Shown here: positions 1 through 64,000 of the stretch, piece by piece
Layout: every line of letters starts with the position of its first letter
Numbering within the stretch: the stretch's first letter is position 1
Assembly: GCA_002894665.1 (NCBI GenBank)
Contig: NCRB01000002.1
Location: forward strand, 1-64,000
Direction: 5' to 3'
DNA: 64,000 nucleotides
Source of the DNA: Salinivenus iranica
GTDB lineage: Bacteria; Bacteroidota; Rhodothermia; Rhodothermales; Salinibacteraceae
Made by a program: the position numbers and the translations under genes
Notes under the pieces: generated by a model
The model's database searches: none
Told to the model about the DNA's origin: nothing
What the model saw: only the letters and a program-made list of their open reading frames with translations

Positions 1-707
1 GCCGGGGCTCGTGGAGTCGGGGGGGGACCGGCGGGCCAGAGATTCATTTTGAGCAGCGCGGGTTCGACGACGCCTTTGGCGGGCAGGGCGGCCTCGGCGA
101 TATTTTCGAGAGCTTCTTCGGCGGACGGGGCCGGGGGAGCGGCGACCCGTTCGCGCAGCAGCGCACCTCAGGGCGACAGCAATCGCACCGGCAACGGGGC
201 GGCCAGGACGTGGAGACGAAGCTGCGCCTCTCCTTCGATGAGGCCCTCCAGGGCGGTCGAAAGCAGGTGGAGCTTCCAACGGGCGAGTCGATCCGCCTCC
301 GCATTCCGACCGGCGTGCGCAATGGCTACAAGATTCGACTGAAGGGGCGCGGCCAGCCCGGCCCCACCGGCACGCGCGGCGATCTGTACGTGACGTTCGA
401 GGTCGGCGACCACCCGCGCTTTCGGCGCAAGGGCGACGACATTCATCTCACCGAAACGGTCGGCGCGTTCGAGGCGATGCTGGGGACCGAGCGCCGCATC
501 CCCACCCCCTACGGCCAGCGCATCAAGCTCACCATCCCCGCCGGCACCCAGCCGGGCGAGAAGCTGCGGCTGAAGGGGCAGGGCGTGAAGACGGACGACG
601 GCCAGGGCGACCTGTACGTCAAAATCGACGTCACCATCCCGAGCGACCTGACCGAGGAGCAGCGCGAGACCCTGCGCACGGTCGCGGAAGCGGCGGACGC
701 GGGGTAG
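1..707 (+). CDS. DnaJ/CbpA-type co-chaperone, C-terminal part (5' end outside window)
   Basis: The frame is open from base 3 and continues past the left edge, so the J domain is not visible. What is seen is a Gly/Phe-rich linker (GGLGDIFESFFGG) followed directly by the two beta-sandwich substrate-binding domains of DnaJ proteins (for example LRLSFDEAL and LRIPTGVRNGYKIRLKG). There is no CxxCxGxG zinc-finger block between linker and substrate domain, which is the type II (CbpA-like) arrangement. Such proteins deliver unfolded clients to DnaK and stimulate its ATPase in the cytoplasm. The GTG at 210 is internal, because the linker lies upstream of it in the same frame. It converges on the histidine kinase gene, 13 bp away. 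Confidence 0.85.
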   Translation, partial: RGSWSRGGTGGPEIHFEQRGFDDAFGGQGGLGDIFESFFGGRGRGSGDPFAQQRTSGRQQSHRQRGGQDVETKLRLSFDEALQGGRKQVELPTGESIRLRIPTGVRNGYKIRLKGRGQPGPTGTRGDLYVTFEVGDHPRFRRKGDDIHLTETVGAFEAMLGTERRIPTPYGQRIKLTIPAGTQPGEKLRLKGQGVKTDDGQGDLYVKIDVTIPSDLTEEQRETLRTVAEAADAG

Positions 708-720
708 GCGCCTCGTCGCG

Positions 721-2955
721 TCAGTCGGCCGCGTCGGGGCGCGCCCGCGGCATCCGCACGGTGAAACGCGTCCCCTCCCCCTTCTCGGTGTCGACCGAGA
801 CGGACCCGTCCATCTGCTCGACCAGTCGCCGCACCAGGGTGAGCCCCAGGCCGGCCCCTTCGTACTCTCGGCTCCACCCCTCCGACGCCTGCCGGAACGG
901 CTCGAAGAGGGTGTCGACCTGCCCTGGCTCCATCCCAATGCCGGTATCCTCCACCTCCAGCACGACCCCCGCCTCCTCGCCCGTCAGCCGCACCCACGCC
1001 GTGCCCCCGGACGGCGTGTATTTGATCGCGTTGGACACCAGGTTCTGAAGGAGCACCCGCAGGCCCTCCCGGTCCCCTCGCACGTGCAGCGACTCTGCAT
1101 CGGGCTCGAAATGGAGCGTGACCTCCTCCTCGTCGGCGTCCGGCCGCACGCCGTCGACGACGCCCGACGCCACCTCCACCACGTTGATCGGCTGCGCCGA
1201 CGCCTCCTGCTCCTCCCCCTCCAGCCGCGATAGGTTCAAGACTGCGTCCAGCGTGCCCATAAGCCGCTGCCCACTGTCTTCAATGAGATCGGCAAACCGT
1301 CCGATGGGGGCATCCGCCGTGTCCGCCATCGTGGAGATCTCGCCCGCCATCCCGATAATCGACGTGAGCGGTGTGCGGATTTCGTGGCTCATGTTGGCCA
1401 GCAACGACGACTTCATCCGGCTCGCCTGCTCCGCCTCGCGCTTTGCGGCCCGCAGTTCCGTCTCCTGATCGATGCGGTCGAACACCACGGCGGCGTGGGC
1501 CGCCAGGACCTCGATGAGCTGGGTGTCGAACGCGTCGATGCCACCCACCGTCCCGTCCCCCACCGAAATCGTGCCGTGCGTCCCCATCGGAAAGATGGCC
1601 GCGGCCCGGACCTCGCCGTACGCCACCGGGTCGTCCACCACCTGTAGATCGTCCACCGCAATTTTTTCGCCCCGTTGGAAGGCACGCGCCATGATGCTCG
1701 GCCCCTCCTGGGCGACGGCCGGGCGCGCCGGCAGGTGCTCGTGCACCTCGGGCGAATGCTGCACGGGCACCAGCTGATCGTCCTCGGCCAGGCGCACCCC
1801 CACGTAGGGGTACCCGAACACGTCGTTCACCAGTCGCAGCACGAGGTCGCCGATTTCGTCGCGGTGCCGGGCCCGCAGCAACCGACTGACGGCGGCGTAC
1901 AGGGCTTCCACCTTTTCCTGCCGGCTCTGGAGCGCCCGCTGTCGCCGCTCGCGCTCGGTGATGTCAGAGAGAATGACGATCCGACGGCCCTGCGCCTCGT
2001 GTCCCCCAACGTCCGTCTCCACAATGCGGTAGTACCGGGACGTCGTGTCATCCCCCCCGGTCTCCAGAACAGAGTCCTCCTCCGCGTTGAGGCGCTTGGA
2101 CAGGGCAGGAAGCACGGTGCTCAGTGGGGCCCCAATGGCCGCTCGGTCCTCCAACTCGGGAAACAGATCGGCCGCCTGCTGCCCGTAATCCGCAATCCGC
2201 CCGTCCGACCCGAGCATGAGGGTGGGCTCGCTCAGGCTCCCGGCCAGTCGCACGGCTTGGAACTGATACGTGTACACGAACAGCACCCCGATCGCAAACA
2301 CAGCCACCCCCAGCGGCTCGTGCGTAATGTCTCGGAAGGCCGGCGTCACATGTCCGACGATGTTCAGCACGGCCGGCACGGCCGTCAGCGTCGTGAGCAC
2401 GGCCAGGGGCGTGGTGCGCGTTTCGGTCTTAACGAACAGCTCGAAGAGCATCAGGTAGCCGGCCGCGGCGAGCGCGTACGACACGCCCATGACGACCCAG
2501 TACAGGATGCCGTGCCGCACCGCGAACCCGAAGGTGTCGTGCGAGACCGGCTCCAGCGTGTAGTACAGCTGATGAAGGGGGTTCGTCAGCTTCAGGACCA
2601 CGACCGCCCCGAACACGAGCGCGGCAAATCGCAGGGCCGCGGCGTTCCGGTGGAGCGCCCGGCCCGTGTAGGCGGAGCAGAACCAGAGCCACGCCCACAC
2701 GGTCCCGAACCCGACAATCAGGCTCGCCTGGTAGAAAAAGTTCTTTGCTCCGGAGGACGAGACGAGCAAAAACCCGATGTACGCGGCCGCCCATCCGGCA
2801 CTGGTCAGAAAAAAGACAAACAGGCTTTGTCGGGTCCCGGCATACGGAATTTGCCGCACCCGGTACGCCCCCACCAGGCATACGGTCATCGCAAGGACGA
2901 AGGCGCCCAGGTACCCCCCATACAACGTACTTGTCGATAGAGAAAAAACGGTCAT
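721..2955 (-). CDS. Membrane sensor histidine kinase (7TM-PAS-GAF-HisKA-HATPase)
   Basis: A 744-residue kinase when started at the ATG at 2955 (MTVFSLSTS), which places the first membrane helix at the N-terminus; an in-frame ATG at 3003 would add 16 unlikely residues. Residues about 1-235 hold seven hydrophobic helices of the histidine-kinase 7TM type, about 240-335 a PAS domain, about 350-490 a GAF domain, then HisKA with phospho-acceptor His524 (MSHEIRTPL) and HATPase_c with an N box (NLVSNAIKYTP) and G1 box (VEDTGIGM). It should autophosphorylate and pass phosphate to an unlinked regulator, since no receiver gene is adjacent. The ligand is unknown. The upstream gene is divergent. Confidence 0.9.
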   Translation of the reverse strand: MTVFSLSTSTLYGGYLGAFVLAMTVCLVGAYRVRQIPYAGTRQSLFVFFLTSAGWAAAYIGFLLVSSSGAKNFFYQASLIVGFGTVWAWLWFCSAYTGRALHRNAAALRFAALVFGAVVVLKLTNPLHQLYYTLEPVSHDTFGFAVRHGILYWVVMGVSYALAAAGYLMLFELFVKTETRTTPLAVLTTLTAVPAVLNIVGHVTPAFRDITHEPLGVAVFAIGVLFVYTYQFQAVRLAGSLSEPTLMLGSDGRIADYGQQAADLFPELEDRAAIGAPLSTVLPALSKRLNAEEDSVLETGGDDTTSRYYRIVETDVGGHEAQGRRIVILSDITERERRQRALQSRQEKVEALYAAVSRLLRARHRDEIGDLVLRLVNDVFGYPYVGVRLAEDDQLVPVQHSPEVHEHLPARPAVAQEGPSIMARAFQRGEKIAVDDLQVVDDPVAYGEVRAAAIFPMGTHGTISVGDGTVGGIDAFDTQLIEVLAAHAAVVFDRIDQETELRAAKREAEQASRMKSSLLANMSHEIRTPLTSIIGMAGEISTMADTADAPIGRFADLIEDSGQRLMGTLDAVLNLSRLEGEEQEASAQPINVVEVASGVVDGVRPDADEEEVTLHFEPDAESLHVRGDREGLRVLLQNLVSNAIKYTPSGGTAWVRLTGEEAGVVLEVEDTGIGMEPGQVDTLFEPFRQASEGWSREYEGAGLGLTLVRRLVEQMDGSVSVDTEKGEGTRFTVRMPRARPDAAD

Positions 2956-3419
2956 GACGTCGAAGCATGCGGGAGGACGATGCGCGCAAGAGCATACGCC
3001 CAAACAACATACCAGTCTCGGGCGAAGCGACGAGATTCCTTCGTGAAGGGCCCCTTTGTCGTTCCCTGCGGGGCCTTGCCTCCGTCGCCCCTCCTCTCCT
3101 CAGAAACCTGCGGCGCCGCCCCGGCCCCTTGCCGTCTGCACCCGCCAATCTCCAAACGAACTGCCCGCCCCCTCGGCCAGAACCGAGGCGTGCGAGTTGC
3201 ACTTCATTTCCCTCCCCCACATATTGCGGGTGTGTTACGTTTCGCGGGATCGTGCCCACGTCCATTCGGACGAGATCCGTCCAGTGATCTCTGTCCGGGA
3301 GGACCGCACAGTGCCCCCTGCGGCCTGTGAGCCGTCTCGTTTGATCGTCTGTCGGCCCGCCACTGTCCCGGGGCCGGCGCCCCATCGACTGTATCGATAC
3401 TGCTCGGATTTACGTTCTC
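2956..3419. other. Intergenic region between divergent genes
   Basis: About 460 bp between the start of the kinase (minus) and the start of the AP2-like gene (plus). No convincing protein or RNA gene was seen. A weak sigma70-like pair, TTGCAC at 3197-3202 and CATATT at 3220-3225 with 17 bp between, points toward the plus-strand gene but lies nearly 200 bp from its start. It is only a candidate. Confidence 0.4.
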
Positions 3420-3995
3420 ATGACCGACAAGCCGAAGAATGTCTTTCGCATCGACATCGAGCCGACGGAGGAAAATCCGGATCGGCACCCCACCCACGGT
3501 TGGCAGGTGCGCGTGAAGCGTCAGAAGGAGCAGCACACCAAGTACTTCTCCGACAAACGCTTTGGGGGCCGGGAGGAGGCCCTGGAGAAGGCCGTGGAGT
3601 ACCGCGACGAGCTGCTGGAGGAGTTGCCGGATCCGATGGACCCGGTGAAGCGCTCGGCCGAAGCCCGCTCCACCACCGGCGTCATCGGCCTCAACTTCTG
3701 CTGGAAGGACGACGGCAGCGGCACCCCGAAGCCGTACGTGCAGCTCAGCTGGCTGGAAGAGGACGGCACGCGCCGCAGCGCCGCCTACTCGGTGCGCAAG
3801 TGGAATCTACGACGCGCAGTGTGGAAGGCCTGCGTGCGGCTGCACAAGGCGCGCGAGGAGCAGGATGAGGAAGTGGAAGAGGTGAACGACATGTTTCAGA
3901 CCGCCTTCCCCAACATCCAGGAGCAGTACAAGGACGGGCCGGAGGGGGAGGGCCTGCCGAAGGAAGCGCGGGAGGAGGCCCCTGCAAGCGCGTAA
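3420..3995 (+). CDS. Protein with two AP2/ERF-like modules (hypothetical)
   Basis: A 191-residue soluble, highly charged protein. Residues about 26-68 (HGWQVRVKRQKEQHTKYF, then a short acidic helix with EEALEKAVEYRDELL) have the three-strand-plus-helix layout of the AP2 DNA-binding fold. Residues about 85-147 begin TTGVIGLNFCW and repeat the layout with a longer loop (YVQLSW, then RRAVWKACVRLHKARE). AP2 domains occur in bacterial DNA-binding proteins and homing endonucleases; no nuclease motif is visible here. The tail (148-191) is acidic and low in complexity. It converges on typA. The AP2 assignment rests on pattern only, and a role as a small DNA-binding regulator is inference. Confidence 0.6.
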   Translation: MTDKPKNVFRIDIEPTEENPDRHPTHGWQVRVKRQKEQHTKYFSDKRFGGREEALEKAVEYRDELLEELPDPMDPVKRSAEARSTTGVIGLNFCWKDDGSGTPKPYVQLSWLEEDGTRRSAAYSVRKWNLRRAVWKACVRLHKAREEQDEEVEEVNDMFQTAFPNIQEQYKDGPEGEGLPKEAREEAPASA

Positions 3996-4082
3996 CCGCC
4001 GCCGATGGAGAGCCTCGTTGAGAAGCGTACCGGCCGACGGGAAAACTTCTTCCGTCTCGGGGCCCGGCCCTGCTCGGCGTCC

Positions 4083-5906
4083 CTATGCCGTCTCGCCCAT
4101 CTGTGCCCGCTTCCGCGCCTTCGGGTCGCGGTGACGCTTGCGAAGGCGGTAGGCCTCCGGCGTCACCTCTACCAGTTCGTCCTCCCGGATAAACTCGATC
4201 GACTCCTCCAGCGACATTTCCCGGGGCGGCGGGACGTGCTCTAGCTCATCGCCGGCCGCGGCTCGCATGTTGGTGAGGTGCTTCTCCTTCGTCACGTTCA
4301 GGTCCAGGTCCTGCGGGCGGTTGTTTTCGCCGACGATCATGCCCTTGTACACGCGATCGCCGGGCGCCACAAAGAAGTCGCCGCGATCCTGGAGGTTGAG
4401 CAGCGCGTAGGCCGTCGTTTCGCCCTGCCGATCGGCCACGAGGGCGCCGGTGGTGCGGTGCGGAATCTCGCCCGCCCAGGGCCCGAACTCTTCGAAGCTG
4501 TGCGTGAGCAGGCCCGTGCCCTTCGTGTCGGTGAGGAACTTGGCCCGGTAGCCGATGAGGCCGCGACTCGGCACGCGGAACTGGAGACGGGTGCGCCCGC
4601 TGTCCTGTCGCTCCATGTGCTCCATCTCCCCCTTCCGCTCGCCGAGGCGCTCCATCACCACGCCCATGTAGTCCTGCGGAATGTCGATCTCGGCGATCTC
4701 GTACGGCTCGTGCGTGGTGCCGTCAATCTCTTTGGTGATGACCTGCGGCATGCCCACGCAGAACTCGTAGCCCTCGCGGCGCATCTGCTCGATGAGAATG
4801 GCCATCTGCAGCTCGCCGCGGCCGTACACGTTGAGGGCGTTGGCGGAGTCGGTCTCTTCGACCCGGATCGCAAGATTGTTGCGGGCCTCGTCGAAGAGGC
4901 GATCGCGCAGCTGGCGAGAGGTGACGAATTCGCCCTCCTGCCCGCTGAACGGGCCGTCGTTCACCCGAAACTCCATGGACATCGTCGGCTCGTCGATGTC
5001 GATCGGCTCCAGGGGCTCGGGGTCCTCGGCCGCGCAGATGCTTTCGCCGAGCCCAATGCCCTCCACGCCCGCGATGGCGACGATCTCGCCCGGCCCCGCC
5101 TCGTCGGTCTCCACGCGCTGGAGGTCCTGGTACGTAAACAGCTCGCTGATCTTGGCCGACTCGGTACTGCCGTCGCGGTGGCAGAGCGTCACCCGCTGCC
5201 GGTTTTTGAGGGTGCCCTGCTCCACACGGCCCACCGCAATCGGCCCCAGGTAGTCATCGCGCTGCACGCTCGTGATGAGCGTCTGCAGGGTGCCGTCGGG
5301 GTCGCCGGACGGGGCCGGAATCTCGTCGAGAATCGTGTCGAGGAGCGGGCGCAGGTTCGACCACTCCGCCTCCTCCAGGTCCCGCTTGCACTGCCCCTCG
5401 GTCGCCACGGTGTAAAGCACCGGGAAGTCGATCTGGTCCATCTCCGCCCCCAGGTCGATAAAGAGGTCGTAGATCGCCTCCAGCGACTCTTCGGGGCGGG
5501 CGTCGTCGCGGTCGATCTTATTGAGGACCACGATGGCCGGCAGGTTCAGGTCCAGGGCCTTCTGCACCACGAAGCGGGTCTGCGGCAGCGGCCCCTCCGC
5601 CGCGTCCACCAGCAGCATGATGCCGTCGACCATGCGGAGCGTGCGCTCCACCTCGCCGCCGAAGTCAGCGTGGCCGGGGGTGTCGACGATGTTGATCTTC
5701 TTTCCCTCGTAGCGGATGGCCGTGTTGTTGGCCATGATGGTGATGCCCTTCTCCCGCTCCAGGTCCATCGTGTCCATCATCCGCTCCTGCACCGTCTGGT
5801 TGTCGCGGAAGATGCCACTCTGCCACAGCATGGCGTCGACGAGCGTGGTCTTGCCGTGGTCCACGTGGGCCACGATGGCAATGTCGCGGAGGTCTGTCTG
5901 CTTCAT
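4083..5906 (-). CDS. typA: Translational GTPase TypA/BipA
   Basis: A 607-residue protein with the full TypA order: GTPase domain with P-loop [10 protein letters not shown] near the N-terminus, [21 protein letters not shown] and NKIDRDDA (G4), then EF-G-like domains II, III and V and the TypA-specific C-terminal domain ([16 protein letters not shown]). It binds the 70S ribosome and helps 50S assembly and stress adaptation. The ATG at 5906 ([18 protein letters not shown]) is chosen over one at 5990, because the extra 28 residues are basic and unlike any TypA N-terminus. It is a single gene flanked by a convergent and a divergent neighbour. Confidence 0.97.
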
Positions 5907-6118
5907 GGAGCGAAACGGCTTGCGCCGAGGAGTACGTGCGCCGGAATAACGGAAGAGAAGTGTACACGACGCGCCCCCTCTACGTTGCATTTGGGGACGG
6001 TTCTCCCCCGCCCCCGACGGAAATTGCCCCAGACTTCGTCGATGTTCCGCGGGGATCCCGCCTCGGGACGGCGTCGTTCACTGATCGCGTGTCTTTTTCC
6101 TCCACTCCCCCCGCTCTC

Positions 6119-6637
6119 ATGCCCACGCGGCTCTTGTGCCTCTGGGCTGTCGTGCTGCTCTTCCTCCCCGGCGGGACCGCCCGCGCTCAGCAGCCCGCGG
6201 AGACGGCCCGCGCCCGGGCCCTGTGCGACGTCCACGGCCCCGACGGCACCGGAAAAGACGGCCCTCTCGCAAAGGCCGGATTCGACCTCCTGCTGCTGTA
6301 CCACCGCGCCCGCCTGCTTCCCGACTCGTCCGCCCCCGCTCCTCCCCCTTCGGGGCTGCAGTTGCGGAATGGGCACGTGGCCCTCGATGCGATCGCGGCC
6401 TCCACGCCCCGGCGGCTCCGGCAGGCCCTCGACTCGCTCGGCCTCCGGGACGGCGCGCAGGCCGACCGGGTGGTGTCGGGCTGGTTTCCCATCGACCAGA
6501 TCCCCGCCCTCGCTCGGCTTGAAGCACTCCGCAGCGCACAGCCCGCCCGGGCCCACACGCGCCGGGCGGCCCCGGTTCCGCCTCCCGGATCGCCCTCTCG
6601 CCCCGACTCGGCGGGCGGGCCGGAGAAACGACCCTGA
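6119..6637 (+). CDS. Secreted hypothetical protein with a subtilase-associated N-terminal-like fold
   Basis: A 172-residue protein starting at the ATG at 6119, which puts a clean signal peptide first (LLCLWAVVLLFLPGGTARAQQ). An upstream in-frame extension to 5936 has no signal character. Residues about 78-135 (GHVALDAIAAS, then LRQALDSLGLRDG, then VVSGWFPIDQIPALARLEAL) resemble the small alpha/beta module found N-terminal to secreted subtilases and similar proteins, but no protease domain follows. The C-terminus is Pro/Arg-rich and low in complexity. No function can be assigned. The next gene is convergent, 3 bp away. Confidence 0.65.
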   Translation: MPTRLLCLWAVVLLFLPGGTARAQQPAETARARALCDVHGPDGTGKDGPLAKAGFDLLLLYHRARLLPDSSAPAPPPSGLQLRNGHVALDAIAASTPRRLRQALDSLGLRDGAQADRVVSGWFPIDQIPALARLEALRSAQPARAHTRRAAPVPPPGSPSRPDSAGGPEKRP

Positions 6638-6640
6638 GCG

Positions 6641-6919
6641 TTACCCCGAGAAATGCCGATCGAGATACCCCTCGGCCTCCGTCTTCACCCGCCCCCGCAG
6701 CGGCTGCAAGAACGTGCTGAGGTTGATGGCAATCTGCACACTCTCCTCCTGAACGTCGATGTGGCCGTCGGCCCCCTGCCCATCGAAGTACAGCGTATCC
6801 TCCTCCCACTCGTACCGCACGCCCAGGTCGTCCTCGAGCTGCTGCGCCACCCCCTCCACGGCGTCGCGACCGTCGGCGAGCCCAAGCGAGTGCGAGCGCA
6901 TAAGATTGATGTCGGCCAT
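6641..6919 (-). CDS. Polyhydroxyalkanoic acid system family protein
   Basis: A 92-residue protein from the ATG at 6919 (MADINLMRSHSLG), which matches the family's usual start and length; an ATG at 6982 would add 21 residues not found in the family. The features seen are the N-terminal RSHSLGLADGRDAVEGVAQQL helix and the beta strands LYFDGQGADGHIDV with the closing EAEGYLDRHF. The family is linked to PHA granule loci in other bacteria, but no PHA synthase or phasin is nearby. The role is therefore open. Confidence 0.75.
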   Translation of the reverse strand: MADINLMRSHSLGLADGRDAVEGVAQQLEDDLGVRYEWEEDTLYFDGQGADGHIDVQEESVQIAINLSTFLQPLRGRVKTEAEGYLDRHFSG

Positions 6920-7146
6920 GTTAGAGAGTGCACTGCGTGGAAAAATGTCGGATATGCGATCCTTCTTCACAAGCCCGGGCATATACGAGTTCCGGCCCTT
7001 TCAAGGTTGTAAAATGACCGGTCCTGTGGGGCCCGCCGGCCAACCGGCGGCACGGCACACGCAAGCGCGAGGGCCTGCTCTTGCCATTTCGGGGAGGAGG
7101 GACTTGTTTGGGAGGGTCCGTACCTTCCGGTTTTGTCTCTCGCCTC

Positions 7147-9672
7147 ATGACTCGCTCCGTCCCGCTCTTCCTGCTGGCCGGCCTCTTGTTTATCGCCGCC
7201 CCGGCCGCGGCCCAGCCCGCCGACGCGCTCCAGGCGCCGTCCTCCTTTTTGCAGTATGAGGTCGGCACCCAGTTTACCCCCCACCACCGAGTGGTCGACT
7301 ACGTGCGTCACGTGGCCGAGCACTCGCCCCGGGTGGCCGTTGAACAGTACGGCACCTCCTACGAAGGCCGGCCGCTTCTCCTCGCCACCATCAGCACGCC
7401 GGAGAACCTGGAGCGGCGCGACGCCATCCGCCGCGCAAACCGGCAGCGCACGGGACTGGCCAACGGCACGCCCCAGGACCAGACCGCGATCGCGTGGCTG
7501 AGCTACGGCGTGCACGGCAACGAGTCGGTCTCGACCGAGGCCGCAATGAAGACGCTCCACGCCCTGGCGGACCCGGCGAACGAGCGCACCGGCAGCTGGC
7601 TCCAGCACACGGTCGTGCTCCTCGATCCGCTCCTCAACCCCGACGGCCGCGAGCGCTACGTGCAGTGGTACAAGCAAACCGCGGGGGCGGACGTCAACCC
7701 GCGGCCCGAGGCGCGCACCCACCACGAACCCTGGCCCGGCGGGCGCTCCAATCACTACTACTTCGACCTCAACCGCGACTGGGCGTGGGCCACCCAGCAG
7801 GAGACGCGCCACCGCCTCGACGTGTACCACGAGTGGATGCCGCACGTGCACGTCGACTTCCACGAAATGGGGGCCGACGATCCCTACTACTTCGCCCCCG
7901 CCGCCGAGCCCTTCCACGAGGACCTGACCGACTGGCAGCGTGAGTTTCAGTTCACCATTGGCGAAAACAACGCCGCCTACTTTAACGAGAACGGGTGGCT
8001 CTACTTCACCGAGGAGGTGTTCGATCTCTTCTACCCCGGCTACGGCGACACGTGGCCCCTCTTCAACGGCGCCATCGGGATGACGTACGAACAGGGCGGC
8101 TCGGGCCGGGCCGGGCGCGCCCTCCTCACGGCCGACGGCGACACGCTCACGCTGGGCGAACGGCTCGCCCATCACCACACCGCCGGGCTTTCCACCATCG
8201 AGGCCACGGCCGAAAACCACGAGGCGGTCGTCCGCGAGTTTGCGGACTACTACGACACCGCGCAGCAGGACCCGCCGGGCGACTACGCCGCGTACGTCGT
8301 GCGCCGGGCCGACAACGCCGACCGGCTGGCGGCCCTCGCCGACCACCTCGACCGCCAGCGCATCCGGTACGGGTACGCGACGGAATCGGGCACGGCCAGC
8401 GGCCGGTCGTACCGCAGTGGCGACACCGAGTCCGTCCAGCTCCGGCGCGGCGACCTCGTGGTGCCCGCCGCCCAGCCCAAGGCGCGGCTCACCAAGGTGC
8501 TCTTCGAGCCGCAGACCACCATCGTCGACTCCATCACCTACGACATCACCGCCTGGGGCCTGCCCTACGCCTACGGCCTCGACGCCTACGCGCTGCCCAA
8601 TCCGGCGGGCGTCGATACGGCCGGCACCCCACCGGCCTCCGCCCCTCGCACCACGGGGGCGGATCGTGCCTACGCCTACGTGACACCGTGGGGCAGCCGG
8701 GCCGACGTGCGCTTTGCGGCGGCGCTCCTGCAGGCGGACGTGCGCCTCCGCTTCGCCACCGAGCCGTTTACGGTCGACGGCCGGTCGTACGACCGCGGCA
8801 CGCTCCTCATCCCCCGTGCCAACAACACGAACCGGCTCTCCAACTTCGACGCCACCGTGCGCCGCCTGGCCGAGGCCCACGGGCAGCCCGTCCACGGCGT
8901 CTCGACTGGGTTCACCGAGGAGGGGCCCGACTTCGGCTCCGGCACCGTCGGGTTCGTGGAGGGCCCGCACGTGGCCGTGCTGGCCGGGGAGCCCACCGTC
9001 TCGTCCCAGCTGGGCGAGGTGTGGCACTACTTCGATCAGCAGATCGACTACCCCGCCACGCTCCTCCCGGCCGACGATTTTGAGCCCGCGATGCTCGATG
9101 ACGTGGACGTGCTGGTGCTCCCGGACGGCTACTACGGCGAGTGGATGACCGACGCCCGCGCCTCTGCCATTACGGACTGGGTGCGCGGCGGCGGACGCCT
9201 GCTCGCCCTCGGCGGGGCCACCCGCACGATGGCCGCGCACGATGCCTACCATCTGTCCCCGGCGGACTCGGCGACGGGCGAGGAGGAGGCGTCCCTCTCC
9301 CAGTACAGCACCCGCCAGCGCCGCGCCCTTACCGGCTCGACGCCCGGCAGCATCCACCGCGCCTGGATCGACACGACGCACCCGCTGGGCTTCGGCCTCT
9401 CGGACCCGTACTTCACCCTCAAGCGCAACGACGACGCCTACGCCTATCTGGAGGACGGCTGGACCGTGGCCGCCCTGGAAGCCCCCGCCCCGGTAAGCGG
9501 CTTCATGGGGCACAAGGCGCAGCAGGAGATCGACGATACGCTCCTCTACGGCACGCAGCAGGTGGGCGACGGCCAGGTGGTCTATTTCGTGGACAACCCC
9601 CTCTTCCGCGGCTTCTGGTACCAGGGGCAGGTCCTCTTCGGCAACGCCGTCTTCTTCGTCGGAAATGAATAG
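7147..9672 (+). CDS. Secreted M14-family zinc carboxypeptidase
   Basis: An 841-residue exported metallopeptidase. The ATG at 7147 gives a signal peptide (PLFLLAGLLFIAAPAAAQ). The M14 zinc ligands are visible as His123 and Glu126 (HGNE) and His239 (DFHEMG), with NPDGRERY and the Arg of NRDW between them for substrate carboxylate binding, and a likely catalytic Glu315 (TYEQGG). The C-terminal half has a class-I glutamine-amidotransferase-like region (VDVLVLPDGYYG, then GGGRLLALGG) typical of the long Bacteroidota subgroup. It probably trims C-terminal residues from peptides outside the cytoplasm. It is monocistronic; the neighbour downstream is convergent. Confidence 0.92.
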   Translation: MTRSVPLFLLAGLLFIAAPAAAQPADALQAPSSFLQYEVGTQFTPHHRVVDYVRHVAEHSPRVAVEQYGTSYEGRPLLLATISTPENLERRDAIRRANRQRTGLANGTPQDQTAIAWLSYGVHGNESVSTEAAMKTLHALADPANERTGSWLQHTVVLLDPLLNPDGRERYVQWYKQTAGADVNPRPEARTHHEPWPGGRSNHYYFDLNRDWAWATQQETRHRLDVYHEWMPHVHVDFHEMGADDPYYFAPAAEPFHEDLTDWQREFQFTIGENNAAYFNENGWLYFTEEVFDLFYPGYGDTWPLFNGAIGMTYEQGGSGRAGRALLTADGDTLTLGERLAHHHTAGLSTIEATAENHEAVVREFADYYDTAQQDPPGDYAAYVVRRADNADRLAALADHLDRQRIRYGYATESGTASGRSYRSGDTESVQLRRGDLVVPAAQPKARLTKVLFEPQTTIVDSITYDITAWGLPYAYGLDAYALPNPAGVDTAGTPPASAPRTTGADRAYAYVTPWGSRADVRFAAALLQADVRLRFATEPFTVDGRSYDRGTLLIPRANNTNRLSNFDATVRRLAEAHGQPVHGVSTGFTEEGPDFGSGTVGFVEGPHVAVLAGEPTVSSQLGEVWHYFDQQIDYPATLLPADDFEPAMLDDVDVLVLPDGYYGEWMTDARASAITDWVRGGGRLLALGGATRTMAAHDAYHLSPADSATGEEEASLSQYSTRQRRALTGSTPGSIHRAWIDTTHPLGFGLSDPYFTLKRNDDAYAYLEDGWTVAALEAPAPVSGFMGHKAQQEIDDTLLYGTQQVGDGQVVYFVDNPLFRGFWYQGQVLFGNAVFFVGNE

Positions 9673-9722
9673 CTGTGGAGAGGGGAGAGTAGAGATCTCC
9701 CCAGAGCCGCCCTCCCGCCGGG

Positions 9723-10001
9723 TCACTCGAGCCCGACGGAGAACATGTTCTCCAGGTCGTGGCTGGAGTGCACGCGAAAGCCGATGAGCGTCTCCGTGTC
9801 CGCAATGCCGTCGATCTGACGAATCTCTTCCGTTACGAGATCGGCCAGCGCGTCGTTTTCGGCCACGCGAAGAATGGCCACGAGGTCCACGCGCCCGGCC
9901 ACAGAGTGCACCTCGCTGACGCCGTCCAGGGCGGCCAGGGTGTCGGCCACGGTGTTCACCTTGTCGCGCTCGGTGTCGAGGAGAACGATTGCAGTGACCA
10001 T
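9723..10001 (-). CDS. Stand-alone Lrp/AsnC ligand-binding (RAM) domain protein
   Basis: A 92-residue protein (ATG at 10001, MVTAIVLLDTERDKV) that consists only of the beta-alpha-beta-beta-alpha-beta RAM domain of Lrp/AsnC regulators. Seen are GVSEVHSVAGRVDLVAILRV and IDGIADTETLIGFRVHS. There is no helix-turn-helix, and the frame upstream of the start does not encode one. Stand-alone RAM proteins bind amino acids and form octamers, and can join full-length Lrp proteins in mixed assemblies. It is divergent from the GIY-YIG gene, with 120 bp between. A full-length Lrp is encoded at 36205-36702. Confidence 0.85.
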   Translation of the reverse strand: MVTAIVLLDTERDKVNTVADTLAALDGVSEVHSVAGRVDLVAILRVAENDALADLVTEEIRQIDGIADTETLIGFRVHSSHDLENMFSVGLE

Positions 10002-10121
10002 ACTTTTTGAGTGTCGGTGTGTGAAAGTGCGGGCGGAAGTAAGCGTCGGTTGTTGGTTCTCAACGTACGCCCGTACACCCACACTCCCAAACGTATTCAT
10101 TCCCCCACAGGCGAACTCCAC

Positions 10122-10394
10122 GTGAGCAAATCCCCTTCGGATGACACTGCGGGCGGCGGACACTACGTCTACATCATCGAGTGCAGCGACGGGACGTACT
10201 ACACCGGCTACACGACGGACGTGGAGCGGCGCGTGGCGGAGCACAACGACGGCACGGGCGCCAAGTACACCCGCGGCCGCCAGCCCGTGACGCTTGTGCA
10301 CGTGGAGGCGTACGAGACTCAGTCGGCCGCCATGCAGCGCGAGCACGCCATCAAACAGCTACGACGCGCCGAAAAAGAATCCCTGGTGGCGTAG
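10122..10394 (+). CDS. GIY-YIG nuclease-superfamily protein (YhbQ/UPF0213 type)
   Basis: A small single-domain protein, about 90 residues from the GTG at 10122. The GIY-YIG signature reads HYVYIIECSDGTYYTGYT, followed by the conserved Arg (DVERRVAEHN), GTGAKYTRGRQP and the C-terminal helix with Glu (MQREHAIKQLRRAEKESLV). An in-frame ATG at 10011 would add 37 residues with no family match, so the GTG is preferred. Family members are small structure-specific or nonspecific nucleases of unclear cellular role. Confidence 0.88.
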   Translation: MSKSPSDDTAGGGHYVYIIECSDGTYYTGYTTDVERRVAEHNDGTGAKYTRGRQPVTLVHVEAYETQSAAMQREHAIKQLRRAEKESLVA

Positions 10395-10400
10395 GACGAA

Positions 10401-11201
10401 TCAGCGCGCCCCGTCCGCTCCACCGTTCAGCCACGCCGTCACCTTGCGGGCCAGCACGCGGGGCGTGAAGCGCGTGAGGATCGCGCCGACCTTGTTGGGC
10501 CACCCCGGAATTTCGAGGGTGCGGCCCGCCCGAAAGGCGTCGTAGCCCGCCGCCGCAACCGCCGCGGGCGTCATCGTCGCCCCCAGGTCCATGAGGCGCG
10601 CCTCATCTATGTCCGCCCGGTCGGCAAACGCCGTGCGGGTGGGCCCCGGCGCCAGGCACGTCACCGTCACGCCCGTGCCCGCCATCTCTTCCGCCAGCCC
10701 GTCGCTGAAAGACAGGACGTATGCCTTCGTGGCGTAGTAGACGCTCATGTAGGGGCCCGCCTGAAGGCCCGCCGTGGAGGCCACATTGAGCACGCCGCCC
10801 CGTCCGCGGTCCTGCATCGACGGGAGCAATCGGCGGGTGAGATGGGTGAGCGCCGTCACGTTGACCTGAATCATGTCGACCTGCCGCTGGGCATCGAGCT
10901 CCGCAAACGCGCCCCGTGCGCCCACCCCTGCGTTGTTGACCAGCCCATCGACGGACAGGCCCCGCTCGTGGAGCCGGTCGGCCACCGTGTCCGCGGCGCC
11001 CGGCACACTCAGATCGGCCGGCAGCACGTGCGCGTCCGTCCCGTACGCCCCCTCCAGCGCATCGGCCACGTCGTGGAGCGCCTCCTCACTGCGGGCCACG
11101 AGCACGCACTCGGAGCCGTCGGCGGCGAAGCAGTGGGCCAGCTCGCGCCCAATGCCGGAGGAGGCCCCGGTGACGAGAACGATTTCAGAAGCAGGGGACA
11201 T
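10401..11201 (-). CDS. Short-chain dehydrogenase/reductase
   Basis: A 266-residue classical SDR from the ATG at 11201. Motifs seen are the cofactor-binding TGASSGIGRE, NNAGVG after a beta strand, the catalytic Ser in NVASTAGLQAG and the YATKAY (YxxxK) dyad. The region after the active site (VTCLAPGPTRTAFADRAD) and the C-terminal helices match the DltE/KR-like subgroup of unknown substrate. Arg after the glycine motif (LVARSEE) suggests NADP preference, which is inference. It is convergent with the GIY-YIG gene, 6 bp away. Confidence 0.88.
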   Translation of the reverse strand: MSPASEIVLVTGASSGIGRELAHCFAADGSECVLVARSEEALHDVADALEGAYGTDAHVLPADLSVPGAADTVADRLHERGLSVDGLVNNAGVGARGAFAELDAQRQVDMIQVNVTALTHLTRRLLPSMQDRGRGGVLNVASTAGLQAGPYMSVYYATKAYVLSFSDGLAEEMAGTGVTVTCLAPGPTRTAFADRADIDEARLMDLGATMTPAAVAAAGYDAFRAGRTLEIPGWPNKVGAILTRFTPRVLARKVTAWLNGGADGAR

Positions 11202-11350
11202 GGAAATGAGATCAGGTGAGGGGGCGAGCCCATCGAAACGGCCCAACTCCCTCTCTTGCGTCGGGATCCCGACCGGCGGACCGAAACACACCCCCGCGCC
11301 CCTCGTCGGACCGTCGCATTGGTTTTCGCTCTTTCCCTCCCCGCTTCCCC

Positions 11351-11839
11351 ATGGCCGATCATCCCCAGTGGGACGCCCCGCCCGAGATGCAAATCGATAC
11401 GGACGCCGTCTACGAGGCGACGTTCGAGACGAGCCGGGGCACCATCCGCGCCGAACTGTACCCCGAGCACGCGCCGAAGACGGTCAACAACTTCGCCTTC
11501 CTCGCCGACGAGGGCTTTTACGACGGCACGCCCTTCCACCGTGTCATCGAGGGCTTCATCATCCAGGGCGGCGACCCCACCGGCACGGGCCGCGGCGGCC
11601 CCGGCTACCAGTTTGAGGATGAGATCGAGGGCAATCCGCTCTCACACGAAACGGGCGTCCTGTCGATGGCCAACGCCGGCCCCAACACCAACGGCAGCCA
11701 GTTCTTCATCACACGGGCCCCGCAGTCCCACCTCGACGCCAAGCACACCGTGTTCGGCGACGTGGTGGAGGGGCAGGACGTGGTCGACGCCATCGAGGAG
11801 ACCGACACGCTACAGTCGGTCGCCGTCGAGAAGCAGTAG
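11351..11839 (+). CDS. Peptidyl-prolyl cis-trans isomerase, cyclophilin type
   Basis: A 162-residue cytoplasmic cyclophilin from the ATG at 11351 ([13 protein letters not shown]). The core starts with [24 protein letters not shown]-like strands. Active-site segments seen are [15 protein letters not shown] (catalytic Arg), [18 protein letters not shown] and the [15 protein letters not shown] tail. It catalyses prolyl bond isomerisation during folding. No signal peptide is present. The next gene is convergent. Confidence 0.95.
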
Positions 11840-11855
11840 CGGACCGCCCGCGGCC

Positions 11856-12581
11856 TCATGAAAACCGCGCCCGGAGCCGTTGTGCGTCGTGGGGGGCGTG
11901 GCCGTCGCCCGCGGTGTTGTTGAAATAGACGTACACGTCGCGTCCCTCATCCCGCCAGCCAGCGATCGTCTCGGCCCAGTCGTCGAGCGCCGCGTCCGTG
12001 TAGCGGCCGCGGTAGGGCTCGCCGGCCCCGTGGAGCCGCACGTACGCCCAGTCGGCCGTCACGGTGCGCAGAGTGGCCTGGTCCCCGTAGTCGTAGACGC
12101 AGAACGCCGCGTCGTGGGCGGCCAGGGCGTCGGTCGTGCCGTCGTTCAGCCAGGTCGGGTCCCGAAATTCGAAGACGTGCCGGTGCTCCTCGTCGAGCAC
12201 GTCCAGGAAGCTGTGGAGCCGCTCCAGGTTTTGATGCCAGTTCGGCGGGCACTGGAAGAGGATCGGCCCCAGCGCCTCGCCCAGCGGCTCGACGGCCTCG
12301 TACAACATCCCCACCGGCTCGGCCGGGTCCTTCAGCTTCTTGAAGTGGGTGATGTACTGGTTGGCCTTGATCGCAAACGTGAACCCGTCGGGCGTCTGCT
12401 CGCGCCAGGCGCGCAGGACGTCCGGGTCGGGGCGTTGGTAGAAGGTGTTATTGACCTCGACGGTGTCGAACGTGTCGGCATAGAACGCGAGGCGGTCGTC
12501 CGAGGGCCGATCGTCGGGGTAGAACGAGCCGACGAACGGGTCGTGCTGCCAGCCGGAGGTGCCAATGCGGATCGAGGGCAT
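11856..12581 (-). CDS. DUF72 (YecE-like) protein
   Basis: A 241-residue protein from the ATG at 12581 (MPSIRIGTSGW). DUF72 hallmarks are GTSGWQHDPFVGSFYP, the TFDTVEVNNTFYQRP strand, FAIKANQYITHFKKL, QCPPNWHQN and VYFNNTAGDGHAPHDA near the end. The fold is a TIM-barrel like that of endonuclease IV and xylose isomerase, but no activity is established. It is the last of three minus-strand genes (dUTPase-like, fpg, DUF72) with 43 bp to fpg, so a DNA or nucleotide maintenance role is possible by context only. Confidence 0.9.
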   Translation of the reverse strand: MPSIRIGTSGWQHDPFVGSFYPDDRPSDDRLAFYADTFDTVEVNNTFYQRPDPDVLRAWREQTPDGFTFAIKANQYITHFKKLKDPAEPVGMLYEAVEPLGEALGPILFQCPPNWHQNLERLHSFLDVLDEEHRHVFEFRDPTWLNDGTTDALAAHDAAFCVYDYGDQATLRTVTADWAYVRLHGAGEPYRGRYTDAALDDWAETIAGWRDEGRDVYVYFNNTAGDGHAPHDAQRLRARFS

Positions 12582-12624
12582 GGAGGGGGCGTGGAGGGGA
12601 GAGAGAAAAACCGAGCGGGGCGGA

Positions 12625-13422
12625 TTACTCCGGGGGCGACTGGCGGAGGGGCGAGTAGTAGGCCGTGCGACCCGACACCTGCTCCGTCTGGAGCGGGACG
12701 CCCGTATCGGGACAGCGCTCATCACCGTAGCGGTGGGGCAACATGAAGCGATCGGGGGCCAGCGCCGTGGGGTCCGCATCGGCCTGGATGGCGGCGTCGA
12801 GCACCCGCTGGACGGCGTCGTACAGGTCGCGCAGGTCCCCCGTCGTGAGCTCCGGGACCGTCGTGGCCGGATGAATTCCCTCCTGGTACAGTGCCTCGTC
12901 GGCGTAGATGTTGCCCAGGCCGGCGACCACCGATTGGTCCAGCAGGCGGCCCTTGATGGTGCCGCGGCGCCCGTCGAGCGCCTCTAAGAACGCCTCCACA
13001 TCGGCGCGGCGCATGTCGGGCCCGAGGGATTTCGCCTCCACGAACGCGGCCGGCGTGTCGATGAGGCGGACACGGGCAAACTTGCGCGGGCACCGAAACG
13101 CCAGGTGCCCGCCGTCGGCGAAGTGGAGCTGAACGTACGCGTACTCAGGCATCTCGTCGTCCGCGACCACCCGCACGCTCCCGGTCATCCCGAAGTGGAG
13201 CGCGAGCCAGCCGGTGTCGTCTCCGTACCGGGCGAAGACATGCTTTCCGTGGCGGTGCGTCTCCGTCAACGCCTGTCCGCCGAGCCGGTCCGCGAAGCGA
13301 GTGGGAGTAAGCCCGTCGCCCAGCACAATCGAGTCGACGACCGTGGCACCGTCGATCTCTCGGTCAAGGGCCCCGGTGGCGATGCGGCGCTCGTAAACGA
13401 CGGCGTCGGGCAGTTCGGGCAT
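12625..13422 (-). CDS. Formamidopyrimidine-DNA glycosylase family protein with a degenerate zinc finger
   Basis: A 265-residue Fpg/Nei-family base-excision glycosylase. The mature N-terminus Pro2-Glu3 (MPELPDAVVYE) carries the catalytic nucleophile, the beta-hairpin Lys is in HGKHVFARY, and the H2TH region reads LDQSVVAGLGNIYADEALY. The C-terminal finger is HRYGDERCPDTGVPLQTEQV followed by GRTAYYSPLRQ: only one of the four zinc cysteines remains, while the Arg of the finger loop (GRT) is kept. That makes it a zinc-less type, as described for some fungal/plant Fpg and NEIL1. Repair of oxidised bases is the expected role. It lies 89 bp downstream of the dUTPase-like gene. Confidence 0.9.
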   Translation of the reverse strand: MPELPDAVVYERRIATGALDREIDGATVVDSIVLGDGLTPTRFADRLGGQALTETHRHGKHVFARYGDDTGWLALHFGMTGSVRVVADDEMPEYAYVQLHFADGGHLAFRCPRKFARVRLIDTPAAFVEAKSLGPDMRRADVEAFLEALDGRRGTIKGRLLDQSVVAGLGNIYADEALYQEGIHPATTVPELTTGDLRDLYDAVQRVLDAAIQADADPTALAPDRFMLPHRYGDERCPDTGVPLQTEQVSGRTAYYSPLRQSPPE

Positions 13423-13511
13423 CGGACAACACGAGTACGCAATGGACAGACAATGCGTGGACCGGACGCGGCCCCATCCGCCCCGCCGTCCGGCCCTCCT
13501 GCGGCCGGGCG

Positions 13512-13958
13512 TTACGCGGAAAAGACGAGCCGCGAGAGGCGACAGTTTTCCTTGAGCCGACACCCCATCCGGCCCACCACGAGCAACGTCTCGATGGGGT
13601 CTCGTCCGCCATCGAGAACATACGTGCCGTGGTGCGCCCCGGCCCGAAGGGTGCGCTCCAGGGGGTAGAGGCGGGCCTGCCGCCCCTCGGGCATCGTCAG
13701 CGACTCGTTGTACTGGACGATGTAGGTTCCCTCCTCTAGCGTCCACCACCCGTAGTCGTCGTCGGGATCATCGAGCCCCGGAGACAGCGGCTCGCGGGGC
13801 ATCGACGCAAATTCACCTCCCCCAAAGTCGAGTTGGCCGGGGCCCGTTGGTCGGGCAATCGAATCGACCGTGAGGTCGATGCCGTTCGGGGCCCGCTGGG
13901 TGTCGAGGTGCACGAGCCTATCGAGATGCTCTGCAATCGAATCGGCCGGAACGGACAT
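13512..13958 (-). CDS. dCTP deaminase/dUTPase-fold protein with altered active-site motifs
   Basis: About 148 residues from the ATG at 13958 (MSVPADSIAEHLDRL); an ATG at 13982 would add 8 residues and neither start has a clear ribosome-binding site. The layout follows the trimeric dUTPase/Dcd fold: APNGIDLTVDSI, the turn-strand WTLEEGTYIVQYNESLTMPEG, LYPLERTLRAGAHHGTYVLDGG and the end LKENCRLSRLVF. Where active members have PRSSL there is LERTL, and the GYEG loop is GGRDP, so catalysis is doubtful. The N-terminal segment is reminiscent of haloarchaeal dUTPases. It is first in the minus-strand cluster with fpg. Confidence 0.6.
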   Translation of the reverse strand: MSVPADSIAEHLDRLVHLDTQRAPNGIDLTVDSIARPTGPGQLDFGGGEFASMPREPLSPGLDDPDDDYGWWTLEEGTYIVQYNESLTMPEGRQARLYPLERTLRAGAHHGTYVLDGGRDPIETLLVVGRMGCRLKENCRLSRLVFSA

Positions 13959-14196
13959 GGCGGAGGCACTGCGTAGATCCATGAAAAAGGAAGTGAACTG
14001 CGTCTCTGATGCCTGAACCGAGAATCTGTACCCAAGGTTCGCCTCCTCGTACGAATCGGTGGGCCAAACCTACCCCCCTCTGAAAGCGAAAAGAGGTTGA
14101 CCCCTGTCGGAGCCCTTTTTATTCTTTGGACAGGTGTTGCCTCCACACGGCCACGCCGACGCAGTTCTTCTTTTTGTTGTCCAGCCAGAAGTCCCC

Positions 14197-14595
14197 ATGG
14201 TGTCGTCAGCTCCATCTCCCGCCTCTCCCGCAACCTTTTTCTCTGGCCCGACTCGGAAGCGCTTCCGTCCTCCGCCCGCCGCCCAGCACCTTCCCATCCT
14301 TCTGCTCGACCGGGAGGGAACCATCACGTCTCTCACGAAGGCGGCCAAGCGTGTGCTCGAATACCCAGCCACGGCGACATCCATCGATCCCTGTTTTTTC
14401 TCGCACGTGCACGCCAGCAACCAGCACCGGCTGATGCGGGACCTGGCCGATATGGTGTGTCGCGGAAAACAGCGGGCGCAGTGGCTGCTTCGGCTGCGCA
14501 CGGGGAAGAATCGCTGGCGCTGGTACCGGGCGACCGCCAAAAACGATCTTGGGCCCGAGGGGACCGGCATTCGGGTGCGCCTGCGCCCGTTGTAG
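14197..14595 (+). CDS. Small PAS-domain protein
   Basis: A 132-residue protein from the ATG at 14197 (MVSSAPSPASPATFF). Residues about 35-130 show a PAS layout: LPILLLDREGTITSLTKAAKRVL, a helical middle (FFSHVHASNQHRLMRDLADMV) and closing strands AQWLLRLRTGKNRWRWYRATA and GIRVRLRP. No output domain is attached. It sits 145 bp upstream of a NarX-type histidine kinase on the same strand, so it may feed a signal into that kinase, but this is inference from position. An alternative start at 14134 adds 21 residues with little support. Confidence 0.6.
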   Translation: MVSSAPSPASPATFFSGPTRKRFRPPPAAQHLPILLLDREGTITSLTKAAKRVLEYPATATSIDPCFFSHVHASNQHRLMRDLADMVCRGKQRAQWLLRLRTGKNRWRWYRATAKNDLGPEGTGIRVRLRPL

Positions 14596-14740
14596 CCCTG
14601 TGCAGTCGGTCGAGGAGCCGGGGGCGGTTCCACCGAATCTCCGCGGCGTCGTGCGCCAGTGGATGCCAAACCGGGCACCGGGCAGTCGTACGTTTCGGGG
14701 CCTTTCCTGGACACTCGTCTCTGTCCCTCCGGTCTCCCGA

Positions 14741-15937
14741 ATGCCCTCCGCCCCTCTTTCCTCCGAAGAGCACATCCTACTCCTTCTTGCGCCCACCGAG
14801 GCCACGACAGACGTCGCCACTGTGCTTCGGGGGGCCGGCTTTTCGTGTGTCTCCGTGTCGTCGCTTGAGGATCTCGTTGAGGCCCTTCAGAATGGCGCCG
14901 GCGTCCTGGTGGTCGACGAGGCCCGCATCACCGAGCGCGCCACCCGCCTCATGGCGACGGCGATGGCGCAGCGCGATCCCTGGTCGAACCTCCCCATCGT
15001 GGTGCTGACCAGCGGATCGCCCACCGCCATCGAACGACTCGACCGCCTGAACCTGTTCGGGCCCGCCACGAGCAGCAACGTCACCATCCTGGAGCGCCCC
15101 GTGAACGCCACCACCCTGACCACCCTCATTCACTCGGCGCTCCGGGCCCGACGCCGGCAGTACGAGGTCCGTGATCTGCTGAGCCACCTCCAGTCGACCA
15201 ACGAACAGCTGCGCGAGGCTCAGGCTGCCCTCCAGACGGTGAACGAAACCCTGGAGGACCGCGTGGCCACCCGCACCCAGCAGGTGCGCACGCTCGCCAT
15301 CGAGCTGACCGCCGCCGAGCAGCGCGAACGCACGCGCATCTCCCAGATCCTCCACGATCATCTGCAACAGCTCCTCCACGGGGCGCAGATGTGGGCCACC
15401 CTCCTGGCCGACGAGAATGAAGAGGCGCTCTCCGAAGCCCCAGCGCGGATCACCGAACTGTTGGGGGACGCGATCGAGACCACCCGCTCCCTCGCCGTCG
15501 ACCTAAGCCCGCCGGTGCTGCGCAACGAGGGGCTGGTCCCCGCCCTGGAGTGGCTGGCCGACCGCATGCAGGAACGCCACGGGCTCACGGTGGAGCTGGA
15601 CGTGGCGACCAATCTGCACATCCCCGAGGCGGAGCTGCGCGACCTGCTCTTCCGCGTGACGCGCGAGCTGCTGTTCAACGTGGTGAAGCACGCCGGGGTC
15701 GACACCGCCACCCTGCAGGCTGAATCGACGGCGGACGCCTGCACCGTAGAGGTCGTCGACGAGGGCACGGGATTCGACCCTGCGCGCCTCGACACCCCCA
15801 TCGACTCGGCGGAGAACCACTTCGGCCTCGTCAGTGCCCGGGAGCGACTGGCCCTCGTCGGCGGGTCGCTCTCGGTTGATACGTCGCCCGGGGAGGGCAC
15901 GCGGGGGTCCGTACAGGTCCCCCTTCGCCTTCCGTAG
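14741..15937 (+). CDS. Receiver-like/coiled-coil sensor histidine kinase, NarX (HisKA_3) type
   Basis: A 398-residue soluble kinase from the ATG at 14741 (MPSAPLSSEEHILLLL). Residues about 10-130 form a receiver-like alpha/beta domain (ILLLLAPTEATTDVATVLRG, VLVVDEAR, IVVLTSG, LERPV). About 140-190 is a coiled coil (NEQLREAQAALQTVNETLED). HisKA_3 follows with phospho-acceptor His in RTRISQILHDHLQQLLHG, then HATPase_c (ELLFNVVKHAG, VVDEGTGFD, GLVSARERLALVGG). Such kinases usually pair with NarL-type regulators; none is adjacent. It has no membrane segment, so the cue is cytoplasmic or comes through a partner such as the PAS protein upstream. Confidence 0.85.
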   Translation: MPSAPLSSEEHILLLLAPTEATTDVATVLRGAGFSCVSVSSLEDLVEALQNGAGVLVVDEARITERATRLMATAMAQRDPWSNLPIVVLTSGSPTAIERLDRLNLFGPATSSNVTILERPVNATTLTTLIHSALRARRRQYEVRDLLSHLQSTNEQLREAQAALQTVNETLEDRVATRTQQVRTLAIELTAAEQRERTRISQILHDHLQQLLHGAQMWATLLADENEEALSEAPARITELLGDAIETTRSLAVDLSPPVLRNEGLVPALEWLADRMQERHGLTVELDVATNLHIPEAELRDLLFRVTRELLFNVVKHAGVDTATLQAESTADACTVEVVDEGTGFDPARLDTPIDSAENHFGLVSARERLALVGGSLSVDTSPGEGTRGSVQVPLRLP

Positions 15938-15954
15938 ACTCTCTGGCCCTCCTC

Positions 15955-16179
15955 TCGTTCAGGGCGCAGTCTAAAACTACTTCTTCGTTCAGTTACACTT
16001 CGTTCAGGGCGCACTCTGAAAGCACTTCGCTGCGGGGCAGCACTAGCTTCGCGTCGCCTCACTCGCTACACTTCGTTCAGGGCGCACTCTGAAAGCACTT
16101 CCTCACTCGCTACACTTCGTTCAGGGCGCACTCTGAAAGCACTTCCTCACTCGCTACACTTCGTTCAGGGCGCTCACGG
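15955..16179. repeat. 44-bp direct tandem repeat overlapping the 3' end of prs
   Basis: The unit begins TACACTTCGTTCAGGGCGC and continues ACTCTGAAAGCACTTC. Copies start at 15994, 16067, 16111 and 16155; the last three are exactly 44 bp apart, and a worn partial copy is at about 15955. The copy at 16155 is the real end of prs, where its complement encodes ALNEV and the TAG stop. The other copies therefore look like duplications of the prs 3' end and stop codon in the gap between two convergent genes. Confidence 0.85.
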
Positions 16180-17134
16180 AGGTTTCGGTGTGGATGGCCT
16201 GGATGGCCGCGGCGAAGCGGGGCGCTGCGTCGCACACCTCGAGGCGGGCGGCCGCGTCGCCGGTGAGCCGGCCCGGGCCGATGGTGTTGGTCACGTAAAG
16301 GGCGTCCAGGGCCGACCCGGCGAGCCGTTCGTTTGCCGGCCCGACAAACAGCCCGTGGGTGGCCACGGCACACACCGACCGCGCACCGCCCTGTGCGCAG
16401 GCCCCCGCGGCCTGCGTAATGGTGCCCGCCGTGCTGATGAGGTCGTCCACGATGATGGCGACCCGTCCGTCCACCTCCCCCACGAGCGCCCCGCCCTGCA
16501 CGCCGCCGTCGTGATCGCGCATTTTTTCGACGAATGCCGTGGGCACCTCCCGCCCCAGCGCCGCACCCAGTCCCTTCGCAAACTTGCCCGCCCGCTTCAC
16601 CCCGCCCTCGTCCGGCGACACCACCACGACGTCCGCGTCGGCGTCTTCCACGAGGCGGCTCACGAAGAGCGGGTGGGCCTCCAGGTGTTCGGTCCGCACG
16701 CGGAAGGCGTTCTGGAGCACGGCCAGATTGTGCACATCCATCGTGAGGACCCGGTCGACGCCCACGGCTTCGAACAGGCCGGCCACGTAGCGGGTGGTCA
16801 CCGGGCCGCGGGGCTGCGTCTTGCGATCCTTTCGCTGGTAACAGAGATAGGGCACAATGGCCGTCACACGCGCGGCGGAGGCGTCGCGTAGGGCCCCCAG
16901 CAGAAAGAGCAACCGGCAGAGCTTGTCGTTCACGCTCCATTCGTCGTCGGCGTAGAGCGACTGGACCACGAAGGCGTCGTGCCCCCGCACGTTCACCTCT
17001 GGACGCATTTCGTGCTCGCCGTCGGCAAAGGTCTGCTCGTGATGGGGCGCCAGGTCGGTGCCGAGGGCCGCGGCCACGGCCCGGCCGAACGAGCGGCTCT
17101 CGGAGGGGGCGAAGAGTCGAATGGCGTCGGGCAT
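16154..17134 (-). CDS. prs: Ribose-phosphate pyrophosphokinase
   Basis: A 326-residue PRPP synthase, which makes 5-phosphoribosyl diphosphate from ribose 5-phosphate and ATP for nucleotide, NAD, His and Trp synthesis. Visible elements are the flexible loop YQRKDRKTQPRGPVTTRYV, MDVHN before the metal site, SPDEGGVKRA and the PRPP loop IIVDDLISTAGT. It lies 52 bp downstream of ruvA, with nadE upstream, on the same strand. The link to nadE is metabolically reasonable because NAD synthesis consumes PRPP. Its last codons lie in the tandem repeat described separately. Confidence 0.93.
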   Translation of the reverse strand: MPDAIRLFAPSESRSFGRAVAAALGTDLAPHHEQTFADGEHEMRPEVNVRGHDAFVVQSLYADDEWSVNDKLCRLLFLLGALRDASAARVTAIVPYLCYQRKDRKTQPRGPVTTRYVAGLFEAVGVDRVLTMDVHNLAVLQNAFRVRTEHLEAHPLFVSRLVEDADADVVVVSPDEGGVKRAGKFAKGLGAALGREVPTAFVEKMRDHDGGVQGGALVGEVDGRVAIIVDDLISTAGTITQAAGACAQGGARSVCAVATHGLFVGPANERLAGSALDALYVTNTIGPGRLTGDAAARLEVCDAAPRFAAAIQAIHTETSVSALNEV

Positions 17135-17186
17135 AAACGGAAAAACAAACGGTGAGAGTGCACAGAACGTCCCGACGGTCGGGTCC

Positions 17187-17795
17187 TCACGCCTGATCTT
17201 TTTTCAGCGCGCGCTGCACGAGTTCGTCGGCGGACTGGATGGCCGCATCGTCGCGCAGGACCTCGCGGATGGCGCGCTCGGCGTCGGCCTTGCTCAGTCC
17301 CAGTTCGGTGAGGGCCTTGAGGGCATCGGCCCGGGCCTCGGCGCGCGCCTCGGAACCGCCGCTGAGGGGGGCCGAGTCTTCGAAGACATCGAGGTCGGCA
17401 AAGCTGTCCTTGAGCTCGACCACCAGGCGGTCCGCCGTCTTGTTGCCCACCCCGGAGATCTCGGTGAGGCGGCTCGTGTCGCCCTCCATCACGTGGTCGC
17501 GCAGCTCGGACGGCTGCATCGACGAGAGGGCCGAGAGCGCCAGCTTGGGCCCCACACGCGACACGTCGGTCATCGTCTCGAACACCGTGAGTTCGGCCTT
17601 CGTGGCAAAGCCGTAAAGCGCCTCCTTGTCTTCCCGTAGGTAATGGTAGGTGTGGAGCGTCACGTCCTCGTCGGTCTCCGGCAAGCGCTCATAGGTGGAA
17701 GTGGGCACGTGCACGCGGTACCCGATCCCGTTCACGTCCACGAGGGCCGTGTCGGTGTCTTTTTCAACGAGCGTGCCGGAGACGTAGGCAATCAC
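17187..17795 (-). CDS. ruvA: Holliday junction branch migration protein RuvA
   Basis: A 202-residue RuvA of normal length. Domain I is the OB fold (MIAYVSGTLVEKDTDTALVD, GYRVHVP). Domain II has two helix-hairpin-helix motifs (VSRVGPKLALSALS and ISGVGNKTADRLVVELKD). Domain III is the C-terminal RuvB-contacting helix bundle (ALTELGLSKADAERAIREVL). It is 72 bp downstream of nadE and 52 bp upstream of prs. RuvB and RuvC are not in the window. Confidence 0.97.
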   Translation of the reverse strand: MIAYVSGTLVEKDTDTALVDVNGIGYRVHVPTSTYERLPETDEDVTLHTYHYLREDKEALYGFATKAELTVFETMTDVSRVGPKLALSALSSMQPSELRDHVMEGDTSRLTEISGVGNKTADRLVVELKDSFADLDVFEDSAPLSGGSEARAEARADALKALTELGLSKADAERAIREVLRDDAAIQSADELVQRALKKDQA

Positions 17796-17867
17796 GGAGG
17801 CGTGTGCGCGTGGGTGGGGAGGGGCGTGTGGGTGTCGGGGCGTGGTGCACCGCCCTGCGCGGGGAGG

Positions 17868-19571
17868 CTACGATCGAGAGGCGGGCGGTTCGGCGGCGAG
17901 GGCCTCGACGACCTCGCGATCCCACTCCATGACGATGGGGATGCGGCGGCCGATCCCGAACGCCTTGCCCGTCACCCGAAGGCCGGGCGGGGCCTGGCGG
18001 CGCTTGTACTCGTTCTGGTCGACCTGTCGGAGCACATCGCGCACAAGATCCTCGTCGATCCCGGTTTCGTCGACGATCGCCCCCACCTCTTTCTTGTGCT
18101 CGATGTAGCGCTTGAGGATGGCGTCGAGCGTCTCGTAGGGGGGCAGCGTGTCGGTGTCCTTCTGGCCCTCGCGCAGCTCGGCGGAGGGCGGCTTGTCGAT
18201 CGTGTTCTGCGGAATGACGGGGCCGTCGGCGCGGGCGTTGATGTGACGCGCCAGGTCGTAGACGCGCGTCTTGAGCACGTCACTGAGGACCGCCAGGCCG
18301 CCGTTCGTGTCGCCGTAGAGCGTGACGTAGCCCACGGCCACCTCGCTCTTGTTGCCGGTCGAGAGGAGCAGGTGGCCAAACTTGTTCGAGAGCGCCATCA
18401 GCGTCACGCCGCGGGCGCGGGACTGGATGTTTTCCTCGGCCACGCCCGGCTCGGTGCCCGCAAAGGCCTCGGCCAGCATCTCGTCGAACGCGTCCACGGC
18501 GGGCTTAATCGGGATCTCCTTGAACTCGATGCCCAGGTTTTCGGCCAGCGCCTCGGAGTCGGTGACGGAGCCCGCGGACGAGATGTTGGACGGCATGGTG
18601 ACGCCCACCACCCGCTCCGGCCCCAGGGCCTCGGCCGCCAGCGCGCAGGTGACCGCCGAGTCGATGCCTCCGGACAGGCCGACGAGCGCCTTGTCGAAGA
18701 TGCCTGTTTTGTCGTAGTAGTCGCGAATGCCGACGACGAGCGCGTCGTGCAGGTCGGCCACATCGTCGTGCGGCGTGGTGCAGGGCTCGACCGGTGCCTC
18801 CGAGTCCCACAGCAGCAGGTCCTCCTCGAACGAGGCGGCGCAGGCGACCTGCGTGCCGTCGGCGGCGTGGATCCGGCTGTCGCCGTCGAAGATGATTTCG
18901 GTGTTGGCGCCCACCTGGTTGCACAGCAGAAACGGCCGCTCGTGGCGGCGGCAAATGTGATCCACCAGGTCGTTACGCGTGGCGTGCTTGCCGATCGAGA
19001 ACGGCGAGGCACTGATGTTGATGAAGAGATCGGGGTCCTTCGCGCCCAGCTCGGCCACGGGGTCGCACTCGTAGCGGTGGTTGCCCTCGAAGCCCTTCGG
19101 GTAGTGCACATTCCACATGTCCTCGCAGATGTGGAGGGCGATCCGCAGGCCGCGCCACTCGATGAGGCGGCGCTCCTCGGCGGGCTCGAAGTAGCGATCC
19201 TCGTCGAACACGTCGTAGGTGGGCAGGAGCGTCTTGTGGACGCGGTCCTGCAGCGTGCCGTCCTCAAAGAGCAGGGCCGTGTTGTAGAGGGGCTTTCCGT
19301 AGCGGTCGTCGTTGGGGAGGGGCGCCCCGATCACGAGGCCCAGTCCGTCCGGGGCCTCGCGGGCAATGTGCTCCACCGTCCGCTGCGTCGCGGTCACGAA
19401 GAAGTCATTCTCCAGGAGGTCCTGCGGCGGGTAGCCCGTCACACAGAGCTCGGGAAAGACCACAAGATCGGCGCCCTGCTCCTGCGCCCGGCGGGCATAC
19501 TGTAGGATTTTTTCTCGGTTGCCGTCCAGATCGCCCACGGTGGGGTTGATCTGGGCGAGGGCGATGATCAT
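17868..19571 (-). CDS. nadE: Glutamine-dependent NAD+ synthetase
   Basis: A 567-residue two-domain NadE. Residues about 1-260 are a carbon-nitrogen hydrolase glutaminase (Glu in VVFPELCVTGYPP, a Lys in HKTLLPTYDVFDE, Cys in LHICEDMW). About 285-567 is the synthetase with the PP-loop VGLSGGIDSAVTCALA and LLSTGNKSEVAVGYVTLYGD. It converts deamido-NAD to NAD using Gln amide nitrogen. The ATG at 19571 (MIIALAQINPTVGDL) matches the family; longer in-frame starts add an unrelated basic stretch. It heads the nadE-ruvA-prs cluster. Confidence 0.96.
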   Translation of the reverse strand: MIIALAQINPTVGDLDGNREKILQYARRAQEQGADLVVFPELCVTGYPPQDLLENDFFVTATQRTVEHIAREAPDGLGLVIGAPLPNDDRYGKPLYNTALLFEDGTLQDRVHKTLLPTYDVFDEDRYFEPAEERRLIEWRGLRIALHICEDMWNVHYPKGFEGNHRYECDPVAELGAKDPDLFINISASPFSIGKHATRNDLVDHICRRHERPFLLCNQVGANTEIIFDGDSRIHAADGTQVACAASFEEDLLLWDSEAPVEPCTTPHDDVADLHDALVVGIRDYYDKTGIFDKALVGLSGGIDSAVTCALAAEALGPERVVGVTMPSNISSAGSVTDSEALAENLGIEFKEIPIKPAVDAFDEMLAEAFAGTEPGVAEENIQSRARGVTLMALSNKFGHLLLSTGNKSEVAVGYVTLYGDTNGGLAVLSDVLKTRVYDLARHINARADGPVIPQNTIDKPPSAELREGQKDTDTLPPYETLDAILKRYIEHKKEVGAIVDETGIDEDLVRDVLRQVDQNEYKRRQAPPGLRVTGKAFGIGRRIPIVMEWDREVVEALAAEPPASRS

Positions 19572-19792
19572 AGCGCAGGCAGGTCCGTTCCAGCGAGCGG
19601 CGAACATAGTGCACACGCCCCGGCGATTTCGGCGTTCCGTTACCCGAATCAGGCGCGGGGCACGTTGCCGATCGGCTCTCTCACGACGGCCCGCTTCTGC
19701 GCCAGGCGCGCCACGTTGGCCTCGCGGATCCACGTCCAGTCGATCATTGATCGTGCGGATGCATGTAGAGCGGGGCCGTGGATCGGGCTGCG

Positions 19793-20010
19793 CTACGCTC
19801 CCCTCTCCTCTACAATCCTCCGCACCTGACGCTGGACGCCCGGCAGCTCGTTCTGCACGGTGCGCCAGACAATCTGGCGATCGACGGTCACGGAATCATG
19901 GATGAGCTGGTCCCGCATGCCCGCCGCAAGGGACCACGGGACCTCCGGAGGTTCGCTTCAACGCTCCCCCGGGGAGTTGCTTCGTGGCCTCACCGGCGAT
20001 CTCCAGTGCC
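19793..20010 (-). pseudogene. HepT-like HEPN (DUF86) toxin remnant
   Basis: Two reading frames together spell the C-terminal half of a HEPN/DUF86 protein. Around 19955-20010 the frame reads ALEIAGEATKQLPGGALKR. After a 1-base shift near 19950-19960 it continues PPEVPWSLAAGMRDQLIHD and VDRQIVWRTVQNELPGV to a TAG at 19793. The HEPN catalytic pattern (Arg and His in RDQLIH) is intact, but the N-terminal helices are missing and the frame is broken. It follows directly on the MntA remnant, as in MntA-HepT operons. Confidence 0.7.
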
Positions 20011-20262
20011 CCGCACACGGTCTCCGATGCGAGGCGTGAGGGCATTCTCTGTCACGAGGCCCACGGATCGACCGAGACGGTCACTCAGCGTTCGTTCAAG
20101 TTCGATAAGTCTGAGACGTCCGGGTGGATCGTCGAACGTGACGAGAATATCGATGTCGCGGTCGAGGTGTGCTCGCCGCGCACATGCACCCCAAACAGAG
20201 CAAAGGATTTCACCCCACACTCTTCGCGGGGCTTCCCTGGGAGATCCGTAGTGGACGCTCTC
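19990..20262 (-). pseudogene. MntA-like minimal nucleotidyltransferase antitoxin remnant
   Basis: On the minus strand one frame reads REECGVKSFALFGVHVRGEHT from about 20225. After a 1-base shift near 20160-20168 a second frame continues LDRDIDILVTFDDPPGRLRL and LGRSVGLVTENALTPRIGD, stopping at 19990. The expected GSxxRGE motif is GVHVRGE, so the catalytic Ser is lost, while DIDI remains. The C-terminus is replaced by the start of the HepT-like segment, as if a deletion joined the two genes. It is a fossil of a type VII toxin-antitoxin pair. Confidence 0.72.
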
Positions 20263-20276
20263 TCAATTCCCCCAGC

Positions 20277-22016
20277 CTACGCGGCGGCCCCCGCCTCCAC
20301 GTCCTCCAGCTGCGTGCCCTTCAGTCCCATCGCGTCGTAGGTGGCGCCCTCAAAGGCCTCGAGCGTGGACTGCACCTCGTCCATCACCTGCTTCGGCCCC
20401 TTCGGATAGTCCAGGTCCTCCCCGAGCTTCTTCGCGACCTCGGGCAGGATTTCCCAGCTGGGCTTGCAGTTGATGCGGTTCTCGTCGTTGTGCCAGCGGT
20501 CGAACGGCGTGCCGTGCTCGTCCTCACGGTTGGTGCCCATCTCCATCATGAGCGTGCGGTTCACGCCCTGGATTTCCTTTGCGGGGCGCACGCGCTGGGC
20601 GCGGCCGTCCTGGTTGACGTAGGTGCCTACGGTCTCCACCACCATCGCGGCGGGAAGGGCCGCCGTGGCGCGGGGCAGCGTCTCGTTCGTCGTGTTGTAG
20701 TAGTGGAGCACCACGTCCGTGTCGGCCAGGTCGTCGGCCGAGCAGAGGCCCGAGCCGACGGGGTCGTCCTCCAGCACGTACACCAGATCGTAGGCCCCTT
20801 CGGCGAGGCGGGTGCCCACCAGTTGCTCGTCGATGGGCTGGATGCCGAGGCGCTCGCACCCCTCCGCGTTGGGCGTCTTGTCGTCGGTAATGAGCCAGTC
20901 GTCGCCCGCCCCCGGCTCGATGTGCGGGATGTAGCGCGGGGCGTCGGCACCCACCGCGTCGGCGAGCTGGGTGAGTAGGTAATTGTCCTCGACGGTTGCG
21001 TGGGCGGAGCCGAGGAAGAGGATGCGCTCGGGGTCCGCACTGCCGAGCAGGGCGGCGGCCTTGGCGAACGCCTGCTGCCAGTTGGCCCCGGCGAGGGTGC
21101 CGTCGCGGCGGATGTGCGGGCCGTCGGGGCGGTTGTCGTTGAACTTGTTGTAGACGAGCCGGTCCTCGTCCGGCAGCCAGTACTCGTTCACCTTCATGTT
21201 CTGCCGCGGGGTAATGCGCAGCACCTGGTTGTCGCGCACCCAGTAGTGACAGTTCGCGCCCGTCGCGTTCGTCGTCGTGATCGACGGCGTGGAGCTCATC
21301 TCCCAGATCCGCGCCTTAAAGCGGAAGTCGGTGGACGTGAGCGCGCCGACCGGGCAGATGTCGATGGTGTTCATCGAGTAGGGGTCGTCGAACTCTTCGC
21401 CCGGCGCCGTCATCGGGTAGTTCTTGACGCCACGGTTCGTAATGGAGAGCTGACCGCTCCCCGAAATCTCGTCGGTAAAGCGGGTGCAGCGCGTGCAGTT
21501 GATGCAGCGCTCGGCGTCGAGCGTCACGCGCGGGCCCAGCTTCACCCGCTTCGGCTTGTGCACCTTGCGAAACTCGAAGCGCGAGCCTTCGGGCCCGTAC
21601 TTGTAGGCCTGAATCTGGAGGGGGCAGTGCCCGGCCTGGTCGCAGATGGGGCAGTCGAGCGGGTGGTTGGCCAGCAGGAACTCCAGGTTGTCCGTTTGGG
21701 CATCCTCCACCTCTTCGCTGGTGCGGTGCGTCTCGACCACCATGCCGTCCTGCAGGTCGATCGTACAGCTGGCCTGCAGCTGCGGGAAGAACTGGATGAC
21801 GGGATCTCCGTCGTCGTCTAGCTCCACCTCGCCCGTCTCCCGATCCTTCTTCGGCATGCCCACCTTTACGAGGCACTGACGGCAGTTGGCCGGGATGGAC
21901 ATGGCGGGGTGGTAGCAGAAGTGCGGCAGCTCAATCCCCTGGTTCAGGCAGAACTGGAGCAGCTTCTGGTCCCCCTCGTACTCGTAGGTCGTTCCGTCGA
22001 TCGTGACAATCGGCAT
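20277..22016 (-). CDS. nuoG: NADH-quinone oxidoreductase subunit G
   Basis: A 579-residue iron-sulfur subunit of complex I. The N-terminal [2Fe-2S] site uses Cys34, Cys45, Cys48 and Cys84. The His-ligated cluster is in HPLDCPICDQAGHCPLQ (His118, Cys122, Cys125, Cys131). A [4Fe-4S] site begins CINCTRCTRF (Cys171, 174, 177) and is completed by a later CPVGAL. The rest is the molybdopterin-oxidoreductase-like domain, shorter than in the 700-900-residue versions. It is the last nuo gene of this operon, 165 bp downstream of the lipoprotein gene; nuoH-N are not in the window. Confidence 0.94.
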   Translation of the reverse strand: MPIVTIDGTTYEYEGDQKLLQFCLNQGIELPHFCYHPAMSIPANCRQCLVKVGMPKKDRETGEVELDDDGDPVIQFFPQLQASCTIDLQDGMVVETHRTSEEVEDAQTDNLEFLLANHPLDCPICDQAGHCPLQIQAYKYGPEGSRFEFRKVHKPKRVKLGPRVTLDAERCINCTRCTRFTDEISGSGQLSITNRGVKNYPMTAPGEEFDDPYSMNTIDICPVGALTSTDFRFKARIWEMSSTPSITTTNATGANCHYWVRDNQVLRITPRQNMKVNEYWLPDEDRLVYNKFNDNRPDGPHIRRDGTLAGANWQQAFAKAAALLGSADPERILFLGSAHATVEDNYLLTQLADAVGADAPRYIPHIEPGAGDDWLITDDKTPNAEGCERLGIQPIDEQLVGTRLAEGAYDLVYVLEDDPVGSGLCSADDLADTDVVLHYYNTTNETLPRATAALPAAMVVETVGTYVNQDGRAQRVRPAKEIQGVNRTLMMEMGTNREDEHGTPFDRWHNDENRINCKPSWEILPEVAKKLGEDLDYPKGPKQVMDEVQSTLEAFEGATYDAMGLKGTQLEDVEAGAAA

Positions 22017-22181
22017 GGGTGGCAGTCGAGTTGGGGGCTCGGGTGAGCCCGGTCCAAAAAAGTAGCGTAGCGAATGCCGACGGGCGGCACCCCCGGCATG
22101 TAGCTTCTGGTAGCGGGTGAGGTTCCAACCCCGGGGGGCGATATACGCCGCTCCCGTCGCAGCGTTGCCTGTCCCGAACAG

Positions 22182-22676
22182 CTAAGCGTCGGGCACCACC
22201 CGAAGGCCCGTCGCCGCAATCTGCACTTCCTGGGCAGGGGCCGACGCGGCTCCGTCCTCTGCAAGGTGCTTTTGCATGGTCGTGTCGAGCTCAGCAGTTT
22301 GGAGCGTCCCCGTGACGGTGGCCTCCCCGGCCAGCGTCGTCGGCACCGTGAATTCGTATCCGTCCTCGGTCCGGGGCACGAGCACGCGGATCGGCCTCGC
22401 CGCTCCCGTCTCCAGCGCGAGCCAGCACCCCTTCTTCTGGCACACCGTCGAGATGTGGCCGCGGACCGTCACGGTCGTCCCCTCAAGTGCCGACGGCTCC
22501 GCCGCCACTGCTCCCGCCGCCACTGCTCCCGCCGCCCGGGCCGACGCCGTATCGACCGACGCCCCGTACGTCTGAACGCTCATGCCCGGCGTCGACGACT
22601 CCGACTGACAGGCGCCCGCCATCACGGCGATGCAAACGACCGCGGCAAAGTGGCTGAGACGGACCGGTGCAGGCAT
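22182..22676 (-). CDS. DUF4920-like lipoprotein encoded inside the nuo operon
   Basis: A 164-residue protein from the ATG at 22676 with a lipoprotein signal (VMAGAC, lipidated Cys23). Residues about 60-150 carry the DUF4920 pattern: LEGTTVTVRGHISTVCQKKG followed by CWLALE, with a CxxxxC pair at Cys79 and Cys84, and EFTVPTTLAGEATVTG. A 15-bp direct repeat gives the internal GAVAAGAVAA. It lies 38 bp after nuoF and 165 bp before nuoG on the same strand, so it is probably co-transcribed with complex I. Its role is unknown; a redox or metal function for the Cys pair is a guess. Confidence 0.7.
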   Translation of the reverse strand: MPAPVRLSHFAAVVCIAVMAGACQSESSTPGMSVQTYGASVDTASARAAGAVAAGAVAAEPSALEGTTVTVRGHISTVCQKKGCWLALETGAARPIRVLVPRTEDGYEFTVPTTLAGEATVTGTLQTAELDTTMQKHLAEDGAASAPAQEVQIAATGLRVVPDA

Positions 22677-22714
22677 AGGGGTGTGGACGCTGGGCAAAAG
22701 AACGAAGCAGATTC

Positions 22715-24076
22715 CTACTCCGTCGCCGCCACGGCCGAGTCGGGACCGGCGGAGACGTCGGTACTCACCGGGTAGACCGAGGCTTCGCACTTCGCCTCGA
22801 ACTCGTCGCGGAAGCGCTTGACCGCGGCGCGTATCGGCCCCACGGCGCCGTCGGCGAAGGCGCAGATGGTGCGCCCCCCGTCCATGTTGTCGCAAAGCTC
22901 GAGGATCAGATCGATGTCGCGCATGCGGCCCTCGCCCTCGTCGATGCGGGCCAGGATGTTTTCCAGCCAGCCGGTGCCCTCGCGACACGGCGTGCACTGG
23001 CCGCAGGTCTCGTCCTGGTAGAAGTGGGCCACGCGTCGGGTGAACGAGACCATGTCGGTCTCTTCGTCCAACACGAGCGGGCAAAACGTCCCGGTCCGCG
23101 AACCCACTTCCCCGAGGCTCTCGTCATTCATCGAGAGGCCGTCAATCTGGTCGGCCCGAATGGGCGGCACAGAGGAGCCGCCGGGCACCACAGCCTTCAG
23201 GTCCTCTCCGCGCGCCATGCCGCCACACACATCGTAGATCAGGTCGCTCAGCAGCATGCCCGTCGGGTACTCGTAGACGCCGGGCTGCTTCACGTGACCG
23301 GACATGCCGTAGAGCGCCGCTCCCGGCATGTCCTCCGCCCCGATGGTCGAGTACGCGTCGCCGCCCTCCTGTACGATGAGGGGGACGTGGGCCAGCGTCT
23401 CCACGTTGTTGATCGTGGTCGGGCAGCTAAAGATGCCCTTCTGCGCCGGGAAGGGTGGCTTGTAGCGCGGGTAGCCCCGCTTTCCCTCCAGGCTTTCCAT
23501 GAGGCTTGTTTCTTCGCCGCAGATGTAGGCCCCGGCGCCCTTGTGCAGAACGATGTCCATCGAGAAGTCCGAGCCCAGGATGTCCTCCCCCACGTACCCG
23601 GCCTCGTAGGCGTTCTCGAGCTGCTCGGCCATGAGCGCGATCCAGTCCGTGTACTCTCCCCGGGTGTAGACGTACGCCGTGTCGATGTGCATCGCGTAGC
23701 CCGCCAGCAGAATGCCCTCAAACATGAGGTGCGGGTTGTACTCCATCACCTGCCGGTCCTTGAAGGTCCCCGGCTCGCTTTCGTCGCCGTTCACCCCCAG
23801 AAAGCGCGGGCGGTCGTCCGGCTCGGGCATAAAGGTCCACTTGACACCGGTGGGGAAGCCGGCGCCGCCCCGGCCAGTGAGGCCGGATGCCTTCACCTCG
23901 TTGGTGATGTCGTCGGGCGCCACGTCGTCGTCCTCCAGGACGCGGCGGAGCCGCTCGTAGCCCCCGTGCTTCGTGTACACGTCCAGTTTGTGGAGGTCCT
24001 GGATCGGGGGCAGAAGCATGCGCTCGTACGAGCGCCAGTCGCCGGCCGGGCTCTGGGGCGTTCCGTTGGCTTCCAT
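22715..24076 (-). CDS. nuoF: NADH-quinone oxidoreductase subunit F (NADH/FMN-binding)
   Basis: A 453-residue NADH-dehydrogenase subunit from the ATG at 24076 (MEANGTPQSPAGDW). Seen are the FMN/NADH Rossmann-like glycine-rich segment (GLTGRGGAGFPTGVKW), VNGDESEPGTFKDR, GEETSLMESLEGKRGYPR and the [4Fe-4S] N3 ligands in ETCGQCTPCREGTGW plus a later Cys (TICAFADGA). It oxidises NADH and passes electrons to the chain of clusters. It lies 92 bp after nuoE; the gap holds short-word repeats. Confidence 0.96.
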   Translation of the reverse strand: MEANGTPQSPAGDWRSYERMLLPPIQDLHKLDVYTKHGGYERLRRVLEDDDVAPDDITNEVKASGLTGRGGAGFPTGVKWTFMPEPDDRPRFLGVNGDESEPGTFKDRQVMEYNPHLMFEGILLAGYAMHIDTAYVYTRGEYTDWIALMAEQLENAYEAGYVGEDILGSDFSMDIVLHKGAGAYICGEETSLMESLEGKRGYPRYKPPFPAQKGIFSCPTTINNVETLAHVPLIVQEGGDAYSTIGAEDMPGAALYGMSGHVKQPGVYEYPTGMLLSDLIYDVCGGMARGEDLKAVVPGGSSVPPIRADQIDGLSMNDESLGEVGSRTGTFCPLVLDEETDMVSFTRRVAHFYQDETCGQCTPCREGTGWLENILARIDEGEGRMRDIDLILELCDNMDGGRTICAFADGAVGPIRAAVKRFRDEFEAKCEASVYPVSTDVSAGPDSAVAATE

Positions 24077-24168
24077 ATTCTGGTGTCGGTTGCGAGTGTC
24101 GAATGACGAATGATGCGTGAGGAGTGATGCGTGAGAGAAGGGCAGCCTCACGCGTCACGCGTCGCGAC
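24077..24168. repeat. Short-word repeat cluster between nuoE and nuoF
   Basis: The spacer contains GAATGACGAATGATGCGTGA, then GGAGTGATGCGTGAG (24097-24135 in total), and then CACGCGTCACGCGTCGCG (24151-24168). The first part is a loose head-to-tail series of near-identical 7-15 bp words. The second part is its rough complement, so a hairpin is possible. Similar words recur at 51555-51585. Confidence 0.55.
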
Positions 24169-24846
24169 TCACTCCATGTGCTCCGCCCGGGGCTGCGTCT
24201 GGTAGGTCTCCGTGGACTCCACGTCGGTCCGACGGTTGCCCCCCAGTTCCTCTTCGTCCTGCGGGAGGGTCATCGAGGTAAACGACGGCACCTCCCCGGC
24301 CCGCAGGCTCTCAATGAGGTCGTCGATCTTCTCGGGGGTGAGGTTGTGGACGTACACCCCGTTGGTAATCTCCATCATCGGGGCCGAGCCGCACGAGCCC
24401 AGGCACTCGGCCTCCTGCACCGTGAACAGGCCGTCGTCGGTCGTCTCTCCGGCGTGCACCCCCAGCTTCTCCTCCAGGTAGTGCAGGATGTCGTAGCCGC
24501 CGCACACCTGGCAACTGAAGCACGTGCAGACGTCGAGCACGTACGTTCCCTTCTCCTCCTTGTAGTACTGATGGTAGAAGGTGGCGACGCCGTAGGCCTG
24601 GCTGAAGCTCATGTCGAGCGTCTCCCCGCAGAACTTGATCACTTCCGGCGGCAGGTAGCCGAACTTCTCCTGCGCCAGCCACAGCACCTTCATGATCGCC
24701 GCCTGGTCCTCGGGGTACTGCTCTTTCCAAGCCTCAATCTTTTCCTCTTCCGCGTCCGTCCACACGAGCTCCTCGTCCGAAAATTCCGGATCCGGATTCT
24801 GATCCGGGAGCTCCACGATGGGCCGTTGGATGTCAAAGCTACTCAT
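24169..24846 (-). CDS. nuoE: NADH-quinone oxidoreductase subunit E
   Basis: A 225-residue subunit from the ATG at 24846 (MSSFDIQRPIVEL), with the thioredoxin-like [2Fe-2S] domain. Ligands are in CTCFSCQVCGG and CLGSCGSAPMM. The helical N-terminal part reads YLPPEVIKFCGETLDMSF and YGVATFYHQYY. The N-terminus has an acidic extension of about 45 residues, and a Gln/Pro-rich tail follows the domain. It pairs with NuoF in the NADH-oxidising module. Confidence 0.95.
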   Translation of the reverse strand: MSSFDIQRPIVELPDQNPDPEFSDEELVWTDAEEEKIEAWKEQYPEDQAAIMKVLWLAQEKFGYLPPEVIKFCGETLDMSFSQAYGVATFYHQYYKEEKGTYVLDVCTCFSCQVCGGYDILHYLEEKLGVHAGETTDDGLFTVQEAECLGSCGSAPMMEITNGVYVHNLTPEKIDDLIESLRAGEVPSFTSMTLPQDEEELGGNRRTDVESTETYQTQPRAEHME

Positions 24847-24928
24847 TCTCTGAGGATGTATGTTCGAAAGCATGGAAGCACGGATACAGGGGGACGCTCC
24901 TCCCGCTGCACGCCCGCACGGTCAACCC

Positions 24929-26275
24929 CTACTTGTCGGACTCGCCCATCACCGGATCCATCGACGAGATGTTGATCACGGCGTCGGACACCAGGTCGCC
25001 CTCCAAAAGGTATTCGAGTCCCTGCAGGTTGGAGAACGAAGGGGCGTTGATGCGCACGCGCCACGGGCGCCCGGTGCCGTCCGACGTGAGATAAAACCCG
25101 AGCTCGCCCTTGGGCGACTCGATGGCGTGGTACGAATGCGCCCCCTTCGGCGGCACGGTGCCCACGTCGGTGTACATGAAGTCGTGAATCATGCCCTCCA
25201 TGGAGTAATACACCTCCTCTTTCGACGGGTAGGCCTCCTTGGCGTCGTCGGCGCGGATGGGGCCCTCCGTCATGCGGTCGAGGCACTGCTCGATGATGCG
25301 GATGCTCTGCCGCATCTCCTCCAGGCGCAGGTAGTACCGCGCTAGCGAGTCGCCCTCCTCCCGCACCGGGATGGTGAAGTCGACCTCGTCGTACTTGAGG
25401 TACGGCTCGAACCGGCGGATGTCGTAGGGCACGCCGGAGCCCCGCAGGCTGGGGCCGGTGAGGCCGCGGTCGATGGCCTCCTCCTTCGTGATGCGCCCCA
25501 CGTCCTTGAGGCGCTCCATCCAGATGCGATTGCGGTTTAGCAGGTACTCCCACCCGTCCACCTTCTCGGGAAACGACGCCACGAAGTCGCGAATCATTTC
25601 GATGGAGCGCGGCGAGAGGTCCGACGCCACCCCGCCAATGCGGCTGTGGCTGACCGTGAACCGCGCCCCGGCCACCTCGTCCATGATGGCGTAGATCTCC
25701 TCCCGCTCCTGGAACGTCCACAGAAAGACCGACATGGCCCCGGCATCCATCGCCCCCGTCCCGAGCCACAGGCAGTGGGAGGAGATGCGGGCGAGCTCGC
25801 TCATGATCATGCGAATCCACTGCGCCCGATCCGGGACCTCAATGTCCGCCAGCTTCTCCACCGCCAGGCACCACGCCACGTTGTTGGAGTAGGGCGACAG
25901 GTAGTCCATGCGATCGGTGTACGGCATGAACTCCTGGTACGTCTTGTGCTCCGCGAGCTTCTCGATGCCGCGGTGCAGGTACCCGATGTCGAGGACCGCC
26001 TTCTCGACGGTCTCTCCGTCGATCTTCAGAACGCAGCGCAGCACCCCGTGCGTGGCCGGGTGCTGCGGCCCCATGTTCAGAATCATCTCGTTCTCCAGCG
26101 GGTCGTCCTCCGCCTCCGTGAGGGGAAGCTCGCCGTCGCCCCCCGCCGCACGCTGTTGTTCTTCGACCCACGTGTGCTTGCTCTCCAGCCGTTCGTAGAT
26201 CGCCTCGTTGTGCTTCGGCCAGAACCGAAACTGATCGCCAAGGTCGTGCCCCGGAAACTGTGGTTTTTCGGCCAT
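24929..26275 (-). CDS. nuoD: NADH-quinone oxidoreductase subunit D (49-kDa type)
   Basis: A 448-residue quinone-site subunit. Diagnostic stretches are MILNMGPQHPATHGVLR, YLHRGIEKLAEHKTY, YLSPYSNNVAW and the C-terminal RINAPSFSNLQGLEYLLEG and ISSMDPVMGESDK. An N-terminal extension of about 65 residues rich in Gln/Glu precedes the conserved start. It contacts NuoB at cluster N2. It lies 69 bp after nuoC. Confidence 0.96.
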   Translation of the reverse strand: MAEKPQFPGHDLGDQFRFWPKHNEAIYERLESKHTWVEEQQRAAGGDGELPLTEAEDDPLENEMILNMGPQHPATHGVLRCVLKIDGETVEKAVLDIGYLHRGIEKLAEHKTYQEFMPYTDRMDYLSPYSNNVAWCLAVEKLADIEVPDRAQWIRMIMSELARISSHCLWLGTGAMDAGAMSVFLWTFQEREEIYAIMDEVAGARFTVSHSRIGGVASDLSPRSIEMIRDFVASFPEKVDGWEYLLNRNRIWMERLKDVGRITKEEAIDRGLTGPSLRGSGVPYDIRRFEPYLKYDEVDFTIPVREEGDSLARYYLRLEEMRQSIRIIEQCLDRMTEGPIRADDAKEAYPSKEEVYYSMEGMIHDFMYTDVGTVPPKGAHSYHAIESPKGELGFYLTSDGTGRPWRVRINAPSFSNLQGLEYLLEGDLVSDAVINISSMDPVMGESDK

Positions 26276-26344
26276 GCTAGTAGTCTGTACGTTTGCGCGT
26301 CAGAAGGGTGAACGCGAACCGTCGAACGCTTCCGCGTTCCACCG

Positions 26345-27046
26345 TTAGTCGTCGTCCTGCTCGACCGGGGGCTCTTCGTAGCTCTTCACCGGCTCGGAGC
26401 CGCGGGCGGCCGCGAACGGGTCCATCGTGAGTTCGCCATCGGGCGTCTGGGGCGGCAGGGGAAGGGAGCCCGGCACACCCAGCTGCGGGAATTCCTTGCG
26501 GAGCGGATGGTACTCGAAGTCCTCCGGCATGTACATCCGGCGCGGGTCCGGGTGGTCCACAAACTCGAACCCGAACATGTCGTACGCCTCCCGCTCGTTC
26601 CAGTTGGCGGCGCGGTAGATCTTCGTCACGCTCGGCACGCGCATGTCCTCCTCGTCGACGCGCACCTTCAGTCGGATCCGCTTCTGCCGCTCCATGCTCA
26701 CGATGTTGTAGAAGACCTCGTAGCGGTCCTCGTCCTTGAAGTTGTCGATGCCCCCGAGGTCCGCGAAATACTCGAAGTCGAGTTCGTTTTTGAGGAAGCG
26801 GCAGATCTCGCGAATGCGCTCCTTCTCCACGTAGACGGTGTCCTCGTTGGCGTATCGCTCGACCTCCAGGACCGATGCGCCAAACGCCTTGCGGAGCGCC
26901 TCAATGACGTCCGGGACGCGGGTGGTGTCCTTCGCGTGGGCGTTCTCGGTTTCCTGTTCGGGACGCGGTGCGTCGGACGACGTGTAGTGGAACTGGAGCT
27001 CCTCCGGATCCTGGCTGTCGCCGGAGGGGGCGGGCGTGTCACTCAT
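26345..27046 (-). CDS. nuoC: NADH-quinone oxidoreductase subunit C (30-kDa type)
   Basis: A 233-residue separate NuoC, not fused to NuoD as in enterobacteria. The start at 27046 (MSDTPAPSGDSQDPE) follows the acidic style of the proteome. The family signature is NWNEREAYDMFGFEFVDHPD followed by RRMYMPEDFEYHPLRKEFP. The C-terminus extends past the family core with an acidic tail. It lies 40 bp after nuoB. Confidence 0.93.
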   Translation of the reverse strand: MSDTPAPSGDSQDPEELQFHYTSSDAPRPEQETENAHAKDTTRVPDVIEALRKAFGASVLEVERYANEDTVYVEKERIREICRFLKNELDFEYFADLGGIDNFKDEDRYEVFYNIVSMERQKRIRLKVRVDEEDMRVPSVTKIYRAANWNEREAYDMFGFEFVDHPDPRRMYMPEDFEYHPLRKEFPQLGVPGSLPLPPQTPDGELTMDPFAAARGSEPVKSYEEPPVEQDDD

Positions 27047-27086
27047 GGAGACGGAACGTTGGTCGGGCGGACGGTCGCGAAACGGC

Positions 27087-27734
27087 CTACGCAAGGGCGG
27101 GTTCAGCGGACGAATCGTCGCTCTCCTCCTCCGCGGCGGTCGAGGGGGCCTCCACCGTCACGTCGGAGAGGGTCGGCTTCTCGAACTGGTCGGGAAACCC
27201 GGTGCTGTTCTCCGGAATGATCGGCGCGTGCTGGGCCGCCGGGCCCTCCGCGTAGTCCTGAACCACGGAGTACTCGTTGCGGACCTTCTCCTGAATGTCC
27301 ATCAGGCCGTGGAGCACGGCCTCGGGGCGGGGCGGGCAGCCGGACACGTAGACGTCGACCGGCAGAAAGTTATCGACGCCCTGCACCACGCCGTAGCAGC
27401 GGTGCATGCCCCCGGTGGAAGCACACGCCCCCATGGCGATGCACCACTTGGGGTCGCCCATCTGGTCCCAGACGCGACGAATCGCGTGGCTCATCTTGTA
27501 GGAGCACCACCCGGCCACGATCATGAGGTCGGCCTGGCGGGGGGAGAAGCGCATCGCCTCACTCCCGAAGCGGGCCGAGTCGTACTTGGGCCCCGCCATC
27601 CCCATCATCTCGATGGCACAACAGGCCAGCCCCATCGGCATGGGCATCATGGAGTTCGAGCGCGCCCAATTGAGAATGGCGTCCACCCGCGTCGTAAAAA
27701 AGCCCTGTCCGTTGCTCGAAGAGGATCCAGCCAT
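27087..27734 (-). CDS. nuoB: NADH-quinone oxidoreductase subunit B (cluster N2)
   Basis: A 215-residue PSST-type subunit. The N2 [4Fe-4S] ligands are the paired Cys in [10 protein letters not shown], Cys in [11 protein letters not shown] and Cys in [34 protein letters not shown] matches the family region between them. The C-terminal 50 residues form an acidic extension. It is 179 bp downstream of nuoA. Confidence 0.97.
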
Positions 27735-27913
27735 CGGTCTATCAGGAAATTCGGAATCGGAAAAGGTGACGTTCGCGCAGCACGTGTGACGGAGCGCACC
27801 GCCGAAAGGCGCACCGACGCTGCGTTAAATGCCGGTCTTCGCGCCCCTGTTTCACCTCCTCGCAGAAACACCGCGACCGTCACAGTTGCGCCCCCGTGCC
27901 GCACGCCCTCAGG

Positions 27914-28285
27914 CTACTCGAAATCGAGCCCGCCCTTCTGGATGTCGTACAGGAGCCCCACGAGCAAGATGAGCCCAAAAAGGCCGACCACCGCCGTTAC
28001 GCCCAGTCCCGCCCCGCTCTCGATGAAGGAGTGAAAGCTGGCGGCCCACGGCCACATAAACACAACCTCCACGTCAAAGACGATGAAGATCATCGCCACG
28101 AGGTAAAACTTAATTGAGTACCGTTCGTGGGCGCTCCCCACCGGGTCCATTCCGCTCTCATAGGGCATCGTCTTGGTTCCACTCGGCCGGTCGGGCCCCA
28201 GGTACGTGGCGGCGGCCAGGAGGGTAAGCGCCAGCCCCATGGCCAGCGCAATCATGACGAAAAGCGGGATGAAGTCACCAAACAT
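27914..28285 (-). CDS. nuoA: NADH-quinone oxidoreductase subunit A
   Basis: A 123-residue membrane subunit with three hydrophobic helices. The family loop is KTMPYESGMDPVGSAHERYS, followed by FYLVAMIFIVFDVEVVFMWPW. It is the first gene of the nuo operon. The TonB-receptor gene ends 70 bp upstream on the same strand. Confidence 0.95.
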   Translation of the reverse strand: MFGDFIPLFVMIALAMGLALTLLAAATYLGPDRPSGTKTMPYESGMDPVGSAHERYSIKFYLVAMIFIVFDVEVVFMWPWAASFHSFIESGAGLGVTAVVGLFGLILLVGLLYDIQKGGLDFE

Positions 28286-28355
28286 GGGCGCGCAGGGCGG
28301 TCGCGAGAGCAGGCGCGATGGAACGGTGCAAACGTGGGAGAATCCAGACTACGAC

Positions 28356-30761
28356 TTAGCCGTCGCGGATGCAACGAGACGCACCGCAGCTGGTGCCGAA
28401 GAGCGGGTGAAACTGGTTCTTCACAATGAGCACGACGACCGGAGGTGACGGCCACCTGCCCTGTGCCCACCCCGCGTTCGTCCGCGCTGACGGCAGGTCG
28501 TAGGTGAGCCGACCGACCACCATGCGGCCCAGTTCCGGCGCTCCCACGAACTCGCGGTGGGGGGGGCCGAGCACGTTTTTGGCGGACACATCGACCCGAA
28601 GGCCCGGCACCTGCGGCACAGCATATTCAGCCCGGAGGTCGAGGCGCGTGTAGGGGGCGACGGCCCCCACGTACGGCCCCCACCGCACCGGAAATCCCTC
28701 CACGTACTGCGCCGTCGCGCCGACGGACAGGCCCGGCGTCACCCCCACGTCGAGCCCGCCCGTTGCCTTGACGGCGGGGGCGTTCAACGCCACTCGGGCC
28801 GCCCCCTCCCCAAACGTATCGTCCGTCACCGCCGATACGTTGGCAACGGCCGTCGTGCGCCCCGCCAACTGTGCGCGCAGCGACGCATCCAGTCCGCCGT
28901 ACCGGATCCGGTCCGCCACTCCATATTCGAGTTCCGGGAAGAGAATGGTGTGCGGAGCGGTGCGTACAGGAGAGAATACGGTTCGCGGCGTCAGAACGTC
29001 GGCTTTTTCCTCGTAGTAGGCATCTACGGTCAGCTGCACGTCGTCGGCCACGGCGCCCTTGTACCCCACCTCCACGGTCCGTCCGGTGGTGCGCACGGTG
29101 GGATCCACCGAAAAGCGATCCGCGTCGAAGAGCGGATCGGTGCCCGGGTACGAGACGGCACCGGTGTAGCTGGCCCGCAGGGTGTGCTTCGGGGCCACCG
29201 CAACGGTTAGAGCCGCCCGTGGCGCCATCGACGCCTCCTCCACCCCGTCGTTATAATCGAGCCGCGTTCCCAGCGTGGCCGACAGGCGCGGCGTGAGGCG
29301 GCTCGTGGCCTGCACAAACGTGCCGTACCGGCCCATCCCGTCGTCGCCCCACTGCTGGGCTAACGTGGAGGAAGCCCCGCCCGGCCGAGTCACCTCCCAG
29401 TCGCCGCCCACAAGGAAGCGGGTCTCCAGCACGTCCGTCCGCCCCCCGTACTGCACCGCCCCCGTCCACTTCGTGCCCTCCTGCACAACCGATTCGCCGG
29501 TGCGGAGGAGGTACGTGTCGCCCCGCGGCAGATTGCGGTTGATGCCCACCTGTGCCTCGAATGTCCCGCGTTCCAGCCGGAGCTGGCCGTAGCCGTAGTG
29601 GAGCGCATCCGCCTGGAGGGTGCCCAGCCCCGTCTGTAGCGGGCTTGTAAGCGAGGCGTACCCGCCGCGAAGCGACAGCGTCGTCTCCGTGCCCATTCGG
29701 TAGCGCAGCAGGCCGCTGGCGTTGTAGGTGCGGTACTGGTCTTCGCGGCGCAGTTGTCGATCCACCGTGGGCCGGCCCGCCGGAATGGCCTCGTTGGGAT
29801 CGTAGGTGTAGTACCGACGGATCTCCGCCGCGTCTTTCGAGTCGTCGGGGTCGAGGCCCCATTCGTTCGCCTGGCCGTACTGTCCGGTGAATTTGTATCC
29901 TACGGCGCCGCCAATCACGCCTGCCTGGCGGAACTGGGCGTCGACAAACGAGCGGCTGCCGCCCCCCACCGAGACCGACGTCCCAGGCTCCTGGAACGGG
30001 TCGCGGGACGCGAGGTGCACAACGCCCCCACTCGACTCGGGCCCGTAGAGCGGCGTGCCGGGCCCGCGCGTAACCTCGACGCGGCGCATGTCAATCGTCG
30101 GGGTCGGCACGGCGCCGAAGGCGTTGGTGCCCAGGAGCGGGGCGGCCGCCGGACGCCCCTCCACGAGGGCGTACGGGGTGCCCGAAAACGGGCCCCCAAA
30201 CCCGCGGAGCGACAGCAGCCGACGGTCCACCCCCGTCTGTGCCACATCAATCCCAACGGCCGACCGCAGCGCCTCGACCGACGACGTGCCGCCCTCGCGC
30301 CGAATCCATTCCGGCCCCAGCACCGACACCGACGCGGGCACGTCTCGCACCCGGTCCGGACGGCGCAGTGGCGACGCCACGACCGTCTCGAGGCTTGCCT
30401 CCGCCCGCTTCATCTGAACCGTCACGTTCCGCGGCTCCCCGCCCTCGATGATCATGGCCCGCTGGTGCATCTCGTAGCCCAGCACCTGCACCTCCATCGT
30501 ATACCGTCCGGGCCGCACCTCCGCAAACCGAAAGGTGCCGTCCCGGTCCGTGCGCGTGGTGCGTAGGACGGTGGACGGGTCCACGCCACGCAGTCGGACG
30601 GTCGCCCCAGACACCGGACGCTCCCCCTCATCGCCCACAACGACCCCCGTTACGGGAGGCGGGGCCTGCGCCCGGGCCGGGCCGCCCATCAGGAGCGTCG
30701 CCAGCCCCACGACGAGAATGAGCCATCCAGCGCATCGTGCCACCCAGTTCGATGCCCTCAT
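28356..30761 (-). CDS. TonB-dependent outer-membrane receptor
   Basis: An 801-residue outer-membrane transporter. A signal peptide (LILVVGLATLLMGGPARAQ) is followed by a carboxypeptidase-regulatory-like domain (about 35-115, VTGVVVGDEGERPVSGATVRL), a plug domain (PASVSVLGPEWIRREGG, RLLSLRGFGGPFSG, VEVTRGPGTPLYGPESSGG) and a long beta barrel. The barrel appears to end at RLTYDLP, yet the frame continues for about 40 atypical residues with Cys and Lys. The substrate is unknown. It lies 94 bp after the dipeptidase gene. Confidence 0.9.
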   Translation of the reverse strand: MRASNWVARCAGWLILVVGLATLLMGGPARAQAPPPVTGVVVGDEGERPVSGATVRLRGVDPSTVLRTTRTDRDGTFRFAEVRPGRYTMEVQVLGYEMHQRAMIIEGGEPRNVTVQMKRAEASLETVVASPLRRPDRVRDVPASVSVLGPEWIRREGGTSSVEALRSAVGIDVAQTGVDRRLLSLRGFGGPFSGTPYALVEGRPAAAPLLGTNAFGAVPTPTIDMRRVEVTRGPGTPLYGPESSGGVVHLASRDPFQEPGTSVSVGGGSRSFVDAQFRQAGVIGGAVGYKFTGQYGQANEWGLDPDDSKDAAEIRRYYTYDPNEAIPAGRPTVDRQLRREDQYRTYNASGLLRYRMGTETTLSLRGGYASLTSPLQTGLGTLQADALHYGYGQLRLERGTFEAQVGINRNLPRGDTYLLRTGESVVQEGTKWTGAVQYGGRTDVLETRFLVGGDWEVTRPGGASSTLAQQWGDDGMGRYGTFVQATSRLTPRLSATLGTRLDYNDGVEEASMAPRAALTVAVAPKHTLRASYTGAVSYPGTDPLFDADRFSVDPTVRTTGRTVEVGYKGAVADDVQLTVDAYYEEKADVLTPRTVFSPVRTAPHTILFPELEYGVADRIRYGGLDASLRAQLAGRTTAVANVSAVTDDTFGEGAARVALNAPAVKATGGLDVGVTPGLSVGATAQYVEGFPVRWGPYVGAVAPYTRLDLRAEYAVPQVPGLRVDVSAKNVLGPPHREFVGAPELGRMVVGRLTYDLPSARTNAGWAQGRWPSPPVVVLIVKNQFHPLFGTSCGASRCIRDG

Positions 30762-30855
30762 GGTGTCGATCCAGACCGTCCATCTGGTTCCAGATCTACA
30801 CGATGGGCGTTAAACGGGCACCACTCGGGCCAACGTTCCCGAACGTCGGGGCGCG

Positions 30856-32037
30856 CTACCCGGATGGTTTCCCCACAGGAAGGGTACGACGAAGAACGCG
30901 CACGACGTTGTCGCCCATGATTTTGCGGATCTCTTTCGGCGCAAAGCCCTCTTCCAGAAGGGCCTCGGTAAGATGGGGAAGGTCCGCCGCGTCGACGGGG
31001 ACGGACACGGTGCCGTCGAAGTCGGTGCCGAGGGCCACGTGCTCCACGCCCACGAGGTCCGCCACGTGCCGCATGGCGCGGGCGGTGGCGGCCAGCGTGT
31101 CGCCGCAGACGGCCCGTTCCCACACTCCCACCCCGACGACGCCCCCCTGCGCCGCGATGGCCTTGATGTGCCGATCGCTCAGGTTGCGCGGGCTGTCGCA
31201 GGTGGCGCGCACGCCGGTGTGCGAGACGACGACCGGCCCCTCCGTACGGGCCAGCACGTCGTCGATGAGGGCCTCGGAGGCGTGGGCCAGATCGATCGTG
31301 ACGTGGTGCTCGTTCAGGCGCTCGAGCACCGCCTCGCCAAACTCGGTAAGTCCGCCCTTTTCGAGGCCGGTGTTGGAGCCCCCGAGGGCGTTGTCGTGCA
31401 GGTGGGTGAGGCTCATCATGCGGTAGCCAGCCCCCACGAGCGTGTCGACGTTCGCGGCGTCGCCCTCCAGGGCGTGCAGCCCCTCCACGGCCAGAAGCGT
31501 GCCCAGCAGGTCCGGGGTGCCGGCGCGGCGCATGAGGGCATTCGCCAGGTCCGCCTGTGTGCGGAGGAGGGTGAGCCGCTCGTCCTGCGCGGTTGCTCGA
31601 TGGAGCTTGCGCGCCTGGTGAAGGGCCCGCTCGAGGCGGCTCGTCCAGGTGCGGAGGGGCCAGCGCTGGGCCGCGGCGAGGAAGGGGATCTGGTCGAGCG
31701 CGTCGGCGGACGTGCCGGCGTAGCTGCGGCCGGTCGGCACCTGGGTAACGGCGGCAAACACCTGCAGTCCTACACCGCCCGCGCGCAGGCGGGGCACGTC
31801 GGAGTGGCCGCGGTCGTAGCGCCGCAACGGATCGCGGGGCCAGAGGAGGAGGTCGTTGTGGAGGTCGGCCACCATCAGGTCGTCGTGCACCGTTCGGGCC
31901 GTGTCGGACACCGGCTCGGGCGGGTCGGGAGGCGTCTCGTTGAACCGGGCGTCGGCGATAGGGGCGGCCACCGTAAAGTAGCCGAGAACGGCCAGCAGGA
32001 AAACGCCGGCGAGCACGTAGAGCACAACTCGTAGCAT
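30856..32037 (-). CDS. Membrane-anchored dipeptidase, M19 (renal dipeptidase) family
   Basis: A 393-residue metallopeptidase with one N-terminal membrane helix (VVLYVLAGVFLLAVLGYFTV), so the catalytic domain is probably on the periplasmic side. Zinc-site segments are DLHNDLLL, the bridging Glu in LAVEGLHALEG, LTHLHDNALGGSN, VVSHTGVRATCDSPRNLSD and LGTDFDGTV. M19 enzymes cleave dipeptides, including some with D-residues. With the M14 and S10 enzymes it adds to the exported peptide-degrading set. Confidence 0.92.
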   Translation of the reverse strand: MLRVVLYVLAGVFLLAVLGYFTVAAPIADARFNETPPDPPEPVSDTARTVHDDLMVADLHNDLLLWPRDPLRRYDRGHSDVPRLRAGGVGLQVFAAVTQVPTGRSYAGTSADALDQIPFLAAAQRWPLRTWTSRLERALHQARKLHRATAQDERLTLLRTQADLANALMRRAGTPDLLGTLLAVEGLHALEGDAANVDTLVGAGYRMMSLTHLHDNALGGSNTGLEKGGLTEFGEAVLERLNEHHVTIDLAHASEALIDDVLARTEGPVVVSHTGVRATCDSPRNLSDRHIKAIAAQGGVVGVGVWERAVCGDTLAATARAMRHVADLVGVEHVALGTDFDGTVSVPVDAADLPHLTEALLEEGFAPKEIRKIMGDNVVRVLRRTLPVGKPSG

Positions 32038-32156
32038 ACAGCACCTCTCCGCGGAGGATGGAAACGGAACGGGCCCTTAAGGTGCGCGCTGAGCCCCGGC
32101 CTCGCAACCGCTCCCCCAACGGTCTGCCGACTCGTCGCCCGCAGCGGCCGGCCGGA

Positions 32157-33455
32157 TCACTCCTCCAGCCCCACACGCTGGAAGATGAGGTCGACGTTTC
32201 GGACGTGGTAGCTCGGGTCGAATGCCTCCTCAATCTCCTCGTCCGAGAGCACCTCGGTGATGGCGTCCGCTTCGGCCACCACCTCCTGGAAGGGGCGCTC
32301 CTCCTCCCACGCCGTCATGGCGAGGGGTTGCACGCGGTCGTAGGCGTCCTCGCGGCTCAGGCCCTTGTCGATCAGCTTCAGCATGAGGCGCTGGCTGTTG
32401 TAGAGGCCGTACGTCTCCTCCATGTTCTCACGCATCGTGTCCTCGTAGACGACGAGGTTGTCGATGATGCCGCTGAAGCGGCGGAGGGCGTAGTGCAGGA
32501 GCGTCGTCGCGTCCGGCAGCACCACGCGCTCGACCGACGAGTGGCTAATGTCGCGCTCGTGCCAGAGCGCCACGTTGTCGTACTCGCTGTTCATGTAGCC
32601 GCGCAGGAGCCGCGCGCAGCCGGTAATGTTTTCCGAGCCGACCGGGTTGCGCTTGTGCGGCATCGCCGAGGACCCCTTCTGCCCGGCGCCGAAGGATTCC
32701 TCCGCCTCCCGCACCTCGCTGCGCTGCAGGTGCCGCACCTCCACGGCCATCTTTTCGAGGGTGGTGCCGATGCCCGCGATCACGCTCAGGTAGTTCGCGT
32801 GCCGGTCGCGGGAGAGCACCTGCGTGGAGATCGTGGCCGGTTTGAGGCCGAGGCGCTCACACGTGAAGCGTTCCACCTCGGGCGGAATGTGGGCGTAGGT
32901 TCCCACGGCGCCCGAGAGCTTGCCCACCCGCATCTCTTCGGCCGCCCGTTCGAAGCGCTCCCTGTGCCGCGTCATCTCGTCGTAGAAGCGGGCCAGCTTG
33001 AGCCCGAACGTGGTGGGCTCGGCGTGGACCCCGTGCGTCCGCCCCATGGTGAGCGTGTGCTTGTGCTCGTGGGCCTTCTCCGCCAGCACGTCGATCATGC
33101 GGTCGAGCTGGGTGCGGATGAGGCCGTTCGCCTTTTTGATGCGCACCATGTAGGCGGTGTCCACCACGTCGGTGGAGGTGAGGCCGTAGTGGACCCATTT
33201 CTTCTCCTCGCCCAGCGTCTCGCTGACGGCCCGCGTGAAGGCCACCACGTCGTGCTTCGTCTCCTGCTCGATCTCATGGATGCGGTCGACGTCGAAGTCG
33301 GCGTTGTCGTAGAGCGTCTCGACATCCGCGGGCGGGATCGCGCCGATCTCGCTCCACGCGGCACAGGCGGCCAACTCGACGTCGAGCCAGGATTGAAACT
33401 TCTGCTCTTCGCTCCAAAGGTCCGCCATCGGCGGGCGGGTATAACGGTCGATCAT
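32157..33455 (-). CDS. purB: Adenylosuccinate lyase
   Basis: A 432-residue PurB from the ATG at 33455 ([14 protein letters not shown]), which matches the family start; an ATG at 33557 would add 34 unrelated residues. Signatures are [38 protein letters not shown] and the fumarase/aspartase signature region [17 protein letters not shown]. It acts in AMP synthesis and on SAICAR in the purine pathway. Confidence 0.97.
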
Positions 33456-33587
33456 CGGGGGACGGCAGGCGATAACACGGGCGTATCGGACGCTTGCAAC
33501 GTAGCGTCCCCCCGTCGCGATTGCCAGCGCCGCGGGCCCTCTTCCTGTCCCCTTCAAACGCTCGCCATTTTTGCTCGGCGCCCCCCC

Positions 33588-33986
33588 TTATTCCCATTCT
33601 CGCGTCACGCGCCGCGCGTCGATCCAGCCCTGTCCGCCCGGAAACTGCACCCACAGGGCCCCCGCCTCCGACTTGCCGAGAAAGACGAGTGGATCTGTCG
33701 TCCGCACGAGGGTTACCGTCCCCGCCTCTGGGGCCGGACGGGCGCGGACCGGGACGTCGTCGGTCCGGGCGTAGAGGACGGCCCCTGCCTCGTACGTCCG
33801 GGCAGTGACGGTGTCGGGGGCCGTTGCGGTGGTGTCGACGGGATCCCTCGCCGCGGGCGCCCCAGCTCCGACGTGCTCCCCGAGGGGGGCGCTCCACGAT
33901 CGGTCAACGAGGGCGGACGGCCCTCCGACCAGGGCTCCTGCCAGGAGCAGCGCGGTACCCCCCAGCGCGGGTGAAAAAGTGGGCAT
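33588..33986 (-). CDS. Exported SH3-like domain protein
   Basis: A 132-residue protein with an N-terminal hydrophobic segment (ALGGTALLLAGALVGG) and a C-terminal bacterial SH3-like domain: AVLYARTDDVPVRARPAPEA, VTLVRTTDPLVFLGKSE and LWVQFPGGQGWIDARRV. Such domains bind cell-wall or protein ligands. No enzyme domain is attached. It is a single gene in a minus-strand row, with 132 bp to purB. Confidence 0.7.
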   Translation of the reverse strand: MPTFSPALGGTALLLAGALVGGPSALVDRSWSAPLGEHVGAGAPAARDPVDTTATAPDTVTARTYEAGAVLYARTDDVPVRARPAPEAGTVTLVRTTDPLVFLGKSEAGALWVQFPGGQGWIDARRVTREWE

Positions 33987-34113
33987 CGGACCGGCCGGGA
34001 GGGTGTGGGGGCAAAATGCGCAGGCAAGCTAAGGTCGGGACATTCCGGGCCCGGCGCGTGGGCCGCTGGCGCGGTTCCTCCCCCGCAGACGGCGCACGGT
34101 CCGATGCGCCCCT

Positions 34114-34623
34114 TCACCCACCCGTTTCGGCGACGCCGTCCGCCCCCGCCAGCCGGTTCGCCGGGTCGTCCACCGTTGCCTCGTCGGGCAGACGGCGGGC
34201 CACCTCCTGGAGCAGGTCGCCGGAGCGCTCGTACGCCTGCGACTCCAGAGTCAGGGCGGGGGAGCCGTCGGGGTCGGTATAAAGTCGAACGCCGCTGTCG
34301 ACCCGCACCATCGGCACGTAGAGACGACGAACGCCTTCGAAGCGAACCGTGCGATCTCTCCACAGCGGCATCACTTTCCGGATTTCCTCATCGGAGACCT
34401 GAATGGAGGTCCCCAGCTGGTGCACCGCACCCAGGACTACGGAGCCGGCCAGGGCGAGATTCGTCAGAGCGCCCCAGGTCCAGGACACTCCGTCCCCTGC
34501 GAGCTCAACACCCAGGAACAGGAGGAATCCGACTGCCAGTCCGCGCAGGACCCACGTCGTCCGGTACACGCGGTCGTTCGAGGCGGTCGACAAGGAATCG
34601 CCGGATGCCGTGAGCGAGGCCAT
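34114..34623 (-). CDS. Two-helix membrane protein with a PH-like domain (hypothetical)
   Basis: About 169 residues from the ATG at 34623 (MASLTASGDSLSTAS); an ATG at 34683 would add 20 residues. Two adjacent hydrophobic helices (WVLRGLAVGFLLFLGVELAG and LTNLALAGSVVLGAVHQLG) are followed by strands TSIQVSDEEIRKVMPLWRDR, VRFEGVRRLYVPM and VRLYTDPDGSPALTL, the layout of bacterial PH-domain proteins. The tail is low in complexity. The function is unknown. Confidence 0.6.
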   Translation of the reverse strand: MASLTASGDSLSTASNDRVYRTTWVLRGLAVGFLLFLGVELAGDGVSWTWGALTNLALAGSVVLGAVHQLGTSIQVSDEEIRKVMPLWRDRTVRFEGVRRLYVPMVRVDSGVRLYTDPDGSPALTLESQAYERSGDLLQEVARRLPDEATVDDPANRLAGADGVAETGG

Positions 34624-34733
34624 GACCGATTTGCGGCGGCTTTCCGGAATCGATGCTGGGACATGCAGAAAATTTGATGTCACACGTCATTGTTTCGGTG
34701 GACGAGTGGGGATGCGGCCCGCTTCCTGCCAAC

Positions 34734-34773
34734 AAAAAAACCGGCCGATGTCTCGAAGAGAGACACCGGCCGG
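34734..34773 (-). terminator. Rho-independent terminator of glnA
   Basis: A hairpin with arms CCGGCCGATGTCTC (34741-34754) and GAGACACCGGCCGG (34760-34773), one mismatch and a 5-base loop. On the minus strand it is followed by seven U (plus-strand A run at 34734-34740). It lies 33 bp after the glnA stop. Confidence 0.9.
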
Positions 34774-34805
34774 CCGGTCGGAAAGCCGGGTGCGATGGGC
34801 CTCCG

Positions 34806-36146
34806 CTAGAACGTCTCGAGGTAGCGGTCGAGCTCCCACTGCGAGACCGACGCCAGGAATTCGGTGTACTCCTGCGTCTTGGCCTCCACGAACTTCTCAC
34901 TGATGTGGGGGCCCAGCGCGTCGAGGATGACGTCGTCCGCCTCCAGTGCCGCGATGGACTGTCCCAGCGTGGTGGGCAGCGTCTCAATGCCGCGGGCCTC
35001 CCGGTCGGCCTCCGTGAACTCGTAGATGTTTTCACGGACCGGGTCGGGCGCCTCCAGGCCGCGCTCGATGCCGTCGAGGCCGGCGTGCAGCATGGCCGCC
35101 AGCGCGAGGTACGGGTTGCACGACGGATCGGGCGAGCGGAGCTCGATGCGGGACGCCGCCGGGCCGCGGGCGGCCGGCTTCCGCACGAGGGCCGAGCGAT
35201 TCACGTCGCTCCACGCGACGTAGATGGGCGCCTCGTAGCCGGGCACGAGCCGCTTGTACGAGTTGACCGTCGGGTTGCAGATGGCCGTAAGGGCCGGGGC
35301 GTGCTCCAGGATGCCGCCGAGGAACTGGTACGCCGTGTCGCTCAGGCCGAACTCGTCGCTGTCCTCGTGGAAGGCATTATCGCCATCCTCGAACAGCGAG
35401 ATGTGGGTGTGCATGCCCGACCCGTTGATGCCCGCAATGGGCTTGGGCATGAACGTGGCGTGCACGTCGTGCAGCTCGGCAATGGCCCGCACCACCGAGC
35501 GGAAGGTGGCAATGTTGTCGGCCGTGGTGAGCGCGTCGTCGTACTTAAAGTCGATCTCGTGCTGGCCGCGCGCCACCTCGTGGTGGCTGGCCTCCACCTC
35601 GAAGCCAATCCGCTCCAGCGTGTAGATAATCTCGGCGCGGATCTCCTGTGCAAGGTCCTTCGGCGCGAGGTCGAAGTAGCCGCCCGCGTCGTGCGTTTCG
35701 GTCGTAGCGTTGCCATTCTCGTCCTTCTCGAAGACGAAAAATTCGGGCTCGGGGCCGGCGTTCATCTCGAAGCCGAGGTCGTTGGCCCGGTCGATGGCCC
35801 GGCGGAGAACGTAGCGCGGATCGCCCTCAAAGGCCTCGCCCGTGGTCGTGTTGATCACGTCGCAGATGAGGCGGGCCGATACGGTGTCGTCGCTTCGTTG
35901 GCTCCGCCACGGCAGAATGGCGAAGGTGTCGGGGTCGGGGTCGAGGCGCATGTCCGATTCCTGGATGCGCACGAAACCCTCGATGGAGGACCCATCGAAG
36001 TAAATGCCCTCGTCGAAGGCCTTCTCGGCCTGATGGGCGGGGATCGAGACGTTTTTGACGGTCCCCAAAATGTCGGTGAACTGAAGGCGGAGGAAATCAA
36101 CGTCTTCCTCCTCAATGCGATCGAGCACGTGGTCCTTCGTGGCCAT
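34806..36146 (-). CDS. glnA: Glutamine synthetase, type I (alpha-like)
   Basis: A 446-residue GlnA. Seen are the N-terminal Asp-loop region [32 protein letters not shown], the metal site [10 protein letters not shown], the ATP/Glu region [14 protein letters not shown], the Glu flap [17 protein letters not shown] and the Arg of [15 protein letters not shown]. The usual adenylylation Tyr loop of the beta subtype is not evident, and the length fits the alpha subtype controlled by feedback and transcription. It lies 58 bp downstream of an Lrp-family gene, likely co-transcribed. Confidence 0.95.
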
Positions 36147-36187
36147 GAGCGTGGAGGTCGCTGGGTTGTGTGAGAGAGTGGTGATGC

Positions 36188-36204
36188 AGGCCCCGTCGTG
36201 GGGC
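36188..36204 (-). promoter_or_regulatory. Small hairpin between lrp and glnA
   Basis: GGCCCCGTCGTGGGGCTT can fold with GCCCC/GGGGC arms immediately after the lrp stop codon. No U tract follows, so it is at most a weak pause or mRNA-stability element separating lrp from glnA. Confidence 0.3.
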
Positions 36205-36702
36205 TTAGTTGCGGTCGTCGGCGTCGTAGTCGTAAAGCTCCATCGGTTCGGTCGGCACGGCGCGCGTTTCCTTAAAGGTGCTGAGCGTGATGCTCGTGGT
36301 CGTTTTGCTGACGCCGGGGATCGCCTGGATGTCGGAGAGGAAGCGCTCCAGCGTCGTGGTGTTTTTGGTGCGCACCTTCATGACGTGCGAGCCGGACCCG
36401 GTAATGGAGTGGAGCTCAAGCACCTCGTCCATGCCCGTGACGCGGTCCACGAAGTCGGCGTAATGCTCCGATCCGTCGACGGACACACGGATGAACGCGG
36501 TGATGTCGAGGTGGAGGCGCTTGGCGTCGACGATGGCGCGGTAGCCCTCAATCACGCCGCGCGCTTCGAGCTTGCGCATCCGTTCGCTGACGGCGGAGAG
36601 GGACAGGTTCACCTCCTCCGCGACGTCGCTGCGCTTCATCCGCCCGTCGCGCTGAAGCAACTCCAGGATCTTCGCGTCGATTTCGTCGATGCTGTGCGCC
36701 AT
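36205..36702 (-). CDS. Lrp/AsnC family transcriptional regulator
   Basis: A 165-residue full-length regulator. Residues about 5-55 form the helix-turn-helix ([38 protein letters not shown]) and about 70-145 the RAM effector domain ([54 protein letters not shown]). It is probably an amino-acid-responsive regulator. It sits upstream of glnA and divergent from tdh-kbl, the threonine-to-glycine genes that Lrp controls in E. coli. That parallel makes those the likely targets, by inference. The divergent spacer has AT-rich palindromes. Confidence 0.93.
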
Positions 36703-36775
36703 GCCATCCGGTCGGCTGTGTTCTTTTGACTCACCCCACGATACGCCACAAAGTTTTGCGATTCAACCGTTCCAC

Positions 36776-36884
36776 CAAAATAATTTTGTACAATTCGTAA
36801 AACTGTGCCATGAAACCGCTTCCGTGACCCGCCGCGGCCTAGGGGTTTTGGGCTGGAAGCGGTTCCGAACGAGCACGGAAGCGG
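36776..36884. promoter_or_regulatory. Candidate operators between lrp and tdh
   Basis: In a locally AT-rich stretch are the palindromes CAAAATAATTTTG (36776-36788) and TTGTACAA (36786-36793), which overlap. Further toward tdh are AAACCGCTTCC (36813-36823) and its complement-like GGAAGCGGTTCC (36855-36866), with a third GGAAGCGG at 36877-36884, 22 bp from the second. These are the kind of phased sites Lrp-family octamers use, but no match to a known consensus is claimed. Confidence 0.45.
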
Positions 36885-36951
36885 CTCGTACACACGGTGT
36901 CGTTTTCCATGGCGCTCTCCGTCCGACTCCTCACCGACCGCCCGCCCCCAC

Positions 36952-37923
36952 ATGCCCCGCACGCTGGTCACCGGTGCCAACGGCCAGATTGGAAGCGAAC
37001 TCGTCGACACGCTCCGCGAACGACACGGGGCCGACCGGGTGGTGGGCCTCGACCTCAACCCGCCGACGGCGCAGAACGGACAGTCCGGAGCGGGGCCGTT
37101 CGTGACGGGGGACGTGCGCGACCGGTCGGTCCTGGCCGAGGCGGTGTCGACGTACGACGTGGACACGATCTATCACCTGGCCAGCCTCCTCCCGGCCACC
37201 GGCGAACAGCACCCCGACCGCGCCTGGGACGTTAACACCGGGGGCCTGAAGCACGTGCTCGACCTTGCTCGCGCGCACGACCTCCGGCTCTTCTGGCCCA
37301 GCTCCATCGCGGTGTTCGGCCCCTCCACGCCCAAGGAGCAGACCCCGCAGCAGACCGTCCTCGACCCGACCACGATGTACGGGGTCACGAAGCGCACCGG
37401 CGAGCTGCTGTGCCGCTACTACCATCGCCGCTACGGGGTCGACGTCCGCAGCCTGCGCTACCCCGGACTCGTGAGCTACAAGACGGAGCCGGGCGGCGGC
37501 ACCACCGACTACGCCGTCGACATGTGCGCACAGGCCGCCGCGGGCCGCGACTACACCTGCTTCTTGCGTTCCGACACGCGCCTGCCCATGATGTATATGC
37601 CGGATGCCCTGCGGGCCACCCTCGCCCTGATGGATGCGGACGGCGACGCCCTCACGGTGCGCGACAGCTACAACGTCGGCGCCCTGAGCTTTACGCCCCG
37701 GGAACTGGCGGACAGCCTCCAGGAGCACGTGCCCTCCTTCACCTGCCAGTACGCGCCGGACGCCCGCCAGGACATCGCCGATAACTGGCCCTCTTCTCTT
37801 AACGACCAGGCCGCCCGAGCCGACTGGGACTGGGCGCCCGAATACGACCTGGACGCCATGACGGAGGACATGCTCGACCACCTGCGAATGGAAGCACGGG
37901 AGCACGGGAGCGTGGGAGACTGA
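36952..37923 (+). CDS. L-threonine 3-dehydrogenase, SDR/epimerase type
   Basis: A 323-residue extended SDR. Seen are the NAD motif VTGANGQIGSEL, HLASLLPATGEQHPDRAWDVN, the catalytic Ser region FWPSSIAVFGPSTP, YGVTKRTGE (YxxxK) and LRYPGLVSYKTEPGGGTTDY, which are typical of UDP-glucose-4-epimerase-like threonine dehydrogenases. The assignment is supported by kbl 186 bp downstream: Tdh makes 2-amino-3-ketobutyrate and Kbl cleaves it to glycine and acetyl-CoA. The last residues (MEAREHGSVGD) are encoded inside a short-word repeat, so the C-terminus may be extended by it. Confidence 0.88.
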   Translation: MPRTLVTGANGQIGSELVDTLRERHGADRVVGLDLNPPTAQNGQSGAGPFVTGDVRDRSVLAEAVSTYDVDTIYHLASLLPATGEQHPDRAWDVNTGGLKHVLDLARAHDLRLFWPSSIAVFGPSTPKEQTPQQTVLDPTTMYGVTKRTGELLCRYYHRRYGVDVRSLRYPGLVSYKTEPGGGTTDYAVDMCAQAAAGRDYTCFLRSDTRLPMMYMPDALRATLALMDADGDALTVRDSYNVGALSFTPRELADSLQEHVPSFTCQYAPDARQDIADNWPSSLNDQAARADWDWAPEYDLDAMTEDMLDHLRMEAREHGSVGD

Positions 37924-37945
37924 GAGCACGGGAGCATGAGCGACG
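37889..37945 (+). repeat. GGGAGCAC-type short-word repeat at the end of tdh
   Basis: The words AAGCACGGGAGCACGGGAGC, GTGGGAGACTGAGAGCACGG and GAGCATGAG follow each other head to tail. The run starts within the last 11 codons of the threonine dehydrogenase gene and ends beyond its stop. It resembles the other word repeats of this window in style but not in sequence. Confidence 0.6.
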
Positions 37946-38109
37946 TGCTTCTGTTGTTGCGTCCCGTCCTCCACGCCCCCCCTCTTCACACTTCACGCCC
38001 GCGCTCACACACCCCCATGCTCTTCACGCCCTGACGCCATCGCGCTTGTTTGACACGCCCATCCAATCTGTCTCCGCATTTCGAACACGAACTAACCTCC
38101 CAAACCGCC

Positions 38110-39306
38110 ATGCCCATGACCGAGGACGTCGCGGCCGATTTCCGCGAGACACTACAGGAAATCCGAAACGCCGGCACCTACAACGAGGAGCGCGTCATCA
38201 CCTCGCAGCAGGACGCCGACATTGAGGTGGAAGGCGGCCGGCACGTCATCAACTTCTGCGCAAACAACTACCTCGGCCTCGCCAACCACCCCGAGATCAT
38301 GGACGCCGCCAAGAACGGCGTCGACCGCTACGGCTTCGGCGTGGCCAGCGTCCGCTTCATCTGCGGCACCCAGTCGGTGCACAAGGACCTGGAGCGCGCC
38401 CTGTCCGACTTCCACGACACCGACGACACAATCCTCTACAACTCGTGCTTCGACGCGAACACGGGCCTCTTCGAGACCATCCTGGGCCCCGACGACGCGA
38501 TTATCAGCGACGCGTTGAACCACGCCTCCATCATCGACGGCATCCGGCTCTGCAAGGCCGACCTCCACGTCTACGACCACAGCGACATGGCCGACCTGGA
38601 GGCGAAGCTGCAGGACGCGCAGGACGCCGAGAAGCGCCTGATCGCCACCGACGGCGTCTTCTCGATGGACGGCGACGTGGCGAAGCTCGATGAGATGTGC
38701 CGCCTGGCCGACGCGTACGACGCGATGGTGATGGTCGACGAGTGCCACGCCACCGGGTTCATGGGCGCGGAGGGCCGCGGGGCCAGCGAGGCAAAGGGCG
38801 TGCTCGAGGAGGTCGACCTCATCACCTCCACGCTCGGCAAGGCCCTCGGCGGGGCCACCGGCGGCTTCACCACCGGCCGGCAGGAAATCATTGACCTGCT
38901 CCGCCAGGAGTCGCGCCCGTACCTCTTCTCCAACGCCATCGCCCCGATGATTGCCAACGCCAGCCTCAAGGTGCTGGAGATGCTGCAGACGAGCGGCGAC
39001 CGGCGCGAGAAACTCTGGGAGAACGCCCGCTACTTCCGCTCCGAAATGGAAGACCGCGGCTTCGACATCAAGCCGGGCGAGCACCCCATCGTCCCCATCA
39101 TGTTCTACGACGCGAAGACGAGCGGCGCCATCGCCGACGAGCTGCTGGACCGCGGCATCTACGTCATCAGCTTCAGCTACCCCGTGGTGCCGAAGGGCGA
39201 GGCCCGCATCCGCGTGCAGATGTCGGCCGCCCACTCTCAGGACCAGCTCGACCGCGCCGTCGACGCCTTCACGGCGGTGGCTCGGACGCACGACGTGATC
39301 GAATAA
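38110..39306 (+). CDS. kbl: Glycine C-acetyltransferase (2-amino-3-ketobutyrate CoA ligase)
   Basis: A 398-residue PLP enzyme of the alpha-oxoamine synthase family. The ATG at 38110 ([15 protein letters not shown]) is preferred to one at 38050. Motifs: [61 protein letters not shown] and the PLP Lys in [13 protein letters not shown]. The GTQ and Asp pattern distinguishes it from BioF/HemA and fits Kbl, in agreement with the Tdh partner upstream. Confidence 0.95.
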
Positions 39307-39314
39307 CTCCGGTT

Positions 39315-39388
39315 GCACGTTGAAGGTTGGAAGGAGGAACGTTTGCGCCCGCGTACCAACCTTCAACGTGCCAACGTTCAACCTTCAA
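39315..39388. repeat. 16-bp perfect inverted repeat and word repeats after kbl
   Basis: GCACGTTGAAGGTTGG (39315-39330) is perfectly complementary to CCAACCTTCAACGTGC (39356-39371), with a 25-base loop. The right arm continues as CAACGTTCAACCTTCAA. No U tract follows, so it is not a standard terminator. The core AACGTGCCAACG recurs at 51506-51523 (other strand) and 61590-61601. Confidence 0.7.
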
Positions 39389-39400
39389 TCCGCCCCGCCC

Positions 39401-40963
39401 ATGACCCGCCTTCCCCACCTCTGTACGCTCATCGTCCTCTTGCTGCTGGCCGTTCCGACTGGCCCTGCACAGGCCCAGGACATGGACGAGCAGCAGCCCA
39501 AACGCACCCTGCCCGCCGACACCGCGATCACCCAGACCGACCAGGTCACGATTGAGGGCGAACAGGTGCCCTACGAGGTGACGACCGGCACCCAGCCCGT
39601 CTACGGCGAGGATGGCTCCACCGACGCGGCCCTCCACTACACCTATTACCGGCGCACGGACGTCGACGATCGCTCCCGGCGCCCCCTGGTCGTGTCCTTC
39701 AACGGCGGGCCCGGCTCCGGCTCCCTCTGGATGCACCTCGGCTACACGAGCCCGAAGCTGCTCGCGATCGGCGACGAGGGACAGCCCGTACAGCCCTACG
39801 GCGTGGAGGACAACGAGCACTCCATCCTCAACGTGGCCGACATCGTGTACGTCAATCCGGTGAACACCGGCTTCTCCCGCGTGCTCGACGACGAGGTGGA
39901 CGAAGAATCCTACTTCGGCGTGAACGCGGACGTGGAGTACCTGGCGGACTGGCTCGACACCTTCGTCTCGCGGCACGACCGCTGGACCTCTCCGAAATAC
40001 CTGATTGGCGAAAGCTACGGCACCACCCGCGTCTCGGGCCTGGCCGGCGAGCTGCAGAACAGCCACTGGATGTACCTGAACGGTGTCATCCTGGTGTCGC
40101 CCACCGGCCTGGGCATCGAGCCGCCCGGCCCGTCGCCCCGCTCCGAGGCCCTCAAGCTGCCGTACTACACCGCCACGGCCTGGTACCACGGCCAGCTTCC
40201 CCAAGATCTCCAACAGCAGGACCTCAACGATCTGCTCTCAGAGGTGGAGGACTACACCCTCAACGAGTACGTTCCGGCCCTCTCGCGCGGCGGGTTCATC
40301 GACGCGGCGCGCAAAGAGGCCGTGGCGCAGGAGGTGGCCCGGTGGTCCGGCCTCTCCGAACAGTTCGTCCTCAACCACAACCTGGCGGTCCCCTCCGATG
40401 CCTTCTGGAAAGAGCTGCTGCGGGAGGACGGGCACACGCTGGGGCGGCTCGACTCGCGCTACAAGGGCCTCGACGCCAAAAACGCGGGCAGCGAATACGA
40501 CTATCCGCCCGAGCTTGTGGCCTGGAACCACGCCTTCACGCCCGCGATCAACCACTACCTCCGCGACGAGATGGGCTTCGAGACGGACCTGAAGTACAAC
40601 GTCTTCGGCTCGGTCTACCCGTGGGACGACGAGGACAACGACGCGGGCGAACAGCTGCGACAGGCCATGGCGCAGAATCCCTTCCTGCACGTCATGGTGC
40701 AGTCCGGCTACTACGACGGGGCAACGGACTACTTCTCGGCCAAGTACGTGATGTGGAACCTGGACCGGCGCGGCGCGCTCCGCGACCGCATGCGCTTCAA
40801 GGGATACCGCAGCGGGCACATGATGTACCTGCGCGACGAGGACCTGGAGACGGCCAACGACGACATTCGGCAGTTTATTGAGGACTCGATGCCGGAGCCC
40901 GGCACCCCGGCCCGGTACGGCCGAATGCCGCCGGCCCGCTCCGGCTCGGCGGACACGAACTAG
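39401..40963 (+). CDS. Secreted serine carboxypeptidase, S10 family
   Basis: A 520-residue exported peptidase. The ATG at 39401 gives a signal peptide (TLIVLLLLAVPTGPAQAQ); an upstream ATG lies in repeat sequence. S10 elements: oxyanion region FNGGPGSGSLWMHLG, nucleophile Ser at about 205 in IGESYGTTR, Asp in QSGYYDGATDYF and His in GYRSGHMMYLRDED. It releases C-terminal residues from peptides at low pH in most relatives. It stands 94 bp after kbl, separated by the inverted repeat. Confidence 0.93.
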   Translation: MTRLPHLCTLIVLLLLAVPTGPAQAQDMDEQQPKRTLPADTAITQTDQVTIEGEQVPYEVTTGTQPVYGEDGSTDAALHYTYYRRTDVDDRSRRPLVVSFNGGPGSGSLWMHLGYTSPKLLAIGDEGQPVQPYGVEDNEHSILNVADIVYVNPVNTGFSRVLDDEVDEESYFGVNADVEYLADWLDTFVSRHDRWTSPKYLIGESYGTTRVSGLAGELQNSHWMYLNGVILVSPTGLGIEPPGPSPRSEALKLPYYTATAWYHGQLPQDLQQQDLNDLLSEVEDYTLNEYVPALSRGGFIDAARKEAVAQEVARWSGLSEQFVLNHNLAVPSDAFWKELLREDGHTLGRLDSRYKGLDAKNAGSEYDYPPELVAWNHAFTPAINHYLRDEMGFETDLKYNVFGSVYPWDDEDNDAGEQLRQAMAQNPFLHVMVQSGYYDGATDYFSAKYVMWNLDRRGALRDRMRFKGYRSGHMMYLRDEDLETANDDIRQFIEDSMPEPGTPARYGRMPPARSGSADTN

Positions 40964-41188
40964 CCGCCCCGGGACGCACCGGGACTCTCCTGTTCGCGAA
41001 CCGCGGCACAGCCCTGGAAGACCGAGCGGCGCACGGCCGCGTGCGCCGCTTCTCTGGGAGAAGACGGACGATCCAGCGCGTTAGGGGAGCGCCGGACGCA
41101 CTTGCCCCGGGACAACGAATGGGCGATATAGGAAACAGGTTGTTTTCTGAACGGGTTCTGCCCCTTCTGGCCCTTTGTCTCTCGCCTC

Positions 41189-42148
41189 ATGTCCTCCTCC
41201 ATCCTCGTTACCGGGGGCACCGGCACGGTCGGCACCGCCCTTCTTCGGACGCTCGCGGACCGACACCTGCCGGTCCGCGTGCTTGTTCGCGACCGGTCAC
41301 GGGCCGCGCTCCCCTCCCCGCTCGTCGAGGTGGTGGAGGGAAACCTTTCCGATGTGTCCCTCCTCCACGACGCCCTCACGGGCATCGATCGGGTGTTTTT
41401 GCTCTCCCCCGCAGCCCCGAACCAGGTCGTGCTGCAGGGAAATGTCGTTGAGGCGATCCAGCGCACCGGCCGCCCCATCCACATCGTCAAGGTGTCCGCC
41501 CTGGGCGCCGGCCCGGAAGCGCCGGTGCCCCTCGCCCGGTGGCACGCCGTAACGGAGTCCCAGATCCGCACCGCCGCCGTGCCCGCCACCTTCCTGCGCC
41601 CCCACGGGTTCATGCAGAACCTGCTCGGCTCGGCCGAGACGATCGCCTCCGACGGGCTGTTTTTCGGCGCCCTGGGCGACGCGGCTCTCCCATTCATCGA
41701 CGCCCGCGACGTGGCGGCCGTCGCCGCCGAAATCCTGATCGACGGGGGGCACGAGGGCCGCAGTTACACGCTCACAGGCCCCCAGTCGCTCTCGTACACC
41801 CAGCTGGCCAAAACCCTGTCCGCCGCCCTGGGCCGGCCCATCCACTACGTCGACCTTCCCCCCGATCGGTACCACGAAATGCTGGTCGGTATGGGCTGCT
41901 CCACCTGGTGGGCCGACAACCTGACGGCCCTTGCCCGCTGGCTCCAACAGGGGGCGACAACCACCGTCTCATCGTCCGTAATCGAAATCACCGGACGCCC
42001 CAGCCGCCCGTTCGCCCGGTTCGTTCAGGACCACCGGGCGGCCTTCATCGCCGGCACCGCCTCCCGCTCGTGCCGACAGGCCGAGACCACGTCTCGCCCC
42101 GACCGGTCTACGCCTCGGCGACGACCTTCAGCATGTCGAGGGCACTAA
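41189..42148 (+). CDS. NmrA-like NAD(P)-binding reductase (QorB-like)
   Basis: A 319-residue atypical SDR. The cofactor motif is VTGGTGTVGTALLR followed by a basic VRVLVRDRSR, suggesting NADP. Further matches are FLLSPAAPNQVVLQGNVVEA, RPHGFMQNLLGSAE, FIDARDVAAVAAEIL and YTLTGPQSLSYTQLA. Such proteins reduce quinones or act as redox sensors. The family usually ends near FARFVQDHRAAF; here about 30 Arg/Ser-rich residues follow, and the last 41 bp overlap the convergent CBS gene. Confidence 0.85.
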   Translation: MSSSILVTGGTGTVGTALLRTLADRHLPVRVLVRDRSRAALPSPLVEVVEGNLSDVSLLHDALTGIDRVFLLSPAAPNQVVLQGNVVEAIQRTGRPIHIVKVSALGAGPEAPVPLARWHAVTESQIRTAAVPATFLRPHGFMQNLLGSAETIASDGLFFGALGDAALPFIDARDVAAVAAEILIDGGHEGRSYTLTGPQSLSYTQLAKTLSAALGRPIHYVDLPPDRYHEMLVGMGCSTWWADNLTALARWLQQGATTTVSSSVIEITGRPSRPFARFVQDHRAAFIAGTASRSCRQAETTSRPDRSTPRRRPSACRGH

Positions 42149-42581
42149 TGACGCCTCGGATTTCCCCGTCGGTCGTTACGAAGACGCGGTGGATGCGGCC
42201 CCGGTGCATGACCTGCGCGATCTGCTGAACCGACGTGTGTGCGTTAACGTCGTAGATTTCGTCGGTCATCACGTCGCGGGCCGTCGTCTCGTCCCCCTCC
42301 CGGACGCGCAGCTGGTCGACCTCTTCCTCCGCGTAGAGGTGCTCAAGCTCATTCCGGTAATAGGCCGCCGGACGATCGCTGGACGTGCGGTTGCCTGAGA
42401 CGCTGTCGTGACGCGCGAGGTCGGTCAGCGAAATGACGCCCACGAGCGTGTCCCCATCGACGACCGGCGCCCCCGAGATGTCGTGCTCGATGAGAAACTC
42501 CGCGACCCGGTCGAGCGGCCAGTCCGCCCCGACGGTTTTGACATCCGAAGTCATCACATCCTTGGCCGAAGTGTATTTCAT
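42108..42581 (-). CDS. CBS-domain pair protein
   Basis: A 157-residue protein from the ATG at 42581 (MKYTSAKDVMTSDVKTV), consisting of two CBS motifs: about 5-55 (AEFLIEHDISGAPVVDGDTL, GVISLTDLARHD) and about 100-155 (ARDVMTDEIYDVNAHTSVQQ, GRIHRVFVTTDGEIRGVISALDM in two parts). Between them is an acidic linker of about 45 residues. CBS pairs bind adenosyl ligands and regulate partners; none is adjacent. It is convergent with the NmrA-like gene. Confidence 0.92.
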   Translation of the reverse strand: MKYTSAKDVMTSDVKTVGADWPLDRVAEFLIEHDISGAPVVDGDTLVGVISLTDLARHDSVSGNRTSSDRPAAYYRNELEHLYAEEEVDQLRVREGDETTARDVMTDEIYDVNAHTSVQQIAQVMHRGRIHRVFVTTDGEIRGVISALDMLKVVAEA

Positions 42582-42775
42582 AGAGGAAGAGGCGCTTGTG
42601 CGACGGGCGAAAAGAATGGGTGAGAGAAGCAAATTCATCACACCCGTCCATGTTGCGCCCCGGACCCCGATTCGCCACAAATACAAATCGCCGCCGGCCC
42701 GGTGCCCGGATTGCATCGGCCTCGGAACCCTCACGAACCGCGAAAGTGAATGGTTTTGCGGTTGTCGCCGCGCAC

Positions 42776-42849
42776 GGGCCCGTAGCTCAGTTGGTTAGAG
42801 CAGTCGACTCATAATCGATCGGTCGGGGGTTCGAGTCCCCCCGGGCCCA
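42776..42849 (+). tRNA. tRNA with CAT anticodon, probably tRNA-Ile2
   Basis: A 74-base cloverleaf: acceptor GGGCCCG/CGGGCCC with discriminator A, D arm GCTC...GAGC, anticodon arm GTCGA-CTCATAA-TCGAT with anticodon CAT, and T arm GGGGG-TTCGAGT-CCCCC. CCA is not encoded. The anticodon stem and variable loop (TCGGTC) are more like the lysidine-modified Ile tRNA than elongator Met, but the two cannot be separated with certainty by eye. Confidence 0.9.
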
Positions 42850-43256
42850 CCTCTCCACCTCTTGAGCTTCTGTGTGTCAATGATTTAGGGGCTCGGGGAC
42901 ATCATAGGCAAACCGATCGGTCGACCAACTCGCCTCTCTCGGCTGTAGTTGCATTTTTTCTGGTCGCAACCTGGGGGCCCTGAGAATACCCTGAGCACTG
43001 GTTCTTCCAAAAGGACCCGGTGTACATCTGCTTCGAATCCGAGCTCATCGCTCGGCCCCTCTATGCCTCATGGCCCTGAAGACGACGCCCGGGCGCACAT
43101 CGACGACACACTCCGTGGAGCCGGGTAACCCGTAGGTCTCCGACCGGAGCGGACTCCTCGGGCCCCAACTCCCCTAGCCAGTCAGAGAGAGCATCCAGGG
43201 TCAGCCGCTGCCCCCAACGGTTGAGGGCGTAGTCGAGCGCCTCTTTCGTCCAGCGG
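42850..43256. other. Non-coding stretch with a probable gene scrap after the tRNA
   Basis: No intact gene was found. On the minus strand about 43050-43255 stays open and reads SNRWTKEALDYALNRWGQRL and DALSDWLGELGPEE, which looks protein-like but was not recognised and lacks a start. No copy of the tRNA 3' end was seen downstream, so there is no direct evidence of an integrated element. Confidence 0.4.
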
Positions 43257-43304
43257 TTGGACGCCGGCGTGTTCGCAACGGCCTCTTCAGGACCGAATGC
43301 TCCG

Positions 43305-43706
43305 GCTCGCGCCCTCTTTTGGCGGCGCTACGGGGAACGCATCGTTCACATCGACACCAGGTTCCCCCACTGGTTTCGGGATCGCTTCCGCCAGTATCGG
43401 GAGAACGAATCCGCACTTCCGGTGGACCAACACCAGCTCTTGGCCCTGATGGCCCCGCGGCCGGTGCTTGTCAGCGCAAAGACCCAGGACCGATGGGCCG
43501 ACCCCAAGGGCATGTTTGTGTCCACCAAACACGCTTCTCCGGCGTGGACTGTCCTCGGCCAACAGGGCCTTGCCACCCGCACCCTGCCGAAGCCGGACGC
43601 CCCCGTACTGAGCCGTGCGGGATACCACCTCCGCTCCGGCGAGCACACCCTCAACCTCGTCGACTGGGGCGTCTTTCTGGATCATGCCGACCGGCACGTC
43701 CGCTAG
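43305..43706 (+). pseudogene. C-terminal fragment of a secreted alpha/beta-hydrolase (glucuronoyl esterase-like)
   Basis: About 130 residues match only the C-terminal third of large esterases: LFWRRYGERIVHIDTRFPHW, LPVDQHQLLALMAPRPVLVS, RWADPKGMFVSTKHASP and YHLRSGEHTLNLVDWGVFLD. The catalytic-Ser region and signal peptide are missing. The similarity stops abruptly near 43305, where unrelated sequence begins, so this is a truncated remnant and not a short gene. It could be called as an open frame from a TTG at 43257. Confidence 0.7.
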
Positions 43707-43768
43707 CCAGGCCCCTCGTCAGGCCCCTCGTGAGTCGTCCCCGGCCTGCCAGTCTCGGGCGTGGATCT

Positions 43769-44530
43769 TTAGAGGCTCATCTCGTCGCGAAACGTACGCG
43801 AGCGCCGGTGGGACAATTCCACCTCGGTCCCCCCCGTCAGATGAGCAACCAGCTTCCCACTGGAACGGCTGCTCATGTCTTCAACCCACTTGAAGTTGAG
43901 TATGTGTTGGCGACTGGCACGAAAATACTGGTCCGGATCGAGACGTTCTTCGAGATAGGTCAGCGATCGGTGGATCAGTGGCTCTTCGTCGTCGAAATAA
44001 AGCTGGGTGTAGTTGCCGGCGGCCTCAAACAAGCGCACCTCGCCTAAGCGCACAAACCAGCAGCGGCGCCCGTCCTTTACGAACACCTGGTCCTCGGCGC
44101 TGAGCGTGTCGGGCTCTTCCCCCTCGTCGGGGGCCGGTTGAGACACCGGCCCTGCCCGTTCGCCCGATAGGGCGGCCTGTTCCTGCACTGTGTCGAGGGC
44201 CTCGGCGAGGCGCTCTTCCTCGACCGGCTTTACGAGGTAGTCCAGCGCGTTCACCTCGAAGGCACGGATCGCGTACTCGTCGTAGGCGGTCACGAAGACC
44301 ACGTGCGGCACGTCGTCTAGACGCTCAAGGAGGTCGAACCCGCTGTCGCCCGGCATCTGCACGTCGAGCAAGAGCAGGTCCGGATCGACCGCCTCAATGG
44401 TCGCCTCGGCCTCGGTAGCATCGGCCGCCTCCCCGACCACATCGACCGAATCATGGGGCTGGAGCATGCGACGGAGTTCGCTGCGCACAAGGCGCTCGTC
44501 GTCAACGAGGAGGGTATCAAGCGTGGACAT
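43769..44530 (-). CDS. LytTR-family response regulator
   Basis: A 253-residue regulator. Residues about 1-120 are a receiver with the acidic pair (LLVDDERL), phospho-acceptor Asp in LLLLDVQMPG and the Lys of YLVKPVEEERL. After an acidic linker, about 150-250 form the LytTR DNA-binding domain (VFVKDGRRCWFVRLGEVRLF, YFRASRQHILNFKWVEDM, VELSHRRSRTFRDEM). It lies 81 bp downstream of the double LytS-type kinase and is the obvious phosphate acceptor for it. Confidence 0.95.
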   Translation of the reverse strand: MSTLDTLLVDDERLVRSELRRMLQPHDSVDVVGEAADATEAEATIEAVDPDLLLLDVQMPGDSGFDLLERLDDVPHVVFVTAYDEYAIRAFEVNALDYLVKPVEEERLAEALDTVQEQAALSGERAGPVSQPAPDEGEEPDTLSAEDQVFVKDGRRCWFVRLGEVRLFEAAGNYTQLYFDDEEPLIHRSLTYLEERLDPDQYFRASRQHILNFKWVEDMSSRSSGKLVAHLTGGTEVELSHRRSRTFRDEMSL

Positions 44531-44611
44531 TAGAGGCTGTGGGAGGGTCTGCAGTCAAGGGAAACGACGAAAGTCGATGTTTGCGCGAGAAATCAGCCGC
44601 GAGGCGCTGCG

Positions 44612-47086
44612 CTAAGCACTGGCGGCCCCGATCGGGGCTGCGTCGCGAAGGGCACCCGCGGACGCAGGCAGTGCCGCACCGGCAGGATGCCCGTCCTCCA
44701 AGGCGGAGGGGAGTGGAATCTGAACGATGGCCGCAACCGTATCCGGGTCGTGTTGGACAAGTCGTAGCGACGCCTCTTCACCGAAGAGAAGCTGCAGCCG
44801 TTCGCGGGCATTCTCCAGGCCAATGCCGCCTCCGTGCTCCGCGCCGGTCCCCTCTCCCACCTGGCCCGGGTTGGTCACTCGCAGGCGAAGCGGGGACTCT
44901 TCGCCCTCAACGGCTGCATCGACCCGAATGGTGCCGCCCGCCCGGTGCTGCCCGATCCCGTGCTTGACGGCGTTCTCGACGAGGGTCTGTACCAGCATGT
45001 ACGGGACGTGGCGCTGCCGGGCCGCCGCCCCCACGTCCATCGTCCAGTCCAGCCGGTCCTCAAAGCGCACCGTTTCGAGCGACAGATAGGTCTCGACCGT
45101 GGAAAGTTCTTCCTGAAGGGGCACGGTCTTTTTGTCGCTCGCCTGCAGCGTCCGTCGCAGCAGACGCGCCAGGCGCCCCACCATTGTCCGGGCGCGCGCC
45201 GGCGCTTCGCTGATCAGAGAGCGCACGCTGGCAAGGCTGTTGAAGAAGAAGTGGGGATTGAGCTGCAGCTTGAGCGCCTCCAGCCGGGCCGTTTCGGCAC
45301 GCGCCTGCAATTTCTGCCGGTCAATCTCGGCCTGTCGGTACTTCCGGGCGGACTGCACGCCAAAGTAGAGGGCCATCCATATCCCCATAAATACCGAGAA
45401 GCCAAGCGCAGCGGGGACCATCTCATCCAGGACGGATCGCAGCCAGGGGACCCACGCGGCCGGCAACTCCGCCGGGTCCAGTGCGAGCGGGGAGGTGACG
45501 AGGACGTACGCGCTTCCCAGCAGCACGGCGGCGGCGCCGGCCCGTGGAAGAAGCTGTCGCGGGGACAGCGCCGACCAGTTCTTCCATTTTGCATACAGGC
45601 GGAAGATGTGAGTGAGCCCGACAGCTGGCGCAACGAAGGCCCCGATTCCCACCAGCCTCTCGAGGAGCTCTTCCCAACCTGGGGCCTGTCCATCCATGAA
45701 CACCACCACGCCCGTAAAAAGGGCAAGAAGGGCTCCCCAGCCTCCTGCCTGGCAGGCCCAGTAGCTTGAAGACCCCACCAGTAGGCGACTCATGCGGGTT
45801 TCGCCGGCATTGCCCGGGCCGCTGCCCCCCCTCTTCTCCTGCGAGAGGGCGGAAGGACGGTTCCCAGTGGAGGTCGGCGACGATGCGTCGGGCTCCGCTT
45901 CAGGCGCTCCGTTCGAAGACCTTGCGTCTCGGGGCCGCTCGTTTTCAGGCCGGGCGGCGCGCGGCAAAGCAGGGTCCTGGGAGGGATCTGCCGCCCCTGC
46001 TTCCTCAGCACGAGCGCCCGATAGGCGCGGGAGCCGCACGATCGCGGCGACCGTCTCCGGGCCGTCCTGCATCAGGGTCAGCGAGGCATCGTCCCCGTAC
46101 AGCAGGCGCAACCGCTCGCGGGCATTCTCCAGGCCCGTGCCGCTGCCCGGTGCGGCTCCTGCGCCTCCCTCCAGCTGGCCCGGGTTCGCGACGCGCAGGC
46201 ACAGCGTGTCCGGCGACGGTCCGTGGGCACCGTCCTCCACGCTCGCCTCCACCCGGATGGTGCCCCCGCCCCGGCGTTGCCCGATGCCGTGTTTAACGGC
46301 GTTCTCGGTGAGGGTCTGCACCAGCATGAACGGCACCGAGCAGCTCAGGGCTGCCTCGGAGGCGTCGACGGTCCAGTCCAGCCGGTCCTCGAAGCGCACC
46401 TTTTCGAGCTGGAGGTAGGTCTCAGTCGTCGAGAGCTCTTCTCGTAGCGGCACGGTCTCTTCCTCGCTGGCCCGCAGCGTTTTTCGGAGCAGGCGAGCCA
46501 GGCGCGCGACCATTTTCTTGGCCCGTCGGGGCGCCTCGCTGATGAGGGCACGTACGCTCGCGAGGCTGTTGAAGAAGAAGTGTGGGTTGAGCTGCAGCTT
46601 GAGGGCATCGAGCCGGACGGCCTGGGCCTCGGCCTTCAGCTTCCATCGGTCGACCTCCGCCTGCCGGTAGTTCCAGGCCGCGTGCACCCCAAAATAGATT
46701 GCCATCCAGGCCCCCACGACGAGCACGTTGCTCAGTGCTCCCTCGGCGAGCGGAGGCTCTGCTCGATTGTGCGCAACTCTGCCCAGCGGGCCGAAGACTA
46801 CGAAAAGAAGCTTGAGGCTGGTCAGGAGTCCCCCCACGACGACGGCGGCGGCTACGCCCCGCGGGACGAGTTGCTTCAGGGAAAGGCGCGTCCAGCCATG
46901 CCGCCCGGCATACGCCCGGAAGGCATGAGTGAGGCCGATGCTGAGGGCAATCGCCAGGAGCCAGTAGAGGAGGGTCGTCTGGATCTCACCGGGGGCCCAA
47001 TTTTCTGGGTGGATCCCCAAGGTGATGCCGGAGAAAAGCGACCATCCGGCAATCTGACACAGCCAGTAGGCGCGCGTGCGATCCAT
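44612..47086 (-). CDS. Tandem-duplicated LytS-type sensor histidine kinase (two kinases in one frame)
   Basis: One 824-residue frame holds two complete, similar units. Unit 1 (about 1-355) has four hydrophobic helices, a short coiled region, the LytS-type phospho-acceptor His169 (LQLNPHFFFNSLASVRALIS) and an ATPase domain (TENAVKHGIGQRRGGGTI, GTGLENARERLRLLYG). A low-complexity linker (about 356-431) follows. Unit 2 (432-824) repeats it with His612, VENAVKHGIGQHRAGGTI and GIGLENARERLQLLFG. Met432 at 45793 could also start a separate 393-residue kinase by internal initiation. Both should signal to the LytTR regulator downstream. Confidence 0.88.
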   Translation of the reverse strand: MDRTRAYWLCQIAGWSLFSGITLGIHPENWAPGEIQTTLLYWLLAIALSIGLTHAFRAYAGRHGWTRLSLKQLVPRGVAAAVVVGGLLTSLKLLFVVFGPLGRVAHNRAEPPLAEGALSNVLVVGAWMAIYFGVHAAWNYRQAEVDRWKLKAEAQAVRLDALKLQLNPHFFFNSLASVRALISEAPRRAKKMVARLARLLRKTLRASEEETVPLREELSTTETYLQLEKVRFEDRLDWTVDASEAALSCSVPFMLVQTLTENAVKHGIGQRRGGGTIRVEASVEDGAHGPSPDTLCLRVANPGQLEGGAGAAPGSGTGLENARERLRLLYGDDASLTLMQDGPETVAAIVRLPRLSGARAEEAGAADPSQDPALPRAARPENERPRDARSSNGAPEAEPDASSPTSTGNRPSALSQEKRGGSGPGNAGETRMSRLLVGSSSYWACQAGGWGALLALFTGVVVFMDGQAPGWEELLERLVGIGAFVAPAVGLTHIFRLYAKWKNWSALSPRQLLPRAGAAAVLLGSAYVLVTSPLALDPAELPAAWVPWLRSVLDEMVPAALGFSVFMGIWMALYFGVQSARKYRQAEIDRQKLQARAETARLEALKLQLNPHFFFNSLASVRSLISEAPARARTMVGRLARLLRRTLQASDKKTVPLQEELSTVETYLSLETVRFEDRLDWTMDVGAAARQRHVPYMLVQTLVENAVKHGIGQHRAGGTIRVDAAVEGEESPLRLRVTNPGQVGEGTGAEHGGGIGLENARERLQLLFGEEASLRLVQHDPDTVAAIVQIPLPSALEDGHPAGAALPASAGALRDAAPIGAASA

Positions 47087-47669
47087 CGATTCTCGCGACT
47101 CGATTCAAGAAGCCCGCACTTGGAGAAGGCCCCGGAGGCCCCGACTCTTCCCCGATGCATCGGCTCTTCGCTCCGAGGACAGGGTACCAGAGCGTGTGCA
47201 GAGAAGGAAGCGAAATCCCATGGGCGCAGACATCGTTCGATGAGCGTGCGCTTCCGCTGCTGGCCCTACCAGCGCGCCCGTCCGATGGTCGTCGTCTTCA
47301 CGTGGCAGCCACGTCATCGGGCGGTTCGCCTTTTGAAGCAGGCGCGAGAGCTCTGTGCGCCGCCTGGAGGCTTCGACAAAGGCGCTCTCCGCTGCGCACG
47401 CGGCTCTACGCACCGCAGAAGTCGCAGCGCGCGTCTTCGTAGCTGGCCTTGGGGGAACTGCAGCCGACAATTTCATTCTCGCTACGTTCGTCCAGAAATT
47501 CGGACGCTTGCAGGGAGCATCTCACGCCCATCGAGCGGCACAAACTCCCCCTCTTACTCCCTCATTTATCCTCACGCAACGATGGACGTCGGGGCCGCGC
47601 CGGAGACGGCGTCCGCCCGGCACACAAGGTTCTGCGCGTGCCCATCGAACAAAGCAACGATGTTCTCTT
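47087..47669. other. Intergenic region between divergent genes
   Basis: About 580 bp between the double kinase (minus) and the beta-barrel gene (plus). Open frames cross it, but they show no domain or acidic composition. No RNA gene, repeat or clear promoter was recognised. Confidence 0.4.
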
Positions 47670-48479
47670 ATGTTTTCGGACTCCTCTTTCCGATTTCGCC
47701 GATCTCTGTCTTTCATCGCCACGACCCTGCTCACCTCCGTCTTCCTGTTGGCAGCGCCCGCCCTGGGCCAGGAGGCATCCGACGCCCAGGGCCTGCCCGA
47801 CACCACCGACGCGCCGGCAATCTCCGGGCAGGTTAGTGGCGGACTCATTGGCGGCGTCCCGGTCGGCCGTCTTCGCGACAACGTCGGGCCCGGAGCCGGC
47901 GTCCGGCTCTCCCTTGGCGGCTGGATCAACCGAAGCCCCCTCCTGCTGGGTGTGGACGTCGGGTTTTTTGGGTACGGCCATGTGGAGAACGAGGTGCCGT
48001 TCAGCTCCACGGTCGGTCCCCGCGTGCCGGTGGAGGTGTCCACGAGCAACAACGTCTTGGAGACGCACCTGACGGCTCGCCTCCAATCCCGAACGGGTCG
48101 CTTCCGGCCCTACGCTGAGGCCCTGGCCGGCTTCAAATACCTGTTCACTCGCTCCCGCATTGATGAGGGCGACCTCGGCGACGAGGTGGCCGGATCCACC
48201 AACTTCGATGACTTTGCCTTCAGTGGCGGGCTCGGAGCAGGCATCGACATTCAGGTCTACCGGCAGGACAACCCGACCAAGAGTGTGCGCAGGGTGGACC
48301 TCCATCTTGGCGTGCAGTACCTGCTGGGTCAGGAGGCGGAATACCTCACGGAGGGGGCGCTCAGCGACCAAAACGGCAACGGGCAGCTCGACCGCAGTGA
48401 ACTGGACATTCGCCGCTCGCGGACGACCTTCCTGCAGCCGACGTTTGGCGTGACCATCCGGCTGGCCGACACGGACTAA
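47670..48479 (+). CDS. Outer-membrane beta-barrel protein
   Basis: A 269-residue exported protein from the ATG at 47670, with the signal peptide LSFIATTLLTSVFLLAAPALGQ. Alternating-hydrophobic strands typical of an 8-10-strand barrel follow (GAGVRLSLGGWINRSPLLLG, LETHLTARLQSRTGRFRPYA, FAFSGGLGAGIDIQVYR, RRVDLHLGVQYLLGQ), and it ends in a strand, TFGVTIRL. An insertion DQNGNGQLDRSELD looks like an EF-hand/dockerin-type calcium loop. The function is unknown; it may be monitored by the divergent sensor system. Confidence 0.75.
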   Translation: MFSDSSFRFRRSLSFIATTLLTSVFLLAAPALGQEASDAQGLPDTTDAPAISGQVSGGLIGGVPVGRLRDNVGPGAGVRLSLGGWINRSPLLLGVDVGFFGYGHVENEVPFSSTVGPRVPVEVSTSNNVLETHLTARLQSRTGRFRPYAEALAGFKYLFTRSRIDEGDLGDEVAGSTNFDDFAFSGGLGAGIDIQVYRQDNPTKSVRRVDLHLGVQYLLGQEAEYLTEGALSDQNGNGQLDRSELDIRRSRTTFLQPTFGVTIRLADTD

Positions 48480-48580
48480 TGCCCGGTGCAGGACGGAGGC
48501 CCGGCGCTGGGTGGCCGCATGACGGAACGTGGCCCCGCAACTGTACGCTGCATCTACCCACACTGCACCCCCCATCCGCC

Positions 48581-49039
48581 ATGGACAACGGAAACGCGAA
48601 CGGAACCTCAGAACCGCCCTTCAGCAGACCTGTGCCGCCGACCTCTCCTCTTCGTCGCGTTGTTCAATACGGCGTGGCCGGGGCCCTTGGCGGTGGAGTG
48701 TTCGCCCTCATTCAGCATCTCGGCCCGGGCTTTCTCACAGAGCCTGCGCTCGTTCGCTGGGTCTTTCTCTACGCGTTGCTTGGCGGACTGGGCGTAAGCA
48801 CGTGGAAAGAAGTCACGCGGTGGGCCGCCGCTCGGGTTTCGCTCTCTCGATGGGGGGAGATCGCCACGTCGGGTCTCCTCGCAGGGACGCTTCTGGGGGC
48901 CGCCGTGATGCTGGTGGCCACGTTAACCCAGGGGGTCGGCGACGGGGCGCTTCTGCTGGCCCTGCCCTGGCAAGACGGGCTCGGAGGATTTGTTGGTGGC
49001 GTGATCGGTGGGGGACTCGACAGGTGCTTCACTTCCTGA
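48581..49039 (+). CDS. Membrane protein, hypothetical
   Basis: A 152-residue protein from the ATG at 48581 (MDNGNANGTSEPP), 101 bp after the barrel gene. Hydrophobic segments, about four, include VVQYGVAGALGGGVFALIQ, LVRWVFLYALLGGLGV, IATSGLLAGTLLGAAVML and LGGFVGGVIGGGL. The glycine spacing suggests closely packed helices. No family was recognised. Confidence 0.6.
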   Translation: MDNGNANGTSEPPFSRPVPPTSPLRRVVQYGVAGALGGGVFALIQHLGPGFLTEPALVRWVFLYALLGGLGVSTWKEVTRWAAARVSLSRWGEIATSGLLAGTLLGAAVMLVATLTQGVGDGALLLALPWQDGLGGFVGGVIGGGLDRCFTS

Positions 49040-49352
49040 CGATCGCTTTCAGGGCTCCACGGGAGCCCCTGAAGCTGGGAGGGCAGAACGACCAACTGAG
49101 ATGTCAGAATAACCGAGTCGCGTACCGGTTCGGGTGAAGGGGCTCCTTTATGTCATGCACAACCGAAACGCGAATCCCGAAGAGGCCTTCCCAACCAGTA
49201 ACACCGTCTCAATCCCCCGCCCGGGGAACCACACGAAACCGGCTTCGCCCATCCGGCTCCTTCATGGATAAGGTGCGGGCGATGCCGCTGGCGGCGGGAT
49301 CGGCACCATTGTTCACCACTTGGCCCTCGTTTTCTCGCAGCGCCCGCGGCCG
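49040..49352. other. Intergenic region between convergent genes
   Basis: About 310 bp between two convergent small-gene groups. No gene, repeat or strong terminator hairpin was recognised. Confidence 0.4.
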
Positions 49353-49595
49353 CTACGGACCCGAACCGTCGGGACGCTTGTGTTCGGGGGGACGATTCAT
49401 CGGCTGCCGCCCCGGCTCTCCCGCCGGCAGATCGCTGTTGTAATACCACGTGAACCCGCCCGCAATCACGACGAAGGCCAGTCCCATGCCAACCACCTCC
49501 CCGATCGAGGTGGCCGGGGGAAGGGCCACGAGCCCAGCCATGAACACAACAAATCCGAACACGAAGAGCCCGAAGTACTCGGCAATAAGTCTCAT
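49353..49595 (-). CDS. Small two-helix membrane protein
   Basis: An 80-residue protein with helices FGLFVFGFVVFMAGLVALP and VVGMGLAFVVIAGGFTWYY and a polar Pro/Gly tail (QPMNRPPEHKRPDGSGP). Its start overlaps the stop of the upstream small gene by 4 bp (ATGA), so the two are translationally coupled. The function is unknown. Confidence 0.6.
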   Translation of the reverse strand: MRLIAEYFGLFVFGFVVFMAGLVALPPATSIGEVVGMGLAFVVIAGGFTWYYNSDLPAGEPGRQPMNRPPEHKRPDGSGP

Positions 49596-49762
49596 GACGC
49601 GGTGAGCTCAGATTTCTCGACGAGATCAGCGAGAATCCACAGGGAGGGCACCCAGAGCCCGACGAAGATGGCGGCCTGTTTGCTGCCGCTGAACCAGAGG
49701 TAGATTGAGAATGCGAGCGCAAGCACGCCAGCGGCAAAAATCCAGCCCTTACTGTCTTTCAT
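49592..49762 (-). CDS. Very small two-helix membrane protein
   Basis: About 56 residues from the ATG at 49762 (MKDSKGWIFAAGVLALAFSI); an ATG at 49810 adds 16 residues. Two hydrophobic helices are seen (FAAGVLALAFSIYLWF and AAIFVGLWVPSLWILADLV). It is coupled by an ATGA overlap to the next gene. It was not recognised. Confidence 0.55.
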   Translation of the reverse strand: MKDSKGWIFAAGVLALAFSIYLWFSGSKQAAIFVGLWVPSLWILADLVEKSELTAS

Positions 49763-49929
49763 GAACTCCAGAACGATTGGCTGAGAAGGATATCGTCGAA
49801 TCAGGGGCATCGTGGGGCTTTCACGTCTCGTTTAAGACGTATCGCTGCTACTGTCCACTCGGGGAGCCGGTCCGGATGGCCCGACTTTGTTGCCCCTCTC
49901 CCACATTTCCGCCCGCCGCGTCCCAAAAC

Positions 49930-50397
49930 CTACGGGGGCCAGGCCTCTGCACTCGCGCTGTGGATCGGGGCTTCGGCCCGGAGCGCGTCTTGAATGGCGG
50001 TCCACTTTGTCCCGTCCCCCAACCGAATCAGGTGGCTCCGACAGGAGCAGTCCGACGCGCCAAAGCCCTCCAGAGGAACGGTTGCGCCGGGCCGATGACG
50101 GAGGGCCGCCGCCCACGCACACTCTCGTCGCGTATCGTCGTGCGTCCACCACGCGCGCATCAGGGTCGCGACGGCGCGAAGATAGTCGACGTGCCAGTGG
50201 AGGGCCCCGTCGCCGCGGGCGTGGCGGTGGACTCGGGCCTGCACCCCACCCGGCCCAAAGGCACTCCCGACGTACACGTACCGGCCCGGCTGCACGGCCA
50301 GCTCCCCGAGCGCCCCCACGCCAATCGTCTGGGCGTCGTCGGCCCGCAGGAGCAACGCATACGTGCCCGCATCAGACCGGAGGCGATCCGCAGGCAT
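49930..50397 (-). CDS. DUF123 GIY-YIG nuclease-like protein
   Basis: A 155-residue protein. DUF123 is a circular variant of the GIY-YIG fold: GTYALLLRADDAQTIGVGAL, GRYVYVGSAFGPGGVQARVH (the YVYVGSA core), HWHVDYLRA and the Cys-rich end GFGASDCSCRSHLIRL. In other genomes it is sometimes fused to endonuclease III, suggesting a DNA-repair role. It starts 11 bp after the stop of the upstream beta-propeller gene. Confidence 0.88.
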   Translation of the reverse strand: MPADRLRSDAGTYALLLRADDAQTIGVGALGELAVQPGRYVYVGSAFGPGGVQARVHRHARGDGALHWHVDYLRAVATLMRAWWTHDDTRRECAWAAALRHRPGATVPLEGFGASDCSCRSHLIRLGDGTKWTAIQDALRAEAPIHSASAEAWPP

Positions 50398-50408
50398 TGG
50401 AGACGCGG

Positions 50409-51482
50409 TTAGTTCGAAGCATCGGATGCGGCGGCGGTCGTGGGCTCCATCTTCCAGAACGCCACGCCCCCGGCCTGCTGCCCCACGTCGACCGACGCGA
50501 CGCGCTCGTTCGCCTTTAGGTCGAAGATGTCGACCGCCCCCGGCTCGCCCCCCACGCCCTCGGCCGTCACCACGGCGTACCGGTTGTCGGGCGTCGTCAC
50601 CACCCCGTGCGTTACCGTCCGGCTGTTCTCCAGGCGCGCCAGCCGCTCCCCGGTGGTCAGGTCCCAGATGCCGGTTTCGCCGGTGCCCTTGTAGGTCACA
50701 ACCAGCGTCTCGCCGTCCGGCGTCACATCGAGGTTGTAGGGCGCTGTGCCCTCACCGGTATCGAACCGGCGCGTAACCCGCCAGTCTGCCAGGCTTACCT
50801 CCAGCACCGCGTCCCCGCCGTTGAGTGCCACGTACGCGAGCGGCTCGGACGGATGCGACTGCACCCACGTCGGCTTGGGCGTGTCCCCGTCGAGGGTGAG
50901 TGTGCGCGTCACCGTGCGCTCCAGCGCGTCGATCTCGTAGAGCGTGCCGTCCATCATGCCCACGGAGTAGTGCATGCGCCCGCCCGGCGAAAAGCGCGAG
51001 CCGTGCGGCATGATGCCCGTTTCGATCTTCTCGACCTCCGTCATCGTCGAGGGGTCGACCAGGGAGATGCTGCTCGGCTCCTGCTCGCCGTGCAAATCAA
51101 AGTTGGCAACGTGGAGCAGGCCGGTCACCGTCGAGATCTCCATCGTGGCGGGAAACATCCCGACCGTCGCCGTTCCCACCTTCTCGTTCGTCCCCGTCTC
51201 GTACTTCGCCACGCGGCCGTAGGGCTTGCCGTGGGCGATGGACACGAACCAGTGCGCCCCGTCCGGCGACACCGTGAGGCCGTGCGCCCCCTCCGTCTCG
51301 ATGGGGATCCGCCCGACGCGGATGGTTTCTTCGACGGTCGCCTCCTCCCCGTCAAACCGCACGAGCGCCACCTCGTCCGCCGACTCCGACGCGACGTAGG
51401 CGTAATAGTCCTGGGCGAACGTGGGGGCAGCAGTCAAGGCCAGGAGGAGCCCGGCGAGTACGAGAAAACGGGAGAAGTGCAT
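50409..51482 (-). CDS. Secreted YncE-like beta-propeller protein
   Basis: A 357-residue exported protein (signal LVLAGLLLALTAAPTFAQ). Repeated blades carry the YVTN/SMP-30-like pattern: VGRIPIETEGAHGLTVSPDG, VGMFPATMEISTVTGLLHVA, GIMPHGSRFSPGGRMHYSVG, LDVTPDGETLVVTYKG and VVTTPDNRYAVVTAEGVGGE. It probably forms a seven-blade propeller used for binding. It lies 87 bp downstream of another secreted propeller gene on the same strand; the gap contains word repeats. Confidence 0.85.
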   Translation of the reverse strand: MHFSRFLVLAGLLLALTAAPTFAQDYYAYVASESADEVALVRFDGEEATVEETIRVGRIPIETEGAHGLTVSPDGAHWFVSIAHGKPYGRVAKYETGTNEKVGTATVGMFPATMEISTVTGLLHVANFDLHGEQEPSSISLVDPSTMTEVEKIETGIMPHGSRFSPGGRMHYSVGMMDGTLYEIDALERTVTRTLTLDGDTPKPTWVQSHPSEPLAYVALNGGDAVLEVSLADWRVTRRFDTGEGTAPYNLDVTPDGETLVVTYKGTGETGIWDLTTGERLARLENSRTVTHGVVTTPDNRYAVVTAEGVGGEPGAVDIFDLKANERVASVDVGQQAGGVAFWKMEPTTAAASDASN

Positions 51483-51499
51483 GGCAGTCGGGGTTCGCG

Positions 51500-51586
51500 T
51501 TAACGGTTGGCACGTTGAACGTTACAGGTCGGCGGAAGAGGCCGGTCCCTCCTCCTTACGTTTCACGCATTACTCTTCACTCGTAA
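51500..51586. repeat. Short-word repeats between two propeller genes
   Basis: GGTTGGCACGTTGAACGTT (51505-51523) is the complement-type match of the words at 39356-39388 and 61573-61606. It is followed by CTTACGTTTCACGCATTACT and CTTCACTCGTAAGC, whose complement (GAGTAATGCGTGAAACG) resembles the word series at 24097-24135. Two word types thus meet in one spacer. Confidence 0.55.
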
Positions 51587-53540
51587 GCTTCACCGCCCAG
51601 AGGCCCGAGTTCCAGTCCGAGAAGAAGATGTGGCCCTTGTACGGCTGCGGGCCCCAGGCCATGGGCGCATTCGGGATCCGGCCCTCGGGGTCGAACGACT
51701 TGAAGTGTGCGATCTCGCGGCCCTGCTCGTAGAGGTTGCCTTTGAGGTCGCCGGACAGGTCCACCACGCGGAGCCCGGCGTTGTAGTAGGCCACGTAGAG
51801 GGTGTCGCCCTCCACCCAGAAGTTGTGCGAGCCCGCCTCCGGCACCTGATAGCGTGCCTCCTCGGTCGGATTGTCGGGGTCGGAGAAGTCGATAAAGTGG
51901 ATCCAGCCGGCCGGGATGGTCGGTTCGTTTTCCGTGTTGAGGCCGTTGGGGAAGGCCTCGTCGCCCGCTACGACCCAGTCTTTGCCCGTCTCCTCGTCGT
52001 CGTACGGGAAGGCGGCGTGGTTCCAGCCGCTCGGGTAGGCGTAGCGCCCGATTTCGACCGGATTCGCGGGCGAGCCGCCCTGCACGCCGTTGTCCACGTC
52101 CACCAGCACCACGCCGTCCTCCCAATTCGAGGAGTAGGCGATGCCATCGTCCACCCACACGTCGTGGATGGAGTGGCCGGGCGTCTCCAGCTCAAACTGG
52201 CTGACGATCTCGGGATTGGCCCGGTCTTCGATGTTGATAATCTCGTAGCGACGCCCGTTGCTGAGGGCGTAGACGTGATCCTCGTAGATGAACAGGTTGT
52301 GCACCCCACCGGTGAGCTGCTCGGTAAACTCGGTGATGACCGACACCTCGGTGGGGTCGGCGCAGTCGAGAATCACGATGCCGTTTTTCCGATCGGAGGC
52401 GCCCTCGCGGCTGATGATGCAGGTGCGCCCGTCGTCGCTCACCTTCACGTCGTTCACCGTGCGGGCGTCGACCGTGACGGTGTCGACCGGCGTGATGTTC
52501 GCAGGGTCAGTCACGTCCCAGAAGTAGGCCTCGCCGTCGCCGCCCCACGTGCCGGTGATGGCGTAGTCGCGTCCGTCGGCCGGGGCCTCCCACACCCAGA
52601 GGTCGGACGTGTGCACGTCGCTCACGCGCCCCCGTCCCACCACCTCAATGCGCCCGTCCAGGTTGCGCGGCGTGACGGACACGGTGTGCGTGGCGGTGTG
52701 CGATCCGCTCGTGGCCACCACGGTGTACTGCCCCGCATCCTCCGCCACGAACCGGCCGTCGCCGCCAATCTCGGCGGTCGCGCCCGGCGCAATCGACTCG
52801 GTGTGCTCAGTGCGCACGGCGTAGTGAACGGGCGCGTCGTCCACGGCCGCTCCGTTTGCGTCTCGGGGCGTGGCCTCAAAATCCAGCACGTCCCCGGTGC
52901 GGGCCGAGTCGGCGCCGCCCGTGAGGTCGAGGGACGCGACGGGGTTCTCAACCACCTCGACGGGGGCGGTGGCCTCCTGGCCCTCGGCGCGGGCGGTGAG
53001 CGTGACCGTCCCGGACGCCTTCCCCGACAGGCGGTGCAGATGGTCTACCTCAGCGACGGTGGGGTCGCTGCTTTCCAGCTGAATCTGCACGTCGTCGCGG
53101 ACCTGTCCGCCGTCGGTCCGGGCTTCTGCGCGAACCGGCACCTGCGTGTCGGTGAAGACCCGCGACGGCACGTCCGCAAACGCGACCTCGGCAACCGGGG
53201 CCTGCGATACGGTGACCGTCACCTCCGTCATCAGGCGCTCCTGTCCCCCGGAGGCCGGGCGGAGGGCGACGAGGGTGTGGGTCCCCGGCGCCTGCGCCGT
53301 CACTTCGCCGCTGCGCGAGACGGGCGCCGCGCGGCCATTCCGCGAAAAAAATGCAATCGTCGTGTCGCGCTGCCGCTCCCCCTCGGCGTCGACGTAGTAG
53401 CCCGTGAGCTGCTGGGTCTCGCCCACCTCCAGTGTGGGATCGGCCGGGTCCACCTCGATGGACTGGGCGAGGGCAGGGGGGGCAAGCACGAGACAGGCGA
53501 CGGCGAGGCCGACCGCCCATCGGAGGGAGCGAAATGACAT
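51570..53540 (-). CDS. Secreted LVIVD-repeat protein with Ig-like domains
   Basis: A 656-residue exported protein. The signal peptide is VGLAVACLVLAPPALAQ. Residues about 25-295 are three Ig-like domains (IEVDPADPTLEVGETQQLTG, AEVAFADVPSRVFTDTQVPV, VASLDLTGGADSARTGDVLD). About 300-656 are LVIVD-type propeller repeats (YAITGTWGGDGEAYFWDVTD, IVILDCADPTEVSVITEF, YEIINIEDRANPEIVSQF, VVLVDVDNG). Such proteins are surface or periplasmic binding scaffolds of unknown ligand. It is likely co-transcribed with the YncE-like gene. Confidence 0.85.
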   Translation of the reverse strand: MSFRSLRWAVGLAVACLVLAPPALAQSIEVDPADPTLEVGETQQLTGYYVDAEGERQRDTTIAFFSRNGRAAPVSRSGEVTAQAPGTHTLVALRPASGGQERLMTEVTVTVSQAPVAEVAFADVPSRVFTDTQVPVRAEARTDGGQVRDDVQIQLESSDPTVAEVDHLHRLSGKASGTVTLTARAEGQEATAPVEVVENPVASLDLTGGADSARTGDVLDFEATPRDANGAAVDDAPVHYAVRTEHTESIAPGATAEIGGDGRFVAEDAGQYTVVATSGSHTATHTVSVTPRNLDGRIEVVGRGRVSDVHTSDLWVWEAPADGRDYAITGTWGGDGEAYFWDVTDPANITPVDTVTVDARTVNDVKVSDDGRTCIISREGASDRKNGIVILDCADPTEVSVITEFTEQLTGGVHNLFIYEDHVYALSNGRRYEIINIEDRANPEIVSQFELETPGHSIHDVWVDDGIAYSSNWEDGVVLVDVDNGVQGGSPANPVEIGRYAYPSGWNHAAFPYDDEETGKDWVVAGDEAFPNGLNTENEPTIPAGWIHFIDFSDPDNPTEEARYQVPEAGSHNFWVEGDTLYVAYYNAGLRVVDLSGDLKGNLYEQGREIAHFKSFDPEGRIPNAPMAWGPQPYKGHIFFSDWNSGLWAVKLTSEE

Positions 53541-53651
53541 GATGGAAGCGAGACCGGATGATAGAAAGGACGCATGAAGACCAAGGGGGTCTCACCTCTT
53601 CGTCGGACGCGAGTTCCCCGTCCGTTCCTTTCCGGCCCCACCGTCCATCCG

Positions 53652-55115
53652 TTAGATAATCTCCTCCGGCCCGTGCTTTAGCACCGGCCCACGGTACCCG
53701 AAGAGGGTCTGCAGCGCCTTCGTGACCATCGGCGACTGCTTCTGCACGAACCACTGGTCGGCCACGCGGCGCGTCCCCTCGCCCCAGGCCGGGTACGGGT
53801 GAATCGTATCGCCGAGGTTGCGGAGGGTCACCCCGTTGCGCATCGCGATGGCAAACGATGTGATGAGCTCGCCGGCGTGCGCCCCCAATACGCTCGCGCC
53901 CAGGATCTTGCCGGTCAGCGACTTCGCGTGCACCTTGATCTGGCCGGTGGTCTCTCCTTCGGTGATGGCCCGGTCGAGCTTGCTGTAGGGAAAGCGGTAC
54001 GTTTCGTACGATACGCCGTCGGCGTCGAGGTCGGAGGCATGGGCGCCCACGTGGGCCAGTTCGGGGTCGGTGTAGGTGACCCAGGGCACGTGGTCGATGT
54101 CCATCTTCGACGGCATCTTCAGGAGCGCGTTCGTGACGGCGACCTTCGCCATGTGGTTGCTCATGTGCGTGAACTGGTAGCGGCCCGTCACGTCGCCCGC
54201 GGCGTAGATGTGCGACTGGCTCGTGCGGCACCGGTCGCTGACGGTGATTCCCTTCCGGGTATGCTCGACGCCGGCCGCCTCCAGGTTGAGGCCGTCCACG
54301 TTGGCCGCCCGGCCGGTGGCGAGCAGCAGGGCGTCGGCCTCGACGGTATGCCCGTCACCGGCGTCGACGGTGACGATGCCATCGGCCTGCGACACCCGCT
54401 CGACCTGCGCGTCCAGCACGTACTCGATGCCTTCCCCCTCCAGGGTCTCGCGAAGGGGGGCCGTCAGCTCCGGGTCGTCGTTCGTGAGGATGCGGTCGGC
54501 CATGTCGATCACCGTCACGACGGTGTCGAGGCGGGTGAACGCCTGCGCCATCTCCGTGCCGATGGGCCCGGCACCCACCACGGCGAGGCGCTCGGGCTGG
54601 GCCTCCAGCTCAAACAGCGTGTGGTTCGTGAGGTAGTCGACCTCGTCCAGCCCGTCGATCGGTGGAACGAGGGGGCTCGCGCCGGTGGCAATCACGATGT
54701 AGGAGCCGGTCAACTGGCGCGAGGTGTCCGCCTGCTCCACGGCGACCGTGTGTGCGTCGATGAAGTGCGCGTCCCCCTCCACCACGTCGATGTCCATGTC
54801 CTCAAAGATCTCGGGCGCGTCGGCGTCCTCGTACACCTCCTGCCGCGTCTCGCGAACGTGCTCCATGACGCCCGCAAAGTCGATGTCGACCGCCTGGTCG
54901 GGGAGGCCGTACTGACTGGCATTTCGGGCCTGGTGGGCCACCTTCGCGGCCTTCAGGAGCGTCTTGCTCGGCACGCAGCCGGTCCAGGTGCAGTCGCCGC
55001 CCAGCGCGTCGCGCTCGATCATCGCGGTTTTGGCGCCGAGGTTGGTGGCGATGCCAGCGGCGGAGAGACCCGCGGCGCCGCCGCCGAGGACGAGTACGTC
55101 GTAGTCGGTGGACAT
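53652..55115 (-). CDS. Mercuric-reductase-like FAD-dependent disulfide oxidoreductase
   Basis: A 487-residue flavoprotein from the ATG at 55115 (MSTDYDVLVLGGGAAGLSA). It has the FAD motif GGGAAG, the redox pair in GGDCTWTGCVPSKTL, the NAD motif VVGAGPIGTEMA, YAAGDVTGRYQFTHM and the dimerisation domain with the His-Pro catalytic end IHPYPAWGEGTRRVA. There is no N-terminal heavy-metal domain and no C-terminal Cys pair, and no merR/merT gene is nearby. Mercury reduction is therefore unlikely and the electron acceptor is unknown. Confidence 0.85.
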   Translation of the reverse strand: MSTDYDVLVLGGGAAGLSAAGIATNLGAKTAMIERDALGGDCTWTGCVPSKTLLKAAKVAHQARNASQYGLPDQAVDIDFAGVMEHVRETRQEVYEDADAPEIFEDMDIDVVEGDAHFIDAHTVAVEQADTSRQLTGSYIVIATGASPLVPPIDGLDEVDYLTNHTLFELEAQPERLAVVGAGPIGTEMAQAFTRLDTVVTVIDMADRILTNDDPELTAPLRETLEGEGIEYVLDAQVERVSQADGIVTVDAGDGHTVEADALLLATGRAANVDGLNLEAAGVEHTRKGITVSDRCRTSQSHIYAAGDVTGRYQFTHMSNHMAKVAVTNALLKMPSKMDIDHVPWVTYTDPELAHVGAHASDLDADGVSYETYRFPYSKLDRAITEGETTGQIKVHAKSLTGKILGASVLGAHAGELITSFAIAMRNGVTLRNLGDTIHPYPAWGEGTRRVADQWFVQKQSPMVTKALQTLFGYRGPVLKHGPEEII

Positions 55116-55462
55116 GAGACGAAGAAGGAGTCGTCGGGAGGAACGTGACGTGGGTACGGTACCCAAAGGACTCGATTGTTACACCCCAACGCCGGCCGGT
55201 CGGCGAAAGATGCGACGAGAGGAGCCCCCCCGTCTGTCCCCCCAGCGGTTTCCCCCTGCGACGACGAACGATTCACGACAGGACAGAGAGTGGAGCGCTC
55301 CGTTTGATATGGGCAGCGGAACGCTATATCGTGGATACACACCTCCTGGTCGGCATAACGTCATTATGTGGATAGGTTCGCCATAATGCTCGCGGCACTT
55401 TGGCAAGCCCCTGGAGCACGGGTGATCATCCGATCTATCAATTCACATTGTGCCGAGCGACC
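55116..55462. other. Intergenic region with no clear gene
   Basis: About 350 bp between divergent genes. A plus-strand frame ending near 55375 finishes ERYIVDTHLLVGITSLCG, which recalls the first residues of a PIN-domain (VapC) toxin but continues no further. It was not called as a gene. Confidence 0.35.
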
Positions 55463-55669
55463 ATGATTGACGACTCCTCGTCTCTCGATCGATCTGCATT
55501 TTCCGTGACCACGTTGTCCGGTCAATCCGACGATCGGGCGTACTGGCAGTCTCAATCGCCGGAAAAGCGGTTGGCGGCCGTCGAACGGTTGCGGCAACTC
55601 AACTATGACTACGACCCTGCCGCGCGACTTCAAAGAGTTCTTGAGACTGCTCGACGAAAACGGTGTTGA
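55463..55669 (+). CDS. Small partner protein of the nucleotidyltransferase (antitoxin-like)
   Basis: A 68-residue protein from the ATG at 55463 (MIDDSSSLDRSAFSVTTL). The block SDDRAYWQSQSPEKRLAAVE followed by RLRQLNYDYDPAARLQRVLE is the typical small protein encoded just before DUF6036-like nucleotidyltransferases. Its end overlaps the next gene by 65 bp. The pair resembles a toxin-antitoxin module, but no function is proven. Confidence 0.7.
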   Translation: MIDDSSSLDRSAFSVTTLSGQSDDRAYWQSQSPEKRLAAVERLRQLNYDYDPAARLQRVLETARRKRC

Positions 55670-56054
55670 GTATTTGATCGTTGATAGGCACGCCGTCGGA
55701 TCCCACGGCCATCCGCGTTCAACTGGGGACATGGACGTGTGGGTCGACTCCACGGAAACGAACGCCAGGCGGCTGGTCGAGACCCTGAAAGGATTCGGCT
55801 TTGACGTGCCGGAACTCGCCCCGGACCCGTTCCTTGATCCCGACTGCGTCATTCGGATGGGTCACCCGCCGCTTCAAATCGAGATTTTGACATCGGTGAC
55901 CGGCGTTGCGTTTGCGGAATGCTTATCATCTCGCGTTGTGGAGGAGATGGACGACGGAACGCCGATTCACTTCATCGGGCTTGAGACGTTGAAAGAGAAC
56001 AAACGGGCGAGCGGACGACACAAAGACCTGGATGACCTGGAGAATCTTCCGTAG
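55605..56054 (+). CDS. Nucleotidyltransferase-fold protein with altered GG motif
   Basis: A 149-residue protein (MTTTLPRDFKEFLRLLDENG). It follows the family LLDENGVEYLIV-x-AV-HGHPR-TGD-DVWVD, and the Asp pair GDMDVWVD is kept. The usual GGYAV that opens the active site is DRHAV here, so ATP binding is questionable. Later segments PPLQIEILTSVTGVAFAECL and HFIGLETLKENKRASGRHKD match the family. It overlaps and follows its small partner gene. Confidence 0.75.
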   Translation: MTTTLPRDFKEFLRLLDENGVEYLIVDRHAVGSHGHPRSTGDMDVWVDSTETNARRLVETLKGFGFDVPELAPDPFLDPDCVIRMGHPPLQIEILTSVTGVAFAECLSSRVVEEMDDGTPIHFIGLETLKENKRASGRHKDLDDLENLP

Positions 56055-56112
56055 GTCAGAACGGGCTCTGTAACGTCGTCGTTATGCTGGGGGCTCTTCC
56101 GTCGGCACCCGC

Positions 56113-57207
56113 CTACACCTCCTCCGGGTCCGGCGTGGCCCCCATCGGCACGTCCTTCGGGCTCGACCGCCGCTCCAGCACCACGGCCGGCGAGCGCGGG
56201 CAGATGCACACCGTGTCGCCCGGCGCGTACGAGACCCGGCTGTGCGTGTGCACCAGGTACTCGCTGCCGTCGCACTCCACGCGGTATGTGATGTCGTGCC
56301 CCTTAAAGGCCCGGTCGACCACCGTGCCGCGGGGCCCCGCGTCCGCCTCGGGCGGCTTGAGGGTGAGGTGCTCGGGGCGGAGCGACACCATCACGGTGCC
56401 CTCGGCCTCGCCGGTGAGAGACACGCGCCCGAGCGGCGTGTCGGCCGCCGTGCCCTCAGCCTGCGAGAGCATCAGGTTGGTGCGGCCCAGGAACTGCGCC
56501 ACAAAGAGCGTACGGGGCTGGTCGTAGACGCCCTCCGGCGTGCCGATCTGATCGATCTGCCCCCCCCGCATCACGGCCAGGCGGTCGGCAAACGAGAGCG
56601 CCTCCTCCTGGTCGTGCGTCACGAGGACGGCGCTCATGCCACGGTCCTTCAGGAGCTGGCGCACCTCCTGTCGCGTCTCCTCGCGCAGCAGGGCGTCGAG
56701 GTTGGAGAAGGGCTCGTCGAGCAGGATGAGGTCGGGGGCCGGGGCGAGGGCGCGAGCGAGGGCCACGCGCTGCTGCTGGCCGCCCGAGAGGTGCTGCGGC
56801 CGGCGGTCCTCGTAGCCGTCGAGCCCCACCATGTCGAGCGCGTCGCGGGCGCGGTCCGTCTGCTGCGCCCGGGTACCCTCCTGCACGCCGAAGGCGACGT
56901 TTTCGAGGACCGTGAGGTGGGGAAACAGGGCGTAGTCCTGAAACACAAGGCCCACGCCGCGCGCTTCGGGCGGGCGGTGCGTGTCGGGCCCTTCCACCGT
57001 GCGCCCCCGGAGCGTGACCGTTCCCTCCGTCGCCCGTTCAAAGCCGGCCACGCACCGGAGCGTGGTGGTCTTGCCGCAGCCGCTGGGGCCGAGAATGGCA
57101 AAGATCTCCCCGTCGTCCACATCGAACGACACATCGTGCACCACCGGCGGGGCGTCCGGGGCGAACTGCTTCGTCAGGTGCTGAACGGAAAGGAGGGACG
57201 TGCTCAT
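56113..57207 (-). CDS. fbpC: Ferric iron ABC transporter, ATP-binding subunit
   Basis: A 364-residue ABC ATPase from the ATG at 57207 (MSTSLLSVQHLTKQF). Walker A is GPSGCGKTTT, the Q loop is in VFQDYALFPHLTVLENV, the signature LSGGQQQRVALARAL, Walker B LILLDEPFSNLDA and the switch His in VLVTHDQEEAL. A C-terminal TOBE-type regulatory domain follows. It sits 19 bp after the permease gene. The transport direction is import, with the binding protein further upstream. Confidence 0.9.
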   Translation of the reverse strand: MSTSLLSVQHLTKQFAPDAPPVVHDVSFDVDDGEIFAILGPSGCGKTTTLRCVAGFERATEGTVTLRGRTVEGPDTHRPPEARGVGLVFQDYALFPHLTVLENVAFGVQEGTRAQQTDRARDALDMVGLDGYEDRRPQHLSGGQQQRVALARALAPAPDLILLDEPFSNLDALLREETRQEVRQLLKDRGMSAVLVTHDQEEALSFADRLAVMRGGQIDQIGTPEGVYDQPRTLFVAQFLGRTNLMLSQAEGTAADTPLGRVSLTGEAEGTVMVSLRPEHLTLKPPEADAGPRGTVVDRAFKGHDITYRVECDGSEYLVHTHSRVSYAPGDTVCICPRSPAVVLERRSSPKDVPMGATPDPEEV

Positions 57208-57226
57208 GACGGATGCGGCACGCAAT

Positions 57227-58840
57227 TCACGCGGCGGTCGTTCCAGTCTCGGTCGGGACCCGGGTGGAGGCCCGCTCGCGCACGAGAAGCAGGCCTACGA
57301 AGCAGGCCGAGAAGAACATGATGGTCAGGGCGTAGGGCGCCGCCTCCGCAAACATGGCCTCCTCCGCGTAGCTCCACACCCCCATCGCCAGCGTCTCGAA
57401 GCCGATGGGGGCGAGCAGGAAGGTGATCGGCAGCTCCTTCATGGCCGACAGGAAGACGAACGCGACGCTCACCAGGAGGCCGCGGCGCACCAGCGGCAGG
57501 GTGACGCTCGCAAAGGCCCCGAGGGGGGACCGGCCCAGCGAGCGGGCGGCCTCCTCCAGGTGCGGTGGGGCCTGGTAGAGGGCACTCCGGATGGGGCCGA
57601 TGGCCTCAGCCATGAAGTGCAGCGCATAGGCCGCCACCAACAGGCCAAGCGTCTGGTACCCAAAGGGCAGCACGCCCAGCGTGAACACGATGAGGGCGAG
57701 CGCAAAGGCGAGCGGGGGCGTCGCGTAGCCGAGGTAGGCGACGCGCTCGACGGCGCGGGTCCAGTCCGACTCGTATCGGACGCCCAGGTAGGCCACCGGC
57801 AGGGCCAGGGCCGCCGCCAGGAGGGCCGCCGGCGCCGAGGCCGACACGGACGCCCAGAGCGACGTGCCGAGGCGGTCCCAGGGAATGCCGCCCGCCGCGA
57901 GGTCCGTCATCCAGTGCCCCACCGTGGCCGCCGGCAGGCCCACCGACGCCAGCGCCACCCCGCCGCCGAAGGCGTACCCGGCCCAGCGCCACGCCCCCAG
58001 CCGGTGCGGACGCGACGCCCGCGCCGTGCCGCTCCCGGTGCGGTGCAGCAGCAGGCCGCGCAGCAGGCGGGCCTCCAGCACCAACACGGCCAGGGTAAGG
58101 GCCAGCAGCATCAGCGCCAGGCACGCCGCATAGATGCGGTCGTAGGAGGCCGTGTACTGCAGATACAGCGCATAGCTGAACGTCTCGAACCGCATCAACG
58201 ACACCACCCCGAAGTCGCCCAGCACGTGCAGCCCCACCAGCAGGCCCCCGGAGAGGAATCCCGGCCCCAGCTGCGGCAGCACCACCCGCCCGAAGGTCTG
58301 CCACGGCCCGTAGCCCAGTGAGCGGGCCGACTCTTCGAGGGCGGGGTCGAGCCCCTGCAGGGCCGTGCGCAGGTTGAGGAAGAGGTAGGGGTAGGTGCTG
58401 AGGCTGAGGGCAATCAGCGCGCCGTCGAAGCCGTCGAGGCGGGGCCACACCACGCCCGCCACCTGGGCGAGGGTGCCGTAGCTGCCCGTCGTGGACAGGA
58501 GGACGTACGCCATCACGTAGCCGGGCACCGCCAGGGGCAGCACCCCCAGCAGGGTAAGAAGCCCTTTTCCGCGCAGATCGGTGCGGGTGGTGAGCCACGC
58601 CAGCGGAAAGGCGATAGCCGTAGTCCCCACGAGCACGCCCGCTGCCAGCCCCACGGTGTTGCCCAGAAGACGCAGGTTGCGGGTCCGCACCACCAGGTCC
58701 CACAAGGTCTGCGGCTCCGCCTGCAGGGCCCGCACGAGAAGGTACACGAGCGGCACCAGCACACCGCCCACCACCAGCACCACCGGGGCCACCACGTACC
58801 AGCGGGTCCGAATGGTGCGAAGGGCACGGGCCGGCGTCAT
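57227..58840 (-). CDS. fbpB: Ferric iron ABC transporter, permease subunit
   Basis: A 537-residue fused permease with about twelve helices and two copies of the binding-protein-dependent transport signature (EESARSLGYGPWQTFGRVVL and EEAARSLGRSPLGAFASVTL). This doubled layout is typical of FbpB/SfuB ferric importers. It lies between fbpC (19 bp) and fbpA (317 bp upstream). Confidence 0.9.
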   Translation of the reverse strand: MTPARALRTIRTRWYVVAPVVLVVGGVLVPLVYLLVRALQAEPQTLWDLVVRTRNLRLLGNTVGLAAGVLVGTTAIAFPLAWLTTRTDLRGKGLLTLLGVLPLAVPGYVMAYVLLSTTGSYGTLAQVAGVVWPRLDGFDGALIALSLSTYPYLFLNLRTALQGLDPALEESARSLGYGPWQTFGRVVLPQLGPGFLSGGLLVGLHVLGDFGVVSLMRFETFSYALYLQYTASYDRIYAACLALMLLALTLAVLVLEARLLRGLLLHRTGSGTARASRPHRLGAWRWAGYAFGGGVALASVGLPAATVGHWMTDLAAGGIPWDRLGTSLWASVSASAPAALLAAALALPVAYLGVRYESDWTRAVERVAYLGYATPPLAFALALIVFTLGVLPFGYQTLGLLVAAYALHFMAEAIGPIRSALYQAPPHLEEAARSLGRSPLGAFASVTLPLVRRGLLVSVAFVFLSAMKELPITFLLAPIGFETLAMGVWSYAEEAMFAEAAPYALTIMFFSACFVGLLLVRERASTRVPTETGTTAA

Positions 58841-59157
58841 TCGTTCCTCTTCCGTCGTACGGGAGTAATTAGTTGAGACGCTCTAGCAAAACGTCCGGTT
58901 TCGTCGCTCCAGGCTTGAGTCGTTGGCTCAGCCCCACAAGCGCGCCCCGGAGCCCTCGTTGTCTCCGGTCCCAGCGCTTCGCTCTTCCGGCCCGACCGAC
59001 GGAGTACATCCAGTTCCGCGCGACGAGTTCGGGGAGGTCTCAAAGGACCGTCAGGGGTGCTAAAGGGTTTTCGTCCTCTCGGTCGTCTCAGGCGACAAGG
59101 CGGGGCACGCCAGCTCCCTCCCCGCCCGTCCGGGCCATCGGCTGTACAGCCCCCTGT
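58841..59157. other. Spacer between fbpA and fbpB
   Basis: A 317-bp gap inside the transporter cluster, longer than expected for an operon. No gene, strong hairpin or recognised operator was seen. A second promoter for fbpBC is possible. Confidence 0.35.
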
Positions 59158-60225
59158 TTACAGAAGCCCCACGTCGCGGAGGAGCTCGAGGGTGGGCTCG
59201 CGCTCGCGCAGGCGGTCGAGCTCAAATGTCGGGCTCAGCGCAAGGGCCTCCTCCACCGACAGCATGTAGCTGGGCACGTCTGCCCCCCGCACCACCGGGT
59301 ACTCGTTCACCTGGTTGGCGGCGAAGGATTGCGCCTGCTGTGAGAGGAGGAACCGGAGGAAGTCGTGCGCCGCGTCGGACTGGTCGCTCGTCTGGAGGAC
59401 GCCCGCGCCCGTCACGAGGGCCAAGTTGCCAAGGTCGCCGTCGGCAAAGCGGTACGTGTCCACGGGCGCCGAGGCTGAAATGGATTCTTCCTCCTCGCCC
59501 TCTTCGTCCTCCTCTTCCTCGCCTTCGTATTCGCCCTCGGGCGCGCTGTGCTGGATGCGGAGCACGTAGTAGTGGTTCGTGAGGGCCACGTCGATCTCGC
59601 CCGCGGCCAGCGCCTGGATCATGGGCGTGTTGGAGGTGTAGCTCTTCGGGTTCAACTCCTGCATGTCGTTCAGCCAGGTGCGGGCGGTCTCCTCGCCTTC
59701 GGTGAGGCGCAGCGCCGTCACGAAGTCTTGAAAGCTGGAGTAGGCGGGCGTCCACCCGATGCGGCCCTCCAGATCGTCGCGCTCGGGCAGATTGAGCACC
59801 GAGGCGGGCAGGTCCGTCGAGTCCACGGTCTCGGTGTTGTAGGCGAGCACGCGGAAGCGGGTCGTCACCGGCACCCAGCGCCCGCTCGACGGCGCAAAGC
59901 GCTCCGCCCGCCCCAGGATGGAGTCGGGCAGCGTGGCGAGCTGGTCATTGTTTACGGCATTGCCGAGGGCCCCGGTCGTGTTCGCCCAGAACACGTCGGC
60001 CGGACTCTGATCGCCCTCCTCCTGAAGCGCGGCCTGCAGCTGCGTGTCCGACCCGTAGCGCACACGCACCGGCATGTCGGACTGCTCCTGGTACTGCTGC
60101 ACGAGCGAGTCGACGAGGGCCTGGCTGCGGCCGGAGTAGATGACGAGCTCGTCCTGCTCGCCCCCGCAGCCGACCAGCGCGGCGGCCAAAACGAGAAGAA
60201 ACGCGACGTTGAGCAATCGGGACAT
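59158..60225 (-). CDS. fbpA: Ferric iron-binding lipoprotein of the ABC transporter
   Basis: A 355-residue substrate-binding protein with a lipobox (LAAALVGC, Cys20). It begins ELVIYSGRSQALVDSLVQQY as in FbpA proteins, and the tyrosine iron ligands are Tyr219-Tyr220 (LTNHYYVLR). An insertion of about 20 residues at 229-248 is almost all Glu/Asp (EGEYEGEEEEDEEGEEEE), right after the ligand pair. The C-terminus has the usual FLRFLLSQQAQSFAANQVNE helix region. It captures Fe3+ for FbpBC. Confidence 0.92.
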   Translation of the reverse strand: MSRLLNVAFLLVLAAALVGCGGEQDELVIYSGRSQALVDSLVQQYQEQSDMPVRVRYGSDTQLQAALQEEGDQSPADVFWANTTGALGNAVNNDQLATLPDSILGRAERFAPSSGRWVPVTTRFRVLAYNTETVDSTDLPASVLNLPERDDLEGRIGWTPAYSSFQDFVTALRLTEGEETARTWLNDMQELNPKSYTSNTPMIQALAAGEIDVALTNHYYVLRIQHSAPEGEYEGEEEEDEEGEEEESISASAPVDTYRFADGDLGNLALVTGAGVLQTSDQSDAAHDFLRFLLSQQAQSFAANQVNEYPVVRGADVPSYMLSVEEALALSPTFELDRLREREPTLELLRDVGLL

Positions 60226-60254
60226 GGGCCGTCTGGGTGATGGGAGGAGTCTTG

Positions 60255-60271
60255 TTTAGATCAATTCTAAA
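60255..60271. promoter_or_regulatory. Candidate iron-regulator operator upstream of fbpA
   Basis: The palindrome TTTAGATCAATTCTAAA (TTTAGA-N5-TCTAAA) lies 29 bp before the fbpA start, in an AT-rich island. It resembles DtxR/IdeR-type half-sites (TTAG...CTAA) more than Fur boxes. The assignment is by position and symmetry only. Confidence 0.5.
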
Positions 60272-60381
60272 GTGAGGCGACGACAGATGCAGCCCGAGCC
60301 GCCGGTTTCGGGACTAAATTGCAGAAACTCCACACGGATGAGGGTCCTGCCGCCCGAATCTGCCGCCGTCGCCCCGGTCTC

Positions 60382-61530
60382 TCAGCGCACGCTGCTTGTT
60401 CGGAGGCGCTCAATCGCCTCGAACAACCGCTCCGGCTGCTGCGCGTGTCGCCGCTTCCGAACGCCTTCCGCGAGCCGCTCGCCCCAGTCGTCCCGAAAGA
60501 AGCGACCGACGGCGCGGGCCAAAGCCGGGGGATCCTCGGGGGGCACGACGAACCCAACCTCCTCGTGCGGGATCGACTCTGCGAGCCCCCCCACGTCCGT
60601 CACCACCATGGGCCGCTCGAAGTGGGTGGCGATCTGGGCAACGCCGCTCTGCGTGGCCGACACGTAGGGTTGTACCACGAGGTCGGCGGCGCAGAAGTAG
60701 CGCGGCACGTCGCCGGACGGGATGTACTCGTCGTGCCACCGCACCTGGTCGTGGAGCCGATGCCGGTCGATGAGGTCGCGGTAGCGGGCCGGATCGTCGT
60801 ACGGCTCCCCCGCCACAACGAGGTGCAGATCAGGCAGGTCGTTCAGTATGTTGGGCATCGCCTCCAGGAGGACGTGCAGGCCCTTGTACTCCCGGACGAA
60901 GCCGAAAAAGAGGCACACGGGCGCGTCGTTCGGCAGGTCGAGCGCCGCGCGGGCCTCGGCGGTGGGCACCGGGTCGCCAAAACGCTCGTAGACGGGGTGC
61001 GCAATCTGTTCGATGCGGGCGTTGGGGCCCGCGAGGCGGCGGGTGTCGTCGGCCACGGCGTCGGACATGACGACGTGCCCGGCGCAGGCCCGCAGGAAAA
61101 ACCGGCTGAGGAGCGCGTCGCCGAGGTGCCGCTCGTGGGGCAGCGCGTTGTGGACCACAGCAAACGACGGAATGCCGTAGTGCCGCCGCAGCCCCCGCGC
61201 CACGACACCGTAGGCAGGCGCAAAAAAGGGCATCCAGTACTGAAAGACCACCGCGTCGGGCGCCTCGTCCCGCAGGTGAACTCCCGTCCGGAACCACGAG
61301 AGCGGGTTGATGGAGTCGAGCAGGCGGGGCGCCCCCCGCACGGCCTCGGGGGCGTCGCTCTCCGGCTCGTACTGGGTCTTCCCGGGAAACAAGAGGTCGG
61401 GATACTGGCGCGAGAAGCTGACGGGCCGCACGTCGTGGCCGCGGTCGGCGAGCCCGGTGACCGTCATCTCCGTGAAGTGCGCAATGCCGCCCCGGTACGG
61501 ATGCATCGGCCCCACGACTGCAATCCGCAT
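60382..61530 (-). CDS. Glycosyltransferase, GT4 family
   Basis: A 382-residue enzyme from the ATG at 61530 (MRIAVVGPMHPYRGGIAHF); a longer start at 61554 lies in repeat sequence. The N-terminal acceptor domain has PYRGGIAHFTEMTVTGLADR. The donor domain has CLFFGFVREYKGLHVLLEAM, LVVAGEPYDDPARY, VQPYVSATQSGVAQIATHF and VTDVGGLAESI with the GT4 Glu. It transfers a sugar from a nucleotide sugar, with unknown acceptor. No other polysaccharide gene is nearby. Confidence 0.9.
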   Translation of the reverse strand: MRIAVVGPMHPYRGGIAHFTEMTVTGLADRGHDVRPVSFSRQYPDLLFPGKTQYEPESDAPEAVRGAPRLLDSINPLSWFRTGVHLRDEAPDAVVFQYWMPFFAPAYGVVARGLRRHYGIPSFAVVHNALPHERHLGDALLSRFFLRACAGHVVMSDAVADDTRRLAGPNARIEQIAHPVYERFGDPVPTAEARAALDLPNDAPVCLFFGFVREYKGLHVLLEAMPNILNDLPDLHLVVAGEPYDDPARYRDLIDRHRLHDQVRWHDEYIPSGDVPRYFCAADLVVQPYVSATQSGVAQIATHFERPMVVTDVGGLAESIPHEEVGFVVPPEDPPALARAVGRFFRDDWGERLAEGVRKRRHAQQPERLFEAIERLRTSSVR

Positions 61531-61531
61531 T

Positions 61532-61601
61532 TTTTCATTGTCCCATTGTCTCATTTTCCACCTCCTGTCCCTTTAACCTTCAACCTTCCAACGTGCCAAC
61601 G

Positions 61602-61606
<5 letters not shown>
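61532..61606. repeat. Short-word repeats upstream of the glycosyltransferase
   Basis: CATTGTCCCATTGTCTCATT (61536-61555) is a near-tandem word series. It is followed by TTAACCTTCAACCTTCCAAC and GTGCCAACGTCAAC (61573-61606), the same type as the strings at 39356-39388 and 51505-51523. The aldo/keto reductase stop is at 61602, so the words touch its 3' end. Confidence 0.6.
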
Positions 61607-62582
<976 letters not shown>

Positions 62583-62746
62583 CGTGGGGAACGGAATGTA
62601 TGACGCGGAGTCGGTGAGTTATGGGGGCAACCACATACGACACCGCCAACACGCCTGCAGGTTCGCACAGGCTGTTGTTTCGTCCCGACTTAACGGGTCT
62701 CCCGGTCGCCAAGCGACGACGGGGACGGATGGTGAGACGCCTAAAC

Positions 62747-62783
62747 AAAAAAGCCCCAGGCGACCGTGCGGTCACCCGGGGCT
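62747..62783 (-). terminator. Rho-independent terminator of katG
   Basis: A hairpin with arms AGCCCCAGGCGACC (62752-62765) and GGTCACCCGGGGCT (62770-62783), a GTGC loop and two mismatches. On the minus strand it is followed by a U run (plus-strand A run 62747-62752). It is 41 bp after the katG stop. Confidence 0.88.
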
Positions 62784-62824
62784 TTCTGGGGGGAGCAAAA
62801 ATCTCCCGTTGCGGGGCGCGCCTC

Positions 62825-64000
<1,176 letters not shown>

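Follow-up and report, generated by a model that had tools for sequence, protein, structure and literature searches.

A conserved gene with two tandem histidine kinase units beside a single LytTR regulator in Salinivenus and a second genus of its family

The locus and the domains of its product

The window analyzed in this study is a stretch of 64,000 nucleotides from Salinivenus iranica (contig NCRB01000002.1). On its minus strand, one open reading frame that starts with an ATG at 47086–47084 and stops at 44614–44612 encodes a polypeptide of 824 amino acid residues with two histidine kinase units, which is referred to below as the double kinase. A response regulator gene begins 81 bases downstream of it on the same strand, and the two genes are probably in one operon. 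The features of the locus are as follows.

44612..47086 (-): gene with two histidine kinase units in tandem, 824 codons and a stop codon; same frame in three further species
46652..47086 (-): membrane sensor region of the N unit, residues 1–145, four predicted transmembrane helices
46037..46651 (-): kinase core of the N unit, residues 146–350, PF06580 DHp with His169 plus HATPase
45794..46021 (-): linker, residues 356–431, disordered, rich in A/S/P/G/R/E
45791..45793 (-): codon of Met432, a non-conserved candidate for an internal start
45323..45784 (-): membrane sensor region of the C unit, residues 435–588, four predicted transmembrane helices
44708..45322 (-): kinase core of the C unit, residues 589–793, PF06580 DHp with His612 plus HATPase
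43769..44530 (-): response regulator with receiver (Asp56) and LytTR DNA-binding domain, Response_reg and LytTR matches

The first-pass annotation of this DNA had described one frame with two LytS-type kinases, phospho-acceptors at His169 and His612, a low-complexity linker of about 75 residues and two intact catalytic halves. Most of this description was borne out. Two stretches of the double kinase matched PF06580 (E 1.2e-50; protein score of 170 bits, with a Pfam cut-off of 25.2), and the N and C halves each passed this cut-off alone, with 91.3 and 90.7 bits, respectively. HATPase_c was also over its Pfam cut-off, and two HATPase_c stretches were found at a looser cut-off. The NPHFFFN motifs at residues 167–173 and 610–616 identify His169 and His612 as the phospho-acceptors, the linker is 76 residues long, and the H box, N box and G2 box are present in both units, which supports the intactness of both halves. 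In addition, the kinase fold matches the GanS kinase domain (6swk). Besides PF06580 and HATPase_c, no Pfam domain was over its cut-off in the double kinase, a receiver domain among them, and NCBIfam contained no family for it. The product is two transmitters without a receiver in one open frame.

The term LytS-type, however, held for the kinase core (PF06580) and not for the membrane part. LytS proper possesses a 5TMR-LYT sensor, usually together with a GAF domain. Neither membrane region of the double kinase matched 5TMR-LYT (PF07694) at E values up to 5, and the protein is thus best classed as a member of the PF06580 kinases rather than as LytS proper. Its transmembrane helices are predicted at residues 7–25, 38–56, 80–98 and 116–134 in the N unit and at residues 445–463, 474–492, 518–536 and 559–577 in the C unit. 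Given that four is an even number, each unit should begin and end on one side of the membrane. A fusion requires units that start and end on the same side, and units with four helices comply. The linker between them is 83% disorder-promoting and contains 2.6% hydrophobic residues; its pLDDT was about 25–35 in a structure model that had a pTM of 0.47 and was built on six aligned sequences.

Distribution and origin of the double frame

A search for other genomes with the same double frame, which had been suggested in the first-pass annotation, identified three further species. The identities were 95% for Salinivenus lutea (G001, locus on NCRC01000010.1), 74% for a third species (G004) and 57% for a member of a second genus of the family (G018), where the end of the contig cuts the C unit so that this comparison covers the N unit and the linker together with the first of the C unit's membrane helices. 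All linker indels among the four species are multiples of three. Of the three forward frames, that of the double kinase is the only one open through the linker in every one of the four species; the remaining two are interrupted by stops there in most of them. Since no stop separates the units in any of the four species, translation of the N unit must run on into the C unit. The dN/dS of the linker was 0.73 against S. lutea and 0.67 against G004, and that of both sensor regions and both cores was 0.06–0.34, indicating purifying selection on the latter. The linker is a segment whose frame is kept and whose sequence is weakly constrained. The C-terminal tail (44612–44710) is not conserved: owing to a frame-shifting deletion in S. 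lutea, its sequence there departs from that of the window.

In a tree of the individual units, the N units and the C units formed sister clades (support 100/98). The N unit of G018 fell inside the N clade (support 100/96), and the single-unit kinases of relatives fell outside both clades. On this tree, the double kinase arose from a one-unit ancestor by a single duplication and in-frame fusion that preceded the separation of the G018 genus and Salinivenus.

Among the matches listed for 27 genomes of the family, 245 of the class and 395 drawn from the phylum, no further double kinase was found. The double frame was therefore seen in four species of two genera only, among the matches listed, a count that is limited by the match thresholds and includes the incomplete second unit of G018; relatives carry one unit. 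Several candidates were rejected. Long frames in G006, G024, G026, G054, G074, G126, G331 and G360 and on contigs C138 and C190 of G018 did not contain two units. A distant genome of the same phylum (G148) appeared to hold a second, independent double, with two matches and a frame of 919 codons, and turned out to hold two adjacent genes with a stop codon between them. At that locus (L061, 4351–7718), two separate PF06580 kinase genes lie a few bases apart, 5' of a LytTR-type regulator gene. By its gene order, the G148 pair with its regulator is an unfused counterpart of the double kinase.

Two transmitters in one chain have been described before. In a prokaryotic survey of 2010, they were found in 2 of 15,704 non-hybrid kinases and 51 of 4,650 hybrid kinases (PMC3018481). 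Similar to the double kinase, the two non-hybrids are transmitter-transmitter proteins without a receiver, a likeness by domain count alone (PMC3018481). The arrangement is thus known, albeit very rare, and the variation found here is a full membrane sensor before each transmitter. Tandem duplication plus fusion has also been described for a myxobacterial TRTTRT protein (PMC4603909). TodS of Pseudomonas putida, which works with TodT, likewise combines two complete transmitters in one protein with one regulator and integrates signals. Different from the double kinase, however, TodS is organized as PAS-kinase-receiver-PAS-kinase, lacks transmembrane regions and uses a His-Asp-His-Asp relay (PMC4321377, PMC3018481), whereas the double kinase has two membrane sensors and its chain contains no receiver. 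In Dictyostelium, DhkD likewise carries a pair of histidine kinase domains on a single polypeptide; it is, however, a eukaryotic hybrid that also has two receivers and a membrane segment of the single-pass kind (PMC3783435). With E. coli BtsS/BtsR and YpdA/YpdB, the double kinase and its regulator share the PF06580 core, the NPHF H box, HATPase_c and a LytTR regulator; BtsS, however, is a receptor with seven transmembrane helices (PMC10653868), while the double kinase has two four-helix units in one chain. The closest counterparts are single-unit PF06580 kinases with four transmembrane helices and a LytTR regulator (for example in G003, G007 and G011, and the C115 paralogue), which have the same core, membrane layout and adjacent regulator. 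They differ from the double kinase in having one unit per gene, in keeping the Asn at the eighth position after the His (H+8) and in a far more conserved DHp.

Divergence of the units and pairing of the cores

Alignment of the two halves, also suggested earlier, gave 212 identical residues of 366 (58%) over nearly the full length of the units. The identities between the N and C units were 33% for the membrane region, 77% for DHp and 65% for the ATPase domain; by this comparison, the sensors differ and the output does not. Given that the catalytic boxes are kept and both units are under purifying selection, neither unit looks like a decaying copy.

Measured against the ATPase domain, DHp changed about 2.7-fold faster in the double kinases than in the single-unit relatives (bootstrap 1.7–4.5, from 60 column bootstraps on a fixed tree). 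By unit, this relative acceleration was 1.7 (interval 1.02–3.5) for N and 3.8 (interval 2.0–8.3) for C. A comparable acceleration was not seen in the partner regulator when its receiver was set against its LytTR domain. In every unit of the double kinases, the Asn at H+8 is also replaced by Ala (NPHFFFNSLN to NPHFFFNSLA; region of residues 177 and 620, window 45233–46560, minus strand), while related single-unit kinases keep it. The faster DHp change and the shared Asn-to-Ala replacement fit a changed setting of dimerization, and loosened constraint or insulation would look alike. The faster change in particular could equally be read as insulation of two units or as loosened constraint.

Histidine kinases are mostly symmetric homodimers, and identical subunits make it hard to test whether each subunit reads its signal alone or both read it together. 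In a natural fusion with distinguishable units, each sensor, His and ATPase domain could be changed separately, and such a fusion would reveal how one regulator integrates two inputs. The double kinase is a natural test case for pairing inside one chain, with a placed origin and living single-unit relatives for comparison.

With diverged sensors, similar cores and one adjacent regulator, the arrangement is naturally read as two inputs that converge on one output, and the layout of two stimuli and a single LytTR regulator raised in the first-pass annotation is supported in this respect. At a probability of about 0.5, we propose that the two kinases of this conserved gene pass two cues to one regulator and that their cores most likely pair within the chain. 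The units would sense different cues via their diverged four-helix membrane regions, and both would act on the single adjacent LytTR regulator. The long disordered linker would let the two cores, on the same side of the membrane, reach each other, and a tether of 76 residues would keep their local concentration high, so that the 77%-identical DHp regions could pair in one chain as an asymmetric pseudo-dimer. Such a fixed 1:1 heterodimer of two sensors would be one input-integrating switch. Pairing within the chain is favored because of the tether and the still similar DHp regions. A covalent pseudo-dimer is thus compatible with all observations and, as we infer, favored on grounds of the tether; the high DHp identity permits N:C cross-pairing and does not prove it. 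The complete scheme, a single-chain heterodimer with sensors at 1:1 whose cores pair and phosphorylate one LytTR regulator and whose DHp interfaces diverged after the fusion, is tentative and falls somewhat short of even odds. A literature search of open-licence full texts did not find a single-chain kinase heterodimer outside receiver-containing hybrids.

Two chains might instead associate through N:N and C:C homodimers into an assembly of four cores, in which both sensor pairs feed one regulator and the fusion serves co-localization and fixed stoichiometry rather than pairing inside the chain. The equal retention of both units also fits such pairing. Most histidine kinases are homodimers, although an active monomer, EL346, is known from another kinase family (PMC10359499), and the LytS-type BtsS dimerizes, with its dimerization tied to activity (PMC10653868). 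Moreover, membrane regions of 33% identity could favor like-with-like pairing through homotypic membrane contacts, and insulation of two interfaces could account for the faster DHp divergence. However, DHp is still highly similar between the units, a flexible tether strongly raises the concentration within a chain and nothing seen enforces homotypic pairing, so that a dimer of chains is a real possibility with the odds against it.

Compatible with either kind of pairing, one core might phosphorylate the regulator while the other, for instance that of the C unit with its faster-changing DHp, has a regulatory or phosphatase role, akin to the hetero-pairing of RetS and GacS, for which a co-complex structure exists (7n0e). 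The larger DHp acceleration of the C unit and the loss of the H+8 Asn from all double units would agree with such a division of labor. Both units, however, keep the His, the Asn at +4, the N box and the G2 box, no decay was seen and the dN/dS of the core is low in both, which makes a modulating partner unlikely.

The first-pass annotation had also considered a separate short form starting at Met432. On this reading, the second unit would be made separately, or also separately, and the locus would be two kinases. The codon is ATG in the window and in S. lutea and GTG in G004, and unfused neighboring kinase genes of the family occur beside a regulator in the distant relative G148. The aligned codon of G018 is GTT, however, which is no start, a purine run resembling a ribosome-binding site was not found 5–10 bases upstream of Met432, and the open frame between the units commits translation of the first to the second. 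The short form is weakened by these results, and two products are quite improbable. Finally, although the 3' part of the linker contains a G7 run in the window and the codon-position bias of the linker is weak, an artefactual union of two genes through a missed stop or a frameshift is practically out of the question. The run is interrupted in S. lutea (GGGGGAGC) with the frame unchanged, and independent assemblies from the four species all show the conserved frame, with indels that keep it, which rules out sequencing error, frameshift and read-through of an intergenic stretch.

Regulators and neighboring genes

A LytTR regulator adjoins the kinase in most relatives, whether the kinase has one unit or two. 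The regulator of the window is 98.8% identical to that of S. lutea, and the adjacent LytTR regulators of the single-unit relatives and the C115 paralogue are 60–70% identical to it. The paralogue lies in the same genome (C115, L053, 1880–3735) and is a single-unit kinase of the subfamily; the LytTR regulator that accompanies it is 60% identical to that of the window.

Upstream of the double kinase and divergent from it, a gene at 47667–48479 (+) encodes a protein that resembles an outer-membrane beta-barrel and probably has a signal peptide. A specific link between this protein and the double kinase was rejected, since 20 of the 27 family genomes encode the protein and most of these lack the double kinase. 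Its gene adjoins the double kinase in all four species, yet it is also found throughout the family at other sites, where the kinase has one unit. It is a possible target of the regulator.
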